From positions 930,001-994,000 of the forward strand of contig CP081940.1 in the NCBI GenBank assembly GCA_019823025.1: DNA of 64,000 nt. The letters are read 5' to 3'. Shown here piece by piece: positions 1 to 64,000 of this stretch (positions are counted from its first letter, which is position 1; each line of letters starts with the position of its first letter). Both the position numbers and the translations under genes were made by a program. Below the pieces are notes generated by a model, which had not been told where the DNA came from, searched no databases, and worked only from the letters and a program-made list of their open reading frames with translations. The DNA is from Methylophilales bacterium. Lineage in GTDB: Bacteria; Pseudomonadota; Gammaproteobacteria; Burkholderiales; Methylophilaceae.

Positions 1-17
1 TAAATTTTATGCTACTG

Positions 18-1376
18 TCATTCTTCATTTTCAAATAAATTTAAACATTTGTTTTGAATTCCTGCAAATCCACCATTGCTCATGAATACAATTTGATCAT
101 TTGCTTTTTTTTCTTCAATGATACTATCTAAAATCCATTGCGTACTATTTGAAACTCTTACTTTTTGATCATTTTTAAACAACTCGGACGGATCCCAATC
201 TAAATTATTTTTATAGCAATAGATCATATCGGCTGACGTAAGACTGTCTCGTAAATCTTTCTTCATACTTCCTAGCTTCATGGTATTTGATCTTGGCTCA
301 ATTACAGCAATAATTCGACCTTTTTGCATTTTTTTCATTCCATCCAATGTGCTTTTGATAGCAGATGGATGATGCGCAAAATCATCATAAACTTTAATAT
401 TATTCTTGTATTCACCAATTTTTTCCATTCTCCTTTTAACGCCTTTAAATGAGTTTAAAGCTTCAATAGATTTGGAAATAGGGATGTCAATATGATTAGC
501 TGCTGCAATTGCAGCCAATGCATTTGAAGCATTATGGTCACCTATTAATTCCCAATCGAGTAATCCTTGTTTTTTATTCTTATATAAAATATCAATAGAA
601 TTTTTATTATCAACCCATTGATATGACCATCCCTTATCATTATTAAAAAATTCTAACTCAGACCAAATACCCAATTTAATGACTGAATCGAGCGCCTTAC
701 TCTGTGCATTTGAAATTACACGACCATTTTCAGGAATTATTCTAACTAGATGGTGAAAATGCTTCTTTATATGATCTAGATCGTCAAAAATATCTGCGTG
801 ATCAAATTCCAAATTGTTCATAACAAGTGTACGAGGATGATAATGAATAAACTTGGAACGTTTATCAAAGAAAGCTGTGTCATATTCATCTGCTTCGATT
901 ATAAAAAAATTTGACTTTTTATTTTCTATAAATCTAGAAGAGGACTTTAAGTTTGTTGGAATCCCACCAATCAAGTAACTCGGGCCGAACCCAGCATATT
1001 CAAAAATCCATGTGAGCATAGCTGTTGTAGTTGTTTTGCCATGTGTACCTGCGACAGCTATAACCCATTTTTCATGAAGAATATTTTCATATAGCCATTG
1101 GGGACCTGATTGGAATGCAAGACCCTCATTTAATATAGTTTCCATAAGAGGGTTACCTCTTTTGACAATATTGCCAACTATATAAGTATCTGGGTTGAGT
1201 TCTACTTGAGAAGGATTAAATCCTTCAATGATTTCAATTCCCTGCCCCTCTAGTTGGGTTGACATGGGTGGATATACGTTTTGATCACACCCAGTAACCT
1301 TAAAGCCTTTTGATTTTGCGAGAGAGGCTATCCCTGCCATAAATGTTCCACATATACCTAATATATGAATGTGCAT
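18..1376 (-). CDS. mpl: UDP-N-acetylmuramate:L-Ala-gamma-D-Glu-meso-DAP ligase (murein peptide ligase)
   Basis: Cytoplasmic ATP-dependent ligase that reattaches recycled L-Ala-D-Glu-meso-DAP tripeptide to UDP-MurNAc, returning old cell-wall peptide to synthesis. The 452-residue protein has an N-terminal nucleotide-fold start (GICGTFMAG, residues 7-15), the Mur-ligase P-loop GTHGKTTTT at 110-118, and the family's normal length of about 450. It is told from MurC by the overall Mpl-type pattern seen by eye. It starts 2 bases after the metH stop and is probably the last gene of a ubiK-metH-mpl transcript. MltA and AmpG, which supply the recycled material, are also in this window. Confidence 0.93.
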   Translation of the reverse strand: MHIHILGICGTFMAGIASLAKSKGFKVTGCDQNVYPPMSTQLEGQGIEIIEGFNPSQVELNPDTYIVGNIVKRGNPLMETILNEGLAFQSGPQWLYENILHEKWVIAVAGTHGKTTTTAMLTWIFEYAGFGPSYLIGGIPTNLKSSSRFIENKKSNFFIIEADEYDTAFFDKRSKFIHYHPRTLVMNNLEFDHADIFDDLDHIKKHFHHLVRIIPENGRVISNAQSKALDSVIKLGIWSELEFFNNDKGWSYQWVDNKNSIDILYKNKKQGLLDWELIGDHNASNALAAIAAANHIDIPISKSIEALNSFKGVKRRMEKIGEYKNNIKVYDDFAHHPSAIKSTLDGMKKMQKGRIIAVIEPRSNTMKLGSMKKDLRDSLTSADMIYCYKNNLDWDPSELFKNDQKVRVSNSTQWILDSIIEEKKANDQIVFMSNGGFAGIQNKCLNLFENEE

Positions 1377-1378
1377 AT

Positions 1379-4300
1379 TTATTTAAGACTCGATGCAAGC
1401 CATTTTTTTAATTGTTCTTTAGATATAGATCTTCTTTTAGCCATGTCATTAATTTGATCTTCATCAATCTTATCAACACTAAAATATTTCGCTTCTGGGT
1501 GCGCAAAGTAAAAACCACTAACTGAGGAAGCCGGCATCATTGACATCCCCTCTGTTAGTTCCATACCTATCTCTTTTGCCCGAAGCAATGCAAATATATC
1601 ATTCTTAACTGTATGTTCAGGACAAGCTGGATAGCCTGGAGCTGGCCTTATTCCTTGATATTTTTCTTTTATCATTGCTTCATTGCTCAGTTTTTCTTTT
1701 TGATATCCCCATAGATCTTGGCGAACTCTATCATGCATATACTCTGCAAAAGCTTCAGCCAATCTATCTGTGATGGCTTTGACCATGATGCTGCTGTAAT
1801 CATCTTCAGCCTTCATAAACATATCCTCATAGATATCAGCATTTATGCCTGAAGTAACAGCAAAGAGACCTATGTAATCTGTGACATTATTTTCTTTTGG
1901 CGAAATAAAATCTGCTAAACACAGATTGGGTTTTTGAGTACCTTTAATTACAGGTTTTTCTGTTTGCTGCCTTAAGCAATAATAGGTAAAAGCTAATTCC
2001 ATGGATTCATCTTTAAATATTTCAATATCATCATCATTGATAGAATTGGCAGGGTAAAAACCAACAACACCGTTTGCTTTTAATTTTTTTTCGTTAATAA
2101 GTTTATTTAACATTTTTTGTGCTTCTTTAAACAGATCAGAGGCACTTTTACCAACTACTTTGTCTGAGAGAATATCAGGATATTTTCCATGAAGGTCCCA
2201 GGTTTGGAAAAAAGGAGACCAATCTATATATTCTTTTATTAAATTAAGATCAATGTTTTTAAAGACTCTTCTACCGACAAATTTTGGTTTCTTCGGATTA
2301 AACTCAAGGTCTAATTTATTTTTTCGTGCGTCATCAATAGATATGAATGTTGCTCCCTTTTTCTTTGAGTGCAATTGTCGAACGTTTTCATAGTCTTTAG
2401 ATAAATTGACGATGTATTCCATTTTTTGTTTTGGATCCATCAAAGATTGCATCACGGATACTGATCGAGATGCATCAGAAACATGCACAACAGGTCCATC
2501 ATAATGTTCAGATATTTTTACGGCTGTATGGGCACGGGATGTCGTTGCCCCACCAATGAGCAAAGGAATGTTATTTTCTTTGAAATACGAATCACGTTGC
2601 ATCTCACTGGCTACATTAGACATTTCTTCTAAAGAAGGTGTAATTAAGCCGGATAAACCAATAATGTCTACGTTTTCCTCTTTTGCTTTTGCAAGTATTT
2701 CAGCAGCGGGAACCATTACACCCATGTTAACTACTTCAAAGTTATTACATTGCAATACGACCGACACGATATTTTTCCCGATATCATGGACATCACCCTT
2801 TACGGTTGCAATTAGCATTTTTCCTTTAGGCTTTGCTTTAATACCTGTTCTTTTTTCATCCTCTTCTTTTTCTTTCTCAATAAATGGAACAAGATGGGCA
2901 ACAGCCTGTTTCATTACTCTTGCTGATTTTACAACTTGAGGCAGGAACATTTTGCCTTGACCAAATAGATCACCTACAACATTCATTCCATCCATAAGGG
3001 GACCTTCAATGACATTGATGGGTCTGCCACCTTCGCTATTCATAATTTTAAGTCGGGCTTCTTCAGTATCCTCGACTATAAAGTCTGTCACGCCATGCAC
3101 TAATGCATACTCAATTTTTTTCTCAATGGGTAGCGGATTTTCATCGTTCCCTCTCCAATTAAGTTTTAATTCTTCTTTTTTACTGCCTTTAAGTGTGCCG
3201 GCCATATCAATCATTCTTTCAGTAGCATCTGGCCTACGATTTAAAATGACGTCTTCAACAGCCTCTTTTAGTTCTTTACTGAGGTCATCATAAAGTCCAA
3301 TCATTCCAGCATTTACAATTCCCATCGTTAAACCTGCTTTTATTGCATGATGCAAGAAAACGGTATGTATGGCTTCTCTTGCTTGATCGTTTCCACGAAA
3401 GCTAAAACTAACATTTGATACACCGCCTGAAATTTTAGCGTATGGAAGATTTTCCTTGATCCATTTAGTGGCGTTAATAAAATCTACAGCATAATTATTG
3501 TGTTCCTCAATACCAGTTGCCACAGCAAAGATATTCGGATCAAAAATAATATCCTCAGGCGGAAAGTCCAACTTTTGGGTGAGGATATCGTAAGCACGCT
3601 TGCATATTTCAATTTTACGTTCATAGGTATCAGCTTGACCTTGCTCGTCAAAGGCCATGACTATAATTGCAGCACCAAAATTTCTACACAATTGAGCGTG
3701 TTTTAAAAATTCTTCCTCTCCTTCTTTAATAGAGATTGAGTTGACGATAGCTTTACCTTGAACACACTTCAAACCAGCTTCAATGACCTCCCATTTCGAT
3801 GAGTCAATCATTATGGGAATACGAGCAATATCGGGTTCAGAGGCAATTAAATTTAGGAAATATTTCATGGCATTAAGTGAGTCAAGCATGCCTTCATCCA
3901 TATTTATGTCTATAACTTGAGCGCCATTTTCAACTTGTTGCCTTGCAACGGATACTGCTTCCTCAAATTTTTCTTCGATAATTAGTCGAGCAAAAGCTTT
4001 AGAGCCCGTAACATTAGTTCTTTCACCAACATTAATAAACAGGGTATCTTCTTTTATACTCAATGGCTCAAGTCCAGCAAGCCTAGTGAATACTTCTTGT
4101 GTTGGAAGTTTTCGAGGTTGTACATTTTCTAACTGATTAGCAATTGCTTTGATATGATCCGGTGTTGTTCCACAACAACCACCAGCAATATTCACAAATC
4201 CACTATCAGCAAATTCTTTTAAAAGTTCTGAGGTGTCATGTGGCTTTTCATCAAAACCTGTATCTGACATTGGGTTTGGAAGCCCTGCATTTGGATAGAT

Positions 4301-5137
4301 ACATATATTGGTATCTGCAATCCTTGATAGTTCTTCAGCATAAGGTCGCATAAGAGCTGCACCCAATGCACAATTTAATCCTATCGTTAATGGTTTTGCA
4401 TGCCTTATAGAGTTCCAAAATGCACTAACCGTTTGTCCAGATAATATTCTGCCCGAAGCATCAGTCACAGTTCCAGAAATCATAAGAGGTAATTTTTTAG
4501 AATTTTCTTCAAACACATGGTCAATGGCAAATAAGGCAGCTTTACAATTTAATGTATCAAAGACTGTCTCAACTAAAATAATATCAACACCACCCTCAAT
4601 AAGAGATTTTGTTTGCTCCTTATAAGATGCTACTAGTTGGTCAAAATCGACATTTCGTGCACCTGGATCATTGACGTCAGGTGATATCGATGCTGTTTTA
4701 GGCGTTGGCCCAATTGCCCCTGCGACAAACCTAGGTTTTTCAGGCGTGCTAATTTTTTTTGTTGCTTCTTTTGCAAGTCTGGCTGATTCAAAATTCATCT
4801 CATAAATCAGGTGGGGCATATAGTAATCATCTTGTGCAATGCTATTAGCTCCAAATGTATTCGTTTCTATGATATCTGCACCAGCATCGAGATAATCTTC
4901 ATGGATTTTCTTTATTATTTGCGGTTGTGTCAGGCTAAGTAGTTCGTTGTTGCCTTTTAAGAAAAGCTCTCGTTCCCCTTTAGGGGCAGAAAAATTGATG
5001 AATTTTCCATCTTTGCCACCTCGGTAATCATCCTCTGTCAAGTTATGTTGTTGGATCATCGTGCCCGTAGCACCATCCATAATCATAATTCGATTACTAA
5101 GGATTTCATTTAATTCAGCTTCTATTTCAGATGACAA
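1379..5137 (-). CDS. metH: Cobalamin-dependent methionine synthase
   Basis: Transfers a methyl group from methyl-tetrahydrofolate to homocysteine through cobalamin. At 1252 residues it is slightly longer than E. coli MetH and has all four modules. The homocysteine domain has zinc cysteines C256, C321 and C322. The folate domain begins around [11 protein letters not shown] (369-379). The B12 domain has DVHDIGKN (782-789), with H784 as the lower cobalt ligand. The C-terminal reactivation domain has [12 protein letters not shown]. It lies 13 bases after ubiK and 2 bases before mpl. I see no cobalamin or SAM riboswitch upstream; the short gap leaves no room. The cell therefore needs B12, made or imported; no B12 genes are visible here. 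Confidence 0.97.
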
Positions 5138-5150
5138 ATTTTTTTTCCCT

Positions 5151-5387
5151 TTACTTTATATTCTTTTCAATTTTAGATAATTGTTCTTCTAGCCTCTCAA
5201 GTTTTTCGCGTGTTTTCTTGAGAACGCCGGTTTGTACATCAAATTCTTCCCTGGTAATAAGGTCCATTTTGGTGAACATGCTCTTTAATAGTGCATTTAT
5301 ATTATCCTCAATGTCACTTATTGGTGAATCAGAAATAATATTTTTAATTTTTTGTGAAATTTCTTGAATTGTTTCTTTATCTACCAT
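5151..5387 (-). CDS. ubiK: UbiK-family ubiquinone biosynthesis accessory factor
   Basis: Small 78-residue protein of the BMFP/YqiC family. In the known family it is a trimeric coiled-coil factor that assists aerobic ubiquinone synthesis with UbiJ. The N-terminal half is an amphipathic helix region. The C-terminal half, about residue 45 onward, is rich in Leu, Glu and Lys in heptad-like spacing ([20 protein letters not shown]), a coiled coil. The length matches the family. It appears to head the ubiK-metH-mpl unit; the intergenic region upstream also carries the divergent promoter of torF. Confidence 0.85.
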
Positions 5388-5508
5388 ATATTCTTTCCGT
5401 AAAACGTTGATTTTAACAGGTTTTTTATATTTTATTGTTAATCAATTAATTTAATTTATTCCCCAAATTAGATTAAAAAAAACAAAAAAATTTAGAAAAT
5501 AACAAAGT

Positions 5509-5524
5509 TGGCACGGTTTTTGCT
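5509..5524 (+). promoter_or_regulatory. Sigma-54 (RpoN) promoter of torF-glnK-amtB
   Basis: TGGCACG at 5509-5515, four bases, then TTGCT at 5520-5524 matches the -24/-12 consensus TGGCACG-N4-TTGCW, with correct GG-to-GC spacing. The predicted start of transcription is about 5535, some 50 bases before the torF ATG. A nitrogen-regulated transporter operon is the expected target, and an NtrC with the sigma-54-contacting GAFTGA loop is encoded at 42298-43695. I could not find a clear TGCAC-N7-GTGCA activator site in the 120 bases upstream. Confidence 0.85.
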
Positions 5525-5583
5525 TTACATATAAGTGTACGCAAACAAAAGGCGTCAACGATATTTTAAAAGGAGAAAGTAGT

Positions 5584-6393
5584 ATGAACAAGAAATTAAT
5601 TAAAGCAGCTGTTATAGGAGCATTATTTTCAGTTGCACCAATGAGCTTTGCGGCTGATGAGGTAGAAGATGTTAAAGCACCTTCGATGCTTGATGATTTT
5701 AGTTTTAGTGGAAATGTAGGCTTATATTCAGATTATATATTCCGTGGCTACACTCAGACACAAAATGAGCCTGCAATTCAAGGTGGATTTGATGTGGAAC
5801 ATTCAAGTGGTTTATATGCGGGTACTTGGGCATCCAATGTAGATTGGACGACTGCAGGTGGTTATATGGATAAAAACAGTATTGAGATTGATGTTTACGC
5901 AGGCTGGGCAACCGATCTTGGTTTTTGGGGTTTAGGTTTTGATATTGGTGTTCTTCAGTTTTATTATCCAGGCAATAATACAGAAGGTGTGGCTGATACT
6001 GACGCCACAGAGGTTTATTTTGGATTTAGTAAAGACTGGTTGGATGGAGCATTTTCAACAAGTGTTACGAACTATGTTGTAGTTTCTGATGAGGCATGGG
6101 GCTTTGCGAATATGGATGGTGAAATGTACCACGACCTTACCGTTGATGTTCCAATTGGTTCTTCACCGCTAACATTATCAGGTCATGTTGGACACCAAAC
6201 TTTTGGTGGGCAAGGTGATGGTTATGATTGGGACTATACAGACTGGAAGGTGAATGTAGATTATGCGATTAATGATAATTTTTCAGCAGGTGCATTCTAT
6301 ACAGACACTGACCAAGACAAAGCTGCTTGGACAGTAGGTACTACTTATCTTGGTGATTCTACGGTTGGAGCTTACTTAAGCGCAGGATTCTAA
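5584..6393 (+). CDS. TorF-family putative outer-membrane porin
   Basis: 269-residue beta-barrel protein of the TorF / CHP02001 family, function unproven. It has a clear signal peptide (MNKKLIKAAVIGALFSVAPM, cleavage probably after SFA at residue 23). The mature part has alternating aromatic/Gly strands starting with the family pattern SDYIFRGYTQ and ends in AYLSAGF, with the C-terminal Phe typical of outer-membrane barrels. A strong Shine-Dalgarno (AGGAG, 5570-5574) precedes the ATG. It lies behind the sigma-54 promoter and 79 bases before glnK. The context suggests it lets small nitrogen compounds through the outer membrane under nitrogen limitation; that role is inference. Confidence 0.88.
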   Translation: MNKKLIKAAVIGALFSVAPMSFAADEVEDVKAPSMLDDFSFSGNVGLYSDYIFRGYTQTQNEPAIQGGFDVEHSSGLYAGTWASNVDWTTAGGYMDKNSIEIDVYAGWATDLGFWGLGFDIGVLQFYYPGNNTEGVADTDATEVYFGFSKDWLDGAFSTSVTNYVVVSDEAWGFANMDGEMYHDLTVDVPIGSSPLTLSGHVGHQTFGGQGDGYDWDYTDWKVNVDYAINDNFSAGAFYTDTDQDKAAWTVGTTYLGDSTVGAYLSAGF

Positions 6394-6400
6394 ATTGAAT

Positions 6401-6811
<411 letters not shown>

Positions 6812-6821
6812 GGAGACAATC

Positions 6822-8219
6822 ATGAATAAAATATTTTCAAAATTAGGAGTCATTGGTTTATTAAGCCTCTTCCTTCTTAGTTTTTCACAAATAGGTGTGT
6901 CAAACGAAGTCTTTGATATCACTCAAGAAACAGTTTTAGTTGCAGAACAAGATGTGCTCGTTGTGGAAGAAGCAGTTGAGGAGGCTCCCACACTTAACTC
7001 AGGTGATACTGCCTGGATGATCGTAGCAACAATATTAGTGATCGTGATGGCTATTCCTGGCTTAGCATTATTTTATGGCGGGTTAGTCAGATCTAAAAAC
7101 ATGTTATCGGTCTTGATGCAGGTTTTTGTGACCTTTTCTTTAATGTCAATACTCTGGGTTATTTACGGATATAGTGTGGCTTTTTCTGATGGCACAGGAA
7201 CGCCTTGGGGACAAATGATTGCGGGTGGTTTTGGCGCAGCATTTTTAAATGGCATTACCCCTGATACAGTGTCAGGCACAATTCCTGAATTTGTTTTTGT
7301 GACTTTCCAACTTACTTTTGCAGCACTAACACCCGCATTGATTGTTGGTGGATTTGCGGAAAGAATTAAGTTCTCAGGTATGCTTTTATTTATGACAGGC
7401 TGGTTTACGATTGTTTATCTTCCAATATGTCATATGGTTTGGGGCGGCGGACTTATCGCAGAAATGGGTGCAATTGATTTCGCTGGTGGTACCGTAGTTC
7501 ATATTAATGCAGGTATCGCAGCATTAGTCTTAGCACTTTTAATTGGACCAAGAATTGGCTTTGGTAAAGAGCCAATGCCTCCACACAATATGCCAATGAC
7601 GTTGATTGGCGCTGCCTTACTTTGGGCAGGTTGGTTCGGTTTCAATGTTGGTAGTGAACTAGCTGCCGATGGTGTAGCAGGTGCAGTGATGATTAATACG
7701 CAAATTGCAGCCGCTGCCGCAGTACTAGGTTGGTTATTTATTGAGTCTCTACAAAAAGGCAAAGCTTCATTGTTAGGTGGTGTGTCGGGTGCGATTTCAG
7801 GCCTAGTTGCAATCACTCCAGCTTGTGCGGTAGTGGGTCCGATGGGCGCAATTATCCTTGGCTTCGTAGCTTCAATATTTGCTTACTGGGCTTGTACTAG
7901 TCTTAAAAAAGCGATTGGTTACGATGACTCATTAGACGTATTTGGTATTCACGGTGTAGCAGGCATAGTCGGCGCACTAGGATTAGCAATTTTAATGTCA
8001 CCAACATTTGGTGGAGTTGGTTTTGATGAAGGCGTATCAATGGCTTCTCAATTTGTTATTCAAGCGAAGAGTGTTGGCATAACAATTGTTTGGTGTGCTA
8101 TTGCAACCTTCGTCTTATATAAAATTGTCAATTCCGTAGTGGGTATGAGGGTTTCAGATGAAAGCGAAAGAACTGGACTTGATACTACTTCTCACGGAGA
8201 GACTGCGTACCACTCTTAA
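6822..8219 (+). CDS. amtB: Ammonium transporter AmtB
   Basis: Inner-membrane ammonium channel. I place the start at ATG 6822 rather than the upstream in-frame TTG at 6759. AAGGAG at 6810-6815 is correctly spaced, and the resulting 465-residue protein begins with a normal signal peptide (MNKIFSKLGVIGLLSLFLLS). Eleven or so membrane helices follow. The twin pore histidines are visible as H227 (GGTVVHINAG) and H377 (DVFGIHGVAG). The gene follows glnK by 10 bases and ends before a strong terminator, so it closes the nitrogen operon. Residues 30-55 form an acidic, low-complexity periplasmic lead typical of betaproteobacterial AmtB. Confidence 0.96.
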   Translation: MNKIFSKLGVIGLLSLFLLSFSQIGVSNEVFDITQETVLVAEQDVLVVEEAVEEAPTLNSGDTAWMIVATILVIVMAIPGLALFYGGLVRSKNMLSVLMQVFVTFSLMSILWVIYGYSVAFSDGTGTPWGQMIAGGFGAAFLNGITPDTVSGTIPEFVFVTFQLTFAALTPALIVGGFAERIKFSGMLLFMTGWFTIVYLPICHMVWGGGLIAEMGAIDFAGGTVVHINAGIAALVLALLIGPRIGFGKEPMPPHNMPMTLIGAALLWAGWFGFNVGSELAADGVAGAVMINTQIAAAAAVLGWLFIESLQKGKASLLGGVSGAISGLVAITPACAVVGPMGAIILGFVASIFAYWACTSLKKAIGYDDSLDVFGIHGVAGIVGALGLAILMSPTFGGVGFDEGVSMASQFVIQAKSVGITIVWCAIATFVLYKIVNSVVGMRVSDESERTGLDTTSHGETAYHS

Positions 8220-8246
8220 TTATCCTCCTGTAATTTTAGAGTGATT

Positions 8247-8278
8247 AAAGGCCCACCGTTTGGTGGGCCTTTTTTTTT
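8247..8278 (+). terminator. Rho-independent terminator after amtB
   Basis: AAAGGCCCACC (8247-8257), loop GTTT, then GGTGGGCCTTT (8262-8272), giving an 11-bp perfect stem followed by a T-run to 8278. It lies 28 bases after the amtB stop and ends the torF-glnK-amtB transcript. Confidence 0.95.
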
Positions 8279-8408
8279 ATTGTATATAATATTTTACGTT
8301 CATGATTTTACTTAGGGTATTTTCATAACAGATTAATTAGCAATCCATGTATATTTACATCACTATTATTTATTTAGTAGAATTTAAAAATTGAAAGGAG
8401 ATCATATT

Positions 8409-8480
8409 ATGTGGACAACACCAGTTGCAACTGAAATGCGTTTCGGTTTTGAAGTAACAATGTACGTAATGAACAAGTAA
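8409..8480 (+). CDS. pqqA: PQQ precursor peptide PqqA
   Basis: A 23-residue peptide beginning MWTTPVATEM and ending FEVTMYVMNK. It carries the PqqA hallmark E-x3-Y (E15 and Y19 in FEVTMY). These two residues are cross-linked by PqqE and excised to form pyrroloquinoline quinone. A strong Shine-Dalgarno (AAAGGAG, 8394-8400) lies 8 bases before the ATG, and a perfect terminator follows, so it looks like a single-gene transcript. It is too short for routine gene calling. No pqqBCDE is next to it; separate or multiple pqqA genes are known in methylotrophs. PQQ is the cofactor of periplasmic methanol/alcohol dehydrogenases, so this gene supports a methylotroph identity. Confidence 0.93.
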   Translation: MWTTPVATEMRFGFEVTMYVMNK

Positions 8481-8500
8481 TTGTTTATTTACTTTATATT

Positions 8501-8531
8501 AAAAAAAGGAACTCTTTGAGTTCCTTTTTTT
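8501..8531. terminator. Bidirectional terminator shared by pqqA (+) and mltA (-)
   Basis: AAAAAAAGGAACTC (8501-8514), loop TTT, GAGTTCCTTTTTTT (8518-8531): a perfect 14-bp inverted repeat with A-tract and T-tract flanks, able to end transcription from both sides. The mltA stop codon (minus strand, 8530-8532) overlaps its edge. Confidence 0.92.
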
Positions 8532-9723
8532 ATGGAAGCTTAAAGCCTTTAGGTAACAAAACCCATATCCGACCATCTTGTTTCATTTTGCCAGCCATCT
8601 TGCCAGCTTCATTTCCTTGCCCCCAATAAAAATCTGCTCTAACACCACCATTAATGGCACCACCAGTATCTTGAGCAATCATAAGCTGTTTTATAGGGAT
8701 ATCAGTATTTGGTTTAGTTGTCTTGAGAAAAATAGGCGCACCAAGTGGGACATACCTACGATCTATAGCAACTGATCTTTCAGATGTTATGGGAACACCA
8801 AGTGCGCCAATTGGGCCAGGTAAGCCTTCTGGCAGAATTCTAAAAAATACATAACTTGGGTTAGCGCTTAAGAATTTTCTTAATTTCTTTTTATTATTTT
8901 TTGCCCATTTTTTAATACTTTGCATAGAAACCTTACCTCTTTGCAATTCTCCCGCTCGAATAAGTGCACGGCCCATTGAGCGATAGGGGTGTCCATTTTG
9001 ATCTGCATATCCAATTTGAATTCTTTTGCCATTATTAAACTCAATGACACCGGATCCTTGAATTTCCAGAAAAAAAGCTTCAACGGCATTATTGACCCAA
9101 ACTAATTCATTCCCTTTTAGAGGGGCCACTTTTTCTGTAATTTCATCTCTTGTAAAGTAAGGGACTAATTTATTACCCTCAACTCTTCCTCTCAATCTTT
9201 TATACTTTAAGTCAGGATAAATTTCACTTAGATTGACCGTTATTAAATCGTCAGGAATAGAGTATAGGGGAATATTGTATTTTTTTGTTTTCTCCCAATT
9301 GCCCTGAAGTACAGGCTGATAATATCCTGTAATTAATCCTTCTTTTGAGCCGTCATTATTTGTTGCTTGATATAAATTAAAATAATTTCTGTAGTAATTA
9401 ATTATTTCGTCATTACTTGGAGACGAGCCAATTAAATAAGCTTGCTCACAAACTTTACGCCAAGATTTTTTATTGATAAGCGTTGAGCAGCTTCTCATCC
9501 AAGCAGGCCATGCGAGAATCAAGTAGTCTTCCGAGAGTGCATACTCAATGTCACTCCAGTATGTTTCTTTAAGAAAGCTGTAGGGTTTAAATTTGACTTC
9601 TTTTTTTTCTTCAACGACCGGCGGTTCTACTTCAGGGCAATTACAATCTACAGGTGGTTGAGCATCTTGACAGCCCGCTAGGAATAAAAACAAAACAATC
9701 AGTAATCTAGGTGAGCTGATCAA
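8530..9723 (-). CDS. mltA: Membrane-bound lytic murein transglycosylase A
   Basis: Outer-membrane lipoprotein that cleaves peptidoglycan glycan strands to 1,6-anhydro-muropeptides. The 397-residue protein has a lipoprotein signal ending in the lipobox LAGC (Cys18). A C-terminal 3D domain contains QDTGGAINGGVRADFYWG, with the conserved catalytic-type aspartates. The lead after Cys18 is proline- and acid-rich. The start overlaps the end of apaG by 4 bases (ATGA), so the two are translationally coupled. Its products would be imported by AmpG (22561-23790) and reused through Mpl. Confidence 0.94.
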   Translation of the reverse strand: MISSPRLLIVLFLFLAGCQDAQPPVDCNCPEVEPPVVEEKKEVKFKPYSFLKETYWSDIEYALSEDYLILAWPAWMRSCSTLINKKSWRKVCEQAYLIGSSPSNDEIINYYRNYFNLYQATNNDGSKEGLITGYYQPVLQGNWEKTKKYNIPLYSIPDDLITVNLSEIYPDLKYKRLRGRVEGNKLVPYFTRDEITEKVAPLKGNELVWVNNAVEAFFLEIQGSGVIEFNNGKRIQIGYADQNGHPYRSMGRALIRAGELQRGKVSMQSIKKWAKNNKKKLRKFLSANPSYVFFRILPEGLPGPIGALGVPITSERSVAIDRRYVPLGAPIFLKTTKPNTDIPIKQLMIAQDTGGAINGGVRADFYWGQGNEAGKMAGKMKQDGRIWVLLPKGFKLP

Positions 9724-10103
9724 TGCAGTGTTCTCGGCATATTTAACTCAAACTTTGGAATTTCAACATCAAAGCTTATTTCGCTCTCTGTTAACATTTG
9801 ATAAGAGCCCCACATAAAACCCGAGGGGGTGCTAATTTCAGTGAAACTTGAATAATTGTAAACTTCTCCAGGAGCGATTGTTGGTTGCTCTCCAATCACA
9901 CCCTCTCCTTTAACTTCAAATTTTTCAAACTTTGAATTCTCAATTATCCAATGCCTGCTGATTAATTGTATGGGTTGTTGGCTTTCATTTTTAATCTCAA
10001 CCTCATAAGCAAAAACGTATTTATTGAATTCAATCATAGAATTTTTTTCAATAAAATTTGGTGTCACTTTAATTAAAATATGGTTATTCTCTTTATCCAT
10101 CAC
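9720..10103 (-). CDS. apaG: ApaG domain protein
   Basis: 127-residue single-domain protein with an immunoglobulin-like beta fold. In other bacteria apaG loss affects Co/Mg resistance, but its molecular role is unsettled. The family pattern is visible in [20 protein letters not shown], then [24 protein letters not shown] and a [12 protein letters not shown] block. The length matches the usual 125-130 residues. It overlaps thiG by 4 bases upstream and mltA by 4 bases downstream, so it sits inside a thiS-thiG-apaG-mltA unit. Confidence 0.94.
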
Positions 10104-10885
10104 TTAATTAATCCTGAAGTTGGTGAGCTTGGGTCTGCTTGATAAAACTTTTTCTTCATCCTACCTGCTAGGAAAGCCTCCCTCCCTGATTCAATAGCTT
10201 TTTTCATTGCAGCCGCCATTAAAATAGGATTTTCGGCAGCCGCAATGGCTGTATTCATTAAAACCCCATCACAACCAAGCTCCATTGCAATAACTGCATC
10301 TGAAGCAGTACCTACGCCTGCGTCTACAATGACTGGAACCTTTGCATTATCAATGATAATTTCTAAATTATGAGGGTTTAAGATACCCATTCCAGAACCG
10401 ATGAGTGATGCTAATGGCATGATGGCACAGCAGCCTATATCTTCAAGTTCTTTTGCAATAATAGGATCATCTGATGTATAAACCATGACATCAAATCCTT
10501 CCTTAATTAAAATTTTGGCAGCCTCTACAGTTTCAACAACATTCGGATATAGCGTATTTGGATCACCTAAGACCTCTAATTTGACAAGGTTATGTCCGTC
10601 TAAAAGTTCTCTCGCAAGTCGCAATGTTCTAATGGCATCATCTTTTGTATAACATCCTGCTGTATTGGGTAAATATGTATATTTTTCCTTGGGTATAAAA
10701 TCTAACAAAGATTCTTCTTTAATATCTTGTCCAATATTAGTTCTTCTAATTGCAACCGTCACAATCTCTGCACCACTTTCTTTTATAGCTGTTTGGGTTT
10801 CTTTAAAATCTTTATATTTACCTGTGCCTACTAGAAGCCTAGATAAATAATGTTTTCCTGCAATTAAAAATTTGTCTGATTCCAT
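10100..10885 (-). CDS. thiG: Thiazole synthase
   Basis: Makes the thiazole phosphate half of thiamine from deoxyxylulose-5-phosphate, dehydroglycine and sulfur delivered by ThiS thiocarboxylate. The 261-residue TIM-barrel protein has the active-site lysine in VKLEVLGD (K102), glycine-rich phosphate-binding turns, [18 protein letters not shown], and a C-terminal [18 protein letters not shown] stretch typical of ThiG. It starts 3 bases after the thiS stop. No thiO/thiH, thiF or thiE is visible nearby. Confidence 0.95.
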
Positions 10886-10888
10886 TAA

Positions 10889-11092
10889 TTAGCCGCCACC
10901 TACGGCTATAACAATCTCGAGTTTGTCACCCTCTTTTAAAAAGGTTTGAGAGAAATTACTTTTTGAAATTATTTCCCCATTATATTCTATGGCAAACTTT
11001 TTTTCATTAAGTGCTAATTCTTTAATTAATGTAGTAAGGCACATTTCTGAAGCTTCAAAACTTTTTTGTTGCCCATTAACGTAAATTTTCAT
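10889..11092 (-). CDS. thiS: Sulfur carrier protein ThiS
   Basis: 67-residue ubiquitin-fold sulfur carrier. Its C-terminal Gly-Gly tail (IVIAVGGG) is adenylated and converted to a thiocarboxylate for ThiG. I choose ATG at 11092 because the protein then begins MKIYVNGQQKSF, the normal ThiS start; longer in-frame extensions upstream add only low-complexity Phe/Lys sequence. It is 3 bases from thiG. The upstream region has no recognisable TPP riboswitch. Confidence 0.92.
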   Translation of the reverse strand: MKIYVNGQQKSFEASEMCLTTLIKELALNEKKFAIEYNGEIISKSNFSQTFLKEGDKLEIVIAVGGG

Positions 11093-11154
11093 CAGGTTAT
11101 TTTTAAAATTAAAAAATTTGAATTTATTACTATAACCTTTATCATATAACAGTA

Positions 11155-11173
11155 ATTGGGACAAAATCCCAAT
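11155..11173. other. Inverted repeat between thiS and the divergent small ORF
   Basis: ATTGGGA (11155-11161), loop CAAAA, TCCCAAT (11167-11173): a perfect 7-bp stem in the 113-base divergent region between thiS and the putative gene at 11206. It could be an operator or a leader hairpin. It is not a terminator, since no T-run follows on either strand. Confidence 0.35.
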
Positions 11174-11205
11174 AATTTTTAAATTCCCAAAAGGAAAAAA
11201 ATATT

Positions 11206-11364
11206 TTGAAAAGAAAAAAAACAAATCCTCAGCTTTACCAAGTGCAAACTGACACTTCTAATTTAAAACTTGAAAGTGATGTTAAAACTCAATCAAAAGA
11301 GATAAAAAAAATAAACCACAACAATTTTCATAGAGCACTCGAAGCTTTTTCTGATTGCGTTTAG
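11206..11364 (+). CDS. Putative small basic protein, 52 aa (TTG start)
   Basis: Unrecognised. From TTG 11206 the frame encodes 52 residues beginning MKRKKTNPQLYQVQTDTSN and ending FHRALEAFSDCV, then TAG. An AAGGA motif at 11190-11194 lies 11 bases upstream. The composition is protein-like (mixed, not repetitive) and codon use resembles neighbours. It has no signal peptide or membrane segment. The 3' end overlaps the 3' end of the convergent hydrolase gene by 4 bases, the same tight packing seen at real gene ends here. Against it: the non-ATG start and short length. I give no function. Confidence 0.5.
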   Translation: MKRKKTNPQLYQVQTDTSNLKLESDVKTQSKEIKKINHNNFHRALEAFSDCV

Positions 11365-12101
11365 CTTTTTAAAGCTCTATTAAATAGGCCGAAAGTTAAC
11401 TGATAACATATTGCTGCAAGTTCAGCATCATATCTTTCGCCCTCATCTCTCATAAAAGCATGTTGAGCATTAAATTCATGCCAGCTGAATTTAATTTTAG
11501 TATCTAGCAGTTGTTGATGTATATTTGTTCGTTTCTCAGTAGGTATATGATTATCTTGCTTTCCCCAAATCATTAATAATTCACCCTGAATGTCTGAAAG
11601 TCTTTCCATACTGTGCTGTCCAGGTTTATTTGGGATTGTATTTGTATGAAGATCTGTAGCATAAAAGCAGGCTGTAGCCTTAATACTTGGATTAAGAGCA
11701 GCTCTAAATGCAAGATGACCACCAATGCAAAAACCCATTGCACCGATATGACCATTTGACCACTTTTGTGTTTCGATCCAGTCAATCATGGCTTGATTAT
11801 CTGAATCATATGATTGAACATCTTTTTCAGATTTATCAGCATTGCCTTTATCTCTTCCTGCATCATCGTAATTAAGCACGGTGCCAATTTCATTAAGTTC
11901 ATGAAAAACTTCGGGCACCAAAACTACAAATCCGTGGCTTGCTAAAATTTTGGCAGCTCTTTCTATTGGGCCTGTTTGTTGAAAAATTTCTGAATAAAAA
12001 AGAATAGCAGGAAACTTCGAGGTTGATTTTGGCCTATGAACATAAGTTCTCATTATTCCTGTTGGTGTATTTAAATCAACAAACTCAGACTCTAGTATCA
12101 T
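11361..12101 (-). CDS. Dienelactone hydrolase family protein
   Basis: 246-residue cytoplasmic alpha/beta hydrolase. The dienelactone-hydrolase triad is visible as Cys125 in GFCIGG, Asp183 in WGKQDNHIPTEK, and His214 in NAQHAFMRDE. The start MILESEFVDLNTPTG resembles many proteobacterial carboxymethylenebutenolidase-like proteins. True substrates of such stand-alone members are usually unknown; no chlorocatechol pathway genes are nearby, so the original substrate name should not be assumed. It is flanked by a small ORF (convergent) and a lipoprotein gene 95 bases upstream. Confidence 0.88.
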   Translation of the reverse strand: MILESEFVDLNTPTGIMRTYVHRPKSTSKFPAILFYSEIFQQTGPIERAAKILASHGFVVLVPEVFHELNEIGTVLNYDDAGRDKGNADKSEKDVQSYDSDNQAMIDWIETQKWSNGHIGAMGFCIGGHLAFRAALNPSIKATACFYATDLHTNTIPNKPGQHSMERLSDIQGELLMIWGKQDNHIPTEKRTNIHQQLLDTKIKFSWHEFNAQHAFMRDEGERYDAELAAICYQLTFGLFNRALKS

Positions 12102-12196
12102 GACTATCCCTGTAAAAAATTTTTTATTTTACTTTAAATAAAATAAATAAATTAAAATATTTAATAAAGTAAGATGTTTAATTATTAAATCATATT

Positions 12197-12547
12197 TTAT
12201 TCAAATTGTACGGCGCATTCACTATATAAAATAGTATCTTCTTTTTTGACGGTGGTGGTCTTCTCATTAAATACTAATTTAGTAATTCCATTTGAAAAAA
12301 CATTCGAAATTTCTGTTTTATCAAGTTTAATTTCTCTTTTTGGAAAAATTATCCAAAGACTTTCTTTATCATCACCAACGTAACGAACAAAGAAATATTT
12401 TTTTTGATTACAAACATATTTAATTGAATCTTCAGGCGTTGTGTCTATTTCCCCGCCATCTTCAAATAATTCATCAATTGAATAATCTTTTGAAGCACAG
12501 CCAACAATAAAAATCAAAAAAAATATATTTAAAATAAGCTGTCTCAT
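12197..12547 (-). CDS. Small lipoprotein, possibly MliC-like lysozyme inhibitor
   Basis: 116 residues with a lipoprotein signal (MRQLILNIFFLIFIVGC; lipobox IVGC, Cys17). The mature part has two cysteines, C46 in IKYVCNQ and C111 in YSECAV, plus a short beta-rich body (FFVRYVG, LWIIFPKREIKL, ITKLVF). Size, the paired terminal cysteines and beta pattern resemble membrane-bound lysozyme inhibitors of the MliC/C-type family, but identity is weak by eye. It sits 9 bases downstream of rodA, so it may be transcribed with the cell-shape cluster, which suits a periplasmic envelope role. Confidence 0.55.
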   Translation of the reverse strand: MRQLILNIFFLIFIVGCASKDYSIDELFEDGGEIDTTPEDSIKYVCNQKKYFFVRYVGDDKESLWIIFPKREIKLDKTEISNVFSNGITKLVFNEKTTTVKKEDTILYSECAVQFE

Positions 12548-12556
12548 AGTTTTTAT

Positions 12557-13648
12557 TTAATTTGCTATTAAAGTTTTATGATAATTTAAGCTCATTATTA
12601 TACCGACACTAGCCAATGAAACTACCATGGATGTGCCTCCATAACTCATAAAAGGTAATGGTAAGCCGACAATTGGAACTAATCCACTAATCATTGCAAT
12701 GTTGACAAAAATAGCGCTAAAAATTGAAACACCTAGGGATACAGTTAAAAGCTTTGAGAACGTACTTTGCATATTGTTTGCCAAAATAAATATCCTGAAT
12801 ATAAGCAGAAAAAACAAAACAAAAATTATAGTTACACCAAAAAAACCAAATTCCTCAGAATAGACAGCAAAAATAAAATCAGTGTTCGCTTCTGGTAAAA
12901 AATTTAAATTTGTTTGTGATCCTTCTCCCCAACCTTTCCCAAAACCACCACCCGAACCTATGGCAATCATGGATTGAATTGTATGATAGCCAGCACCTAA
13001 TGGATCAACAAAAGGATCAAACATATTAATGATCCTATTTTTTTGATAAGCATGAAGATTGATCCAGATGAGAGGTGAGGAAAGAATGGTAAAAATCATA
13101 GACAAGATTATTAAACGCCAGGAAATGCCCGCTAAAAAAATAATCAAAAAACCAGACAAGGCAATCATGATAGATGTGCCTAAATCAGGTTGAAGTAATA
13201 CAAGGTAGACGGGAATACAAATTAAAAAGATGGCTGTGAAGTGGAGTCGTAAAGAAATCTTATTTTGATACTGTTGATAAAGCCAAGCTATCATTATTGG
13301 TAAGGTAATTTTCATTAATTCAGAAGGTTGTAGGTTTAAAACGCCAAAAGCTAACCACCTTTTCGCCCCATTACTTTCTACCCCAAAAAAATGCACTAAG
13401 ATTAATAAAAATATAGTGATTAAAAACAACACAGGAGCGTACCAAAACAAAATACGAGGATTGGTAAAGACTAAAATTGTAAAAACTATCAGTCCAACAA
13501 AAATATTTATAACTTGACTAATAATAATACTCGAAGTGTCTAAATTGCTCCCTGATAAACTAATCAAGCCCAGAAATATAATGACGGAAGTAATAGCTAA
13601 AAGGGGCATATCAATTCTTTTTTTATATTTTTGTAAGACTTTAATCAT
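12557..13648 (-). CDS. rodA: Peptidoglycan glycosyltransferase RodA (SEDS family)
   Basis: 363-residue inner-membrane SEDS polymerase that elongates glycan strands with PBP2 in the rod complex. About ten hydrophobic helices are visible. SEDS motifs include the loop FLPEANTDFIFAVYSEEFG, whose acidic residues include the catalytic-type Asp, and the C-terminal PLPFMSYGGTSM. The length fits RodA (about 370) rather than FtsW. It starts 6 bases after mrdA, as expected in mreBCD-mrdA-rodA order. Confidence 0.96.
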   Translation of the reverse strand: MIKVLQKYKKRIDMPLLAITSVIIFLGLISLSGSNLDTSSIIISQVINIFVGLIVFTILVFTNPRILFWYAPVLFLITIFLLILVHFFGVESNGAKRWLAFGVLNLQPSELMKITLPIMIAWLYQQYQNKISLRLHFTAIFLICIPVYLVLLQPDLGTSIMIALSGFLIIFLAGISWRLIILSMIFTILSSPLIWINLHAYQKNRIINMFDPFVDPLGAGYHTIQSMIAIGSGGGFGKGWGEGSQTNLNFLPEANTDFIFAVYSEEFGFFGVTIIFVLFFLLIFRIFILANNMQSTFSKLLTVSLGVSIFSAIFVNIAMISGLVPIVGLPLPFMSYGGTSMVVSLASVGIIMSLNYHKTLIAN

Positions 13649-13654
13649 AATTTT

Positions 13655-15463
13655 TTATTTATATAAATAAGCATCTAAAACTTTTTTTGCAATTGGACCT
13701 GCTACCGAGCCACCGTGACCCCCATTCTCAACGATAACGGCGATGACAATTTCAGGCTCAATAGCAGGAGCATAGGTAATAAAAAGGGCATGATCTTTAA
13801 GTTTATCAGGAAGGATATCCTCGTTATATTCTTCATCTATTTTTAAACCAAATAATTGAGCCGTCCCAGTTTTAGATGCCATTTGATAATTTGATTTTCT
13901 GCCTAAAAAAGCAGCGGTTCCTCCCTCTTTTGTGACATTCACCATTCCTTTCTTAACCCATTTTAGGTTTTCATCTGAGTAGCTTTGTTTTTTCTCTTTG
14001 ACTTTTTGTTTATCTTGGTTGATTCCATCAATGCTTAAAAGTAAGTGGGGCTTTATTGATAATCTTGGGTTCGCAAGTTTTGCTGTGGCATTTGCAAGCT
14101 GGAGTGGTGTGACAAGAGTAAATCCTTGGCCAATTGCAGTAATCGCAGTTTCCCCAGCATACCAACTTTCATTAAACTTCTTTTTTTTCCAGGCTTTATT
14201 GGCAATTAAACCACTTTTTTCTCCATCAATATCAATGTCAGTCTTCTTACCAAAGTTAAAGTCATCAAGCACCTTATTTAATTTAGGGATTCCTAATTCA
14301 AGACCTAATCCATAGAAAAAGGTATCGCATGAAACAGCAATTGCTTTAATCATATCTACAGTTCCGTGGCCTCCTCGTTTCCAATCACGAAATACTTTAG
14401 AAGATCTTGGCATTTTAAAATATCCAATATCGAAAATTGAAAAAGGGGGTTTTCTTATATTGTTTTTAAGAGCAGCAAGAGCGACAAAAGGCTTAAGCGT
14501 AGAGCCTGGCGGATAAAGGCCAGCAACGACCCTATCGAGCATGACTCTTGAGTTTTTATCGTTTAGATTAGCCCAAGCTTCATGAGATATGCCGTTTGTA
14601 AATAAAGCTGGATTAAATGTTGGTTGACTCACATAAGCAAGTACCTCAGAATTTTTTGGATTGATTGCGACAAGAGCCCCCTTTTTCTCACCAAATGCTT
14701 TCTCAGCAATTTTTTGCAATCTATAATCAATTGTTAAATTGATAACCTTTCCAGGAATAGGCTTTTTTTCTTGTAAAGTTCTAATGATGTTTTGCTTGGC
14801 ATCCACTTCAATCTCTCTAAATCCTGGTGTTCCATGTATTAAATTCTCGTAGAATTTTTCAGTACCTGATTTACCAATATGTGTGCTACCCAAATATCGA
14901 TTAGTTAAATTTTCTTTTTCTAAGGAATTGATATCTTTGTCATTAATTCTATTTATAAATCCAATTAGGTGCGCAGATGACTTTCCCTGAGGATAGTCTC
15001 TTATAAACCTTTGTTTAATTTTAAGGTTCGGAAATAAATATTGATGTGCAACGAAACGAGCGATTTGTTTATCGTTCAGATTAAAGCTGATGGGAACTGT
15101 ATTTTCATATAAGTAACTAATTTTTTTATTAACAATGTCAGTGTCAATATCAATATTTAATTTAGTTTTTAAACGGTGTCTTATTTCAGGAAGCGCAGAA
15201 AAAGACGCACGATCTATTTCTAAGGAATGAACTAATTTGTTATCAGCTAAAATTATATTATTTCTATCGAGAATGACTCCTCTTTTGGGAGGGGTCGGAA
15301 TAATTTTAATACTATTATTTTTACTTAGTGCGGTAAATCTATCAAACTGTATGATCTGTAAATAAAATATTTTTAATAAAGGAATGAGCAGCAGGATGAT
15401 TAAAAATACAAATAGTATTTGAATTCTTTTTTTAAAAAAATATTTAAAACGATAATTATCCAA
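13655..15463 (-). CDS. mrdA: Penicillin-binding protein 2
   Basis: 602-residue class B PBP, the cross-linking transpeptidase of cell elongation. One N-terminal membrane anchor lies at about residues 15-37. A dimerisation/pedestal domain follows. The transpeptidase has all three active-site motifs: S321-T-L-K324, S378-C-D, and K531-T-G-T. It is 8 bases after mreD and 6 before rodA, its SEDS partner. Confidence 0.96.
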   Translation of the reverse strand: MDNYRFKYFFKKRIQILFVFLIILLLIPLLKIFYLQIIQFDRFTALSKNNSIKIIPTPPKRGVILDRNNIILADNKLVHSLEIDRASFSALPEIRHRLKTKLNIDIDTDIVNKKISYLYENTVPISFNLNDKQIARFVAHQYLFPNLKIKQRFIRDYPQGKSSAHLIGFINRINDKDINSLEKENLTNRYLGSTHIGKSGTEKFYENLIHGTPGFREIEVDAKQNIIRTLQEKKPIPGKVINLTIDYRLQKIAEKAFGEKKGALVAINPKNSEVLAYVSQPTFNPALFTNGISHEAWANLNDKNSRVMLDRVVAGLYPPGSTLKPFVALAALKNNIRKPPFSIFDIGYFKMPRSSKVFRDWKRGGHGTVDMIKAIAVSCDTFFYGLGLELGIPKLNKVLDDFNFGKKTDIDIDGEKSGLIANKAWKKKKFNESWYAGETAITAIGQGFTLVTPLQLANATAKLANPRLSIKPHLLLSIDGINQDKQKVKEKKQSYSDENLKWVKKGMVNVTKEGGTAAFLGRKSNYQMASKTGTAQLFGLKIDEEYNEDILPDKLKDHALFITYAPAIEPEIVIAVIVENGGHGGSVAGPIAKKVLDAYLYK

Positions 15464-15471
15464 AATAAAAT

Positions 15472-15978
15472 TTAAGTGCCATAAGTTCTTTCATAAAAAA
15501 TTTGAAAAATTACTAAAATTACAAAAGTGATAGCTATTTCTATTATTAAATAATTTAATAAGCTTCCATTGATATGAAAAGTAGGATTAAAATTTTGAGA
15601 TATGATCGTTACAACTATTATACCAAGGCAAATAGATAGAAATTTAAGAAGAATTGCTTGAGGCCTTGTCGGTATTAAAAAATATTTTTGGTAAAAAATT
15701 TGGAGACCATATAAAAGCAGGAATGCGATGGTGTATTGTCCTAAAATTGACCCAATCAAAATATCTACTATGACACCCATCAAAAAGACTTTAGTGATAT
15801 TAATTGATATTAAATTAGATGAAATAGTTATTACCATTAATGCTAAGAAATACTCTGGGTAAATATTAATATTTAAAAAACTAAATAAATTTATGAAACT
15901 GAAAAAAGTAGAGACTAAAAATAACCCAACAAATAACTTTTGTTGTCTTAGTTTAACGTCATGAGATTTTTTTAGCAT
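15472..15978 (-). CDS. mreD: Rod shape-determining protein MreD
   Basis: 168-residue, very hydrophobic inner-membrane protein with about five predicted helices. The family diverges strongly, so the call rests on size, helix pattern, a C-terminal IEIAITFVILVIFQIFYER stretch, and position between mreC (3-base gap) and mrdA (8-base gap). It helps anchor the MreB-RodA-PBP2 complex. Confidence 0.9.
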   Translation of the reverse strand: MLKKSHDVKLRQQKLFVGLFLVSTFFSFINLFSFLNINIYPEYFLALMVITISSNLISINITKVFLMGVIVDILIGSILGQYTIAFLLLYGLQIFYQKYFLIPTRPQAILLKFLSICLGIIVVTIISQNFNPTFHINGSLLNYLIIEIAITFVILVIFQIFYERTYGT

Positions 15979-15981
15979 GTT

Positions 15982-16812
15982 TTAATAATCAAGAATGGTA
16001 ATTAAAGAAAATTGACTTGAAAAGGTTGCTGGCTGTAATAAAATTTTGTTAAATTGTTTATCTTCCGGAGACACCTCAACGACTTTTCCTATATTAATTC
16101 CACTAGGGTATACGTTATCGAGACCTGAAGTCACAAATGTGTCTCCAGGAGCGACGTCTATTGAAGCAGGAAAGAAAGGGATTACTAAAAAATCAGCATC
16201 ACCATAAATGATGGCATGATTTTGTCCATTATCTTGGAGTGCGTTGACAGCAAATTTTTTTGAAAGTAAGGGAACAACTTCACTTGTTTGGTCATAGGTT
16301 GAATATATTTGCCCAACTAAACCTGACCTGTTTACGACTGGCATGCCTTGACGAATTCCATCCTTTTCACCCTTGTTGATTGTAATTATCTGTGCCCTGC
16401 CTCTTATAGTTGGCCTAATAATCTCAGCGGGATAAGTTTTTTTTGGAGAATATTTTTTTGATAAGAGCGTTATCTTTCTCAAGTTATCATTCTCAGCTAC
16501 CAGAAATTTTCTTATTTGATTTTCAATGGAAAGGCTATCAACTTGAATATTAAGTTGATTTATTTCTTCTTCTAACAGAGCTTTAGATTTTGATAAGCTT
16601 TGAAAATTAGCAAAAAAATTAATGGAGTCATTAGTTAAAATGATCAAAGGGGAAGTGATAAATGAAAAATCTTTTCTAATTTGCTTAAGATATTCATATC
16701 GACTGTCCATAAACATCATGAGCACAGCCAAGAAAACAAAAAGAATAAAATAAGTTAAAGAAAAGTTAGTAGTAAATAAGCTTAATTCTTTTTTAGAAAC
16801 CTTGATTGCCAT
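15982..16812 (-). CDS. mreC: Rod shape-determining protein MreC
   Basis: 276-residue bitopic protein. A membrane helix lies around residues 14-34. A coiled coil around 70-105 (KALLEEEINQLNIQVDSLSI) follows. The beta-rich periplasmic domain has the family pattern INKGEKDGIRQGMPVVN and DTFVTSGLDNVYPSGINIGKV. MreC activates PBP2-RodA. It begins 5 bases after mreB in a conserved operon. Confidence 0.95.
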   Translation of the reverse strand: MAIKVSKKELSLFTTNFSLTYFILFVFLAVLMMFMDSRYEYLKQIRKDFSFITSPLIILTNDSINFFANFQSLSKSKALLEEEINQLNIQVDSLSIENQIRKFLVAENDNLRKITLLSKKYSPKKTYPAEIIRPTIRGRAQIITINKGEKDGIRQGMPVVNRSGLVGQIYSTYDQTSEVVPLLSKKFAVNALQDNGQNHAIIYGDADFLVIPFFPASIDVAPGDTFVTSGLDNVYPSGINIGKVVEVSPEDKQFNKILLQPATFSSQFSLITILDY

Positions 16813-16817
16813 TATGT

Positions 16818-17876
<1,059 letters not shown>

Positions 17877-17915
17877 TTATATAAGATTGAATTTTAAAGT
17901 GTCTTCGTATCCTTG

Positions 17916-17921
17916 TATAAT
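17916..17921 (+). promoter_or_regulatory. Candidate -10 box for gatCAB
   Basis: TATAAT at 17916-17921, in the 95-base divergent region between mreB and gatC, is a perfect sigma-70 -10 hexamer placed 48 bases before gatC. The matching -35 (about 17893-17898) is poor, TTTAAA-like. Because the element is nearly symmetric (TTATTATA on the other strand), it could also serve mreB. Confidence 0.35.
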
Positions 17922-17968
17922 AACTGATTAATCAACATAAATTAAACAAAAAATGGTGTTTTAATAAA

Positions 17969-18256
17969 ATGAAATTCGATAATGACGAAATTAAAAAAAT
18001 TGCCCATTTAGCTCGAATAAATATAAATGAAAATGAGGCTAATAAAGTGAGTGAAAAGTTAGAAGGGATTTTAGGACTCATCGACCAAATGACTGAGGTA
18101 AATACAGATAGTATTGAACCTATGGCCCATGCCCTTGATATTAAGCAGCCCTTAAGAGAAGACAAAGTGACCGAAGTGGATATGAGAGAAAAATCCTTAA
18201 AATTATCAAATGAAACTGATCAATCTTTGTTTATTGTCCCAAGAGTGATTGAATAA
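17969..18256 (+). CDS. gatC: Asp/Glu-tRNA amidotransferase subunit C
   Basis: 95-residue subunit that wraps around GatA and stabilises the GatCAB complex, which converts misacylated Glu-tRNA-Gln or Asp-tRNA-Asn to the amide form. The family pattern is visible as [16 protein letters not shown] at the start, then [18 protein letters not shown] and LREDKVTE near residue 70. It is first of gatC-gatA-gatB on the plus strand. Confidence 0.95.
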
Positions 18257-18257
18257 G

Positions 18258-19712
18258 ATGTTAAATTTATCCCTTAAAGAACTTTCAGAAGGATTAAAAG
18301 AAAAAAAATTTTCCAGCGTAGAGCTTACGAAATTTTTTTTAAATCGAGTAGATCTTCATAACTCATCTATAAATGCTTTTATCACGACTGATAAAGATAA
18401 AAGTTTGGCAATGGCAAAGCGCTCAGATGAAATTATCAAGGAGGGAAATCAGAATTATTTAACCGGGATTCCAATAGCGCAAAAGGATATTTTTTGTGCA
18501 GAGGGATGGAAAACAAGTTGTGGTTCAAAAATGTTGGATAATTTTATTGCTCCATATGATTCAACGGTAATAAGTAAATTTAATGCAGTGGGCGCAGTGA
18601 ACCTAGGCAAAACCAATATGGATGAATTTGCTATGGGGTCATCTAATGAGACTTCCTTTTATGGCAATGTCAAAAATCCGTGGGATATAAAAACTGTTCC
18701 AGGAGGAAGCTCAGGGGGAAGTGCAGCTGCTGTTGCTGGAATGTTAGCTCCAGCTGCGACGGCGACAGATACAGGTGGTTCGATAAGGCAGCCTGCTTCA
18801 TTGTGTGGTTTGACAGGTTTAAAGCCGACTTATGGTTTAGTTTCAAGGTATGGCATGATTGCATTTGCATCAAGTCTAGATCAAGCGGGACCCATGTGTC
18901 ATTCGGCAGAAGATTGTGCTGCAATGATGAATGTGATGAGTGGCCATGACCCTAAAGATTCCACTAGTATACAAAGAGAAAAAGAAAATTATTTAACAGA
19001 TATTAATAACCCTATTAAGGGATTAAAAATTGGTGTCCCAAAAGAATTTTTTAGTGAAGGACTAGATCCACAGGTTGAGAAAATAATAGAACAGGGTATC
19101 AGCGAATATAAAAAATTGGGCGCTGAAATTGTAGAGATATCTTTACCGAATAACCATTTATCCATACCCGTTTATTATGTCATTGCACCTGCTGAGGCAT
19201 CTAGTAATTTATCCAGATATGACGGCGTTCGATATGGCTATCGAACAAAAGAATATGATGACCTGATGGACATGTATTGTAAGACTAGAGAAGAAGGTTT
19301 TGGCGATGAAGTAAAAAGAAGAATAATGATTGGCACCTATGTTCTTAGTGCAGGCTACTACGATGCTTATTATTTAAAAGCACAAAAAATTAGAAGATTA
19401 ATCTCAGAAGATTTCAAAAAGGCTTTTGAAAAATGTGATGTCATCTTAGGTCCTTCGGCACCTTCTGTTGCTTTTCCAATTGGCGATAAAAAAGAAGACC
19501 CACTAAAAATGTACATGCAAGATGTTTACACAATTTCAACTAACCTTGCTGGATTACCAGGTTTATCGATGCCTGGGGGACTGATGAATAATCTTCCTGT
19601 AGGTATTCAGCTCATAGGCAATTATTTTACTGAATCAAAGTTATTAAATATTGCTCATATATTTCAAACGAATACAAATTGGCATAATTTAACTCCTGAG
19701 GAGTTCAAATAA
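18258..19712 (+). CDS. gatA: Asp/Glu-tRNA amidotransferase subunit A
   Basis: Amidase-signature enzyme that releases ammonia from glutamine for tRNA transamidation. I choose ATG 18258, one base after the gatC stop, over the in-frame TTG at 18249. The 484-residue protein has the full Ser-cisSer-Lys triad: Lys76 in PIAQKDIF, Ser151 in [10 protein letters not shown] and nucleophile Ser175 in [11 protein letters not shown]. Ammonia passes through a channel to GatB. It overlaps gatB by one base (TAATG). Confidence 0.97.
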
Positions 19713-21142
19713 TGGATTGGGAAATTGTTATTGGGATTGAAACACATGCTCAGTTAAAAACTAACTCAAAAATATTTTCTGGTGCATCCACAAGTTTTGG
19801 TAAAGAGCCTAATGCAAATGCCTGCTTAGTGAGTCTTGCCTACCCTGGAGTTTTACCAGTGCTTAATGAAGAGGCAGTCAACTGTGCAATAAAGTTTGGT
19901 CTAGCAGTTGATGCGAAGATTACTGAACATTCTATTTTTGCTAGAAAAAACTACTTTTATCCAGACTTACCTAAAGGGTATCAAATCAGTCAGCTTGATT
20001 TGCCTGTTGTAGGAGAGGGGAATCTTATAATTCCAGTTGGCGATGAAAATAAAAGTATTAGAATTTTAAGAGCACATTTAGAAGAAGATGCTGGTAAATC
20101 TGTTCATGGAATCAATGAGGGAAAATCGGGGATCGACCTTAACAGAGCGGGTACTCCCTTATTAGAAATTGTCACAGAACCAGATATGAGCTCTGCAGAA
20201 GAAGCAGTGGCTTATGCTAAAAAACTTCACGAATTAGTTCAATGGATCGGAATTTGTGATGGAAATATGCAAGAGGGAAATTTTCGTTGCGATGTGAATG
20301 TATCAGTTAAGAAAAAAGGGGATAAAGAGCTAGGGACAAGGCGAGAAATCAAAAACTTAAATTCTTTTAAGTTCATCAAACAGGCAGTTGATTATGAGGT
20401 GAACTGGCAAATTGAAAAGTTAGAGGATGGGGGAAAAATAAAACAAGCAACAATTCTTTTTGATCCAGATTCTGGAGAAACACGAGAAATGAGATCAAAA
20501 GAGGAGGCAAATGATTACCGATATTTTCCAGATCCTGATTTATTGCCACTAGTTATCAGCCAAGAGAAAATTAATAATATAAAATCTAAAATGTACGAAC
20601 TGCCAAACGAAATGAAATCAAGATTAGTGAAAGAGTTTGACCTCACAAATTATGATGCAGATGGAATTACATCGAATATTGACGTCGCTAACTACTTTAA
20701 GGAATTGCTTTCATTTAAAGTAAATGCAAAATTAGCTTCGAATTGGATATTAACAAATCTTTTTTCAAGACTAAATGAATCAGATATTGATATTAAGAGC
20801 TCCCCCCTCAAGGCTAACAAGTTAGCAGAATTAATTTTGAGAATTGAAGATAAAACTATTTCAAATAATGCAGCTAAAAAAGTTTTTGATGAAATCTGGG
20901 ACCAAGATAAAAGAGTTGATGAAGTGATTGATCAACTCGGGCTTAAACAAATATCTAATGAAAATGAGGTTATTGATATTTTAAATCAAGTTTTACAAGA
21001 CAATGAAGCCATGGTTGAGGAATATAAATCTGGAAAAGATAAAGCATTTAATGCATTAATAGGTCAGGTGATGAAAGCTTCTAAAGGTAAAGCAAACCCT
21101 GGCCAAGTCAGTCAATTGCTTAAAGAAAAATTAAAAAATTAA
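19712..21142 (+). CDS. gatB: Asp/Glu-tRNA amidotransferase subunit B
   Basis: 476-residue kinase/transamidase subunit that activates the misacylated tRNA with ATP and amidates it. The start ([17 protein letters not shown]) and the PDLPKGYQISQ, GIDLNRAGTPLLEIVTEPD and DYRYFPDPDL motifs are diagnostic, and a helical tRNA-binding tail ends in KGKANPGQVSQLLKEKL. AspS is encoded at 52805; if it is the non-discriminating type and no AsnRS exists, this complex makes Asn-tRNA. That cannot be settled here. It ends overlapping the convergent pyrE stop by 4 bases. Confidence 0.97.
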   Translation: MDWEIVIGIETHAQLKTNSKIFSGASTSFGKEPNANACLVSLAYPGVLPVLNEEAVNCAIKFGLAVDAKITEHSIFARKNYFYPDLPKGYQISQLDLPVVGEGNLIIPVGDENKSIRILRAHLEEDAGKSVHGINEGKSGIDLNRAGTPLLEIVTEPDMSSAEEAVAYAKKLHELVQWIGICDGNMQEGNFRCDVNVSVKKKGDKELGTRREIKNLNSFKFIKQAVDYEVNWQIEKLEDGGKIKQATILFDPDSGETREMRSKEEANDYRYFPDPDLLPLVISQEKINNIKSKMYELPNEMKSRLVKEFDLTNYDADGITSNIDVANYFKELLSFKVNAKLASNWILTNLFSRLNESDIDIKSSPLKANKLAELILRIEDKTISNNAAKKVFDEIWDQDKRVDEVIDQLGLKQISNENEVIDILNQVLQDNEAMVEEYKSGKDKAFNALIGQVMKASKGKANPGQVSQLLKEKLKN

Positions 21143-21768
21143 ACGCCATACTTTTGCTTATAACCAATCATTTCGTCTAAGACTTTTTTATTTTCTGTAT
21201 CTTTTTTTAAGAAATCAATAATATTATCTAAGTTGATTATTGATTTAACAGGCACCTTATATTTCTGATATATTTCTTCAATAGCAGAGAGTTTCTCGCT
21301 GCCTTTTTCTTTTCGATCAATTGATACAATAATTCCAACAATCTTTGCATTAAATTGATTGATCAGACTAAAACTTTCATTAATCGAAGTCCCTGCAGAA
21401 ATCACATCATCAATAATAAGAATTTTTCCTGAAATAGGAGCACCAATAATTAAACCGCCCTCCCCATGATCTTTAACCTCTTTTCTATTCGATGAAAATT
21501 TTTTGTTTATACCTTTATTTGTAAGAGAAATTGCAATTGCACCTACAAGCGATATCCCTTTATAAGCTGGTCCAAATAGTAAATCGAATTCAATATTTTC
21601 TTCTATAATTTTATCTGCATAAAAATCTCCTAACCTCTTAAGACTATCGCCGTCGTTAAAAGAGCCAAGATTAAAAAAATAAGGACTTTTTCTACCTGCT
21701 TTAGTAGTAAAATCTCCAAACTGAAGTACTTTTTTTTCAAGTGCAAATTTTATAAAAGATTCTTGCAT
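21139..21768 (-). CDS. pyrE: Orotate phosphoribosyltransferase
   Basis: Joins orotate to PRPP to give OMP in pyrimidine synthesis. The 209-residue protein starts with a family-like FIKFALEKKVLQFGDFTTKAGRKSPYF pattern (only part is needed: KAGRKSPYFFNLG binds orotate). It has the PRPP loop ILIIDDVISAGTSI around residues 120-133. It converges on gatB with a 4-base overlap of stop codons and diverges from xth across 21 bases. Confidence 0.95.
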   Translation of the reverse strand: MQESFIKFALEKKVLQFGDFTTKAGRKSPYFFNLGSFNDGDSLKRLGDFYADKIIEENIEFDLLFGPAYKGISLVGAIAISLTNKGINKKFSSNRKEVKDHGEGGLIIGAPISGKILIIDDVISAGTSINESFSLINQFNAKIVGIIVSIDRKEKGSEKLSAIEEIYQKYKVPVKSIINLDNIIDFLKKDTENKKVLDEMIGYKQKYGV

Positions 21769-21789
21769 AGATACATTTCTAGTTAACTT

Positions 21790-22560
21790 ATGAAGATTAT
21801 AACCTTAAATTTAAATGGTATTCGGGCTGCCAGCAGAAAAGATTTTTTCCCTTGGCTGAAAGAACAAAACGCAGATTATATTTGTTTGCAGGAACTCAAA
21901 GCTCAAGAGACTGATTTATCACCTGAAATGAAATCACCATATGGCTATAAAGGGTATTTTAGCTTTGCAATAAAGAGGGGCTATAGTGGAGTTGGCATTT
22001 ATACAAAAAATGAACCTCTTAAAGTTACAAAGCATTTGGGTATTCCTGAATTGGACGATGAAGGGAGGTATATCGAGCTTGAGTTTGAAAACTTAATTAT
22101 TATTTCAATTTATTTACCATCAGGCTCATCAGGTGAAGTTAGACAAGCTTTTAAATACAAAGTGCTTGATAAGATTTATAAAGTTTTTGAAGAGAAATTA
22201 AATTTAGGAAAAAATATCATAGTATGTGGTGATTTTAATATTGCACATCATGAAAGAGATTTAAAAAACTTTAAAGGGAATAAGAAAAATTCTGGATTTC
22301 TCCCTGATGAGCGGGAATGGTTGACTAAGTTATTTACCAAAGGACGATGGACTGATGTTTATCGTATCCTTCATCCTGAGGAAGGAGAGGGCTCATATAC
22401 ATGGTGGAGTAATCGAGGGCAGGCTTGGCTAAAAAATGTTGGGTGGCGAATAGATTATCAGATATCAAATTATGAAAATGCAATTAGAGCAAAAAAAGCT
22501 TATGTTTATAAGGACGAGCGCTTTAGTGATCATGCACCCTTAGTAATTGAATATGATTAA
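21790..22560 (+). CDS. xth: Exodeoxyribonuclease III (AP endonuclease)
   Basis: 256-residue DNA repair nuclease cutting at abasic sites and degrading 3' ends. Motifs of the exonuclease-endonuclease-phosphatase fold are all present: TLNLNGIRAA at the start, LQELKAQ with the metal-binding Glu, CGDFNIAHHERD, WRIDYQI, and SDHAPLVIEYD with the catalytic His at the end. It is divergent from pyrE, as commonly seen in Betaproteobacteria, and abuts the convergent ampG gene with no gap. Confidence 0.95.
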   Translation: MKIITLNLNGIRAASRKDFFPWLKEQNADYICLQELKAQETDLSPEMKSPYGYKGYFSFAIKRGYSGVGIYTKNEPLKVTKHLGIPELDDEGRYIELEFENLIIISIYLPSGSSGEVRQAFKYKVLDKIYKVFEEKLNLGKNIIVCGDFNIAHHERDLKNFKGNKKNSGFLPDEREWLTKLFTKGRWTDVYRILHPEEGEGSYTWWSNRGQAWLKNVGWRIDYQISNYENAIRAKKAYVYKDERFSDHAPLVIEYD

Positions 22561-23790
22561 TTACTTTCTCCAGGGGGCGATTTTTAATAATAAAAACATG
22601 CCTGGAATTGCCAATATAAAACAAAAAATAAAGAAATAATACCAACCAAAAAAATCTACAAAATAACCAGTTGATGCGTTGGTAAAAGTTCTTGGTACAG
22701 AGGCAAGGCTGCTGAATAGTGCAAACTGCGTAGCTGTATATTTAGGGTTAGTAGTTTTAGCAATAAATGCCACAAATGCTGTTGTGCCAAGCCCCGCAGC
22801 AAAAAATTCTAACCCAACCGTGATGGCTAAGACCGTATTGTCATAACCCACTGTTGCTAACCATGCAAAACTTAATGTCGCAAACATTTGTAGAAAGCCA
22901 AAAATCCATAAAGCTCGATTAATACCTAATTTCACCATCCATATCCCACCAATAATCCCTCCAGCGATACTTGTCCATAGGCCTGCATTTTTTGCAATGA
23001 TTCCAATCTCTGTCATTGAGAACCCAAGATCTAAATAAAAAGGGGTAGCAAGAGCGGTCGCCATGCTGTCACCAATTTTATAAAGAAAAATAAATAGCAG
23101 TATCATTAAGGCATTCTTGGTTCCCTTTCGCCCTAAAAATTCTTTAAACGGATCCACGACTGCTTCCTTGATTGTTTTGGGAGGTGCTGATTTAAGTTTT
23201 GGTTCAGAGATTAAAATTGTAAGAATAATTCCTGGAATCATAAATAATCCGGTAATCGTAAATACAAATTCCCAAGAAAAGAAATCAGCTAAAATTAAAG
23301 ATAGTGAACCAGGAACTAAACTTGCAAATTTATAAGCATTTACATGCACTGCATTACCCAAACCTAACTCTGGATCTAGAAGCAACTCTCTTCTGTAAGC
23401 ATCAATAACAATATCCTGACTAGCACTAAAAAATGCGATACCGATAGAAACAATGGCAATGATTAAAATTTGTGATTTTGGATCAATAAAACCACATATT
23501 GATATTAAAAATAACAAAATTGTTTGAAAAATGATTAACCATCCTCTTCTTCTCCCCATTGCGAGGGTGAATCGATCAAATAAAGGCGCCCATATAAATT
23601 TCCATGCATAGGGCAGTTGAATTAAAGCAAAAAGGCCAATGGCTTTAAGGTCTAATCCACTTTCAGCAAGCCAGGCAGGGAATAAGCTAATGAGTATAAA
23701 TAAGGGTAAGCCTGAGGTGAATCCAGTAAAAAAACAAATAACAATTTTTTTGGTGAGTAAATCTTTCCACTGAATATTTGTTTTTGTCAT
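22561..23790 (-). CDS. ampG: AmpG-family muropeptide permease (MFS)
   Basis: 409-residue, twelve-helix major facilitator protein. In the known family, AmpG imports GlcNAc-anhydroMurNAc peptides from periplasm to cytoplasm for cell-wall recycling. Visible family features are the first-helix segment FTSGLPLFIL, the LPYAWKFIWAPLFDRFT segment and GRRRGWLI after it, and ASQDIVIDAYRRELL with conserved Asp residues in the fourth helix region. Together with MltA (supplier) and Mpl (user), it gives a coherent recycling route. It starts 8 bases after the metW stop, so metX-metW-ampG may be one transcript. Confidence 0.88.
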   Translation of the reverse strand: MTKTNIQWKDLLTKKIVICFFTGFTSGLPLFILISLFPAWLAESGLDLKAIGLFALIQLPYAWKFIWAPLFDRFTLAMGRRRGWLIIFQTILLFLISICGFIDPKSQILIIAIVSIGIAFFSASQDIVIDAYRRELLLDPELGLGNAVHVNAYKFASLVPGSLSLILADFFSWEFVFTITGLFMIPGIILTILISEPKLKSAPPKTIKEAVVDPFKEFLGRKGTKNALMILLFIFLYKIGDSMATALATPFYLDLGFSMTEIGIIAKNAGLWTSIAGGIIGGIWMVKLGINRALWIFGFLQMFATLSFAWLATVGYDNTVLAITVGLEFFAAGLGTTAFVAFIAKTTNPKYTATQFALFSSLASVPRTFTNASTGYFVDFFGWYYFFIFCFILAIPGMFLLLKIAPWRK

Positions 23791-23798
23791 GGGTTGTT

Positions 23799-24398
23799 CT
23801 ATTTTGAGACTAATTTATATAACGCCAAAGCTCCAAAAAGGTTAGGACAAAAATTTACTGATTTTTTATCGGTTAATATCAATCGTTGCTCTACTTTTAT
23901 TTTATTTTCTCTACATAAATTATCAAAATCTTGAATGGTACATAAATGTATATTTGGCGTTTCAAACCATTTGTATGGGAGCTCATCTGATACGGGCATA
24001 TTTCCTTGCATTATTTGAAATCGGTTTTTCCAATAACCAAAATTAGGAAATGTAATGATAACCTCCTTACCTACTCTCATCATTTCATAGATAATTTCTT
24101 CAATATGATTCATTGACTGAATAGTTCTTGATAAAATCACTAAATCAAATGAGTTAGTTTCAAAACCAGCCAAACCTGCCTCTAAATCCATTTGAATTAC
24201 ATCAATATTATTTTTTAATGACAACAACCAGTTATCTTTATTTTTTTCAATACCGAAACCTTTAATATCTTTTTTTTCTTTTAAATAATTCAATAAAGAT
24301 CCATCACCGCAACCAAGGTCTAATACTTTAGAATTTTGATGTGTCCAATTTTCGATAATCGGAAAATCATATCTTGAATTTTGATCAAATTTTTTCAT
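23799..24398 (-). CDS. metW: Methionine biosynthesis protein MetW
   Basis: 199-residue SAM-methyltransferase-fold protein with motif I VLDLGCGDGSLL (residues 25-36) and the MetW-type FPNFGYWKNRFQIMQGNMP segment. It occurs almost always paired with MetX and is thought to assist homoserine acylation; its chemical activity is unclear. The start overlaps the end of metX by 4 bases, indicating coupled translation. Confidence 0.95.
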   Translation of the reverse strand: MKKFDQNSRYDFPIIENWTHQNSKVLDLGCGDGSLLNYLKEKKDIKGFGIEKNKDNWLLSLKNNIDVIQMDLEAGLAGFETNSFDLVILSRTIQSMNHIEEIIYEMMRVGKEVIITFPNFGYWKNRFQIMQGNMPVSDELPYKWFETPNIHLCTIQDFDNLCRENKIKVEQRLILTDKKSVNFCPNLFGALALYKLVSK

Positions 24399-25528
24399 TT
24401 AGATTTAAATATATTCTTAAAAAATGAATCCAATATTTCATGATAATGGTCATCAGACATTAGAAAAGCATCATGACCACTCTCTGCAGAAATTTCTGCA
24501 TAACTTACATTAATATTATTATCCAATAAGCTCTTCACTATCTCTTTTGAGCGAGCTGGAGAAAACCGCCAATCGCTTGTAAAGGAAATTACTAAAAATT
24601 TAGATTTAATTTTTTTAAATACCGCACTTAGCTTTTTTTTATTTTGTTTCGTGGGGTCATAATAGTCCAATGCCTTTGTCATACGAATATAGGTATTTGC
24701 ATCAAATTCCTGGGCAAACTTATCTCCTTGGTAATTTAAATACGATTCGATTTCAAATTCAGTATTAAAATTGTATTTAAAATCTTTATTTTTTTTCTTT
24801 CTACCAAATTTACTTTTCATTGCATCATTTGATAAGTAGGTGATATGACCTAACATACGTGCAACCCTTAAGCCTCGTTTTGGTTTATTTTTTTTTGTAT
24901 AAAAATTACCTTTTTGAAAATCTGGATCCGTAATGATTGATTGTCTCGCAACTTCATTAAATGCAATATTTTGAGCAGTTAAATTAGGTGCTGCTGCTAT
25001 TATAATTGTATTCTTTACTTCATTTGGAAATTGAAGATTCCACTCTAAAGCTTGCATTCCTCCAAGGCTGCCACCTATAACTGATGATAATCTTTGTATA
25101 CCCAAATAGTTAATTAAAGTTTTTTGAGTCTTTACCCAATCTTCAACAGTTATGATTGGAAAGCTGGATCCCCATACTTTTTTTGTTTTTGGATTGATAG
25201 ATTTTGGCCCCGTACTGCCTTCATTGCCACCTAAATTATTGACTCCAATGACAAAGAATTTATTTGTATTTAATGGTTTACCAGGGCCAACTAAACTATC
25301 CCACCAACCAGGATGTTTATCAGTTTTTTTATGCCTGCCGGCGACATGTTGATTGCCAGATAACGCGTGGCAGACCAAAACGGCGTTATCTTTATTTTTA
25401 TTTAATTTGCCATATGTCTCATAAATTAACTCGTAATTATCGAGTGTCATTCCACAAGATAATTTAATTGGGTCTGTGCATTTAAAAATTTTGGGTTTTA
25501 CAATGCCTATGGAATTAATTTCTTTCAT
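24395..25528 (-). CDS. metX: Homoserine O-acyltransferase MetX
   Basis: Acylates homoserine at the first committed step of methionine synthesis. The 377-residue alpha/beta hydrolase has the oxyanion/acyl region VCHALSGNQHVAG, nucleophile Ser154 in GGSLGGMQALEW, and a C-terminal FTSDWRFSP aspartate and AESGHDAFL histidine. MetX members use acetyl-CoA or succinyl-CoA; many betaproteobacterial ones use succinyl-CoA, and I cannot tell which from sequence alone. With MetW and MetH (1379-5137), it supports a complete methionine route. Confidence 0.95.
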   Translation of the reverse strand: MKEINSIGIVKPKIFKCTDPIKLSCGMTLDNYELIYETYGKLNKNKDNAVLVCHALSGNQHVAGRHKKTDKHPGWWDSLVGPGKPLNTNKFFVIGVNNLGGNEGSTGPKSINPKTKKVWGSSFPIITVEDWVKTQKTLINYLGIQRLSSVIGGSLGGMQALEWNLQFPNEVKNTIIIAAAPNLTAQNIAFNEVARQSIITDPDFQKGNFYTKKNKPKRGLRVARMLGHITYLSNDAMKSKFGRKKKNKDFKYNFNTEFEIESYLNYQGDKFAQEFDANTYIRMTKALDYYDPTKQNKKKLSAVFKKIKSKFLVISFTSDWRFSPARSKEIVKSLLDNNINVSYAEISAESGHDAFLMSDDHYHEILDSFFKNIFKSK

Positions 25529-25555
25529 ATAATAATTATACTATTTGATTAAGCA

Positions 25556-26416
25556 TTAAACTTTTATTTTTGATGCTGACGTTACTCTAATTTTTTGATT
25601 AATATCTCGATGTTGTTTTATGTTGTCAAAAGACTTTTCTTCAAAGTAATTTTTGACTTTATCTCCTTGTGTATGGCCATGCTCAATCATTAATATTCCT
25701 TCTGAATTTAGAAATTTTGGCGAGGTATCAATAATTTTGAAAATATCTGCAAATCCATCATTAGCGGCAACTAGAGCATTTGAAGGCTCATAACTTAATT
25801 CGAGATTATTTAGATGAACATCATCTTTTGAGATATAAGGGGGATTAGTCAATATCAGGTCAAACAATTCTTTCTCTTTAAAGCTATTAAACCAATCACT
25901 TTCCAAAGAACGGATATTTGTTACGTTGTGATTTTTAATATTTTTATTTGCAACATTCAATGCTTTTGATGAAATATCTGAAATTGTAATCATTGAATTT
26001 GGGTAGAGTTTTGATAATGTGATGCCAATGACTCCGGAACCAGTTCCTAAATCCAATATATTAAGTTTAGATCCTTTATCGTATCTTTTTAATATAAGAT
26101 CAATTAATAATTCAGTATCTTGCCTTGGAATTAATGAATTTTTATCTAAATAAAAAGTTTCTCCATAAAAATCCCATTCATTCAAAATATAAGCAAGCGG
26201 TTCACTTTTAATGCGTTTTTTTAGAATAGATGAAATCAATTCTTCTTGGATCTTATCTATATTCGTTTTTTGGTTAGATATAAAAAAAGAGGAGGGTTTT
26301 TTGAGGGCAAACTTTAAAATATTTTCAGCTTCAATTTGAGCCTCACGTTCATTAATTTGTATATTCTCTCTTAAACACTCTTCAATTCTTTTTTTATGAA
26401 AACTTACTGAAGACAA
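25556..26416 (-). CDS. prmC: Release factor glutamine methyltransferase PrmC
   Basis: 286-residue methyltransferase that modifies the Gln of the GGQ motif in release factors 1 and 2. It has a helical N-terminal RF-binding domain, the SAM motif ILDLGTGSGVIG near residue 120, and the substrate-binding LTNPPYISKDD near residue 185. It follows prfA, its substrate, by 6 bases in the hemA-prfA-prmC operon. Confidence 0.96.
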   Translation of the reverse strand: MSSVSFHKKRIEECLRENIQINEREAQIEAENILKFALKKPSSFFISNQKTNIDKIQEELISSILKKRIKSEPLAYILNEWDFYGETFYLDKNSLIPRQDTELLIDLILKRYDKGSKLNILDLGTGSGVIGITLSKLYPNSMITISDISSKALNVANKNIKNHNVTNIRSLESDWFNSFKEKELFDLILTNPPYISKDDVHLNNLELSYEPSNALVAANDGFADIFKIIDTSPKFLNSEGILMIEHGHTQGDKVKNYFEEKSFDNIKQHRDINQKIRVTSASKIKV

Positions 26417-26422
26417 TTTTTT

Positions 26423-27502
26423 TTATTCTTTTTCTATTTGCGCAAGAAGGTCAGCTTGATGTTCAGCTGTTAATGCTTCAATTAATTCAGTCAAATCACC
26501 ATCCATAATGTAATCAACTTTATATAACGTGAGATTGATTCTATGATCAGTGATTCTTCCTTGAGGAAAGTTATAAGTTCTAATTCGCTCACTTCTATCT
26601 CCACTGCCAATCAATGACTTTCTCTCTGAAGCAATTTGATTTTGCTGCTCCTTAATTTGATTATCTTTTATTCTTGCCGCAAGAACACTCATGGCTTGTG
26701 CTTTATTTCGATGCTGAGATCTGTCATCCTGACATTCAACAACAATTCCAGTTGGTAAATGTGTAATTCTCACCGCCGAATCTGTTTTATTAATATGTTG
26801 CCCTCCAGCACCAGATGCACGATATGTATCAATACGGATATCAGCGGGATTAATATCGACGTCACTAATTTCATCTGCCTCTGCTAAAACGGCAACTGTA
26901 CAAGCTGAAGTATGAATCCTGCCTTGTGTTTCTGTATCGGGAACTCTTTGAACTCGATGGCCACCTGATTCAAATTTTAGTTTTGCGTAAACACCAGAAC
27001 CCATGACCTTCATAATCACTTCTTTAAAACCTCCAGCTTCAGATGAATTGCTGGAGATAATTTCTATTTTCCAGCCCATTCTTTCAGCATATCGGGTATA
27101 CATCCTATAAATATCACCAACAAATAATGCTGACTCATCCCCACCAGCACCGGCTCTTATTTCAATAAATATATTTTTCTCATCATCGTCATCTTTTGGG
27201 ATTAGAAGTTTAAGAAGTTCTGTTTCAACCTCTTCAATACTTGCTTCACCTTTCTCGATTTCTTCTTGTGCAAATACTTTCATTTCGGGATCGTTTAAAA
27301 GTTCTTTTGCATCAGTAATATCGAGAGTAATTTTTTGAAATTTTTTATATATTTCAACGATTGGCGTAATATCAGAGTGTTCTTTGGAAAGTTTCTTATA
27401 TTTTTCCATATCTTTTGTAACATCTTCATGACTCAAGTCAGTATTAAGTACATCAATTCTTTTTACCAAAGCTTCAAGCTTACTTTTCATTGATGCCTTC
27501 AT
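26423..27502 (-). CDS. prfA: Peptide chain release factor 1
   Basis: 359-residue factor that ends translation at UAA and UAG. The catalytic GGQ is in [17 protein letters not shown], and the anticodon-like region reads [14 protein letters not shown] (P-x-T form for RF1). A C-terminal [16 protein letters not shown] follows. Length is normal. Its start overlaps the hemA end by 4 bases. The Gln of GGQ is the target of the adjacent PrmC. Confidence 0.97.
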
Positions 27503-28746
27503 TTTTTTTCTTCTTTAATGGCATAAATTTTTTTTATCAGTGAATTTGTTTCAAAATCTTGTTCATTTTCACGAATTGCTTTTGTGGGTCCATGCAGAAA
27601 TTTTTTTGTTAAATTGCTTATTAATTTGTTAATCACTTCATCTGAGGATGAGCCAATTTTTATGCTTTTTTTTGCTTTTTCTGCCTCAGCCAACGCAATT
27701 TTTTCAAATTGATTTCTTAAAAGTTTAATCGTCGGCGTATTTTTTATTTGTTTAGTTTTATTATAAAAATCTTTCGCTTGATGTTCGATTATTTGGGTAG
27801 CTTTTTTTGTCGCACCTTGCCTATTTGTTAATCCTTGTTGAGCTATGTTAACGAGATCATCTAACGTGTATAAAAAAACATCGTCTAATTTACTTACTTC
27901 CGATTCAATATCTCTTGGAATTGCTAAATCTACAAGCATGATAGGTCGATGTTTTCTTTTCTTCAAAGCTTGTTCTATTACACCTAGCCCTATAATGGGT
28001 AATTGACTTGCAGTTGAGCTTATTAAAACGTCATAATTATGCAACTGATCATATATTTCACCAATAAGACATGCCTCACCATTTACTTTTTTTGCTAAAG
28101 CCTCACCTTTTTCGAAGGAGCGGTTAGCAATTGATATTTTTTTTGGTTGATATTTTTGAAAATATTTTGCACACATTTCACTTATATCGCCAGCACCAAC
28201 AAACATGACTTGAGTTTGGTTTATTTCCCCAAAGATTTTTTTTGCTATTGCAAGCGCACAAGAGGCAATCGTTGTGGCACTCGAACCTATCTGAGTTTTT
28301 GTTCTAACTTCTTTTGCGGTTTTAAAAACATCTTGAAAAAATGTATTGATATATTTGCCTTGAACTCCTGATAAGTGAGCAATCTGTGAAGCTTGTTTCA
28401 TTTGTCCAAAAATCTGTGTTTCCCCGATCAGCATACTATCCAATCCTGAGGCAACTTTACAGGCATGAACATAACAATCTAGATTTGAAAATGTATAAAG
28501 ATATTTTTTAAGCTCAGTAAATTTTATTTTATTAAAAGTTGCGAGCCATTGGTAAATTTCATTAGGATCTTTTACTTGAAAATATATTTCTGTTCTATTG
28601 CACGTTGAAAGTATCAAAGCCTCAGCACCTGTTTTTAATTTTAAATCCTTAAGAACATGGCTGAGCATATCGTGCGAAAACACGAATTTCTCCCTTATTT
28701 CAATAGGTGCTGTCTTATGATTTAGGCCTACAAGATTTAAATCCAT
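27499..28746 (-). CDS. hemA: Glutamyl-tRNA reductase
   Basis: First enzyme of the C5 haem pathway: reduces Glu-tRNA to glutamate-1-semialdehyde with NADPH. The 415-residue protein begins [17 protein letters not shown], has catalytic Cys49 in [14 protein letters not shown], the linker [16 protein letters not shown], and the NADPH fold around [10 protein letters not shown]. It heads hemA-prfA-prmC on the minus strand; hemB, the next pathway enzyme but one, is at 34091. Divergent from rpe across 102 bases that contain a palindrome. Confidence 0.97.
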
Positions 28747-28793
28747 TATTTATACAGTCCGCTTGCTTTATAATTTATTTTATTAAAAAGAGA

Positions 28794-28811
28794 GTAAAAT
28801 ACGCATTTTAC
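28794..28811. promoter_or_regulatory. Operator-like palindrome between hemA and rpe
   Basis: GTAAAAT (28794-28800), centre ACGC, ATTTTAC (28805-28811): perfect 7-bp arms in an 18-base element, 38 bases before rpe and 48 before hemA. It has no terminator-like T-run. A dimeric repressor or activator site is possible; no regulator can be named. A TATAAT at 28769-28774 is nearby on the plus strand. Confidence 0.35.
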
Positions 28812-28848
28812 AATAATTCAATTAAATTAATTTGGGAACTTAGTATAT

Positions 28849-29547
28849 ATGGAAAAAACATTTAGAATTGCCCCTAGTATTTTATCAGCTAATTTTGCAA
28901 AATTAGGTGAAGAAATCACAGATGTCATTACTTCTGGTGCAGATATTGTTCACTTTGATGTAATGGATAATCATTATGTACCAAACTTAACTATTGGACC
29001 TTTAGTATGTGATGCTATCAGACCTGTTACAGATGCAATCATTGATGTCCACCTGATGATTGAGCCCGTCGATAGAATAATTCCTGATTTTGCTAAAGCT
29101 GGTGCAGATATAATTACTTTTCACCCTGAAGCTTCAAATCATATTGACAGAAGTCTGTCCATGGTTCGAGATCTTGGATGCAAATCCGGTTTAGTTTTTA
29201 ATCCTGCAACCTCACTAGATTATCTTGATCATGTGATGGACAAGATTGATATGGTTCTTCTAATGTCAGTTAACCCTGGTTTTGGCGGCCAAAAATTTAT
29301 ACCAGAGACTTTGAATAAATTAAGGTTAGCAAGAAAAAAAATAGATGCCTACACTGAAAAGACAGGAAAAGAGATTTGGCTAGAAGTAGATGGTGGTGTT
29401 AATGCTGATAATATTACTGAGATCGCTCAAGCTGGTGCTGATACATTTGTTGCAGGATCCGCTGTATTTGGGGCATCAAATGATAAAGACCCTAATAAAT
29501 ATGACTCAATTATAAGTGCATTAAGAGCGTCATTAGCAAAAGTCTAG
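28849..29547 (+). CDS. rpe: Ribulose-phosphate 3-epimerase
   Basis: Interconverts ribulose-5-phosphate and xylulose-5-phosphate. 232-residue TIM barrel with the start [17 protein letters not shown], metal-ligand [15 protein letters not shown] (Asp, His), DVHLMIEP, and [13 protein letters not shown]. The length is normal. In a methylotroph using the ribulose monophosphate cycle it would help regenerate the formaldehyde acceptor; that context is inference. It heads a rpe-gph-trpE-trpG-trpD-trpC run. Confidence 0.96.
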
Positions 29548-29549
29548 AA

Positions 29550-30218
29550 TTGGGAAAATTTAATAATATAAAAGCAATCCTTTTTGATTTGGATGGCACA
29601 TTATTTGAAACAGCGCCTGAATTAGCTGAAGCAGTAAACTTAATGCTTAAAGATTTGGAAATGGCTGAATTAAAAACAAATGAAATTAAACGTTTCATTG
29701 GAAGGGGGGCTGAAAATCTTATCAAGCAATCAATAGAAGTTTCCTCAAAAAAAGATCCAACCCTTGTTTTTGCTAACGCTGAAAAATTATTTGCACACCA
29801 CTATTCATTAATTTCTGCAAATAGTCTCATGTATGAGGGGGTTGAAAAGTCTATTATTGACTTAAAGGCTAAAGATTTTCTTTTGGGGTGTGTTACAAAT
29901 AAACCCGCTATTTATACAGAAGCCTTAATGAATCATTCTAGGTTATCTGACTTTATGGATATAATCGTCTCAGGCGATACAACCGAGAAAAAGAAACCAG
30001 ATCCGCTTCCAATCTTACATGCACTCAACCAATTAAATATAGAACCTAAAGATGCGATTATGGTGGGTGATTCTGTTGTAGACATTGAGGCAGGATTTGA
30101 AGCAGGCACATATATCTTTACAGTGCCATACGGCTACCAATTTGGTGAGTCAATTATTTCTGATAAAGTAGATTATGCAATGTCAAATTTCAGCGAACTA
30201 ACTCAAATTATTAACTAA
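29550..30218 (+). CDS. gph: Phosphoglycolate phosphatase (HAD family)
   Basis: 222-residue HAD hydrolase with motif I LFDLDGTLFETA (residues 11-22), motif II in GCVTNKP, the conserved Lys in KKKPDPLP, and motif III MVGDSVVDIEAG. The start is TTG at 29550, two bases after the rpe stop; no ATG fits because motif I begins at residue 11. Standard role: removes 2-phosphoglycolate. The rpe-gph-trpE order is common in Betaproteobacteria. Confidence 0.9.
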   Translation: MGKFNNIKAILFDLDGTLFETAPELAEAVNLMLKDLEMAELKTNEIKRFIGRGAENLIKQSIEVSSKKDPTLVFANAEKLFAHHYSLISANSLMYEGVEKSIIDLKAKDFLLGCVTNKPAIYTEALMNHSRLSDFMDIIVSGDTTEKKKPDPLPILHALNQLNIEPKDAIMVGDSVVDIEAGFEAGTYIFTVPYGYQFGESIISDKVDYAMSNFSELTQIIN

Positions 30219-30219
30219 T

Positions 30220-31710
30220 ATGTTGTCAACTATTTCAAGACAAGAATTCGATAATTTTAAAAAAAATGGATTTAATAGAATTCCTTTGGTACTCGAATGC
30301 TTTGCGGATTTAGACACGCCATTATCTGTTTATTCAAAGCTAGCAAATGATCGTTATAGTTATTTGCTTGAATCGGCAGATGGAGGTAATAAACATGGGC
30401 GCTATTCCATTATTGGCTTGCCAGCAAAAGTTAGAATACAGATTAAAAAAGATAAAATTTTAGTTTTTAATGAAGATAAGGTCATAGATGAAATCTCTGA
30501 TAAAAATCCTTTAGATTTTATTGATAAGTTTATGAATCAGTTTAAAGCTCCACAAAATTTAGATTTACCAAGATTTTCTGGAGGTCTTGCTGGTTATTTT
30601 GGTTATGAAACGATTCAATACATCGAACCCAGATTAAGTAAAGAATTTTTAGAGGATAAGCTTGATCTACCTGACATACTTTTGATGCTATCAGATGAGG
30701 TTGTGGTTTTTGATAACGTCAGTGGTAAATTATATTTTGTAATCTACGTAGATGTGAAAACTCAAAATGCTTACGAAAAAGGTATCCTTCGCCTTAATGC
30801 TCTAGAGGAAAAATTAAAACAAGGGCCTTCACCTTATTTAATTGAGAAAAATAATTTTGATGATAAGTTGACTGAGGTTCGATCAGAATTTGGCGAAGAA
30901 AATTTTTTAGAAGCAGTTGAGAAAGTCAAAGAATACATAGTCAATGGAGATATTATGCAGGTTGTCTTATCTCAAAGGCTTAGCCAAACATTCAAATCTA
31001 ATCCACTATCTTTATATAGAACATTAAGAAATCTTAATCCCTCTCCTTATATGTATTTTTATAATATGGATGACCACTTCGTGGTAGGTGCATCTCCTGA
31101 AATATTGGTTACATTGGAGAAAAAGAAAGTGACTGTAAGACCTATAGCAGGAACAAGACCGAGAGGTAAGGATGAAAATGAAGATCTTGCTTTAGAAAAA
31201 GACTTACTCAAAGACCCTAAAGAAATTGCTGAGCATGTTCAACTAATGGATTTAGGGAGAAATGATATTGGACGAGTTTCTGAAACGTCTTCAGTCAAGG
31301 TAACTGATCATATGATTATTGAAAGATATTCTCATGTCATGCATATTGTTTCAAATGTCGAAGGCAAACTTAAAGATAAACTTTCTGCAATGGATGTTTT
31401 AAAAGCTACCTTTCCTGCAGGGACAGTTAGTGGCGCACCAAAAGTAAGGGCGATGGAAATCATTAATGAGTTAGAATCAACGAAACGGGGTGTTTATTCT
31501 GGTGCTGTTGGATACATTGGATTCGACGGTGATATGAACGTTGCTATCGCTATAAGAACTGCGGTCATAAAAAATCAAACACTATTTGTTCAGGCGGGGG
31601 CAGGTATAGTCTCAGACTCAATCCCCATGAATGAGTGGGTAGAAACACAAAATAAAGCAAAAGCGATTTTAAAGGCAGCCGAGTTAGTTCAAGCAAGGAT
31701 TACGGAGTAG
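30220..31710 (+). CDS. trpE: Anthranilate synthase component I
   Basis: Converts chorismate and ammonia to anthranilate, with ammonia from TrpG. The 496-residue protein has the feedback-type N-terminal LLESADGG region and the chorismate-binding domain with [41 protein letters not shown], and [18 protein letters not shown]. It starts one base after gph. I see no Trp leader peptide or attenuator in the tiny gap. Trp control, if any, must act further upstream or by feedback at the LLES site. Confidence 0.96.
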
Positions 31711-31714
31711 TTTT

Positions 31715-32284
31715 ATGTTGTTAATGATAGATAACTATGACTCATTTACTTTTAACCTGGTGCAATATCTTGCAGAAATTGGACAAGAGGTTGAGGTTGT
31801 TCGAAACGATAAAATTTCTATTGAGGAAATTAATAAGTTAAATCCGCAGTATATTGTAATTTCTCCTGGCCCATGTACACCAAACGAAGCGGGTATTTCA
31901 CTCGAACTAATTGAGTCTTTTAAGGGGAAAATTCCTATTTTAGGAGTTTGTCTCGGGCATCAATCAATAGGACAGGCGTTTGGCGGAAAAATTATTCATG
32001 CACAGACTATTATGCATGGAAAAACCTCAAAAATATCTCATAACAGTAAAGGTGTATTTAGAGGCGTTAAAACCCCTTTCATTGCAACAAGATATCATTC
32101 CTTAGTCATTGATAGGGAATCCTTACCAAACTGTTTCGATATAACAGCTTGGACTGATGATAATGAAATTATGGGAATCAAACATAAAGAATTAGCAATT
32201 GAAGGTGTTCAGTTTCACCCAGAATCTATTTTGAGTGAGCACGGACATGACTTATTAAAAAACTTTTTAGATCAAAATGAGTAA
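31715..32284 (+). CDS. trpG: Anthranilate synthase component II (glutamine amidotransferase)
   Basis: 189-residue class I glutaminase delivering ammonia to TrpE. It shows [15 protein letters not shown] at the start, nucleophile Cys in [15 protein letters not shown], the TrpG-typical MHGKTS segment, and the His-Glu pair in [14 protein letters not shown]. In some bacteria the same protein also serves PabB; whether it does so here is unknown. It overlaps trpD by 8 bases. Confidence 0.96.
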
Positions 32285-33299
32285 TCACTTTACAAGCATT
32301 ATTAGCTCTCTTATGAACCAACAAGATTTATCTTTTGAGGATATGCAATTTGCTATGAACCAGATAATGTCTGGAGAGATAAACCCAATCCAAATTTCTG
32401 GTTTTATGGTTGCTCTTCAAATTAAAGGGCCAACAATTGATGAGATAGCTGCTGCGGCTGAGGTGATGAGAGAGGTTTCAAATAAAGTAAAAATAATAAG
32501 TAAGCAAAATTTGATTGATACTTGTGGGACGGGTGGCGATAGTCTACAAACTTTTAATGTATCAACACTTGCAGCCATTTTAGCTGCATCAGCAGGAGCT
32601 GTTGTTGCAAAGCATGGAGGCCGTTCTGTTTCATCAAAATCTGGTAGTGCGGATGTATTAGAATCATTGGGCGTAAATGTTAATTTAAATTTTTCTCAAC
32701 TTGGAAATCTTGTTGACGATATTGGTATTGGTTTTATGTTTGCCCCTAATTATCATCCTGCAATGAAACATGTTGCTCCTGTCAGGAAGGAATTAAAACT
32801 CAGGACCATTTTTAATTTACTTGGACCTTTAACCAACCCAGCCTCAGCAAAAAATCAAGTGGTTGGTGTTTATGGTAAAGAATTGACCATTGTTTTTACC
32901 GAAGTTTTGAAAAAACTGGGCAGTCATCATGTACTTTCCGTTCATGGTGATGATGGTATGGATGAGATATCAATTACGGGTAAAACATATATTGCCGAAC
33001 TTAAAAATGGAAAAATTTTAGAGTATGAATTTAACCCACAAGACTATGGATTTGAATTAGGAAGAATTGAAGATATTGAGGTTTCTGATATAGAAAGCTC
33101 AAAAAAAATGATGCTTGGTGTGTTGAACGGAGATAAAAATACGGCTCGCGATATTACAATTTTGAACGCAGGGGCAGCACTCTATGTTTCAGGTATCTGT
33201 AAAGATTTTGTGTCAGCTTTTGAGGTTTCAGCTCAAATGATTGATGAAGGCCTTGCCATTAAAAAACTTAAACAATTAATTAAAAAATCAAATGAGTAA
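32277..33299 (+). CDS. trpD: Anthranilate phosphoribosyltransferase
   Basis: 340-residue enzyme joining anthranilate to PRPP. Motifs: [17 protein letters not shown] (PRPP pyrophosphate loop), [20 protein letters not shown], and [20 protein letters not shown]. The length is normal. It overlaps trpG (8 bases) and trpC (8 bases), a tightly coupled series. Confidence 0.96.
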
Positions 33300-34080
33300 T
33301 ATTTTAAATAATATTTTGGCGACAAAGTCTTTAGAAATTGCTGAAGCAAAAAAAAGTATTTCAATTGATCAACTTAAGAAAAAAATCTTAGAGCTTGATA
33401 AGCCAAGAGATTTTATCCATGCATTAAGAGAAAAACATTTAAACGCCGAAGCAGGTGTAATTGCTGAGATTAAAAAAGCCAGTCCATCTAAGGGAATTAT
33501 TAGAGAGAATTTTGACCCTATATTAATTGCGCAGTCATATGAGAAGGGAGGTGCCGCTTGCTTATCTGTCCTAACTGATAGAGATTACTTTCAAGGACAT
33601 CCTGATTTTATTAAGCAAGTGAAGTCAAGCACAAAACTTCCTGTATTGCGAAAAGATTTTATTATTGATCCTTATCAAATATATGAATCAAGAGCATTAG
33701 GTGCTGATTGTATCTTGTTAATTGTTGCTGCATTGGATTTAAAGAAAATGAAGGAATTAGAGATTATTGCAAATGATTTAGGTATGGCTGTATTAGTTGA
33801 ATCTCATGATCAATTAGAGTTAGATGCTGCGTTAGAATTAAATACACCATTAATTGGAATAAATAATAGAGATCTAAAAACATTTGAAGTGTCTTTAAAA
33901 ACATCAATTGATTTAGTCAAGACCATCAAGAATAGAATGCCTATTACTGAATCAGGAATTTTTAATCATGATGATATAAAATTGATGAATGAAAATCATA
34001 TTAATACTTTTTTAGTTGGGGAGGCTTTTATGAGACAAGCTGAGCCTGGCGAAGCACTTAAAGAACTTTTTTATAATTGA
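33292..34080 (+). CDS. trpC: Indole-3-glycerol phosphate synthase
   Basis: 262-residue TIM barrel that closes the indole ring. It has AEIKKASPSKGIIRENFDP (catalytic Lys), LRKDFIIDPYQIYESRALGAD, GINNRDLKTFEVSL, and ITESGIFNHDDI. It is a single-function TrpC, not fused to TrpF. trpF, trpB and trpA are not in this window. It is the last of the trp genes, 10 bases before hemB. Confidence 0.96.
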   Translation: MSNILNNILATKSLEIAEAKKSISIDQLKKKILELDKPRDFIHALREKHLNAEAGVIAEIKKASPSKGIIRENFDPILIAQSYEKGGAACLSVLTDRDYFQGHPDFIKQVKSSTKLPVLRKDFIIDPYQIYESRALGADCILLIVAALDLKKMKELEIIANDLGMAVLVESHDQLELDAALELNTPLIGINNRDLKTFEVSLKTSIDLVKTIKNRMPITESGIFNHDDIKLMNENHINTFLVGEAFMRQAEPGEALKELFYN

Positions 34081-34087
34081 GTTTTAA

Positions 34088-35663
<1,576 letters not shown>

Positions 35664-35678
35664 ATTTTTTTAACAAAA

Positions 35679-37964
35679 TTAGTTTATTACAAAGTATGAA
35701 TTATCAAACGGTGGATATTCTTCATAAAAATATTCGTAGAATCCATTTTCATCAGCGTTATTCATCATTCCTGTTTTTTTATTGATCTTATAAGGAATAA
35801 TACCTTCAGGTTTTACTAAATTTTTAATTGGATAATCTTTTAACAGAGGCCTCATATAATCAATCCAAATCGGTAAAGCGGCTCTTGAACCAGTCTCTTT
35901 ATTGCCTAATGATTTTGGTTGATCGTAGCCCATCCAAGTCACAGTCACTATGTCAGAATTAAACCCAGCAAACCAAGCATCCATTAAATCGTTTGTAGTA
36001 CCTGTTTTACCAGCAATATCAGGGCGTTTTAAAGTTTTAGCTTTTCTTGCAGTACCACTTTTAATGACCTCTTTTAATAAGTCATACATAATAAATGCAT
36101 TCCTAGGATCAATAATTCTTGGCGTTTCTTCATTAATCAACCCAGCCTGAAGTTTAATATTTCTCCCTTTAGAATCGATAATTCTATCAATATAATAAGG
36201 TGTTTTGAGGTAGCCACCATTTGCAAAAACACTGTAAGCTCTCACCATCTCCCAAGCTGTAGCTTCACCTACACCAAGCGCCATTGATAGATATGGTTTA
36301 TATTTGTTGGGGTTAAAGCCAAAGCGGGCAATATAATCAAGTGAATATTCAGGGCTAATATGTTTTAAAATCCTTATCGAAATCAGGTTTTTTGATTTTG
36401 CTAAACCCTCCCTAAGCCTGATCGGGCCTGAAAATTTTTCGTTATAGTTTTGAGGGACCCAATTTTCATTAGTGCCAAGATCTTTCGCCAATACTTCTAA
36501 AGGGCCATCATTAATTATTGTCGAAGGGGTAATTCCTTTTTCAAGCGCACTTGAAATAATAAATGGTTTGAAAATTGATCCGGGTTGACGGTGTGCTTGG
36601 GTCACATGATTAAATTTATTTTTCTTAAAGCTAAAGCCACCAACCAGCGCAACAATTGCACCAGTGTTTGGGTTCATTGAAATTAATGCGCTCTCAACTT
36701 CGGGAAGTTGAGTGACAACCCAATCCCTTTTCTTTTTATAAAACCTCATTACGGAGCCGGGCTTAATTAATTTTTCCTCTAGGTTTTCCTTAGCTAAATC
36801 TTTTTTTAATAAGCCTAAATTTTTTTTATAGATAGTGATGTACTGATTATTTTTCAAAAAAACTTCGATCTTGTAAGGCTGAGTTGATAAGACAATGCCA
36901 GGAATAAAATTATTATAAGTTTTAAAAGATCTCAAAGCCTTTTTTAAGTATTGTTTTTTTGTTTTTTTACCATTGAAGCTTTTGTCATTAAGATTAACAA
37001 ATCCCTCAGGAATTTTTAGGGGTTGTCGATTCATGTAATTAATAATGCCATTTTCGATTGCCTGATTTGCGACACTTTGATTCTTTTTCTTGATTGTCGT
37101 AATAACTTTTAAGCCACTTGTATAGATACTGTTGCCATATTCATCATGTAAAACTTTTCTTACCATTTCTGCAACGTAGTCGGCCTGAATTTCGTAACGA
37201 ATATTTTTTTCAACAAGATCAAGATGTTCTTCGAGTGCTAATATATATGACGGTCGATCAATGAAGCCATATTTATACATATTATTTAACACAGTATGTT
37301 GTCTTGCTATAGCTAAATCGGGATTAGATAAAGGGTTGTATCTACTAGGAGCCTTAGGCAACCCAGCCAATAGTGCAATTTCAGCTAGATTTAAATTCTC
37401 AAGTGACTTATTAAAATAAGTATTTGCAGCTGCGGAAAAGCCAAAAGATCTTTGCCCAAGGTAAATTTGATTAATGTAAAGTTCAAGAATTTCCTCTTTA
37501 GTTAATTTATTTTCAATTTTTAATGATAGAAGAATTTCATTAATTTTTCTTTTGAGCGTTTTTTCAGAGGACAAAAAGAAATTGCGAGCAACTTGCATTG
37601 TTATTGTGCTTGCACCTTCTCTACTCTGCCCTGTAAAATTTTTTATAGCCGCTCTTACTATGCCAATAAAATCAATGCCAGGGTGCTCAAAAAAACGCCT
37701 ATCCTCAATAGCTAAAATAGCATTTATCATTTTTTGAGGAACATTTTCTATGGCAATAAAATCCCTTCTTTCTTCACCAAATTCTTGAATGAGGTAATTA
37801 TCTTTTGTGAAAATTTGTAAAGGTTCCTTGGGGCGATATTTTGAAAGACTTTCAACATCAGGTAACGTTGGATATATTAGCGTTACAGTAAAAACTATAG
37901 TGGCTAAGCCCGCTATACCAATAAGAAATGTGAGCGTAAAGAAATTTTTTATCTTTGAAATCAT
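35679..37964 (-). CDS. mrcA: Penicillin-binding protein 1A (bifunctional transglycosylase/transpeptidase)
   Basis: 761-residue class A PBP. One membrane anchor lies at about 10-31. The glycosyltransferase GT51 domain has the catalytic Glu87 in EDRRFFEHPGID and GASTITMQVARNFF. An OB-like insert follows. The transpeptidase has GSIFKPF (active Ser), the SKN motif in LAKSKNLISIRI, and KTGTTNDLMDAWF. The length is a little under E. coli PBP1a. It is divergent from aroK across 107 bases, a common proteobacterial arrangement. Confidence 0.96.
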   Translation of the reverse strand: MISKIKNFFTLTFLIGIAGLATIVFTVTLIYPTLPDVESLSKYRPKEPLQIFTKDNYLIQEFGEERRDFIAIENVPQKMINAILAIEDRRFFEHPGIDFIGIVRAAIKNFTGQSREGASTITMQVARNFFLSSEKTLKRKINEILLSLKIENKLTKEEILELYINQIYLGQRSFGFSAAANTYFNKSLENLNLAEIALLAGLPKAPSRYNPLSNPDLAIARQHTVLNNMYKYGFIDRPSYILALEEHLDLVEKNIRYEIQADYVAEMVRKVLHDEYGNSIYTSGLKVITTIKKKNQSVANQAIENGIINYMNRQPLKIPEGFVNLNDKSFNGKKTKKQYLKKALRSFKTYNNFIPGIVLSTQPYKIEVFLKNNQYITIYKKNLGLLKKDLAKENLEEKLIKPGSVMRFYKKKRDWVVTQLPEVESALISMNPNTGAIVALVGGFSFKKNKFNHVTQAHRQPGSIFKPFIISSALEKGITPSTIINDGPLEVLAKDLGTNENWVPQNYNEKFSGPIRLREGLAKSKNLISIRILKHISPEYSLDYIARFGFNPNKYKPYLSMALGVGEATAWEMVRAYSVFANGGYLKTPYYIDRIIDSKGRNIKLQAGLINEETPRIIDPRNAFIMYDLLKEVIKSGTARKAKTLKRPDIAGKTGTTNDLMDAWFAGFNSDIVTVTWMGYDQPKSLGNKETGSRAALPIWIDYMRPLLKDYPIKNLVKPEGIIPYKINKKTGMMNNADENGFYEYFYEEYPPFDNSYFVIN

Positions 37965-38071
37965 GGAATTGATTTATATAAATTTTGTAATCGTAATAAG
38001 TATATTATAGAGCTGAACAGTATCATTAAAATTTTTAATTGATTTATAATTTTGTTTTGATTTAGCTTAAT

Positions 38072-38584
38072 ATGAAAAAATATAAAAATATTTACTTAAT
38101 AGGCCTGATGGGTTCAGGTAAAACTACTTTAGGTAAAATTCTGTCTAAAAAATTGGATAAACAATTTTATGACAGCGATCACGTTATTGAGGAAAAATTA
38201 GGGGTTAATGTGCCCATGATATTTGAATATGAGGGAGAGGCTGGTTTCCGCGAGAGAGAAAAAGTTATTCTAAAAGAGCTTGTGAGCAAACAAAATATTG
38301 TTTTAGCGACTGGGGGAGGTATTATTCTTTCAGAATCTAATCGTGATCTTTTAGCAAAAAACGGCATAGTAATATATTTGAAATCCAATCAAAAGGATTT
38401 GATTTTAAGAATGAAAAATGACAAAACTAGGCCATTATTAAAAAATGGCAACGTTGAATTAATTATTAAAAAATTATGTCAGGAACGAGAGCCCTTGTAT
38501 GAGGCGATAGCAGACTTCAAGATAGCCACAAAAAACAAAAGAATTCATGAAGTCATTAACGAAATTATTAGAGAAATAAATTAA
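38072..38584 (+). CDS. aroK: Shikimate kinase
   Basis: 170-residue P-loop kinase that phosphorylates shikimate. It has Walker A GLMGSGKTTLGK (11-22), shikimate-binding YDSDHVIEEK and EAGFREREK, and LATGGGIILSE. A TRPLL lid segment (RPLLKNG) follows. It begins aroK-aroB-dgt, 4 bases before aroB. Confidence 0.96.
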   Translation: MKKYKNIYLIGLMGSGKTTLGKILSKKLDKQFYDSDHVIEEKLGVNVPMIFEYEGEAGFREREKVILKELVSKQNIVLATGGGIILSESNRDLLAKNGIVIYLKSNQKDLILRMKNDKTRPLLKNGNVELIIKKLCQEREPLYEAIADFKIATKNKRIHEVINEIIREIN

Positions 38585-38588
38585 ATTT

Positions 38589-39668
38589 ATGAAAACTATT
38601 AATATTAAATTTGATGATCGAAGTTATCCTATATATATTGGTCAAGGTTTAATTTCAGATTATGAGCTAATAAGTCAACACTTACCCCATAAAAAAATTG
38701 TAATTATTACAAACGATCTTGTAGCTGATATCTACTTAGACCCACTTAAAAATTCTTTATCGCCTCACAAGGATGTAATCACTATCATCTTGCCTGATGG
38801 AGAAAAAAATAAAAATACGGATTCATTGAATATCATTTATTCTGAGCTGCTTAAAAATAAAGCGGATCGAAATACCACACTCATTGCCTTGGGAGGGGGT
38901 GTTATCGGTGATCTCACTGGCTTTGCGGCAGCAACTTTCATGAGGGGAATAAATTTTATACAGATACCGACCACATTACTTTCACAAGTCGACTCATCCG
39001 TGGGGGGTAAGACAGGCATTAATCATCCTTTAGGCAAAAATATGATAGGTGCTTTTTATCAACCAAAGTGTGTCATAACGGATGTGAATGTCTTGAGCTC
39101 ATTGCCTAGGCGAGAGCTATCAGCAGGTTTAGCGGAGGTTATTAAGTATGGCCTAATTAGAGATGTAAAATTTTTTGAGTGGTTAGAAGTTAATATTCAA
39201 TCGCTTGTTGCAATGAATCTAGACCTTTTAATTGAGGCCATATTGCGATCTTGTCAAAATAAAGCAGATGTTGTTGAGGCGGATGAATTTGAATCAGGTA
39301 TCAGGGCAATATTAAATTTAGGACACACTTTCGGGCATGCGATTGAAGTCGCACAAGGCTATGGTAACTGGCTTCATGGGGAAGCGGTAAGCGCAGGAAT
39401 GGTGATGGCAGCAAAGCTATCACAGGGCATGGATTGGTTATCAGATAAAGATGTAAAGCGAATCATTAAGCTGATAAAAAGTGCGGGGTTACCTACGAAA
39501 CCGCCTAGAATTACTGTTGAAAAATATTTAGAGTTAATGATGCTTGATAAGAAAACAAAGGACGGACAGATTAATTTAGTCCTTCAAAAATCAATTGGAG
39601 AAGCAGTCTTAACCAATACTTATGACCCCTCAAAGCTTAGCCAAGTCTTAGAACAATCTTCGCATTAA
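38589..39668 (+). CDS. aroB: 3-Dehydroquinate synthase
   Basis: 359-residue NAD- and Zn-dependent enzyme of the shikimate pathway. It has LPDGEKNKN, ALGGGVIGDLTGFAAATFMRG-type NAD loop (ALGGGVIGDLTGF), QIPTTLLSQVDSSVGGKTGI, and Zn ligands in GHTFGHAIE and NWLHGEAVS. It follows aroK by 4 bases; aroE is at 46528. Confidence 0.97.
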   Translation: MKTINIKFDDRSYPIYIGQGLISDYELISQHLPHKKIVIITNDLVADIYLDPLKNSLSPHKDVITIILPDGEKNKNTDSLNIIYSELLKNKADRNTTLIALGGGVIGDLTGFAAATFMRGINFIQIPTTLLSQVDSSVGGKTGINHPLGKNMIGAFYQPKCVITDVNVLSSLPRRELSAGLAEVIKYGLIRDVKFFEWLEVNIQSLVAMNLDLLIEAILRSCQNKADVVEADEFESGIRAILNLGHTFGHAIEVAQGYGNWLHGEAVSAGMVMAAKLSQGMDWLSDKDVKRIIKLIKSAGLPTKPPRITVEKYLELMMLDKKTKDGQINLVLQKSIGEAVLTNTYDPSKLSQVLEQSSH

Positions 39669-39680
39669 AGTTTCCCTCTG

Positions 39681-40796
39681 ATGAATCTAAAACCTTTCGC
39701 TGCTGACCCCCAAAAAAGTTTAGGTAGGCAATTTAAAGAAAACCCCTCAAAACTTCGAAATGACTTTCAAAGAGATCGTGACCGCATTATTCACTCCGGA
39801 GCTTTTAGGAGACTTGAATATAAAACACAAGTGTTTGTGAATCACGAAGGTGATATGTTTAGAACGCGCCTAACCCACTCACTGGAGGTTGCTCAAATTG
39901 CACGTGGCATTTCAAGAACTTTAGGGCTGCATGAGGATTTATCCGAAGCGATTGCGCTTGCTCATGACCTAGGGCACACCCCCTTTGGACATGCTGGACA
40001 AACTGCTTTAAATGAATGCATGAAAGCGTATGGTGGCTTTGAACATAACCTTCAATCATTAAGAATTGTTGATTCTTTAGAGAATGATTATGTTGATTAT
40101 AAAGGTCTTAATCTGACCTTTGAGACAAGAGAGGGCATTTTAAAACATTGTTCAAAAAAAAATGCTCTTAAATTAGGTGATGTGGGAAAGCGTTTTATTC
40201 AAAAGACTCAGCCATCCCTAGAGGCTCAGTTGGTCAATTTTGCTGATGAGATAGCTTATAACCACCACGATATTGATGATGGCTTCCGTTCCGGATTACT
40301 CACATTTAAGCAATTACAAGAGGTTCTATTTTTTAATGAAATATGTTCAGAGATAAAATCTGAATCACCATTAATTAATAATAGACAATGTATGAGGGCA
40401 ACTATTCGTCGCATGATGAATATTTTTATTATGGACCTATGTGAACAATCTCAAGGTCGAATAGACAAAAAAGACCTTAATTCAATTGGTGATGTTCGTA
40501 ATGCAGATAGAATCATTGCTTTGTCAGTAGATATGACAAAAAAACAACAAACATTAAGGCAATTTTTAAGAGAAGAGCTTTATCTGCACCCTCGAGTGCA
40601 GGTCATGACAGACAACGCCTACAATGTGATTAATTCGATATTTGAAAAATTAATGCAAAATCCTGAACTTATTAATATAACAAAGGCGCATAGTCAAAAT
40701 GAGCTAGCTATTCTAGTTTCCGATTATATTGCAGGAATGACAGACCGTTTTGCGCTTCAAACCTTCGAAAAATTTTGTCAAAGTAAAACTTCCTAA
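39681..40796 (+). CDS. dgt: Deoxyguanosinetriphosphate triphosphohydrolase-like protein
   Basis: 371-residue HD-domain protein. Metal-binding motifs are TRLTHSLEVAQIAR (first His), ALAHDLGHTPFGHAGQ (HD pair) and FADEIAYNHHDIDDG (late Asp). The length is that of the short dGTPase-like family that follows aroB in many Betaproteobacteria, and is shorter than E. coli Dgt. Likely hydrolyses dNTPs to nucleosides and triphosphate to tune dNTP pools; substrate unproven. It is 12 bases after aroB. Confidence 0.92.
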   Translation: MNLKPFAADPQKSLGRQFKENPSKLRNDFQRDRDRIIHSGAFRRLEYKTQVFVNHEGDMFRTRLTHSLEVAQIARGISRTLGLHEDLSEAIALAHDLGHTPFGHAGQTALNECMKAYGGFEHNLQSLRIVDSLENDYVDYKGLNLTFETREGILKHCSKKNALKLGDVGKRFIQKTQPSLEAQLVNFADEIAYNHHDIDDGFRSGLLTFKQLQEVLFFNEICSEIKSESPLINNRQCMRATIRRMMNIFIMDLCEQSQGRIDKKDLNSIGDVRNADRIIALSVDMTKKQQTLRQFLREELYLHPRVQVMTDNAYNVINSIFEKLMQNPELINITKAHSQNELAILVSDYIAGMTDRFALQTFEKFCQSKTS

Positions 40797-40902
40797 CATA
40801 TTTACTTATCCCTTTATAAACTAAGAAATAATGCATTTTTCATGGAAATTGTTGCATTTATGCGACAAAATGATAAAAATGTACCAAAAAAAGACAAAAA
40901 AC

Positions 40903-40932
40903 TTGCGATGGACTATTAATCTAGTAGATAAT
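40903..40932 (+). promoter_or_regulatory. Candidate sigma-70 promoter of the porin gene
   Basis: TTGCGA (40903-40908), 18-base spacer, GATAAT (40927-40932) gives a plausible -35/-10 pair about 70 bases before the porin ATG. The rest of the 207-base upstream region is AT-rich, with two TGCATTT copies (40833-40839 and 40853-40859) that could be regulator half-sites. Confidence 0.45.
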
Positions 40933-40940
40933 ATACCTAA

Positions 40941-40964
40941 TTTCTTAAGGTTTTTTTTAAGAAA
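40941..40964 (+). other. 5'-UTR stem-loop of porin mRNA
   Basis: TTTCTTAA (40941-40948), loop GGTTTTTT, TTAAGAAA (40957-40964): a perfect 8-bp stem at the predicted 5' end of the porin transcript, about 40 bases before the ATG. A hairpin close to the 5' end could stabilise a very abundant mRNA, as known for outer-membrane protein mRNAs elsewhere. Confidence 0.45.
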
Positions 40965-41003
40965 GTGAAAAGCTTTAAAAATTTTTAAATCAAGGAGAAA
41001 CAT

Positions 41004-42227
41004 ATGAATAACAAAATTAAATTAGCGGTAGCCGGTGCGGTTTTAGCATCAGCTTCAGTTGCTAATGCAGGCATTACGTGGGACGCTGGTGATTGGACTG
41101 TAGACATGAACGGTAACGTTAATGCATTTGCAGCGATGACTAGCGCTGATGATTCAAATACAGTTAATGGTGGTCTTGCTGGAACAAAAGGTAACGACGA
41201 TGACCAAGTTGGTATCAACACAGGTCTTTTACCTTCATGGTTAGGCTTTACTGCGACTACACGTCAAAATGATATTGATACATCTGTAACAATTTCATTC
41301 CAACCTGGTGCTGGTAACACTACAGCTCTACAAGGTGGTAACTCAGCTAATGCAGCTACTGAAAACCGTCAAGCGTTCTTAACATTTGGCGATAAATCAT
41401 GGGGTTCTATTAAAGTTGGTAAAGATCTTGGTATCTTTGGTTCAACAGCGATTCTTAATGATATGACATTATTAGGTGTTGGTGCTGGTAGTGTTACTGC
41501 AGGTAACACAACAACATTAGGTCGTATCGGTACAGGTTATGTTTATGCTGACTGGATTGGTCAAATTGCATATACAACACCAAACATGAACGGCTTCCAA
41601 GCTACATTAGGTATTACACAACCGTGGACAGCTAATACAGCTTTATCTACAACTACAGTTTCATCAGGTTCATCAGGTACTAATGATGAATTTGGTTTAC
41701 AAGCTCAAGCTTCTTACTCATGGACTGGTGATTTTGCTGGTAAATTATGGGTGGGTGGCTTTTCACAAAACGTAGAAAACATTGCTGACGGCGGTACTGG
41801 TTCAAGCGATACTTCAACAGCTTTTGAAGCAGGTGTTTCGACATCTATTTACAACATTAACCTAGTGGCTTATGGCTATTCTGGTGAAGGTCTTGGTACA
41901 ACATCTTTACTAGGTGATGCTTACGATACACAAGGTAACGCACGTGATTCTGACGGTGGATATGTTCAGGCTACATACGTGATTCCAACTGGTACTAAGC
42001 TTGGTGTATCATACGGTCAATCTAATCTAGATGCTAATGCGATCGATTCTGGTGCTATACGTGGAACACTTGTTGAATCAAATGAAATGTTAACAATTGG
42101 TGCATACCATCCGTTAACTAAGCATCTAAATTTAGTTGCTGAATTTTCAAACGTTGAATCAGAAAACCACAACGGTGATTCTAATGAATCAGATACATTC
42201 GCTTTGGGTGCAATCTTATTCTTCTAG
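41004..42227 (+). CDS. Major outer-membrane porin (general porin family)
   Basis: 407-residue trimeric-porin type protein. The signal peptide MNNKIKLAVAGAVLASASV ends at NA-22, then GITWDAGDWTVDMNGNVNAF opens the barrel. Internal porin patterns are visible (ENRQAFLTFGDKSWGSIKVG, KDLGIFGSTAIL), and the C-terminus is FALGAILFF with terminal Phe for BAM recognition. A strong Shine-Dalgarno (AAGGAG, 40992-40997) precedes the ATG. Codons favour GGT, AAC, GCT and TTC far more than neighbours do, which suggests very high expression. It is followed by a perfect terminator. Confidence 0.92.
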   Translation: MNNKIKLAVAGAVLASASVANAGITWDAGDWTVDMNGNVNAFAAMTSADDSNTVNGGLAGTKGNDDDQVGINTGLLPSWLGFTATTRQNDIDTSVTISFQPGAGNTTALQGGNSANAATENRQAFLTFGDKSWGSIKVGKDLGIFGSTAILNDMTLLGVGAGSVTAGNTTTLGRIGTGYVYADWIGQIAYTTPNMNGFQATLGITQPWTANTALSTTTVSSGSSGTNDEFGLQAQASYSWTGDFAGKLWVGGFSQNVENIADGGTGSSDTSTAFEAGVSTSIYNINLVAYGYSGEGLGTTSLLGDAYDTQGNARDSDGGYVQATYVIPTGTKLGVSYGQSNLDANAIDSGAIRGTLVESNEMLTIGAYHPLTKHLNLVAEFSNVESENHNGDSNESDTFALGAILFF

Positions 42228-42254
42228 AATTTAATTCTAAAAGAACGTAATACT

Positions 42255-42284
42255 AAAAAAGGCTCCCTCGGGAGCCTTTTTTTT
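42255..42284. terminator. Bidirectional terminator between porin (+) and ntrC (-)
   Basis: AAAAAAGGCTCCC (42255-42267), short loop, GGGAGCCTTTTTT (42270-42282), extended by a T-run to 42284. It ends porin transcription 28 bases after its stop and, read on the other strand, ends ntrC transcription 14 bases after its stop. Confidence 0.92.
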
Positions 42285-42297
42285 ATAAATTAAATTT

Positions 42298-43695
42298 TTA
42301 TCTACTTAAATTAATCTCTAATTCTTTAATTTTTCTGGTAATAGTGTTCCTGCCAATCCCTAATAATTTGGCAGCTTCAACCTTTCTTCCTTTTGTATAA
42401 TGTAAAGCTTGAACAATTAATTCTTTTTCAAAATTTTTTGTGTAATCCTTAAAAATATCCACTTCACCTGTCAAAAGTATTTTTGTAACCTCTCTGCCTA
42501 AGTTTTCTTGCCAGTTTGATGAAGATTCTCCTGCAGATACAGGTTCGCTATTAAGTTCGGCAGGTAAATCACTTACATTAATAACGTTTCCTGGCGCCAT
42601 CACTGTTAGCCAATGACAAATATTTTCAAGCTGTCTCACGTTGCCTTGCCAGAATAAATTTTTAAAATATTCTATAACCTCTGGTGAAAGGGATTTTAAT
42701 TTTACATTTAATTGCTTAGCACTTTTATTCAAAAAATATTGAGAAAGAAGGGGGATATCTTCAACTCTTTCACGAAGGGGGGGGACTTTGATACGGATGA
42801 CATTCAGCCTATGAAATAAATCTTCTCTAAATTGACCTGATTTAACTAACGATTCTAAGTCTTGGTGAGTGGCTGCAATCACTCTGACATCAACAGTAAT
42901 TAATTCCTGTCCTCCCACACGATAAAATTGTCCTTCACTTAAAACACGTAAAAGTCGTGTCTGAAGATCGGTTGGCATATCACCAATCTCATCTAAGAAT
43001 AATGTTCCTTGATTTGCTTGCTCAAATTTACCTTTTCGTTGAGAATTAGCACCAGTAAATGCCCCTTTCTCAAAACCAAAAAGTTCGGCTTCTAAAAGAT
43101 CATTTGGGATAGCGGCAGTGTTAATCCCAATAAACTCGTTATTTTTTCGATGGCTATTTTTATGAATCGCTTTTGCAACCAATTCTTTTCCGGAACCAGA
43201 TTCGCCATTGAGTAATACCATAGCATTGGATTGACTTAAGCGCCCAATAGCTCTAAAAACATCCTGCATCGATTTCGCTTGGCCAATTATTTCGGGGAGA
43301 TCATCTAGTATTTCTCCGTCATCATTTTTCCTACCAATAGAATCGAGAGCTTGCTTAATAATATTGATTACTTTATTAATATCAAAAGGTTTTGCAATAT
43401 ATTCAAAGGCTCCCTTTTGAAAAGCTGTGACGGCCGTATCTAAATCAGAATAAGCTGTCATAATGATGATGGGAATTTCAGGAAATTTATTTTTTACTTT
43501 TGTTAAAAATTCTATACCAGATTCACCAGGCATTCTTATGTCACTGATAATCGCTTGAGGTTTTTCATGATTAAATTTGTTGATGGCTTCATTCGTATTG
43601 CTAAAGCATTCAAATGATATATTTGCTTTTGCAAGAGCTTTCTCAAATACCCAGCGAATTGATTTATCATCATCCAATACCCAAACCTGGCTCAT
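42298..43695 (-). CDS. ntrC: Nitrogen regulation response regulator NtrC
   Basis: 465-residue sigma-54 activator. Receiver domain with phospho-acceptor Asp52 (in IISDIRMPGESG). AAA+ domain with Walker A GESGSGKE (164-171) and the sigma-54-contacting loop GAFTGA (211-216). C-terminal Fis-type helix-turn-helix in the last 40 residues (GRKVEAAKLLGIGRNTITRK). It overlaps ntrB by 4 bases. Likely targets in this window are the sigma-54 promoter at 5509 and palindromes at 44841 and 46430. Confidence 0.96.
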   Translation of the reverse strand: MSQVWVLDDDKSIRWVFEKALAKANISFECFSNTNEAINKFNHEKPQAIISDIRMPGESGIEFLTKVKNKFPEIPIIIMTAYSDLDTAVTAFQKGAFEYIAKPFDINKVINIIKQALDSIGRKNDDGEILDDLPEIIGQAKSMQDVFRAIGRLSQSNAMVLLNGESGSGKELVAKAIHKNSHRKNNEFIGINTAAIPNDLLEAELFGFEKGAFTGANSQRKGKFEQANQGTLFLDEIGDMPTDLQTRLLRVLSEGQFYRVGGQELITVDVRVIAATHQDLESLVKSGQFREDLFHRLNVIRIKVPPLRERVEDIPLLSQYFLNKSAKQLNVKLKSLSPEVIEYFKNLFWQGNVRQLENICHWLTVMAPGNVINVSDLPAELNSEPVSAGESSSNWQENLGREVTKILLTGEVDIFKDYTKNFEKELIVQALHYTKGRKVEAAKLLGIGRNTITRKIKELEINLSR

Positions 43696-44789
43696 TTTTT
43701 CTCCTTGGTCGGCATTAAATTATTTTCGATAGGTAGAATGATAGAAAATATGGTTTTTCCAGGAACGCTATGACAGTCAATCATTCCCTGATGAAGTGAG
43801 ATTAGGTTTTGAGCTAGTGACAAACCTAATCCAGACCCATTTTCCTTACCGGTGACTAATGGAAAAAATATTTTGTCTATTAATTCATTTTTAATTCCTG
43901 GACCATTGTCAATAATATCGATTCGAATAGCAGTAGCATGTTTCTTTTTCCTGAAAACAATTTGCCTTTCTGCCCGAGTGATAAAAGATAGCTGCTTTTT
44001 GTCTTGATTTTTTAATTTCATTGCTTGCGCCCCATTTCGGGCAATATTCAAAATAGCTTGAATCAGTTTTTCCCGATCGACAATAAATTCTGGGAGACTA
44101 ACATCGTAATCTCTGATGAATTCAATATCACTTGTAAACTCAGATAATATTAAACTTCTTACCCGTTCTAGAATTTCATGAATATTAGTTTTTTTGTAAA
44201 TAGGCATTTGATGTGGCGTAAGCATTCGGTTCATTAGGTTTTGAAGTCTATCTGCTTCATTAATAATAATTTGTGTATATTCTTTAAGTGAGTCTTCATC
44301 TAATTCTTGCTCAAGAAGTTGAGCTGCACCTCTAAGTCCACCGAGGGGATTTCTAACTTCATGGGCAAGATTTCTGAGTAATTCTGTGTTTGCTTGTTGC
44401 TGAATGAACATTCTTTCTTCTCTAGCTACTTTTAATTGCTGATCCATTTGTATGAATTCAATAATAAATTCATCTCGGGAGTCAATCAAAGCTGTTACTG
44501 TCAAGCTGACACAGATTGTTTTTTTCTGATGCGTTTGAAGAAAGTACTCATGTTCCTTGTAGCTATTTTTTTGTTGTTCAACTTTTTCAAGTATGTTTTT
44601 GAAAAAATTATTAGTATCTTCGAAAAATACACTTATATTATTATTGACGGCTTGTTTAGCGCTCACCTCAAAGAGCGTCTCGGTACTAGGATTGATATAG
44701 TTAATAATTAAATCTTTATTACAAACAATAATGGCTGTGACTAATGACTCCATCCCTTCATATTTTATTTTTGTGACTTTTTTACTCAT
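43692..44789 (-). CDS. ntrB: Nitrogen regulation sensor kinase NtrB
   Basis: 365-residue soluble histidine kinase/phosphatase controlled by P-II. PAS domain in about residues 12-115; phospho-acceptor His143 in LRNLAHEVRNPLGGLRGA; ATPase motifs NIARNGAQAM (N box), DIIDNGPGIK (G1) and GSGLGLSLAQNLI (G2). No membrane segments, as expected. It follows glnA across 120 bases containing a terminator and an NtrC-like site, so it can be read through from glnA or from its own promoter. Confidence 0.95.
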   Translation of the reverse strand: MSKKVTKIKYEGMESLVTAIIVCNKDLIINYINPSTETLFEVSAKQAVNNNISVFFEDTNNFFKNILEKVEQQKNSYKEHEYFLQTHQKKTICVSLTVTALIDSRDEFIIEFIQMDQQLKVAREERMFIQQQANTELLRNLAHEVRNPLGGLRGAAQLLEQELDEDSLKEYTQIIINEADRLQNLMNRMLTPHQMPIYKKTNIHEILERVRSLILSEFTSDIEFIRDYDVSLPEFIVDREKLIQAILNIARNGAQAMKLKNQDKKQLSFITRAERQIVFRKKKHATAIRIDIIDNGPGIKNELIDKIFFPLVTGKENGSGLGLSLAQNLISLHQGMIDCHSVPGKTIFSIILPIENNLMPTKEKK

Positions 44790-44840
44790 TGTTTCATTCC
44801 CAGTCCTCTTAACTTTTAATGGGTATTTTTAAAAACTTAA

Positions 44841-44857
44841 TGCACAATAAAAGTGCA
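44841..44857. promoter_or_regulatory. NtrC-type binding palindrome upstream of ntrB
   Basis: TGCAC (44841-44845), AATAAAA, GTGCA (44853-44857): an exact TGCAC-N7-GTGCA match, the 17-base form bound by enteric NtrC. It lies 52 bases before the ntrB start and just after the glnA terminator. On the ntrB strand it reads TTGCAC and could overlap a -35 box, as for NtrC repression of ntrBC in enterics. I see no sigma-54 promoter here, so repression is more likely than activation. Confidence 0.7.
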
Positions 44858-44871
44858 AGATAATTTTGTTT

Positions 44872-44899
44872 AAAAAAAAGCGAGGCTTAGCCTCGCTTT
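44872..44899 (-). terminator. Rho-independent terminator after glnA
   Basis: On the minus strand AAAGCGAGGC, loop TAA, GCCTCGCTTT, then T-run (plus-strand 44872-44879 is A8). The 10-bp stem is perfect. It lies 11 bases after the glnA stop and separates glnA from ntrBC, allowing much more GlnA than NtrB/NtrC. Confidence 0.92.
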
Positions 44900-44909
44900 A
44901 ATTTGTTTC

Positions 44910-46319
44910 TTATAGACTGTAGTACATATCAAATTCTACAGGGTGTGGTGTCATTCTCATGCGTGTGACATCCTCCATTTTAAGTCCGATGTAACTATCG
45001 ATAAAGTCATTACTAAAGACGCCACCTCGTGTTAAGAATTCACGATCTTTGTCTAATTCACTTAAAGCCTCTTCAAGAGATGCTGCAACCTGTGGAATTT
45101 TTGCTTCCTCTTGGGCTGTTAAGTCATATAAATCTCTTGTTTCGCCATCACCAGGATGAATTTTATTTTGAATGCCATCAAGACCTGCCATCATCATTGC
45201 ACTAAATGCAAGATACGGATTAGCCATAGGGTCTGGGAATCTTACTTCGATTCTTCTTGCATTGTCTGAAGAAACATGGGGGATTCTGATTGCTGCTGAT
45301 CGATTTTTTGCTGAATAAGCGAGCATCACAGGCGCTTCAAATCCTGGTACAAGACGTTTATATGAATTAGTTGAAGGGTTTGTTATGGCATTGAGGGCTT
45401 TACCGTGTTTGATAATCCCGCCAATATAATAAAGCGCTTCATCACTTAGGTTAGCATATTTCTTTCCCGCAAAAAGGTTTTTACCTTTTTTCCAAATAGA
45501 TTGGTGGACGTGCATTCCAGTTCCATTATCGTTCAGGACTGGTTTTGGCATAAATGTTGCTGTCTTTCCATAATGATGGGCAGTGTTCATGACAACGTAT
45601 TTAAGTATTTGGGTCCAATCTGCTCTTTCTGTAAGAGATGAAAATTTAGTGCCAATCTCATTTTGACCTGAGCCAGCTACTTCATGGTGATGCACTTCAA
45701 CTGGAACACCCATTTCCTCCAATGTAAGACACATTTGAGAACGAAGGTCTTGAAGTGAGTCAACAGGCGGTACTGGAAAATACCCACCCTTAACTCTTGG
45801 TCTATGCCCTACGTTGCCACCTTCATGCTCTGTTTTGGAGTCCCACTCAGCTTCTTCAGAGCTAATTTTTACTGAAGATCCGCTCATCCCTGAATCCCAG
45901 GTAATAGAATCAAAAACAAAAAATTCAGGTTCAGGGCCAAAGTAGACCGTATCTCCAATGCCTGTTTTTTTAAGATACTGCTCAGCACGATTTGCAATTG
46001 TTCGTGGATCTCTGTCATAGCCTTTGCCATCCTCAGGATCAACTACGTTACAAGTCAGAATGAGCGTTGATTCTTCCATAAATGGATCAATATTAGCCGT
46101 ATTAGGGTCTGGGAAAAGTAACATATCTGAAGCATTAATACCTTTCCAGCCTGCAACTGAGGAACCATCAAAAGCATGTCCGTCTGTGAATTTACTCTTG
46201 TCAAATGCAGAGATTGGTACAGTCACATGCTGCTCTTTGCCCCGTGTATCCGAAAATCTTAAATCAACGAATTTAACGTTATTGCTTTTAATTTTTTTCA
46301 TTACATTAGCTACCGACAT
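44910..46319 (-). CDS. glnA: Glutamine synthetase type I
   Basis: 469-residue dodecameric enzyme joining ammonia to glutamate. Beta-Grasp domain at the start ([16 protein letters not shown]), the FDGSSVAGW active-site latch (50-58), metal ligands in [21 protein letters not shown], the ATP-binding [10 protein letters not shown], and [19 protein letters not shown]. Tyr398 in [10 protein letters not shown] matches the GlnE adenylylation site, so this is the beta subtype under covalent control. Codons are biased as in strongly expressed genes. The upstream region holds NtrC-like palindromes. Confidence 0.97.
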
Positions 46320-46378
46320 ACTATTTACTCCTTAATTAATGTTCTATTTTTTTTAATTATTACGCATTAAGTACACTT

Positions 46379-46472
46379 ATTGGTGCAATTTTACTTACTT
46401 TTATATAAAAATAAACATATTAGGTACAATTTGCACTATTTAAGTGCAAATATGTAAAAAAATTGCACCAAT
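46379..46472. promoter_or_regulatory. Cluster of NtrC-like sites upstream of glnA
   Basis: In the glnA-aroE intergenic region: a perfect palindrome TTTGCAC-TATTTAA-GTGCAAA (46430-46450, containing TGCAC-N7-GTGCA), flanked by ATTGGTGCAAT (46379-46389) and its exact reverse complement ATTGCACCAAT (46462-46472). All three contain the NtrC half-site TGCAC or GTGCA. I searched both strands for GG-N10-GC sigma-54 promoters here and found none convincing. Confidence 0.65.
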
Positions 46473-46527
46473 ATAATACAAAAATATTAATTTATGTACA
46501 TCAAGTGATACGTTTTATAATAATAAA

Positions 46528-47337
46528 ATGACCAAGTTAAATAAAAAATTTGCCGTACTCGGCCATCCAATATCACATTCTCTATCCCCTAAGATTCACC
46601 AATATTTTGCAAGTCAATTTGGCATCCATCTTGACTATCAAAGAATAGATGTGGAAAGTACGAATTTTAAAAAAACACTCATCTATTTACAACAGGAGGA
46701 TTATGAGGGACTAAATATCACATTACCACTTAAGAATTTAGCCTATGAGATTTGCGACGAATTATCCACAAGAGCTCAACAGACAAAATCAGTAAATACA
46801 ATTTCTATAAAAAACGATAAATTTTGTGGAGATACTACTGACGGCATAGGTCTCGTTACCGATCTGCTAACAAAGAATGTGACCATAGATAATAAAAAAA
46901 TATTAGTTATTGGTGCAGGTGGTGCAGCCAATGGGGTGATGTTTGATTTGATTTCGCAACACCCTCATACTATTTTCTTAACTAATAGAACTATTTCAAA
47001 ATCTCATGATATGGCAGAAAATTGGTCTTTATTAGCTAAAGATAACGATGTTTTATTAAATATCTTAAACCCCAAAGCCGACATTACTTTTGATTTGATT
47101 ATAAATGCAACCTCGTCATCTATGGGAAACGATAGTGCGATATTTCCAGAAAATTTAAATGGGTATTATTGGTACGACATGATGTATGGCAAGCAAACGC
47201 CATTTTTATTAAAGGCTGAACAAAATAAAGCAAAATTTTCTGATGGGTTAGGGATGCTAGTTGAACAAGCTGCTGCCTCTTTTAATATTTGGCATCATCA
47301 AAAACCAAATACCAAATCAATTTACCAAATCCTATAA
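46528..47337 (+). CDS. aroE: Shikimate dehydrogenase
   Basis: 269-residue NADPH enzyme reducing 3-dehydroshikimate. It has the substrate motif [16 protein letters not shown] at the start, [10 protein letters not shown] with the catalytic Lys, the fold-defining [19 protein letters not shown], and INATSSSMG near residue 193. The length is normal. It diverges from glnA and converges on uvrA with a 6-base overlap of 3' ends. Confidence 0.96.
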
Positions 47338-50142
47338 GTAATCTTTTAAAAACTTTCCTGTATAACTATTTTTATTTTTGCAGATCTCACTGGGTGTTCC
47401 TTCAGCGATAATTTGACCACCACCATCCCCTCCTTCAGGCCCTAGATCAATTATCCAATCAGCAGTTTTAATCACATCTAAATTATGTTCAATGATTGCT
47501 AAGGTATTACCATTTTTTTTCAACTGATGTAGAACATTCAAAAGAAGTTGAATATCAGCAAAATGAAGACCTGTTGTGGGTTCATCTAAGATATATAAGG
47601 TTCTTCCAGTATCTCTCTTCGATAACTCCAAGGCAAGCTTGACTCTCTGTGCTTCACCTCCTGAGAGTGTGGTGGCATTTTGTCCTAGTTTTATATAACT
47701 TAACCCCACATTCAAAAGTGTCTTAAGTTTCCTTTCAATCACAGGAATAGCACTAAAAAAATCGTAAGCTTGTTCAACTGTCATAGAAAGTACATCGTGT
47801 ATATTTTTATTTTTATATTTAATTTCTAGCGTTTCTCGGTTGTAACGTTGACCTTCACAAAAATCACATTTCACATAAACGTCAGGTAAAAAATGCATTT
47901 CAACTTTTACGACTCCGTCCCCCTCACACGACTCACATCTTCCACCTTTAACGTTAAATGAAAATCTACCAGGAGCATATCCTCTAAGTTTGCTCTCAGG
48001 AACTTTTGAAAAAATATCCCGAATTGGCGTAAAGAGACCCGTATAGGTTGCTGGATTGGATCTAGGCGTTCTTCCAATAGGGCTCTGATTGACGTCTACA
48101 ACTTTGTCAAAAAAATCAATGCCTATGATTTCCTTATGAGGCCCAATCTCTAAGTTGCTCTTATAAAGATGCTTTGCGAGTGAGTGATAAAGTGTATTGT
48201 TAATTAGAGTAGATTTTCCACTCCCTGAGACACCCGTAATACATGTCATCAAACCAATAGGTAATTTAAGGTCTACATCCTTTAAATTATTTCCGCTAGC
48301 TTTTAAAATTTGAAAAAAATTGCTATTTGGTTTAGTTTTTTCTTTGGATAATTCAATTACTTTCTTACCAGATAAATATTGGCCTGTAAGTGAATCTTCA
48401 TTATTTAGAACTTCTTGGGGCGTGCCTTCTGCAATAATTTGACCTCCATGAAGTCCAGCTCCAGGACCTATATCCACAACATAATCCGCTGCCATAATGG
48501 CATCATAGTCATGCTCTACAACAATAACAGTGTTTCCTAAGTCACGTAAATCTTTAAGCGTTTTTAATAATTTGGCATTGTCCCTTTGATGCAGCCCTAT
48601 CGATGGCTCATCTAAAACATACATCACGCCTGTTAACCCACTTCCAATTTGAGAGGCTAACCTAATACGTTGTGCTTCACCGCCTGACAATGTTTCTGCT
48701 GTTCTTGAAAGGGACAAATAATCTAGGCCGACATTGATAAGAAAAAAAATTCTATTTTTAATTTCTTGAATTATTTTTTCCGCAACTTTAGCTTTAGCTC
48801 CCTTTAATTCCAGGTTTTCAAAAAAATCAAAGGCTTTTCTTAAAGCAAGCTCACAAATAAAATTAATATTCTTATCCCCAACTAAAACATGCCTAGCTTC
48901 TTCTCTCAATCTAGCTCCCTTACAAGTAGGGCAAGTGTGTACATTTAGATATTTAGCAATTTCATCTCTGACAATCCCAGATTCAGTTTCTTGGTAACGT
49001 CTCGTTAGGTTATTTAAAATTCCCTCAAAAGTATGCGATTTCGAATAAATCTTTCCTTGTTCACTAAGGTATGAAAAATTAATAACTTCTTTTTTACTCC
49101 CATACAAAACTACTGACTGTATTTCATTGGGTAGATTTTCATATGGCGTCTCTAAATCAAAATCATAATGTTTAGCTAAGCTTGAAAGAATTTGAAAATA
49201 AAATTGATTTCTTTTGTCCCATCCTTTTATTGCTCCGGCAGCTAGGGATAGTTGCGGCAAAGCCACTACTTTTTGTGGGTCAAAAAAACTTTTATGTCCT
49301 AACCCATCACAATCGGGGCATGCGCCCATCGGGTTATTAAAGGAAAAAAGTCGAGGTTCTAATTCTGGGATAGCATAGTCGCAATGGGGACATGCAAATT
49401 TGGATGAAAAAAGCCGCGTTTCTTCTGTTTCCATATCAAGCGCTAAAATCTTACCATCTGTTAATTTAAGACCTGTTTCAATAGATTCTGTAATGCGCTG
49501 TTTTATCTCTTGATTTATTTTTAACCGGTCGATGACAACATCGATTTGGTGGTTTATTTTTTTTTCTATTTCAGGCAAATTGTCTATTTCGTAGATTGTG
49601 CCATCCAATCGGACTCTTATAAATCCTTGAGCTCTAAGTTCGTTTATTAAGTCTGTATGACTCCCTTTACGATTATTTATGACAGGGGCAAGAATAATTA
49701 CTTTTGTATTTTCAGGAAGTTCTAATAATTGATCAACAATTTGGGAAATAGTCTGTGCTTCTAATTTAATATTATGTTCTGGGCAAACTGGGTCACCTGC
49801 TCTTGCAAACAAGAGCCTCAAATAATCATGAATTTCAGTTACTGTTCCCACAGTAGATCTTGGGTTATGTGAAGTCGATTTCTGTTCGATTGATATTGCG
49901 GGCGAAAGTCCCTCAATAAGGTCTACATCAGGTTTATTTAAACGGTCAAGAAACTGTCTGGCATAGGCAGATAAAGACTCGACATATCTTCTTTGTCCTT
50001 CCGCATAGAGTGTGTCAAAAGCTAGTGATGATTTTCCTGAACCAGATAAACCAGTAATCACAATCAGCTTGTTTCGAGGAAGGTTAATAGAGATATTTTT
50101 TAGGTTATGGGTTCTCGCCCCTTTTATATTTATATAATTCAT
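47332..50142 (-). CDS. uvrA: UvrABC excinuclease subunit A
   Basis: 936-residue damage-recognition ATPase of nucleotide excision repair. It has two ABC modules: Walker [15 protein letters not shown] near 32 and [14 protein letters not shown] near 637; ABC signatures [12 protein letters not shown] and [12 protein letters not shown]; and zinc fingers CPHCDY...CPDCDG and CESCEG...CDFCEG. The length is typical. I see no LexA-type box in the 76 bases upstream, so SOS control is not evident. Confidence 0.98.
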
Positions 50143-50218
50143 TAATTTTTATTTAATTATGCGCAACCTGATAATATAACGGATTATTTATGATTAATGT
50201 GACTCGTATTCAACTCTT

Positions 50219-51421
50219 ATGGTTCAGAAAGACAGAATGTCCCCCAATGAAATAAAAGCAAGCTCAATTTTAGCCTCTATCTATGCATTAAGAATGCTGG
50301 GTATTTTTTTAATATTACCTATTTTTTCTATTTATGCTGCAGAACTCCCAAGTCAACCATCGATCTTTCAGATAGGTTTAGCACTTGGAATTTATGGGCT
50401 TACTCAGGCAATATTTCAAATTCCTTTTGGGATGGTATCTGATGTTGTGGGGCGTAAAAAGGTCATTTATTTTGGCTTAGCACTATTCATTGTAGGCTCA
50501 TTATGTGCTGGACTAACTAATGACATTGAATTAATAATTGTAGGGCGGGCTATTCAGGGTGCTGGCGCAATTTCAGCAGTTTTAAGTGCATTGTTAGCAG
50601 ACTTAACCTCTGATGAAAGCCGAACAAAAGCAATGGGTATTGTGGGGGTATCCATCGGCCTAACCTTTGCTTTATCGCTCGTGCTAAGTCCCCTGATTAA
50701 TGAATTAATAGGGGTATCAGGCATTTTTATTTTAATGGGAGTTTTGTCTATTATTGCCATACTTGTCATTAAATTTTTTATAACTGAAGCTTCCGATAAA
50801 AAGAAAACCTCATACAACTTAAATGATTTTTTATTTATTCTAAAAAGATGGGACTTAAATCGACTTAACCTAGGTATATTTGTTTTGCACGCAACTCAGA
50901 TTGCCTTGTTTATTACAATTCCTTATTACTTAATAACAAAAGGTGGCTTGCCACTAGAAGAGCATTGGAGCATCTACCTCCCCATATTATTTTTATCATT
51001 TGTCTTTATGGTGCCTATGATTATTTTTTCACAAAGGTGGAAGCTGTCCAAACAAACATTTTTATTCTCAATCATTCTTTTATTTTTATCTCAATTTTTA
51101 TTCATTAATTATTCTAATGAAATACTTAATATAAGCTTGGCCTTATTGATTTACTTTATAGGCTTTAACTTTTTAGAGGCTTCACTTCCTAGCTTGGTGA
51201 GTAGAATTGCACCGATTGATAGAAAAGGATTTTCTTTAGGGGTGTATAATACATGTCAATCATTAGGAATGTTTTTTGGAGGCATTCTTGGAGGTTTCGC
51301 AGCTAAGAATTTTGGTTATGTAGGTGTTTTTTATTTTTGTGGAATTATAATATCGATTTGGTTTATTTTTTCTCTATCAATAAAAATGCCTGAATTAAAA
51401 AAGGGTTTAAAAAATACTTAA
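50219..51421 (+). CDS. MFS transporter (YajR-like)
   Basis: 400-residue, twelve-helix major facilitator. MFS motif A is visible in GMVSDVVGRKKV between helices 2 and 3, and the start SILASIYALRMLGIFLILPIF matches a proteobacterial family related to YajR and drug-efflux proteins (only ALRMLGIFLILPIF is strongly shared). A second half-motif appears near DRKGFSLG. It lacks the C-terminal YAM domain of E. coli YajR. The substrate is unknown. It sits between uvrA (divergent) and ssb (15 bases), a common betaproteobacterial order. Confidence 0.85.
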   Translation: MVQKDRMSPNEIKASSILASIYALRMLGIFLILPIFSIYAAELPSQPSIFQIGLALGIYGLTQAIFQIPFGMVSDVVGRKKVIYFGLALFIVGSLCAGLTNDIELIIVGRAIQGAGAISAVLSALLADLTSDESRTKAMGIVGVSIGLTFALSLVLSPLINELIGVSGIFILMGVLSIIAILVIKFFITEASDKKKTSYNLNDFLFILKRWDLNRLNLGIFVLHATQIALFITIPYYLITKGGLPLEEHWSIYLPILFLSFVFMVPMIIFSQRWKLSKQTFLFSIILLFLSQFLFINYSNEILNISLALLIYFIGFNFLEASLPSLVSRIAPIDRKGFSLGVYNTCQSLGMFFGGILGGFAAKNFGYVGVFYFCGIIISIWFIFSLSIKMPELKKGLKNT

Positions 51422-51436
51422 GGGGATAATTTAATT

Positions 51437-51898
51437 ATGTCAGTCAATAAGGTAATTTTAGTTGGAAGATTGGGGCAGGATCCTGATGTTCGTTATATGC
51501 CGAACGAAACTGCAGTATGTAACTTTAGTTTAGCTACGAGTAGTTCATATAAAGATAAAACAGGAGAAAAAGTTGATCAAACTGAGTGGCATAGAATTGT
51601 TATGTTTGGCAAAGTAGCGGAAATCGCTAAAGAATATCTTAAAAAAGGAAGTCAAATATTTGTTGAGGGCAGACTCCAAACAAGAAAATGGCAAACAAAA
51701 GATGGCCAGGATAGATATACCACGGAGGTCGTTGCTGCGACGATGCAAATGCTTGGTTCTAAAGATAATGCTTCAGGTGGAAGTGACTCATCAGGTAATT
51801 TTGAGCAACAAAAAAGTCAATCATCTAATGAGTCTACTAAAGCGCCATCTCCTGCAGTTGAATCCTTTGATCAATTGGAAGACGATATTCCATTTTAA
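51437..51898 (+). CDS. ssb: Single-stranded DNA-binding protein
   Basis: 153-residue tetrameric SSB. The OB fold starts [20 protein letters not shown] and includes [11 protein letters not shown] and [12 protein letters not shown] disordered, Ser/Gly/Gln-rich linker runs from about residue 112, ending in the acidic protein-docking tip LEDDIPF. A Shine-Dalgarno-like AGGGG (51420-51424) precedes the ATG. Confidence 0.97.
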
Positions 51899-51916
51899 AA
51901 ATATTTTAAAATTTTT

Positions 51917-52177
51917 ATGCCAATTTATGAATTCATATGTGAAAACTGTAATTACAAGGAAGATCTAATTAGAAAAATTAGTGAGCCAACAATAATTTCA
52001 TGCCCTAAATGTAATGGTCAAAATTTTATTAAGCAAGTTTCAGCTCCAAATTTTAAGCTAAAAGGTTCGGGCTGGTATGAAACAGATTTTAAGAATAAAA
52101 ATAATGCAAAAGATTCAAAAAAAAATGATGCGACAAAAAAATCAATAACAAAGAAAACCGAGAAGCCAAATGTTTAA
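51917..52177 (+). CDS. FmdB-family zinc ribbon protein
   Basis: 86-residue protein with a CxxC...CxxC zinc ribbon in its first 40 residues (MPIYEFICENCNY, then ISCPKCNG) and a lysine-rich disordered tail. FmdB-family proteins are putative regulators; the name comes from a methylotroph amidase/formamidase locus, but the function here is unknown. It overlaps DUF502 by 8 bases in the conserved ssb-fmdB-DUF502-aspS order. Confidence 0.88.
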   Translation: MPIYEFICENCNYKEDLIRKISEPTIISCPKCNGQNFIKQVSAPNFKLKGSGWYETDFKNKNNAKDSKKNDATKKSITKKTEKPNV

Positions 52178-52796
52178 AAAAAATATACTCACGGGTCTTT
52201 TAGTTTTAATTCCTATTGTTTTAACTTTATGGGTACTTGTTACGCTCACCCAGTTTTTAGATCAAGTATTATTATTCTTGCCTAAAGAATTTCAGCCTGA
52301 TATATTTTTTGGAGGGGCGATTCCAGGGTATGGTGTTATCGTAACGCTGGTTGTTGTTTTTCTTACGGGCTTAATTGCTAATAATTTTTTTGGTAAAAAG
52401 ATTATTTCTGTATATGAGTATGTCCTAAATAAGGTACCAGTAATAAGTTCTATATATAAGGGTATTAAGCAAGTATCAGATACACTTTTATCCAACTCTG
52501 GGCAAGCATTCTCTAAAGCAGTTTTAATTGAATTTCCAAATGCAGGCACATATACATTTGCCTTTGTGACGGGTGTCCCAAATGATCAAATTGCTAAATA
52601 TTTGAAAGGAAAGTTCGTTAATGTTTATGTGCCAACGACACCAAACCCAACTTCTGGATATACATTGATCGTGCCTACAAAAAAAATTATCGAGATTGAT
52701 CTTAGTGTCGATCAGGTTTTAAAGTATGTCATCTCTATGGGCGTTTCAACAACAGATAAAGAGTTTATTAAAAATAATAAAAAGAAAAGAAAGTAG
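52170..52796 (+). CDS. DUF502 membrane protein
   Basis: 208 residues. Two membrane helices at about 5-27 and 47-70, then a soluble domain with the DUF502 patterns KVPVISSIYKGIKQVSDTLL, FVTG, and VYVPTTPNPTSGYTLIVP. Function unknown; a conserved neighbour of aspS in Betaproteobacteria. It overlaps fmdB by 8 bases and is 8 bases before aspS, so it is probably cotranscribed. Confidence 0.9.
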   Translation: MFKKNILTGLLVLIPIVLTLWVLVTLTQFLDQVLLFLPKEFQPDIFFGGAIPGYGVIVTLVVVFLTGLIANNFFGKKIISVYEYVLNKVPVISSIYKGIKQVSDTLLSNSGQAFSKAVLIEFPNAGTYTFAFVTGVPNDQIAKYLKGKFVNVYVPTTPNPTSGYTLIVPTKKIIEIDLSVDQVLKYVISMGVSTTDKEFIKNNKKKRK

Positions 52797-52804
52797 AAAG
52801 TTAA

Positions 52805-54595
52805 ATGAGAACAAATTTTTGTGGTGAATTAAATAAATCCCATGTGGATACCGAAGTAACTTTATGTGGCTGGGCACATCGTCGAAGAGATCATGGCGGT
52901 GTTATATTTATTGACTTAAGAGACAAGAAGGGGCTAGCTCAGATTGTGATAGACCCTGATACACCGGAAGCTTTTAAAGCTGGTGAATCCGTTCGTAACG
53001 AATTTGTTTTACAAGTTACTTGTAAGGTAAGGCTTAGGCCTGAAGGCACTGTTAATAAAAACCTGCCCTCAGGGGAAGTTGAAATGCTAGCGTCGGAAGT
53101 TACAATCCTTAATCCTTCCCTAACGCCACCTTTTATGCTTGATGATGAAACAATTTCGGAGTCAGTTAGGTTAGAAAGCCGTTTTATTGATCTTAGAAGA
53201 GATGTGATGCAAAAGAATCTTCGCCTGAGATACGATATTTCTAAAAATTTTAGAACTTATCTTGATAAAAATGATTTTATGGAGATCGAAACGCCAATTT
53301 TAACAAGGAGTACCCCAGAGGGAGCTAGAGATTATTTAGTGCCTTCAAGAGTCCACCAAGGTGAATTTTTTGCATTGCCTCAATCCCCTCAGTTATTTAA
53401 GCAAATGTTAATGATTTCTGGGTTTGATAGATATTTTCAAATTGCTAAATGCTTTCGCGATGAAGATTTAAGAGCCGATAGACAGCCAGAATTTACTCAA
53501 TTAGATATTGAGCTTTCTTTTTCGAATGAAAAAGAAATAATGCAGATTAATGAAGGCATGATTCGACAAATGTTTTTAGACACCATGGATATAAAGCTTC
53601 CAAAAACTTTCCCTCAGCTAACTTATGCTGATGCAATGAATAAGTATGGCTCCGATAAGCCTGATCTACGAGTCACCCTTGAGCTTGTCGACTTAACTGA
53701 AGAGCTTAAGAAGGTTGAGTTTAAAGTATTTTCCTCAGCAGCAAATATGACAAATGGTAGAGTGGCTGCCCTTAAAATACCGGGTGGATCTGAGCTTTCA
53801 AGATCTGAGATAGATGCATATACCGAATTCGTAAAGATTTATGGCGCTAAAGGTTTAGCCTATATAAAGGTAAATGATGTTTCACAACTTGATGAAAACG
53901 GTCTTCAGAGTCCAATTGTAAAAAATATTAATCCTTATGTATTAAAAGCAATCATGGATAAAACTAAAGCATCCAATGGAGATTTGATTTTCTTTGGCGC
54001 TGATAAAGAGAAGGTTGTTAATGAGGCATTAGGTGCGTTGAGAGAAAAAATTGGACATGACAAAGGCCTTGTAAATGATTTATTTTGGGCACCTTTATGG
54101 ATAGTTGATTTCCCCATGTTTGATTTTGACGAAGAAAATAAAAGGTGGAATGCCCTGCACCACCCTTTCACTGCACCAAAAGATGGGCATGAGGATCTTC
54201 TTGATTCAGATCCAGGTAAATGCTTATCAAAAGCGTATGACATGGTTATCAATGGCTCTGAAGTTGGAGGCGGCTCCATACGTATCCATAAGAGCGATGT
54301 GCAATCTAAAGTATTTAAGGCTTTAAATATCTCTAAGGATGAAGCACAGGAAAAATTTGGTTTTTTATTAGAAGCACTTCAATATGGCGCACCCCCTCAT
54401 GGTGGAATAGCTTTTGGAGTAGATAGAATAGTGACGCTTTTGGCAGGTGCTGATTCAATTAGAGATGTGATTGCTTTTCCAAAAACTCAAAAAGCACAGT
54501 GTTTGTTAACAAACGCACCAAATGAAGTAGATGACAAACAGTTAAGAGAGCTTCATATTAAAAAAAGGTTAACAGCTTCTCAAAAAAATGATTAA
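52805..54595 (+). CDS. aspS: Aspartyl-tRNA synthetase
   Basis: 596-residue class II synthetase of the bacterial type. N-terminal anticodon-binding OB fold ([20 protein letters not shown], key WAHRRRDHG), motif 2 [18 protein letters not shown], the bacterial GAD insertion around residues 300-420, and motif 3 [15 protein letters not shown]. Because gatCAB is present, it may be the non-discriminating form that also charges tRNA-Asn; I cannot decide from the sequence by eye. It overlaps the VOC gene by 8 bases. Confidence 0.97.
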
Positions 54596-54971
54596 CGGTA
54601 TTGATCATTACAATCTTCGTTCAGATGAAAAGATGATTGAGACTCTCAAAGAATTCTATATTAATATCGTAGGATTAAAGCTTGGCTATCGACCCCCTTT
54701 TAATAGTAAAGGTTATTGGCTTTATGCAAAAGAAAAGGATGTTCTTCATCTCAGTTCATCAAAAGATAATATAAAAAACTTAATCAATATCGATTCAACA
54801 CTAGATCATGTTTCATTTTCTGCTAATGACAAAAGTTTTTTTATGGAAACTCTTAAAAAAAATAATATTGTTTTTAAAGAGAGGCACATCCCTGAAATTA
54901 ATATTGATCAGTTATTTTTTAAAGATCCTGCTGGTAACGGGATTGAATTAATTTTTAAAGAAAATAGCTAA
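54588..54971 (+). CDS. VOC-superfamily (glyoxalase-like) protein
   Basis: 127-residue metal-dependent vicinal-oxygen-chelate fold. The start [28 protein letters not shown] in the middle, and [14 protein letters not shown] at the end show the repeated half-fold with putative metal ligands His and Glu. Substrate unknown. It overlaps aspS by 8 bases. The 106 bases that follow are AT-rich with no clear terminator. Confidence 0.82.
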
Positions 54972-55077
54972 TTCAAAACGTAGCTTTCTACTTAATTTAA
55001 TTTTTATTATTTAACCCTTTTTTAAAATTTTATGAATCTTTTAATTTAAATGTTTTCTTTTCATATAAGATTTAAAA

Positions 55078-56994
55078 ATGGTCTATAAAAATAAACATAA
55101 AGTTTCAAAGGCTTTGAAGGAAGCGCTTATTTTTTGCCAAAAAGGTAAATTTAATGAAGCTAGAGTAATATATAAAAAATTAATAAAAATAATCCCCGCA
55201 AACGACCAAATGCTTGCAAACTATGGCACTCTTGAGTTGCAAATAGGTAACACAGAGTATGCAACTGAGCTGCTAGATAGATCATTAATAATTAATCCAA
55301 ACCAACCAAATATTCTTAATAATTTAGGTAACCTCTATTTAGAAAATGGAGACTTTAAAAAATCGATTAATTATTTTGATAAGGCCATAAGCCTAAGCCC
55401 TAAAAGCTTTAATACTTTTTACAATAAAGGAAGGGCGATGACTGCAATCAATAAAATAGATGAAGCTATTAATTGTTATCAACAAGCAATAAGTATTGAA
55501 CCTAAAAATAAATTAGCACACTTTAATTTAGGTTTTGTTTTTAATATAAGCAAGGATTTTGAAAAAGCAATTGATCATTATGATGCTGCTATCAAAATAG
55601 ATGAAAACTTTACCGAGGCCTTTTTTAATAGAGGTGTGACATATTCAAATAAAAGTAAACATCATAAAGCTATTAAGGATTTTAATGCTGCAATTAAAAT
55701 TGAATTTAACGAAAGGTTTATTTTTAAAAGAGCAAGGGAGCATGAGGAGATAGAAGACTTTTCTAAGGCATTAGATGACTATTCTCTAATTATTAATTCT
55801 GAATCTTCAGCCGAAAATAAAGGTTTAGCATATTGTAGAAGGGGAGATTTGCAAAATCAAATGAATAATCATAAAAGCGGAATGCCTGATCTTGAGATGG
55901 CTATAACCATACAACCTGATAATGCAGTTTATTACAATAATTATGCGAATGGACTAAGAACATTAAATCAAAACGAAGAGGCGATAAAGTTTTATAAACG
56001 TGCAATTGAGCTTGATTGTGAAAATTATAGTGCTAAGTTAAATCTCTCATATTTTGAATTCGCTTCTCATAATTTTAGCAATGCATGGCGATTATATGAA
56101 TCAAGATGGAATGCTCAAGATCAAAAAACAATACCACTATCCACCGAAAAACCTAAGTTAAATAGTTTTGATGTAAAAAATAAAAAGATTCTAATTTGGT
56201 CAGAGCAAGGTCTAGGAGATCATATTTTATATAGCACAATGCTAGCTGATGCTTTGATGAGTGATAATGATTTCATTGTTGTTATTGACTCAAGATTATT
56301 AGATTTATACAAAGCATCCTTTAAAGATTTTAAAAATGTAGTTTTTTTAGATGCTGCGGATAATGAGAACTTATATGATTTTCATATATCAATGGGGGAT
56401 CTTGGCCAATTCTTTAGAAATTCAAAACAGGACTTTCTTGACCAAAAAAAACCATTATTGGAAGCAGATAAAAAATATACAAGGATATTAAAGGATAAAA
56501 TTAATTCGAAGAAAAAATTTATTTGTGGTCTCTCATGGCGAAGCAAAAATCCAACTATTGGAAAAAGCAAAAGTATGAGATTAACCGATTTAAATTCAAT
56601 TTTTAACTTACCTAATATTGAATTTGTTGATCTTCAGTATGGAGATACCAAAAAAGAAAAAAAAGAGTTTAAAGGTAATTTTGGATTTGAATTGGTTGAA
56701 ATGAATGATATAGATAATTTTTATGATATTTCTAAACTAGCAGCATTAATTAATGTATGTGATTTTGTTATTACAGCAAGTAATGTTACGGCTCATATAG
56801 CCGGAGCATTAAATAAAAAAACTTACTTAATTGTTCCATATACAGATGGAAGGATTTGGTATTGGGGAATTGATGAGCATAAAAGCTTATGGTACCCGTC
56901 TATTCAGATACTAAGATCAGATAAGCTTCAAGATTGGGAAGCTCCCATAAAAAACTTGATGGATTTATTATCACAGGAGATTAATTATGAATGA
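55078..56994 (+). CDS. TPR-repeat protein with C-terminal glycosyltransferase-like domain
   Basis: 638 residues. Residues about 10-330 are roughly eight tetratricopeptide repeats, for example LNNLGNLYLENGDFKKSINY and AHFNLGFVFNISKDFEKAID. Residues about 365-630 resemble GT9/GT41-type glycosyltransferase folds: WSEQGLGDHILYSTMLADAL near 373 and TASNVTAHIAGALNKKTYLI near 564. There is no signal peptide, so it is cytoplasmic. Such TPR-GT fusions glycosylate proteins or surface polymers in other bacteria; the target here is unknown. It overlaps the next gene by 8 bases. It has no clear Shine-Dalgarno and is more Asn/Lys/Ile-rich than neighbours, hinting at accessory DNA. Confidence 0.8.
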   Translation: MVYKNKHKVSKALKEALIFCQKGKFNEARVIYKKLIKIIPANDQMLANYGTLELQIGNTEYATELLDRSLIINPNQPNILNNLGNLYLENGDFKKSINYFDKAISLSPKSFNTFYNKGRAMTAINKIDEAINCYQQAISIEPKNKLAHFNLGFVFNISKDFEKAIDHYDAAIKIDENFTEAFFNRGVTYSNKSKHHKAIKDFNAAIKIEFNERFIFKRAREHEEIEDFSKALDDYSLIINSESSAENKGLAYCRRGDLQNQMNNHKSGMPDLEMAITIQPDNAVYYNNYANGLRTLNQNEEAIKFYKRAIELDCENYSAKLNLSYFEFASHNFSNAWRLYESRWNAQDQKTIPLSTEKPKLNSFDVKNKKILIWSEQGLGDHILYSTMLADALMSDNDFIVVIDSRLLDLYKASFKDFKNVVFLDAADNENLYDFHISMGDLGQFFRNSKQDFLDQKKPLLEADKKYTRILKDKINSKKKFICGLSWRSKNPTIGKSKSMRLTDLNSIFNLPNIEFVDLQYGDTKKEKKEFKGNFGFELVEMNDIDNFYDISKLAALINVCDFVITASNVTAHIAGALNKKTYLIVPYTDGRIWYWGIDEHKSLWYPSIQILRSDKLQDWEAPIKNLMDLLSQEINYE

Positions 56995-57664
56995 GGTTAT
57001 TAAAATAGTCGTTGGTTTTGATCAGAGAGAGTCTGTGGCTTACCATACCTTTGTTCAAAGTGTTATAGAAAAATCCTCTCTACCTGTTTCTTTTATTCCA
57101 TTGGCCATAAATACTTTAAAAGGATATGAGGAGAAGCATGAAGATAGGAGTAATGATTTTGTTTACTCAAGATTTTTAACTCCTTATTTAAATGATTTTA
57201 AAGGGTGGGCTATTTTTGCAGATGGAGATATGATTTGTCAGGCAGATATCAAAGAACTCTGGGATTTAAGAGATGAAAGTAAGGCAGTCCAAGTTGTTAA
57301 ACATAATTATAAGACTAAGGCTAAAAAAAAATATTTAGGAAATAAAAATGAAAATTATCCGAAAAAAAACTGGTCAAGTTTAATTTTATGGAACTGCAGC
57401 CATCCTAAAAATAAAAATTTAACGCCGAACCTTATATCAAGTCAATCAGGTACATATTTACATCGATTTTCTTGGTTAAATGAAGAAGATATAGGTGAAT
57501 TAAATACTGAATGGAACTGGCTTGCTATTGAATATCCCAAAAATAACAAGGCCAAAATTATTCACTATACCCTTGGGACCCCATGCTTTGAAGATTATAA
57601 AAAAACAGATTTTTCTGAAATCTGGTATGAAAAGTACAATAAAATTTTAGAAGGTTTAGAATAA
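56987..57664 (+). CDS. Glycosyltransferase (GT8-like, DxD type)
   Basis: 225-residue soluble protein with a GT-A style pattern: IKIVVGFDQRESVAYHTF at the start, a conserved SRFLTPYL segment, and the metal/nucleotide-sugar motif FADGDMICQADI, with DGD at about 77-79. A C-terminal KIIHYTLGTPCF stretch resembles the metal-binding His region of GT8 enzymes. It is translationally coupled to the TPR-GT gene (8-base overlap). The pair likely builds one glycan on a shared acceptor; donor sugar and acceptor are unknown. Confidence 0.78.
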   Translation: MNEVIKIVVGFDQRESVAYHTFVQSVIEKSSLPVSFIPLAINTLKGYEEKHEDRSNDFVYSRFLTPYLNDFKGWAIFADGDMICQADIKELWDLRDESKAVQVVKHNYKTKAKKKYLGNKNENYPKKNWSSLILWNCSHPKNKNLTPNLISSQSGTYLHRFSWLNEEDIGELNTEWNWLAIEYPKNNKAKIIHYTLGTPCFEDYKKTDFSEIWYEKYNKILEGLE

Positions 57665-57691
57665 ATATTAATTTTTAAAGGAATGGTAAGT

Positions 57692-58111
57692 ATGAAAAGC
57701 TTTAAAAAAGAGCTGTGGTTTAATGCTCCTGAAAGAATGCACTTTACTAATATTACCCCAGAGGTAAATTCCTGTTTAGTTGAAAGTGGAATCCAAGAAG
57801 GGCTTGTACTAGTGAATGCAATGCATATTACGGCGAGTGTTTTTATTAACGATGATGAATCAGGCTTACATCATGACTATAAAAAATGGCTTGAGGAATT
57901 AGCACCTCATGAGCCCTTGAGTCATTATAGACATAATGATACTGGTGAAGATAATGCTGATGCACATATTAAAAGACAGGTAATGGGCAGAGAAGTGGTT
58001 GTTGCCATCACAGAAGGAAAGCTAGATTTTGGCCCATGGGAACAAATCTTCTATGGTGAATTTGACGGAAGACGAAAGAAGAGAGCGTTAGTTAAAATAA
58101 TTGGTGAGTAA
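57692..58111 (+). CDS. YjbQ/UPF0047 family protein (secondary thiamine-phosphate synthase)
   Basis: 139-residue protein. I choose ATG 57692, because AAAGGA at 57677-57682 is well spaced for it and too close to the ATG at 57683. The family pattern is visible: [34 protein letters not shown], and the metal-site [20 protein letters not shown], then [16 protein letters not shown]. Members show weak thiamine-phosphate synthase activity; the true role is unclear. Its stop is one base from the convergent CBS gene. Confidence 0.9.
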
Positions 58112-58112
58112 T

Positions 58113-58544
58113 TTAATTTTGAATGAAGCTTTCAAGTTGTCTAATTAAATCTCTTTGGTGACTGATCATTTCTTTGACAAGGTCGCCTTGCGAAACCATG
58201 CCAATAATTTCATTTCCTTTAAGAACAGGGATATGACGAATTTTTTTCTCTGACATTACCTCTAAACCTTTCTCAAATGAATCCGAGGGCTGAAGAGATA
58301 AAACTTTTTTGGTCATAATATCTTTGACCAGGGTTTCTTTTGATGATTTTTTATGAAGAATGATTTCCCTAGCATAATCTCTTTCGGAAATGATTCCCAC
58401 CATCTTATCTTTTTCTGTCACTAACAAAGCACCAATTTTATATTCTGCCATAACTATAAGTGCTTCAATGACAGTTTGAGTTGGGGCAATTGTCAGTAGC
58501 TTCTTAATATTTTTTGTATCGATAATTTGCTTTAATGTTTTCAT
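58113..58544 (-). CDS. CBS-domain pair protein
   Basis: 143 residues from ATG 58544; a longer frame to 58601 adds only a hydrophobic, non-family lead. Two CBS motifs in tandem: the first with VIEALIVMAEYKIGALLVT and VGIISERDYAREIIL, the second with KGLEVMSEKKIRHIPVLKG and GMVSQGDLVKEMI. Stand-alone CBS pairs bind adenosine nucleotides and regulate partners; the partner here is unknown. Confidence 0.88.
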   Translation of the reverse strand: MKTLKQIIDTKNIKKLLTIAPTQTVIEALIVMAEYKIGALLVTEKDKMVGIISERDYAREIILHKKSSKETLVKDIMTKKVLSLQPSDSFEKGLEVMSEKKIRHIPVLKGNEIIGMVSQGDLVKEMISHQRDLIRQLESFIQN

Positions 58545-58700
58545 TAAAATTTGTCGAATTAATATAAAAAACAGCATAACTAAATTATCAGTTTTAAGCA
58601 AAATTGTTAAAAAATTTTAAAGTTAAAACAAATCTACTTCTTAAGTGGATTAAGTTTACTGATAAACTATAACGAATAAAATATTTAGATAGGATTGAGT

Positions 58701-59426
58701 ATGGCAGGGCATTCAAAGTGGGCAAATATTCAGCATCGTAAGGGAAGACAGGACGCTAAGAGAGGAAAAATTTTTACGAAGTTAGTTAAGGAGATTACTG
58801 TCGCTGCAAGGTTAAGTGGAGGAGATATTAATTTTAATCCGAGATTAAGGTCTGCAGTCACAACTGCTAAAGAACAAAGTATGCCAGCTGAAAATATTAC
58901 AAGGGCAATAAAAAAAGGAACTGGAGAATTAGAAGGCGTTAATTACGAAGAGATTAGGTATGAAGGTTATGGCATCAGTGGTGTAGCAATTATTATTGAT
59001 TGTTTAACAGACAATAAAGTGCGTGCAGTAGCTGATGTGAGGCACGCTTTATCAAAAAATGGGGGCAACCTTGGTACTGATGGATCTGTTTCATTTTTAT
59101 TCAAACATTGTGGCAGTATCTTCTTTGCTCCCATAGATGATAGTGAAGCACTCATGGATGAAGCAATTAATTTAGGGGCAGATGATGTCATTATTAATGA
59201 TGATAAAAGTATTGAGATTATTACCGCTCCAAATGACTTTACTAAAATAAATGAAGGACTTGAAAAATTAGGTTTTAAAAAAGAATTAGCTGAGTTAACA
59301 ATGAAGGCAGAAAATGAAATAAATTTAAGAGGTGATGACGCTTCGAGGATGCAAAAAATATTAGATATTTTAGAGGATTTAGATGATGTTCAGGAAGTCT
59401 ATACAAATGCAAATTTTGAAGATTAA
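58701..59426 (+). CDS. yebC: YebC/PmpR-family transcriptional regulator or translation factor
   Basis: 241-residue DUF28 protein. I choose ATG 58701, giving the universal start [20 protein letters not shown]; the upstream TTG at 58695 would add two residues. Other family blocks are [31 protein letters not shown] and [13 protein letters not shown]. Relatives regulate transcription, and recent work links some to ribosome rescue at proline runs. Its position before ruvC is conserved across proteobacteria. Confidence 0.95.
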
Positions 59427-59433
59427 CTAATCA

Positions 59434-59958
59434 TTGAATACGATCTTAGGCATTGATCCTGGATTAAGAGTAACTGGCTATGGTGTTATTCATCAGGAGA
59501 AACAAAATTTTATATATGAATCAAGTGGAACAATCAAAACGGCTAAACAAGATCTTGATCTAGCTGCAAGGATTAAAATTATAGTTAAAGGGATTGATGA
59601 GGTGATTGAAAAGTTTAGCCCTAGTATTGTTGCAATTGAAAAAGTGTTCGTAAATACTAACCCTCAGTCTACGCTTTTACTTGGTCAGGCTCGAGGTGCT
59701 GCAATAGCATCAATTGTATCTAAAGACATTAATATTTTCGAGTATACAGCTCTACAAATCAAAAAATCTGTAGTAGGGAATGGCCATGCAGATAAACTTC
59801 AAGTGCAGACGATGGTGCAAAGGTTACTAAAGTTACCTTCACTACCTGGACCAGATTCAGGCGATGCACTCGCTTGTGCTATTTGTCATGCTAATATTAG
59901 TGATTCACTTGGAAGGCTAGGGGTAGGTAACCGAATGAAATCAGGCAGAATAATATGA
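59434..59958 (+). CDS. ruvC: Holliday junction resolvase RuvC
   Basis: 174-residue endonuclease. The catalytic acids are in GIDPGLRVTGYG (Asp7), AIEKVFVNTNPQ, and HADKLQVQ with DSGDALACAICHA near the end. The start is TTG 59434, 7 bases after yebC, since Asp7 must be near the N-terminus and no ATG is available. It resolves junctions held by RuvAB, encoded next. Confidence 0.94.
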   Translation: MNTILGIDPGLRVTGYGVIHQEKQNFIYESSGTIKTAKQDLDLAARIKIIVKGIDEVIEKFSPSIVAIEKVFVNTNPQSTLLLGQARGAAIASIVSKDINIFEYTALQIKKSVVGNGHADKLQVQTMVQRLLKLPSLPGPDSGDALACAICHANISDSLGRLGVGNRMKSGRII

Positions 59959-60530
59959 TTGGACGTATTCAAGGTAAAATTTTAGAAAAAATTCCCCCAT
60001 ATATCTTAATTGACTGTAATGGCGTAGGTTATGAAATAGAGGTCCCGATGACAACCTTTTATGATTTGCCAGAAGTTGGGAGTGATGTGGTACTGCTGAC
60101 ACATTTTCTTGTCAGAGAAGACGCACAATTATTATTTGGTTTCGCAACAGATCAAGAAAGGATAATCTTTAGAAAATTGCTAAAAGTTAATGGTATTGGT
60201 GCTAAAGCGTCATTATCAATTTTAGGTGGAATGACAGTCAATGAGTTGACGCATTCGATTCAAACCCAAGATGTAAATTCATTAACAAAGATACCAGGTG
60301 TTGGGAAAAAAACAGCGGAAAGATTAATTTTGGAACTTAAAGACAAAATCTCAGATACAGAGTTTGCGACCTCAAAAAATCAAGGATCATCTGAATTAAG
60401 TGACATTCAAAATGCTTTATTTGCCCTGGGATATAATCAGAAAGATATATTAACAGTAACAAAAGATTTAGATGAAAATGTCTCAGTAAATGATGGGATC
60501 AAACAGGCTTTAAAATTATTATCAAATTAA
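59955..60530 (+). CDS. ruvA: Holliday junction DNA helicase subunit RuvA
   Basis: 191-residue tetrameric junction-binding protein. It has the start MIGRIQGKILEKIPPYILID, the helix-hairpin-helix motifs KVNGIGAKASLSILGGM and TKIPGVGKKTAERLILELK, and a C-terminal RuvB-binding domain (ALFALGYNQKDI). It overlaps ruvC by 4 bases. Confidence 0.96.
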   Translation: MIGRIQGKILEKIPPYILIDCNGVGYEIEVPMTTFYDLPEVGSDVVLLTHFLVREDAQLLFGFATDQERIIFRKLLKVNGIGAKASLSILGGMTVNELTHSIQTQDVNSLTKIPGVGKKTAERLILELKDKISDTEFATSKNQGSSELSDIQNALFALGYNQKDILTVTKDLDENVSVNDGIKQALKLLSN

Positions 60531-60550
60531 ATTACATAAATAGGTAAAAA

Positions 60551-61582
60551 ATGATTGAACCTGATCAGTTTAAAAATAGTGAAGCAATAAGCGATGAGGA
60601 AGAGAGTTTTGAGAGGGCATTAAGGCCTAAAGAGTTAGTAGATTACGTTGGTCAAGAAAAAATAAGGGAACAGTTGGAAATCTTCATAAGCGCTGCAAAA
60701 AAAAGAAAAGAACCCCTAGACCACCTTCTTTTATTTGGGCCTCCCGGACTAGGAAAAACAACGTTAGCCCATATTATTGCAAATGAGATGGGTGTAAATC
60801 TCAAACAAACTTCAGGACCTGTTCTTGAAAAAACAGGCGACCTAGCTGCATTATTATCAAATCTAGAAGCTAACGATGTTCTGTTTATAGACGAAATACA
60901 TCGTATTTCACCTGTTATAGAAGAGATTCTTTACCCAGCAATGGAGGACTATCGATTAGACATTATGATTGGCGAAGGCCCTTCTGCAAGGTCTGTTAAA
61001 CTAGAATTACCACCATTTACCCTGATTGGGGCGACAACAAGAGCTGGAATGTTAACTAATCCTCTTCGTGATAGATTCGGGATTGTTTCTCGTCTTGAAT
61101 TTTATACAAATGATGAGTTAGCTAAAATTGTTTTAAGAAGTGCGGGGCTCCTTGAAACAACTATTGATAAAAAAGGCTCTTCAGAGTTAGCAAAACGCTC
61201 CCGAGGAACGCCTAGAATCTCGAATAGATTGCTCAGAAGAGTAAGGGATTATGCAGATATTAAAGCAGAGGGTGAAATCAATGAAAAAATAGCCAACCAA
61301 GCATTAAAAATGTTAGATGTTGATTTAATCGGTTTAGATTTTATGGACCGTACTTTTTTAAAGGCAATTATTGAAAAGTTTTCTGGAGGGCCTGTGGGTT
61401 TAGATAATTTAGCTGCTGCTATTGGAGAAGAAAAAGAGACAATAGAGGATGTGATAGAGCCTTATCTTATTCAGCAGGGTTTTTTGATGAGAACGCCAAG
61501 AGGAAGAGTGGCGACACCACAAACGTATAAACATTTTGGGATTACAATGCCTAAAAATAATAATAATGAGAACTTATGGTAA
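60551..61582 (+). CDS. ruvB: Holliday junction DNA helicase RuvB
   Basis: 343-residue AAA+ motor for branch migration. It shows [20 protein letters not shown], Walker [14 protein letters not shown], Walker [10 protein letters not shown], the sensor [20 protein letters not shown], and a C-terminal winged helix ([12 protein letters not shown]). The length is typical. It overlaps ybgC by 7 bases. No LexA box is visible near ruvA. Confidence 0.97.
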
Positions 61583-61986
61583 GCCATTTACCATTTAAAT
61601 GGAGTGTAAGAATTTACTTTGAAGATACAGACAGTGGGGGTGTTGTTTATCACTCAAATTATCTAAAGTTTATGGAGCGAGCAAGGACAGAATGGCTCAG
61701 AAGTCTTCACTTAAACCAAGCAGACTTAAAAAAAAAGGATAAAATAATGTTTGTGGTAGCCAACGTCAATATAGACTATAAAAAAGCAGCACGTTTTAAC
61801 GATGAGCTTGACATTGAAACCTCCATAGATAAGATTGGCGCATCCAGGGTAGATTTAACTCAAAATATAATGAAGAATTCAGACCTTTATACTTCAGCCA
61901 AAGTGAACATTGCTTGTATACATTCTGAGACTTTTAAACCCCAAAGAATTCCAAAATTAATAAAACAACAAATGGAGATATTATGA
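61576..61986 (+). CDS. ybgC: Tol-Pal system-associated acyl-CoA thioesterase YbgC
   Basis: 136-residue hot-dog-fold thioesterase. The catalytic Asp is in [20 protein letters not shown], followed by [11 protein letters not shown] and [17 protein letters not shown]. It leads the tol-pal cluster in most proteobacteria and may act in phospholipid metabolism. It overlaps ruvB by 7 bases and tolQ by 4 bases. Confidence 0.95.
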
Positions 61987-62657
61987 CTATCGGTAGTGAC
62001 TTATCCTTTATTTCATTAATCTGGGGTGCAAGTCTCCCTGTTCAAGCTGTCATGCTTATCTTAATAATTGCATCTATGGCATCTTGGAAAATTATTTATC
62101 TTAAGATTAAAACGCTAAAAATGGCAGAGCAAAACACGGATGATTTTGAGAAAATTTTTTGGTCAGGAGGTAGCTTAAGTAACCTTTACGAGTCAGTTAG
62201 TGTCAAACCACCGAAAGATATACTTGGGTTACCTGTCATATTTAAAGCCGGTTATAAAGAGTATATGTCAAATAAAAATACAGGTGCGCTTGATAAAAAG
62301 AGCGTAGAGAGTGTCAGGAGAGCAATGAGTGCGACATATAACAGAGAGGTAGATACACTAGATAGACATTTACCCTTTTTGGCATCTGTTGGATCAGTCA
62401 GCCCCTATATAGGTCTTTTTGGAACAGTGTGGGGAATTATGAATGCATTTATTGGGCTAGCAAATGTTGCACAAGCCTCTTTAGCCCAAGTCGCCCCAGG
62501 GATTGCAGAAGCATTAATTGCTACAGCAATTGGATTATTTGCAGCAATACCAGCAGTCATCGCATACAACAAGTTTGCCTCTAAAGTAGATAGAATTTCA
62601 ATTAGGTATGAAAGTTTTATGGAGGAATTTATCAACATCATGGATCGTAAAGGATAG
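61983..62657 (+). CDS. tolQ: Tol-Pal system proton channel subunit TolQ
   Basis: 224-residue inner-membrane protein of the MotA/TolQ/ExbB family with three helices, at about 15-35, 135-157 and 170-190. The family motif SVGSVSPYIGLFGTVWGIMN and the pore segment VAPGIAEALIATAIGLFAAI (with the conserved Thr) are clear. With TolR it uses the proton gradient to drive TolA and outer-membrane constriction during division. Confidence 0.96.
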   Translation: MTIGSDLSFISLIWGASLPVQAVMLILIIASMASWKIIYLKIKTLKMAEQNTDDFEKIFWSGGSLSNLYESVSVKPPKDILGLPVIFKAGYKEYMSNKNTGALDKKSVESVRRAMSATYNREVDTLDRHLPFLASVGSVSPYIGLFGTVWGIMNAFIGLANVAQASLAQVAPGIAEALIATAIGLFAAIPAVIAYNKFASKVDRISIRYESFMEEFINIMDRKG

Positions 62658-62661
62658 TTTC

Positions 62662-63045
62662 ATGAGAAAAAGAAGGATGATGGATCAAATCAATGTGGTG
62701 CCATACATTGATGTAATGTTGGTTTTATTAGTTATTTTTATGGTCACAGCACCTATGACGAATCCAGGTGTTGTTGAACTCCCAAAAGTGGGACAGTCTT
62801 TGAAGCAAAAAAGTAATCCAATTCTAATATCCATTAAAAAAAATTCAAAAATTGAAGTCAATGGCAAGTTATACAAAAAAGATTCATTATTAGTTCTGTT
62901 GAAACAAAAATTAGAGAAAGATCCAGCTCAATCTATTGTTATTGCTGCAGATGAGAAAGTTAAATATGGCGCAGTAATTTCACTAATGGACTTATTAAAG
63001 CAAAATGAATTTAACAAAGTAGGTTTACTACTTAAACCTGAATAA
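62662..63045 (+). CDS. tolR: Tol-Pal system proton channel subunit TolR
   Basis: 127 residues from ATG 62662, 4 bases after tolQ; a longer frame from 62608 lies inside tolQ and is not real. One membrane helix (about 17-35) carries the conserved proton-binding Asp in VVPYIDVMLVLLVIFMVTAP. A periplasmic domain follows, with IVIAADEKVKYGAVISLMDL near the end. Works with TolQ and TolA. Confidence 0.95.
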   Translation: MRKRRMMDQINVVPYIDVMLVLLVIFMVTAPMTNPGVVELPKVGQSLKQKSNPILISIKKNSKIEVNGKLYKKDSLLVLLKQKLEKDPAQSIVIAADEKVKYGAVISLMDLLKQNEFNKVGLLLKPE

Positions 63046-63049
63046 TTAA

Positions 63050-63919
63050 ATGAAATTTTTAAAGCTGGAAAATAATGATGAATTGCAGGCTAATTTATTT
63101 TCATTCACAATTCACCTAGCACTTTTGTTAGTTATGATTTTTTCTGTCGGATGGCAAACAAAAACACCATACTATGGCGAGGTAGAGCTCTGGGATAGTG
63201 TTCCGGTGCAAAAAAAAATAAACAAAACTCAAGCAACCCCTAAGAAAAAAATTAAACAAAAACAAAATACTAAAGCGCAGAAATCTGCTGAAGCAAAAGC
63301 AAAAGCAAAAGCAAAGGCTCAAAAGGAAGCAGATATTAAATTAAAGAAAAAGAAAGCTGCTGAAAAAAAAGCTGCTGAAAAAAAAGCAAAAAAATTAAAA
63401 AAACAAAAGGCAATTAAAGAGCTTAAAAAAAAGGTATTAAAACAAGAAAAAATAGACAAATTAAAAAAAGAAATGCTTGAAAAGGAAAAAGTGGAACGCT
63501 TGCAGCAACAGATCATTGAACAACAAAAGATAGAAAAGATGCAGGCTGAATTAAGAGAAAGTGAACTAAAGCAACAAAAAAAACCTGCTCTTGAAGGTGA
63601 AAATGAAGTCAAGGGAGGAGTAAATACTGGTGAATTGAATAAATATAAACTTCTTATTCAGCAAAAAATTCAACAAAATGTAAATCAACAACTATGTGGA
63701 TTGGATTATATTACTTTAGAATTTAGAATAAGCTTAATGCCTACTGGTGAGTTACTTGGACAACCTAAAATGACTAAATCTAGTAAAATTAAAAGTTGTG
63801 ATGATGCTGTTGAAAGAGCAATAATTCAGTCACAACCACTTCCTCTTCCAAAAGATAGTGGTTTATTTAGCAAATTGAAAAATTTAGAGTTGAAATTTCA
63901 CCCAAACGGAGTCGAATAG
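63050..63919 (+). CDS. tolA: Cell envelope integrity protein TolA
   Basis: 289-residue bitopic protein linking TolQR to Pal. One membrane helix at about 17-35. A long Lys/Ala/Glu/Gln-rich helical rod follows at about 55-190. A C-terminal globular domain ends the protein, with INQ..LCGLDY-type Cys pair (C227 region and SCDDAV) and the pattern TLEFRISLMPTGELLG. The rod contains short codon repeats. It is 4 bases after tolR and 4 before tolB. Confidence 0.93.
   Translation: MKFLKLENNDELQANLFSFTIHLALLLVMIFSVGWQTKTPYYGEVELWDSVPVQKKINKTQATPKKKIKQKQNTKAQKSAEAKAKAKAKAQKEADIKLKKKKAAEKKAAEKKAKKLKKQKAIKELKKKVLKQEKIDKLKKEMLEKEKVERLQQQIIEQQKIEKMQAELRESELKQQKKPALEGENEVKGGVNTGELNKYKLLIQQKIQQNVNQQLCGLDYITLEFRISLMPTGELLGQPKMTKSSKIKSCDDAVERAIIQSQPLPLPKDSGLFSKLKNLELKFHPNGVE
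63293..63316 (+). repeat. Short codon repeat in tolA (GCAAAA)
   Basis: GCAAAA repeated three times then GCAAAG (63293-63316), encoding alternating Ala-Lys in the TolA rod. In-frame copy changes would alter rod length without breaking the gene. Confidence 0.8.
63356..63385 (+). repeat. Perfect 15-bp tandem duplication in tolA
   Basis: GCTGCTGAAAAAAAA occurs twice in tandem (63356-63370 and 63371-63385), encoding AAEKK twice in the TolA rod. The exact copy suggests a recent slippage duplication. Each copy includes an A8 run, itself prone to frameshift. Confidence 0.85.
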
Positions 63920-63923
63920 TTAA

Positions 63924-64000
63924 ATGAATAAGTTTTTACACATTATTTTTGTTGGATTTTTATTTTTTTCATCAAGCATTCTGCATGCACTTGAAGTAAT
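63924..64000 (+). CDS. tolB: Tol-Pal system beta-propeller protein TolB (5' end only)
   Basis: From ATG 63924 the frame encodes a signal peptide starting MNKFLHIIFVGFLFFSSS, probably cut after LHA, then LEV at the window edge. Position right after tolA (4 bases) identifies it as tolB. Only 25 codons are visible. Confidence 0.82.
   Translation, partial: MNKFLHIIFVGFLFFSSSILHALEV

Follow-up and report, generated by a model that had tools for sequence, protein, structure and literature searches.

A stand-alone pqqA gene of an OM43-type methylotroph and a candidate operator common to scattered pqqA genes of the Methylophilaceae

Why does a bacterium with a genome of 1.34 Mb keep a gene of 23 codons standing by itself, and what would control such a gene? 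The question is raised by a pqqA gene in a stretch of 64,000 nucleotides (hereafter the window), which corresponds to bases 930001-994000 of a single contig of 1,336,408 bases. Judging by its sequence, the host is an OM43-type member of the Methylophilaceae, a marine methanol-user with a small genome. Among named loci, the closest MltA to the one encoded next to this gene is that of a BACL14 MAG (99% identity), and pqqA converges on mltA likewise in HTCC2181, in KB13, in two LSUCC isolates and in one OM43 clade record.

It is necessary to establish that the gene is real. The hallmark of PqqA is a Glu-x3-Tyr pair in a short peptide, some 22-29 residues long, and the product of the window ORF, MWTTPVATEMRFGFEVTMYVMNK, with 23 residues and the pair at E15 and Y19, fits it. 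The peptide scores 35.9 bits with PF08042 (cut-off 21.1) and 34.7 bits with TIGR02107 (cut-off 20). Since both curated PqqA models are passed, the ORF is not there by chance, and these scores together with a dN/dS of about 0.14 across 24 copies of the mltA-side pqqA locus (window copy included) rule out a chance ORF or a pseudogene. PF08042 itself is discriminating in whole-genome searches, with matches in 185 of 187 Methylophilaceae genomes and in none of 14 control genomes. The window ORF is a genuine pqqA, which encodes the precursor peptide of the cofactor PQQ; its translation and its conversion to PQQ are predicted. The initial annotation had described a 23-residue pqqA with the E15-x3-Y19 core, its own ribosome-binding site and a perfect terminator, and every part of that description holds (Table 1). 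The repeat downstream is the pqqA terminator and probably serves the converging mltA too. The consensus terminator scan lists the amtB terminator alone and missed this one, the T run having probably been taken as part of the stem.

Table 1. Features around the pqqA gene (positions of the window)
Feature	Position	Strand	Basis or remark
glnK (P-II) and amtB	6473-8219	+	neighbours in the window genome and part of the OM43 group
terminator-like repeat after amtB	8247-8272	+	consensus scan; separates pqqA from the nitrogen operon
PQQ box TCATGATTTTACTTAGGGTATTTTCATA	8300-8327	+	1 mismatch to TMATGAWWWTNNTKAGNNNNNNNTMATG
probable -10 hexamer TATATT	8350-8355	+	alignment of 15 leaders; not in the consensus promoter scan
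short leader hairpin CTATTA/TAGTAG	8363-8380	+	fold; at the expected transcript start
ribosome-binding site AAAGGAG	8394-8400	+	read from sequence; 8 nt 5' of the ATG
pqqA, 23 aa	8409-8480	+	ORF, PF08042 and TIGR02107
perfect inverted repeat, 14-bp stem, 3-nt loop	8501-8531		read from sequence
mltA, converging on pqqA	8530-9723	-	widely kept neighbour

Does the host possess the rest of the pathway? PqqE and PqqD link Glu15 to Tyr19, and PqqB and PqqC finish PQQ. The genes pqqB, pqqC, pqqD and pqqE are clustered at 329890-333022, each above its own cut-off (pqqE 517 bits, pqqC 337, pqqB 408, pqqD 92.4 against a cut-off of 46), and pqqE, the one of the four that was searched for genome-wide, occurs a single time above its cut-off. 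At 1019575-1023122 a PQQ dehydrogenase of the methanol/ethanol family (625 aa) is followed by a MoxJ-like protein and then by a cytochrome that scores below the MoxG cut-off; from the gene order we take this cluster to be of the xoxFJG type. A second, more divergent PQQ enzyme, with a score under the family cut-off, lies at 898233-899990. The initial annotation had proposed that the organism makes PQQ and uses a PQQ alcohol/methanol dehydrogenase, an idea which, as was said beforehand, depends on pqqB-E; all four genes are present, and together with the methanol/ethanol-family enzyme and its MoxJ-like partner they support it at the gene level. Further copies of pqqA, which had been suggested as well, were sought and two were found, a tandem pair at 434248-434503 (-), so that the genome holds three.

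Multiple copies are the rule in these bacteria. In the host genus pqqA occurs in 29 of 31 genomes, with exactly three copies in all 14 that are at least 90% complete, and family-wide it occurs in 185 of 187 genomes with up to 12 copies. The literature says the same: Methylophilaceae carry 3 to 12 pqqA genes, while the other pqq genes are single in all but one genome (PMC4109929), and five copies, three of them separate and with differing expression, have been described (PMC9851590). In Methylovorus sp. MP688 five pqqA genes are reported to be differentially regulated and the availability of PqqA is cited as rate-determining (Ge et al. 2015, via PMC11317620 and PMC9851590). The earlier statement that methylotrophs can carry several separate pqqA genes is borne out by PMC4109929. 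Scattered multi-copy pqqA genes are already known in the Methylophilaceae, and therefore the stand-alone window copy is by itself ordinary. The systems of PMC4109929 and PMC9851590 share with ours the peptide, the several copies, their place away from pqqBCDE and the family; they differ in that the accessible portions of these accounts describe neither a shared operator nor a structured leader, and in that the window genome belongs to the OM43 group.

What appears to be new is an element upstream of the gene. In an alignment of the window locus with 23 relatives one block upstream of pqqA stands out from the adjoining DNA by its higher conservation, and a similar block is present at the tandem-pair promoter in 23 genomes. 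We refer to this 28-bp element, TMATGAWWWTNNTKAG-N7-TMATG, as the PQQ box; the general search pattern is TMATGAWWWTNNTKAGNNNNNNNTMATG. The two boxes of the window genome agree at 22 of 28 positions, as against 15/40 and 10/40 in their 40-nt flanks. A first pattern, derived from these boxes and allowed up to three mismatches, matched the window genome at the two pqqA loci alone, the reversed pattern giving two chance matches; TMATGAWWWTNNTKAGNNNNNNNTMATG has no exact match there and two with one mismatch, again both at pqqA loci. When 39 pqqA copies from other genera were inspected by eye, most were seen to carry a version of the box and some a full palindrome, for example CTCATGAAAATCATGAG.

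The pattern was then counted in three sets of genomes. In 16 genomes TMATGAWWWTNNTKAGNNNNNNNTMATG with up to two mismatches gave 120 matches and the reversed pattern 42. If a match within 260 bases upstream of pqqA is counted as being at the gene, this applies to all 21 exact matches and to 17 of the 22 with one mismatch; matches with two mismatches are near chance level (14 of 77, 9 of these on the same strand). One of the five one-mismatch matches elsewhere precedes another gene, in genome G103. Five genomes whose pqqA promoters had not knowingly been inspected when the pattern was made gave 4/4, 5/7 and 8/27 at zero, one and two mismatches. On the same strand the box lies 82 to 148 bases from pqqA across the 16 genomes. 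In the host genus 53 matches with at most one mismatch were obtained, 44 of them at pqqA (20/21 exact, 24/32 one-mismatch), and none with the reversed pattern. Across the 187 genomes of the family the pattern matches exactly 187 times, in 106 genomes that represent 22 of the 24 genera, and the reversed pattern once. For 30 of these exact matches the sequence that follows was inspected; in 28 cases pqqA begins 91 to 147 bases further on (17/18 in the host genus, 11/12 in other genera), and in 2 it does not.

How general is the box among pqq genes? With up to two mismatches it precedes 51 of the 79 pqqA copies in the 16 genomes. The 28 copies that lack it include second genes of tandem pairs, and 8 of them belong to two genomes of genus g14, where just 2 of 22 genomes have an exact box. 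Two others of the five one-mismatch matches away from pqqA, in genomes G060 and G061, stand before pqqB, followed by pqqC (pqqB 381.6 and 383.4 bits). Within 300 bases before pqqB, xoxF and the second dehydrogenase gene of the window genome there is no box with fewer than four mismatches, the best matches having 4, 6 and 6, respectively. A palindrome, CTCATGATATCCATGAG, is found 70 to 98 bases before pqqB of the window genome and fits, but for one mismatch, the palindromic part of the box; its hairpin runs into a T tract, and it may be the terminator of the upstream gene, an operator, or both. The box is found at pqq promoters more than elsewhere, and it is not at every one of them, given the 28 copies without it and the palindromic part alone at pqqB of the window genome. 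In our opinion it looks like a shared control site, that is, a candidate operator, and an element common to scattered pqqA genes across the family appears to be the new point, with good statistical support. We found no prior description of it in the literature searched (pqqA promoters, methanol dehydrogenase motifs, Methylophilaceae), in which subscription journals are thinly covered, and the report of Ge et al. (2015) on Methylovorus sp. MP688 may include promoter elements that overlap it.

The 3' end of the box lies 22 bases before the conserved TATATT, and therefore its last part would cover the -35 position. Which protein would bind there? The palindromic variants CTAATGAAAATCATTAG and CTCATGAAAATCATGAG resemble the centre of a Fur box, and the window genome has one gene of the Fur family (1194035-1194397); the likeness to Fur-family operators consists of these two points. 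Unlike Fur operators, the box of the OM43 group has a second half-site that is mostly degenerate and a third, at +23, that is kept, and its one-mismatch matches in the window genome are confined to the pqqA loci. Fur as the reader of the box is a lead, with putative binding. In Methylorubrum extorquens a separate promoter has been mapped upstream of pqqA (PMC9320726). The hexamers given there (TTGCAG and CGATAT; TGGCGC and TGATGG) are unlike the PQQ box, and the organism is of a different bacterial class (PMC9320726).

Downstream of the hexamer the leader was examined as RNA. The outer arm triplets of its short hairpin match in all 24 leaders, window included, CTA going with TAG and CTG with CAG: the 11 leaders with TAGAAT all contain CTA and none CTG, and the 13 with CAGAAT all contain CTG, four of them CTA too. 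The fold energy of the window leader is not significant (z +0.25). A stable RNA fold in this leader was considered and rejected, as the energy does not favour it and the support comes down to the matching triplets. Twelve leaders were folded and a low z was obtained for two of them, the tandem leader of the window genome (-3.97) and the leader of a pqqA gene in genome G082 (-5.42).

The tandem leader is a different matter. It occupies 434504-434615 (-) before the first tandem pqqA, is about 100 nt long and has a mean column identity of 81% in 18 OM43 genomes (18 of 23). It folds into a multi-branched structure that is closed by a helix between GUAAAUCUC and GAGAAAUAC, and the GGAG is therefore paired. 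Double changes occur in five of six pairs of helix 3 and in one of six of helix 2; helices 1 and 4 have none and are therefore without covariation support. Altogether 31 cells are double-changed, compared with 7.4 in shuffles and at most 14 in slid versions, and the covariation score of 0.217 (against 0.101) is reached by none of 500 shuffles. A weaker measure is the number of double-changed pairs, six, which 24 of the 500 shuffles also attain. A covariance model run against 93 sources matches the tandem pair of the window genome; in other genera it gave a chance-level match alone (E 0.44), the 93 sources not including other OM43 tandem loci. No Rfam family reaches its gathering score in four loci, L001 (which holds the tandem leader), L012, L126 and L144, or in positions 5000-11500 of the window, and the structure is absent at the window copy. 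We regard the tandem leader as a candidate cis-regulatory RNA in which the closing helix would mask the ribosome-binding site. It is like leaders and riboswitches that sequester such sites in that its multi-branched fold pairs the region of the ribosome-binding site of the first tandem pqqA, and unlike known riboswitches in that no Rfam family matches it at gathering score and the pqqA loci examined from other genera did not yield it.

We can now return to the question of control. We think it probable that the window gene is one of three pqqA copies that is transcribed alone, that a box-bound regulator sets a PQQ output limited by the precursor, and that the tandem leader adds a second layer. 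From its box, ribosome-binding site and terminator, the window gene would give a short mRNA of its own. Each molecule of PQQ, destined for the XoxF-type dehydrogenase, would cost one peptide, and cells would keep several independent pqqA genes because the peptide is consumed and the enzymes are catalytic. For most of the pqqA copies tested the PQQ box, at about -35 to -60, would be the common operator, read by a DNA-binding regulator; PQQ output would in this way be set by the supply of precursor. In the OM43 group control of the tandem pair would have a further layer: its leader is structured, and the closing helix would mask the pair's own ribosome-binding site. A wider version of the proposal strikes us as rather unlikely, yet not negligible: that Methylophilaceae and their phages possess a dedicated PQQ regulon, in which one transcription factor acts on scattered pqqA genes and, in certain members, on pqqBCDE, while the OM43 tandem leader responds to PQQ, or to some related metal or metabolite, by closing the ribosome-binding site; the precursor peptide would then be the point at which cofactor supply is set.

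One may object that the extra genes are plain dosage copies and that the upstream element they share is a duplication relic without a regulatory role. Indeed, the copies are paralogs, paralogous promoters can share sequence by descent and may be copied along with their genes, and multi-copy pqqA is known in this family (PMC4109929). However, 22 of 24 genera have retained the element, while in the window genome the sequences on either side of it have drifted apart, and in two genomes it also stands before pqqB. A weaker form of the box is moreover present before pqqA on viral contigs. DNA coding for the core MRFGFEVTMYV was found on IMG/VR contigs (viral status as per IMG/VR) in at least 120 stretches, and among the 108 distinct 160-base upstream stretches listed, 27 contain the box with up to three mismatches, where shuffles lead one to expect 0.4; the narrower form of the box has three exact matches in viral contigs, none of them before pqqA. 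PqqA on a virus of methylotrophs has already been reported (PMC7678222). In view of this we consider the relic an improbable explanation and keep to an operator that would be read by a regulator. The matter bears on how the supply of PQQ is matched to methanol dehydrogenases and on genes of 23 codons that can occur in a dozen copies. A defined 28-bp element common to scattered copies makes the regulator findable and the question testable with reporters, and it offers a route to unannotated pqqA genes; it also hints that this control may be exploited by phages of methylotrophs.

A further alternative is that the orphan peptide serves a role other than PQQ synthesis, for instance a part in lanthanide uptake, as has been suggested for orphan pqqA of M. 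extorquens, in which the neodymium source affects how the orphans pqqA2 and pqqA3 are expressed (PMC11317620). For the window copy this is very improbable: the three copies of the genome do not differ in the stretch ATEMRFGFEVTMYV, a single pqqE exceeds the cut-off genome-wide, and no other peptide-modifying enzyme was seen among the neighbours scanned.

We disagree with the initial annotation regarding the surroundings of the gene, where it found the place beside the nitrogen operon and the distance from pqqBCDE to be notable. The latter applies to all three copies of this genome. As to the former, among 74 named mltA loci pqqA converges on mltA within 250 bp in 36, lies within 5 kb on the same side in 8 and elsewhere in 1; 22 have no pqqA, with at least 300 bases of sequence present, and 7 are not assessable. 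Judged by identity and gene order, 21 of the 36 converging loci are OM43-like, and the other 15 include records of Methylotenera, Methylophilus and Methylophilaceae. In the host genus amtB is directly 5' of pqqA at 13 of 19 loci (in one with a broken frame and 0.5 kb away), and two ORFs lie between at the other 6; at one of these the translations seem, by eye, unrelated to PQQ or nitrogen. Outside the OM43 group amtB adjoins pqqA at none of the 14 assessable mltA-adjacent loci, a 15th having too little sequence. The widely kept neighbour is mltA, and the nitrogen operon looks incidental, an accident of the OM43 group. A link of the window copy to nitrogen status by virtue of its position behind glnK-amtB, as the adjacency in the window genome and at those 13 loci might suggest, is hardly credible and is rejected on gene order, given the terminator-like repeat in between, the 6 loci with intervening ORFs and the lack of such adjacency outside the OM43 group.

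Several minor observations were made along the way. About 1.5 kb from the tandem pair, at 436014-436772, there is a gene for a quinoprotein dehydrogenase-associated SoxYZ-like carrier (TIGR04557). The pqqA promoter of G082 (L209) has a long leader hairpin (z -5.42); near this pqqA lie a gene that matches Fur-family regulators (PerR and Zur among others) weakly and below cut-off, and a second gene that reads by eye like a CobW-type GTPase. In 20 genomes of the host genus the tandem pqqA genes enclose a conserved short ORF (about 24-32 aa) whose product has an HxWxCxCPxC-like motif; it was not found in the genome of the window, where the stretch between the tandem copies looks decayed. The core of this micropeptide has a dN/dS of about 0.09, its Pfam match is sub-threshold alone, and relatives occur in 12 genomes of three other genera, some of them beside pqqA. 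Finally, genome G080 contains two-mismatch box-like sites at 479113 and 485033 (-), each before an ORF of about 58 aa; one of these ORFs was scanned and had no Pfam match, and at one of the sites the ORF region is followed by the cysteine micropeptide.
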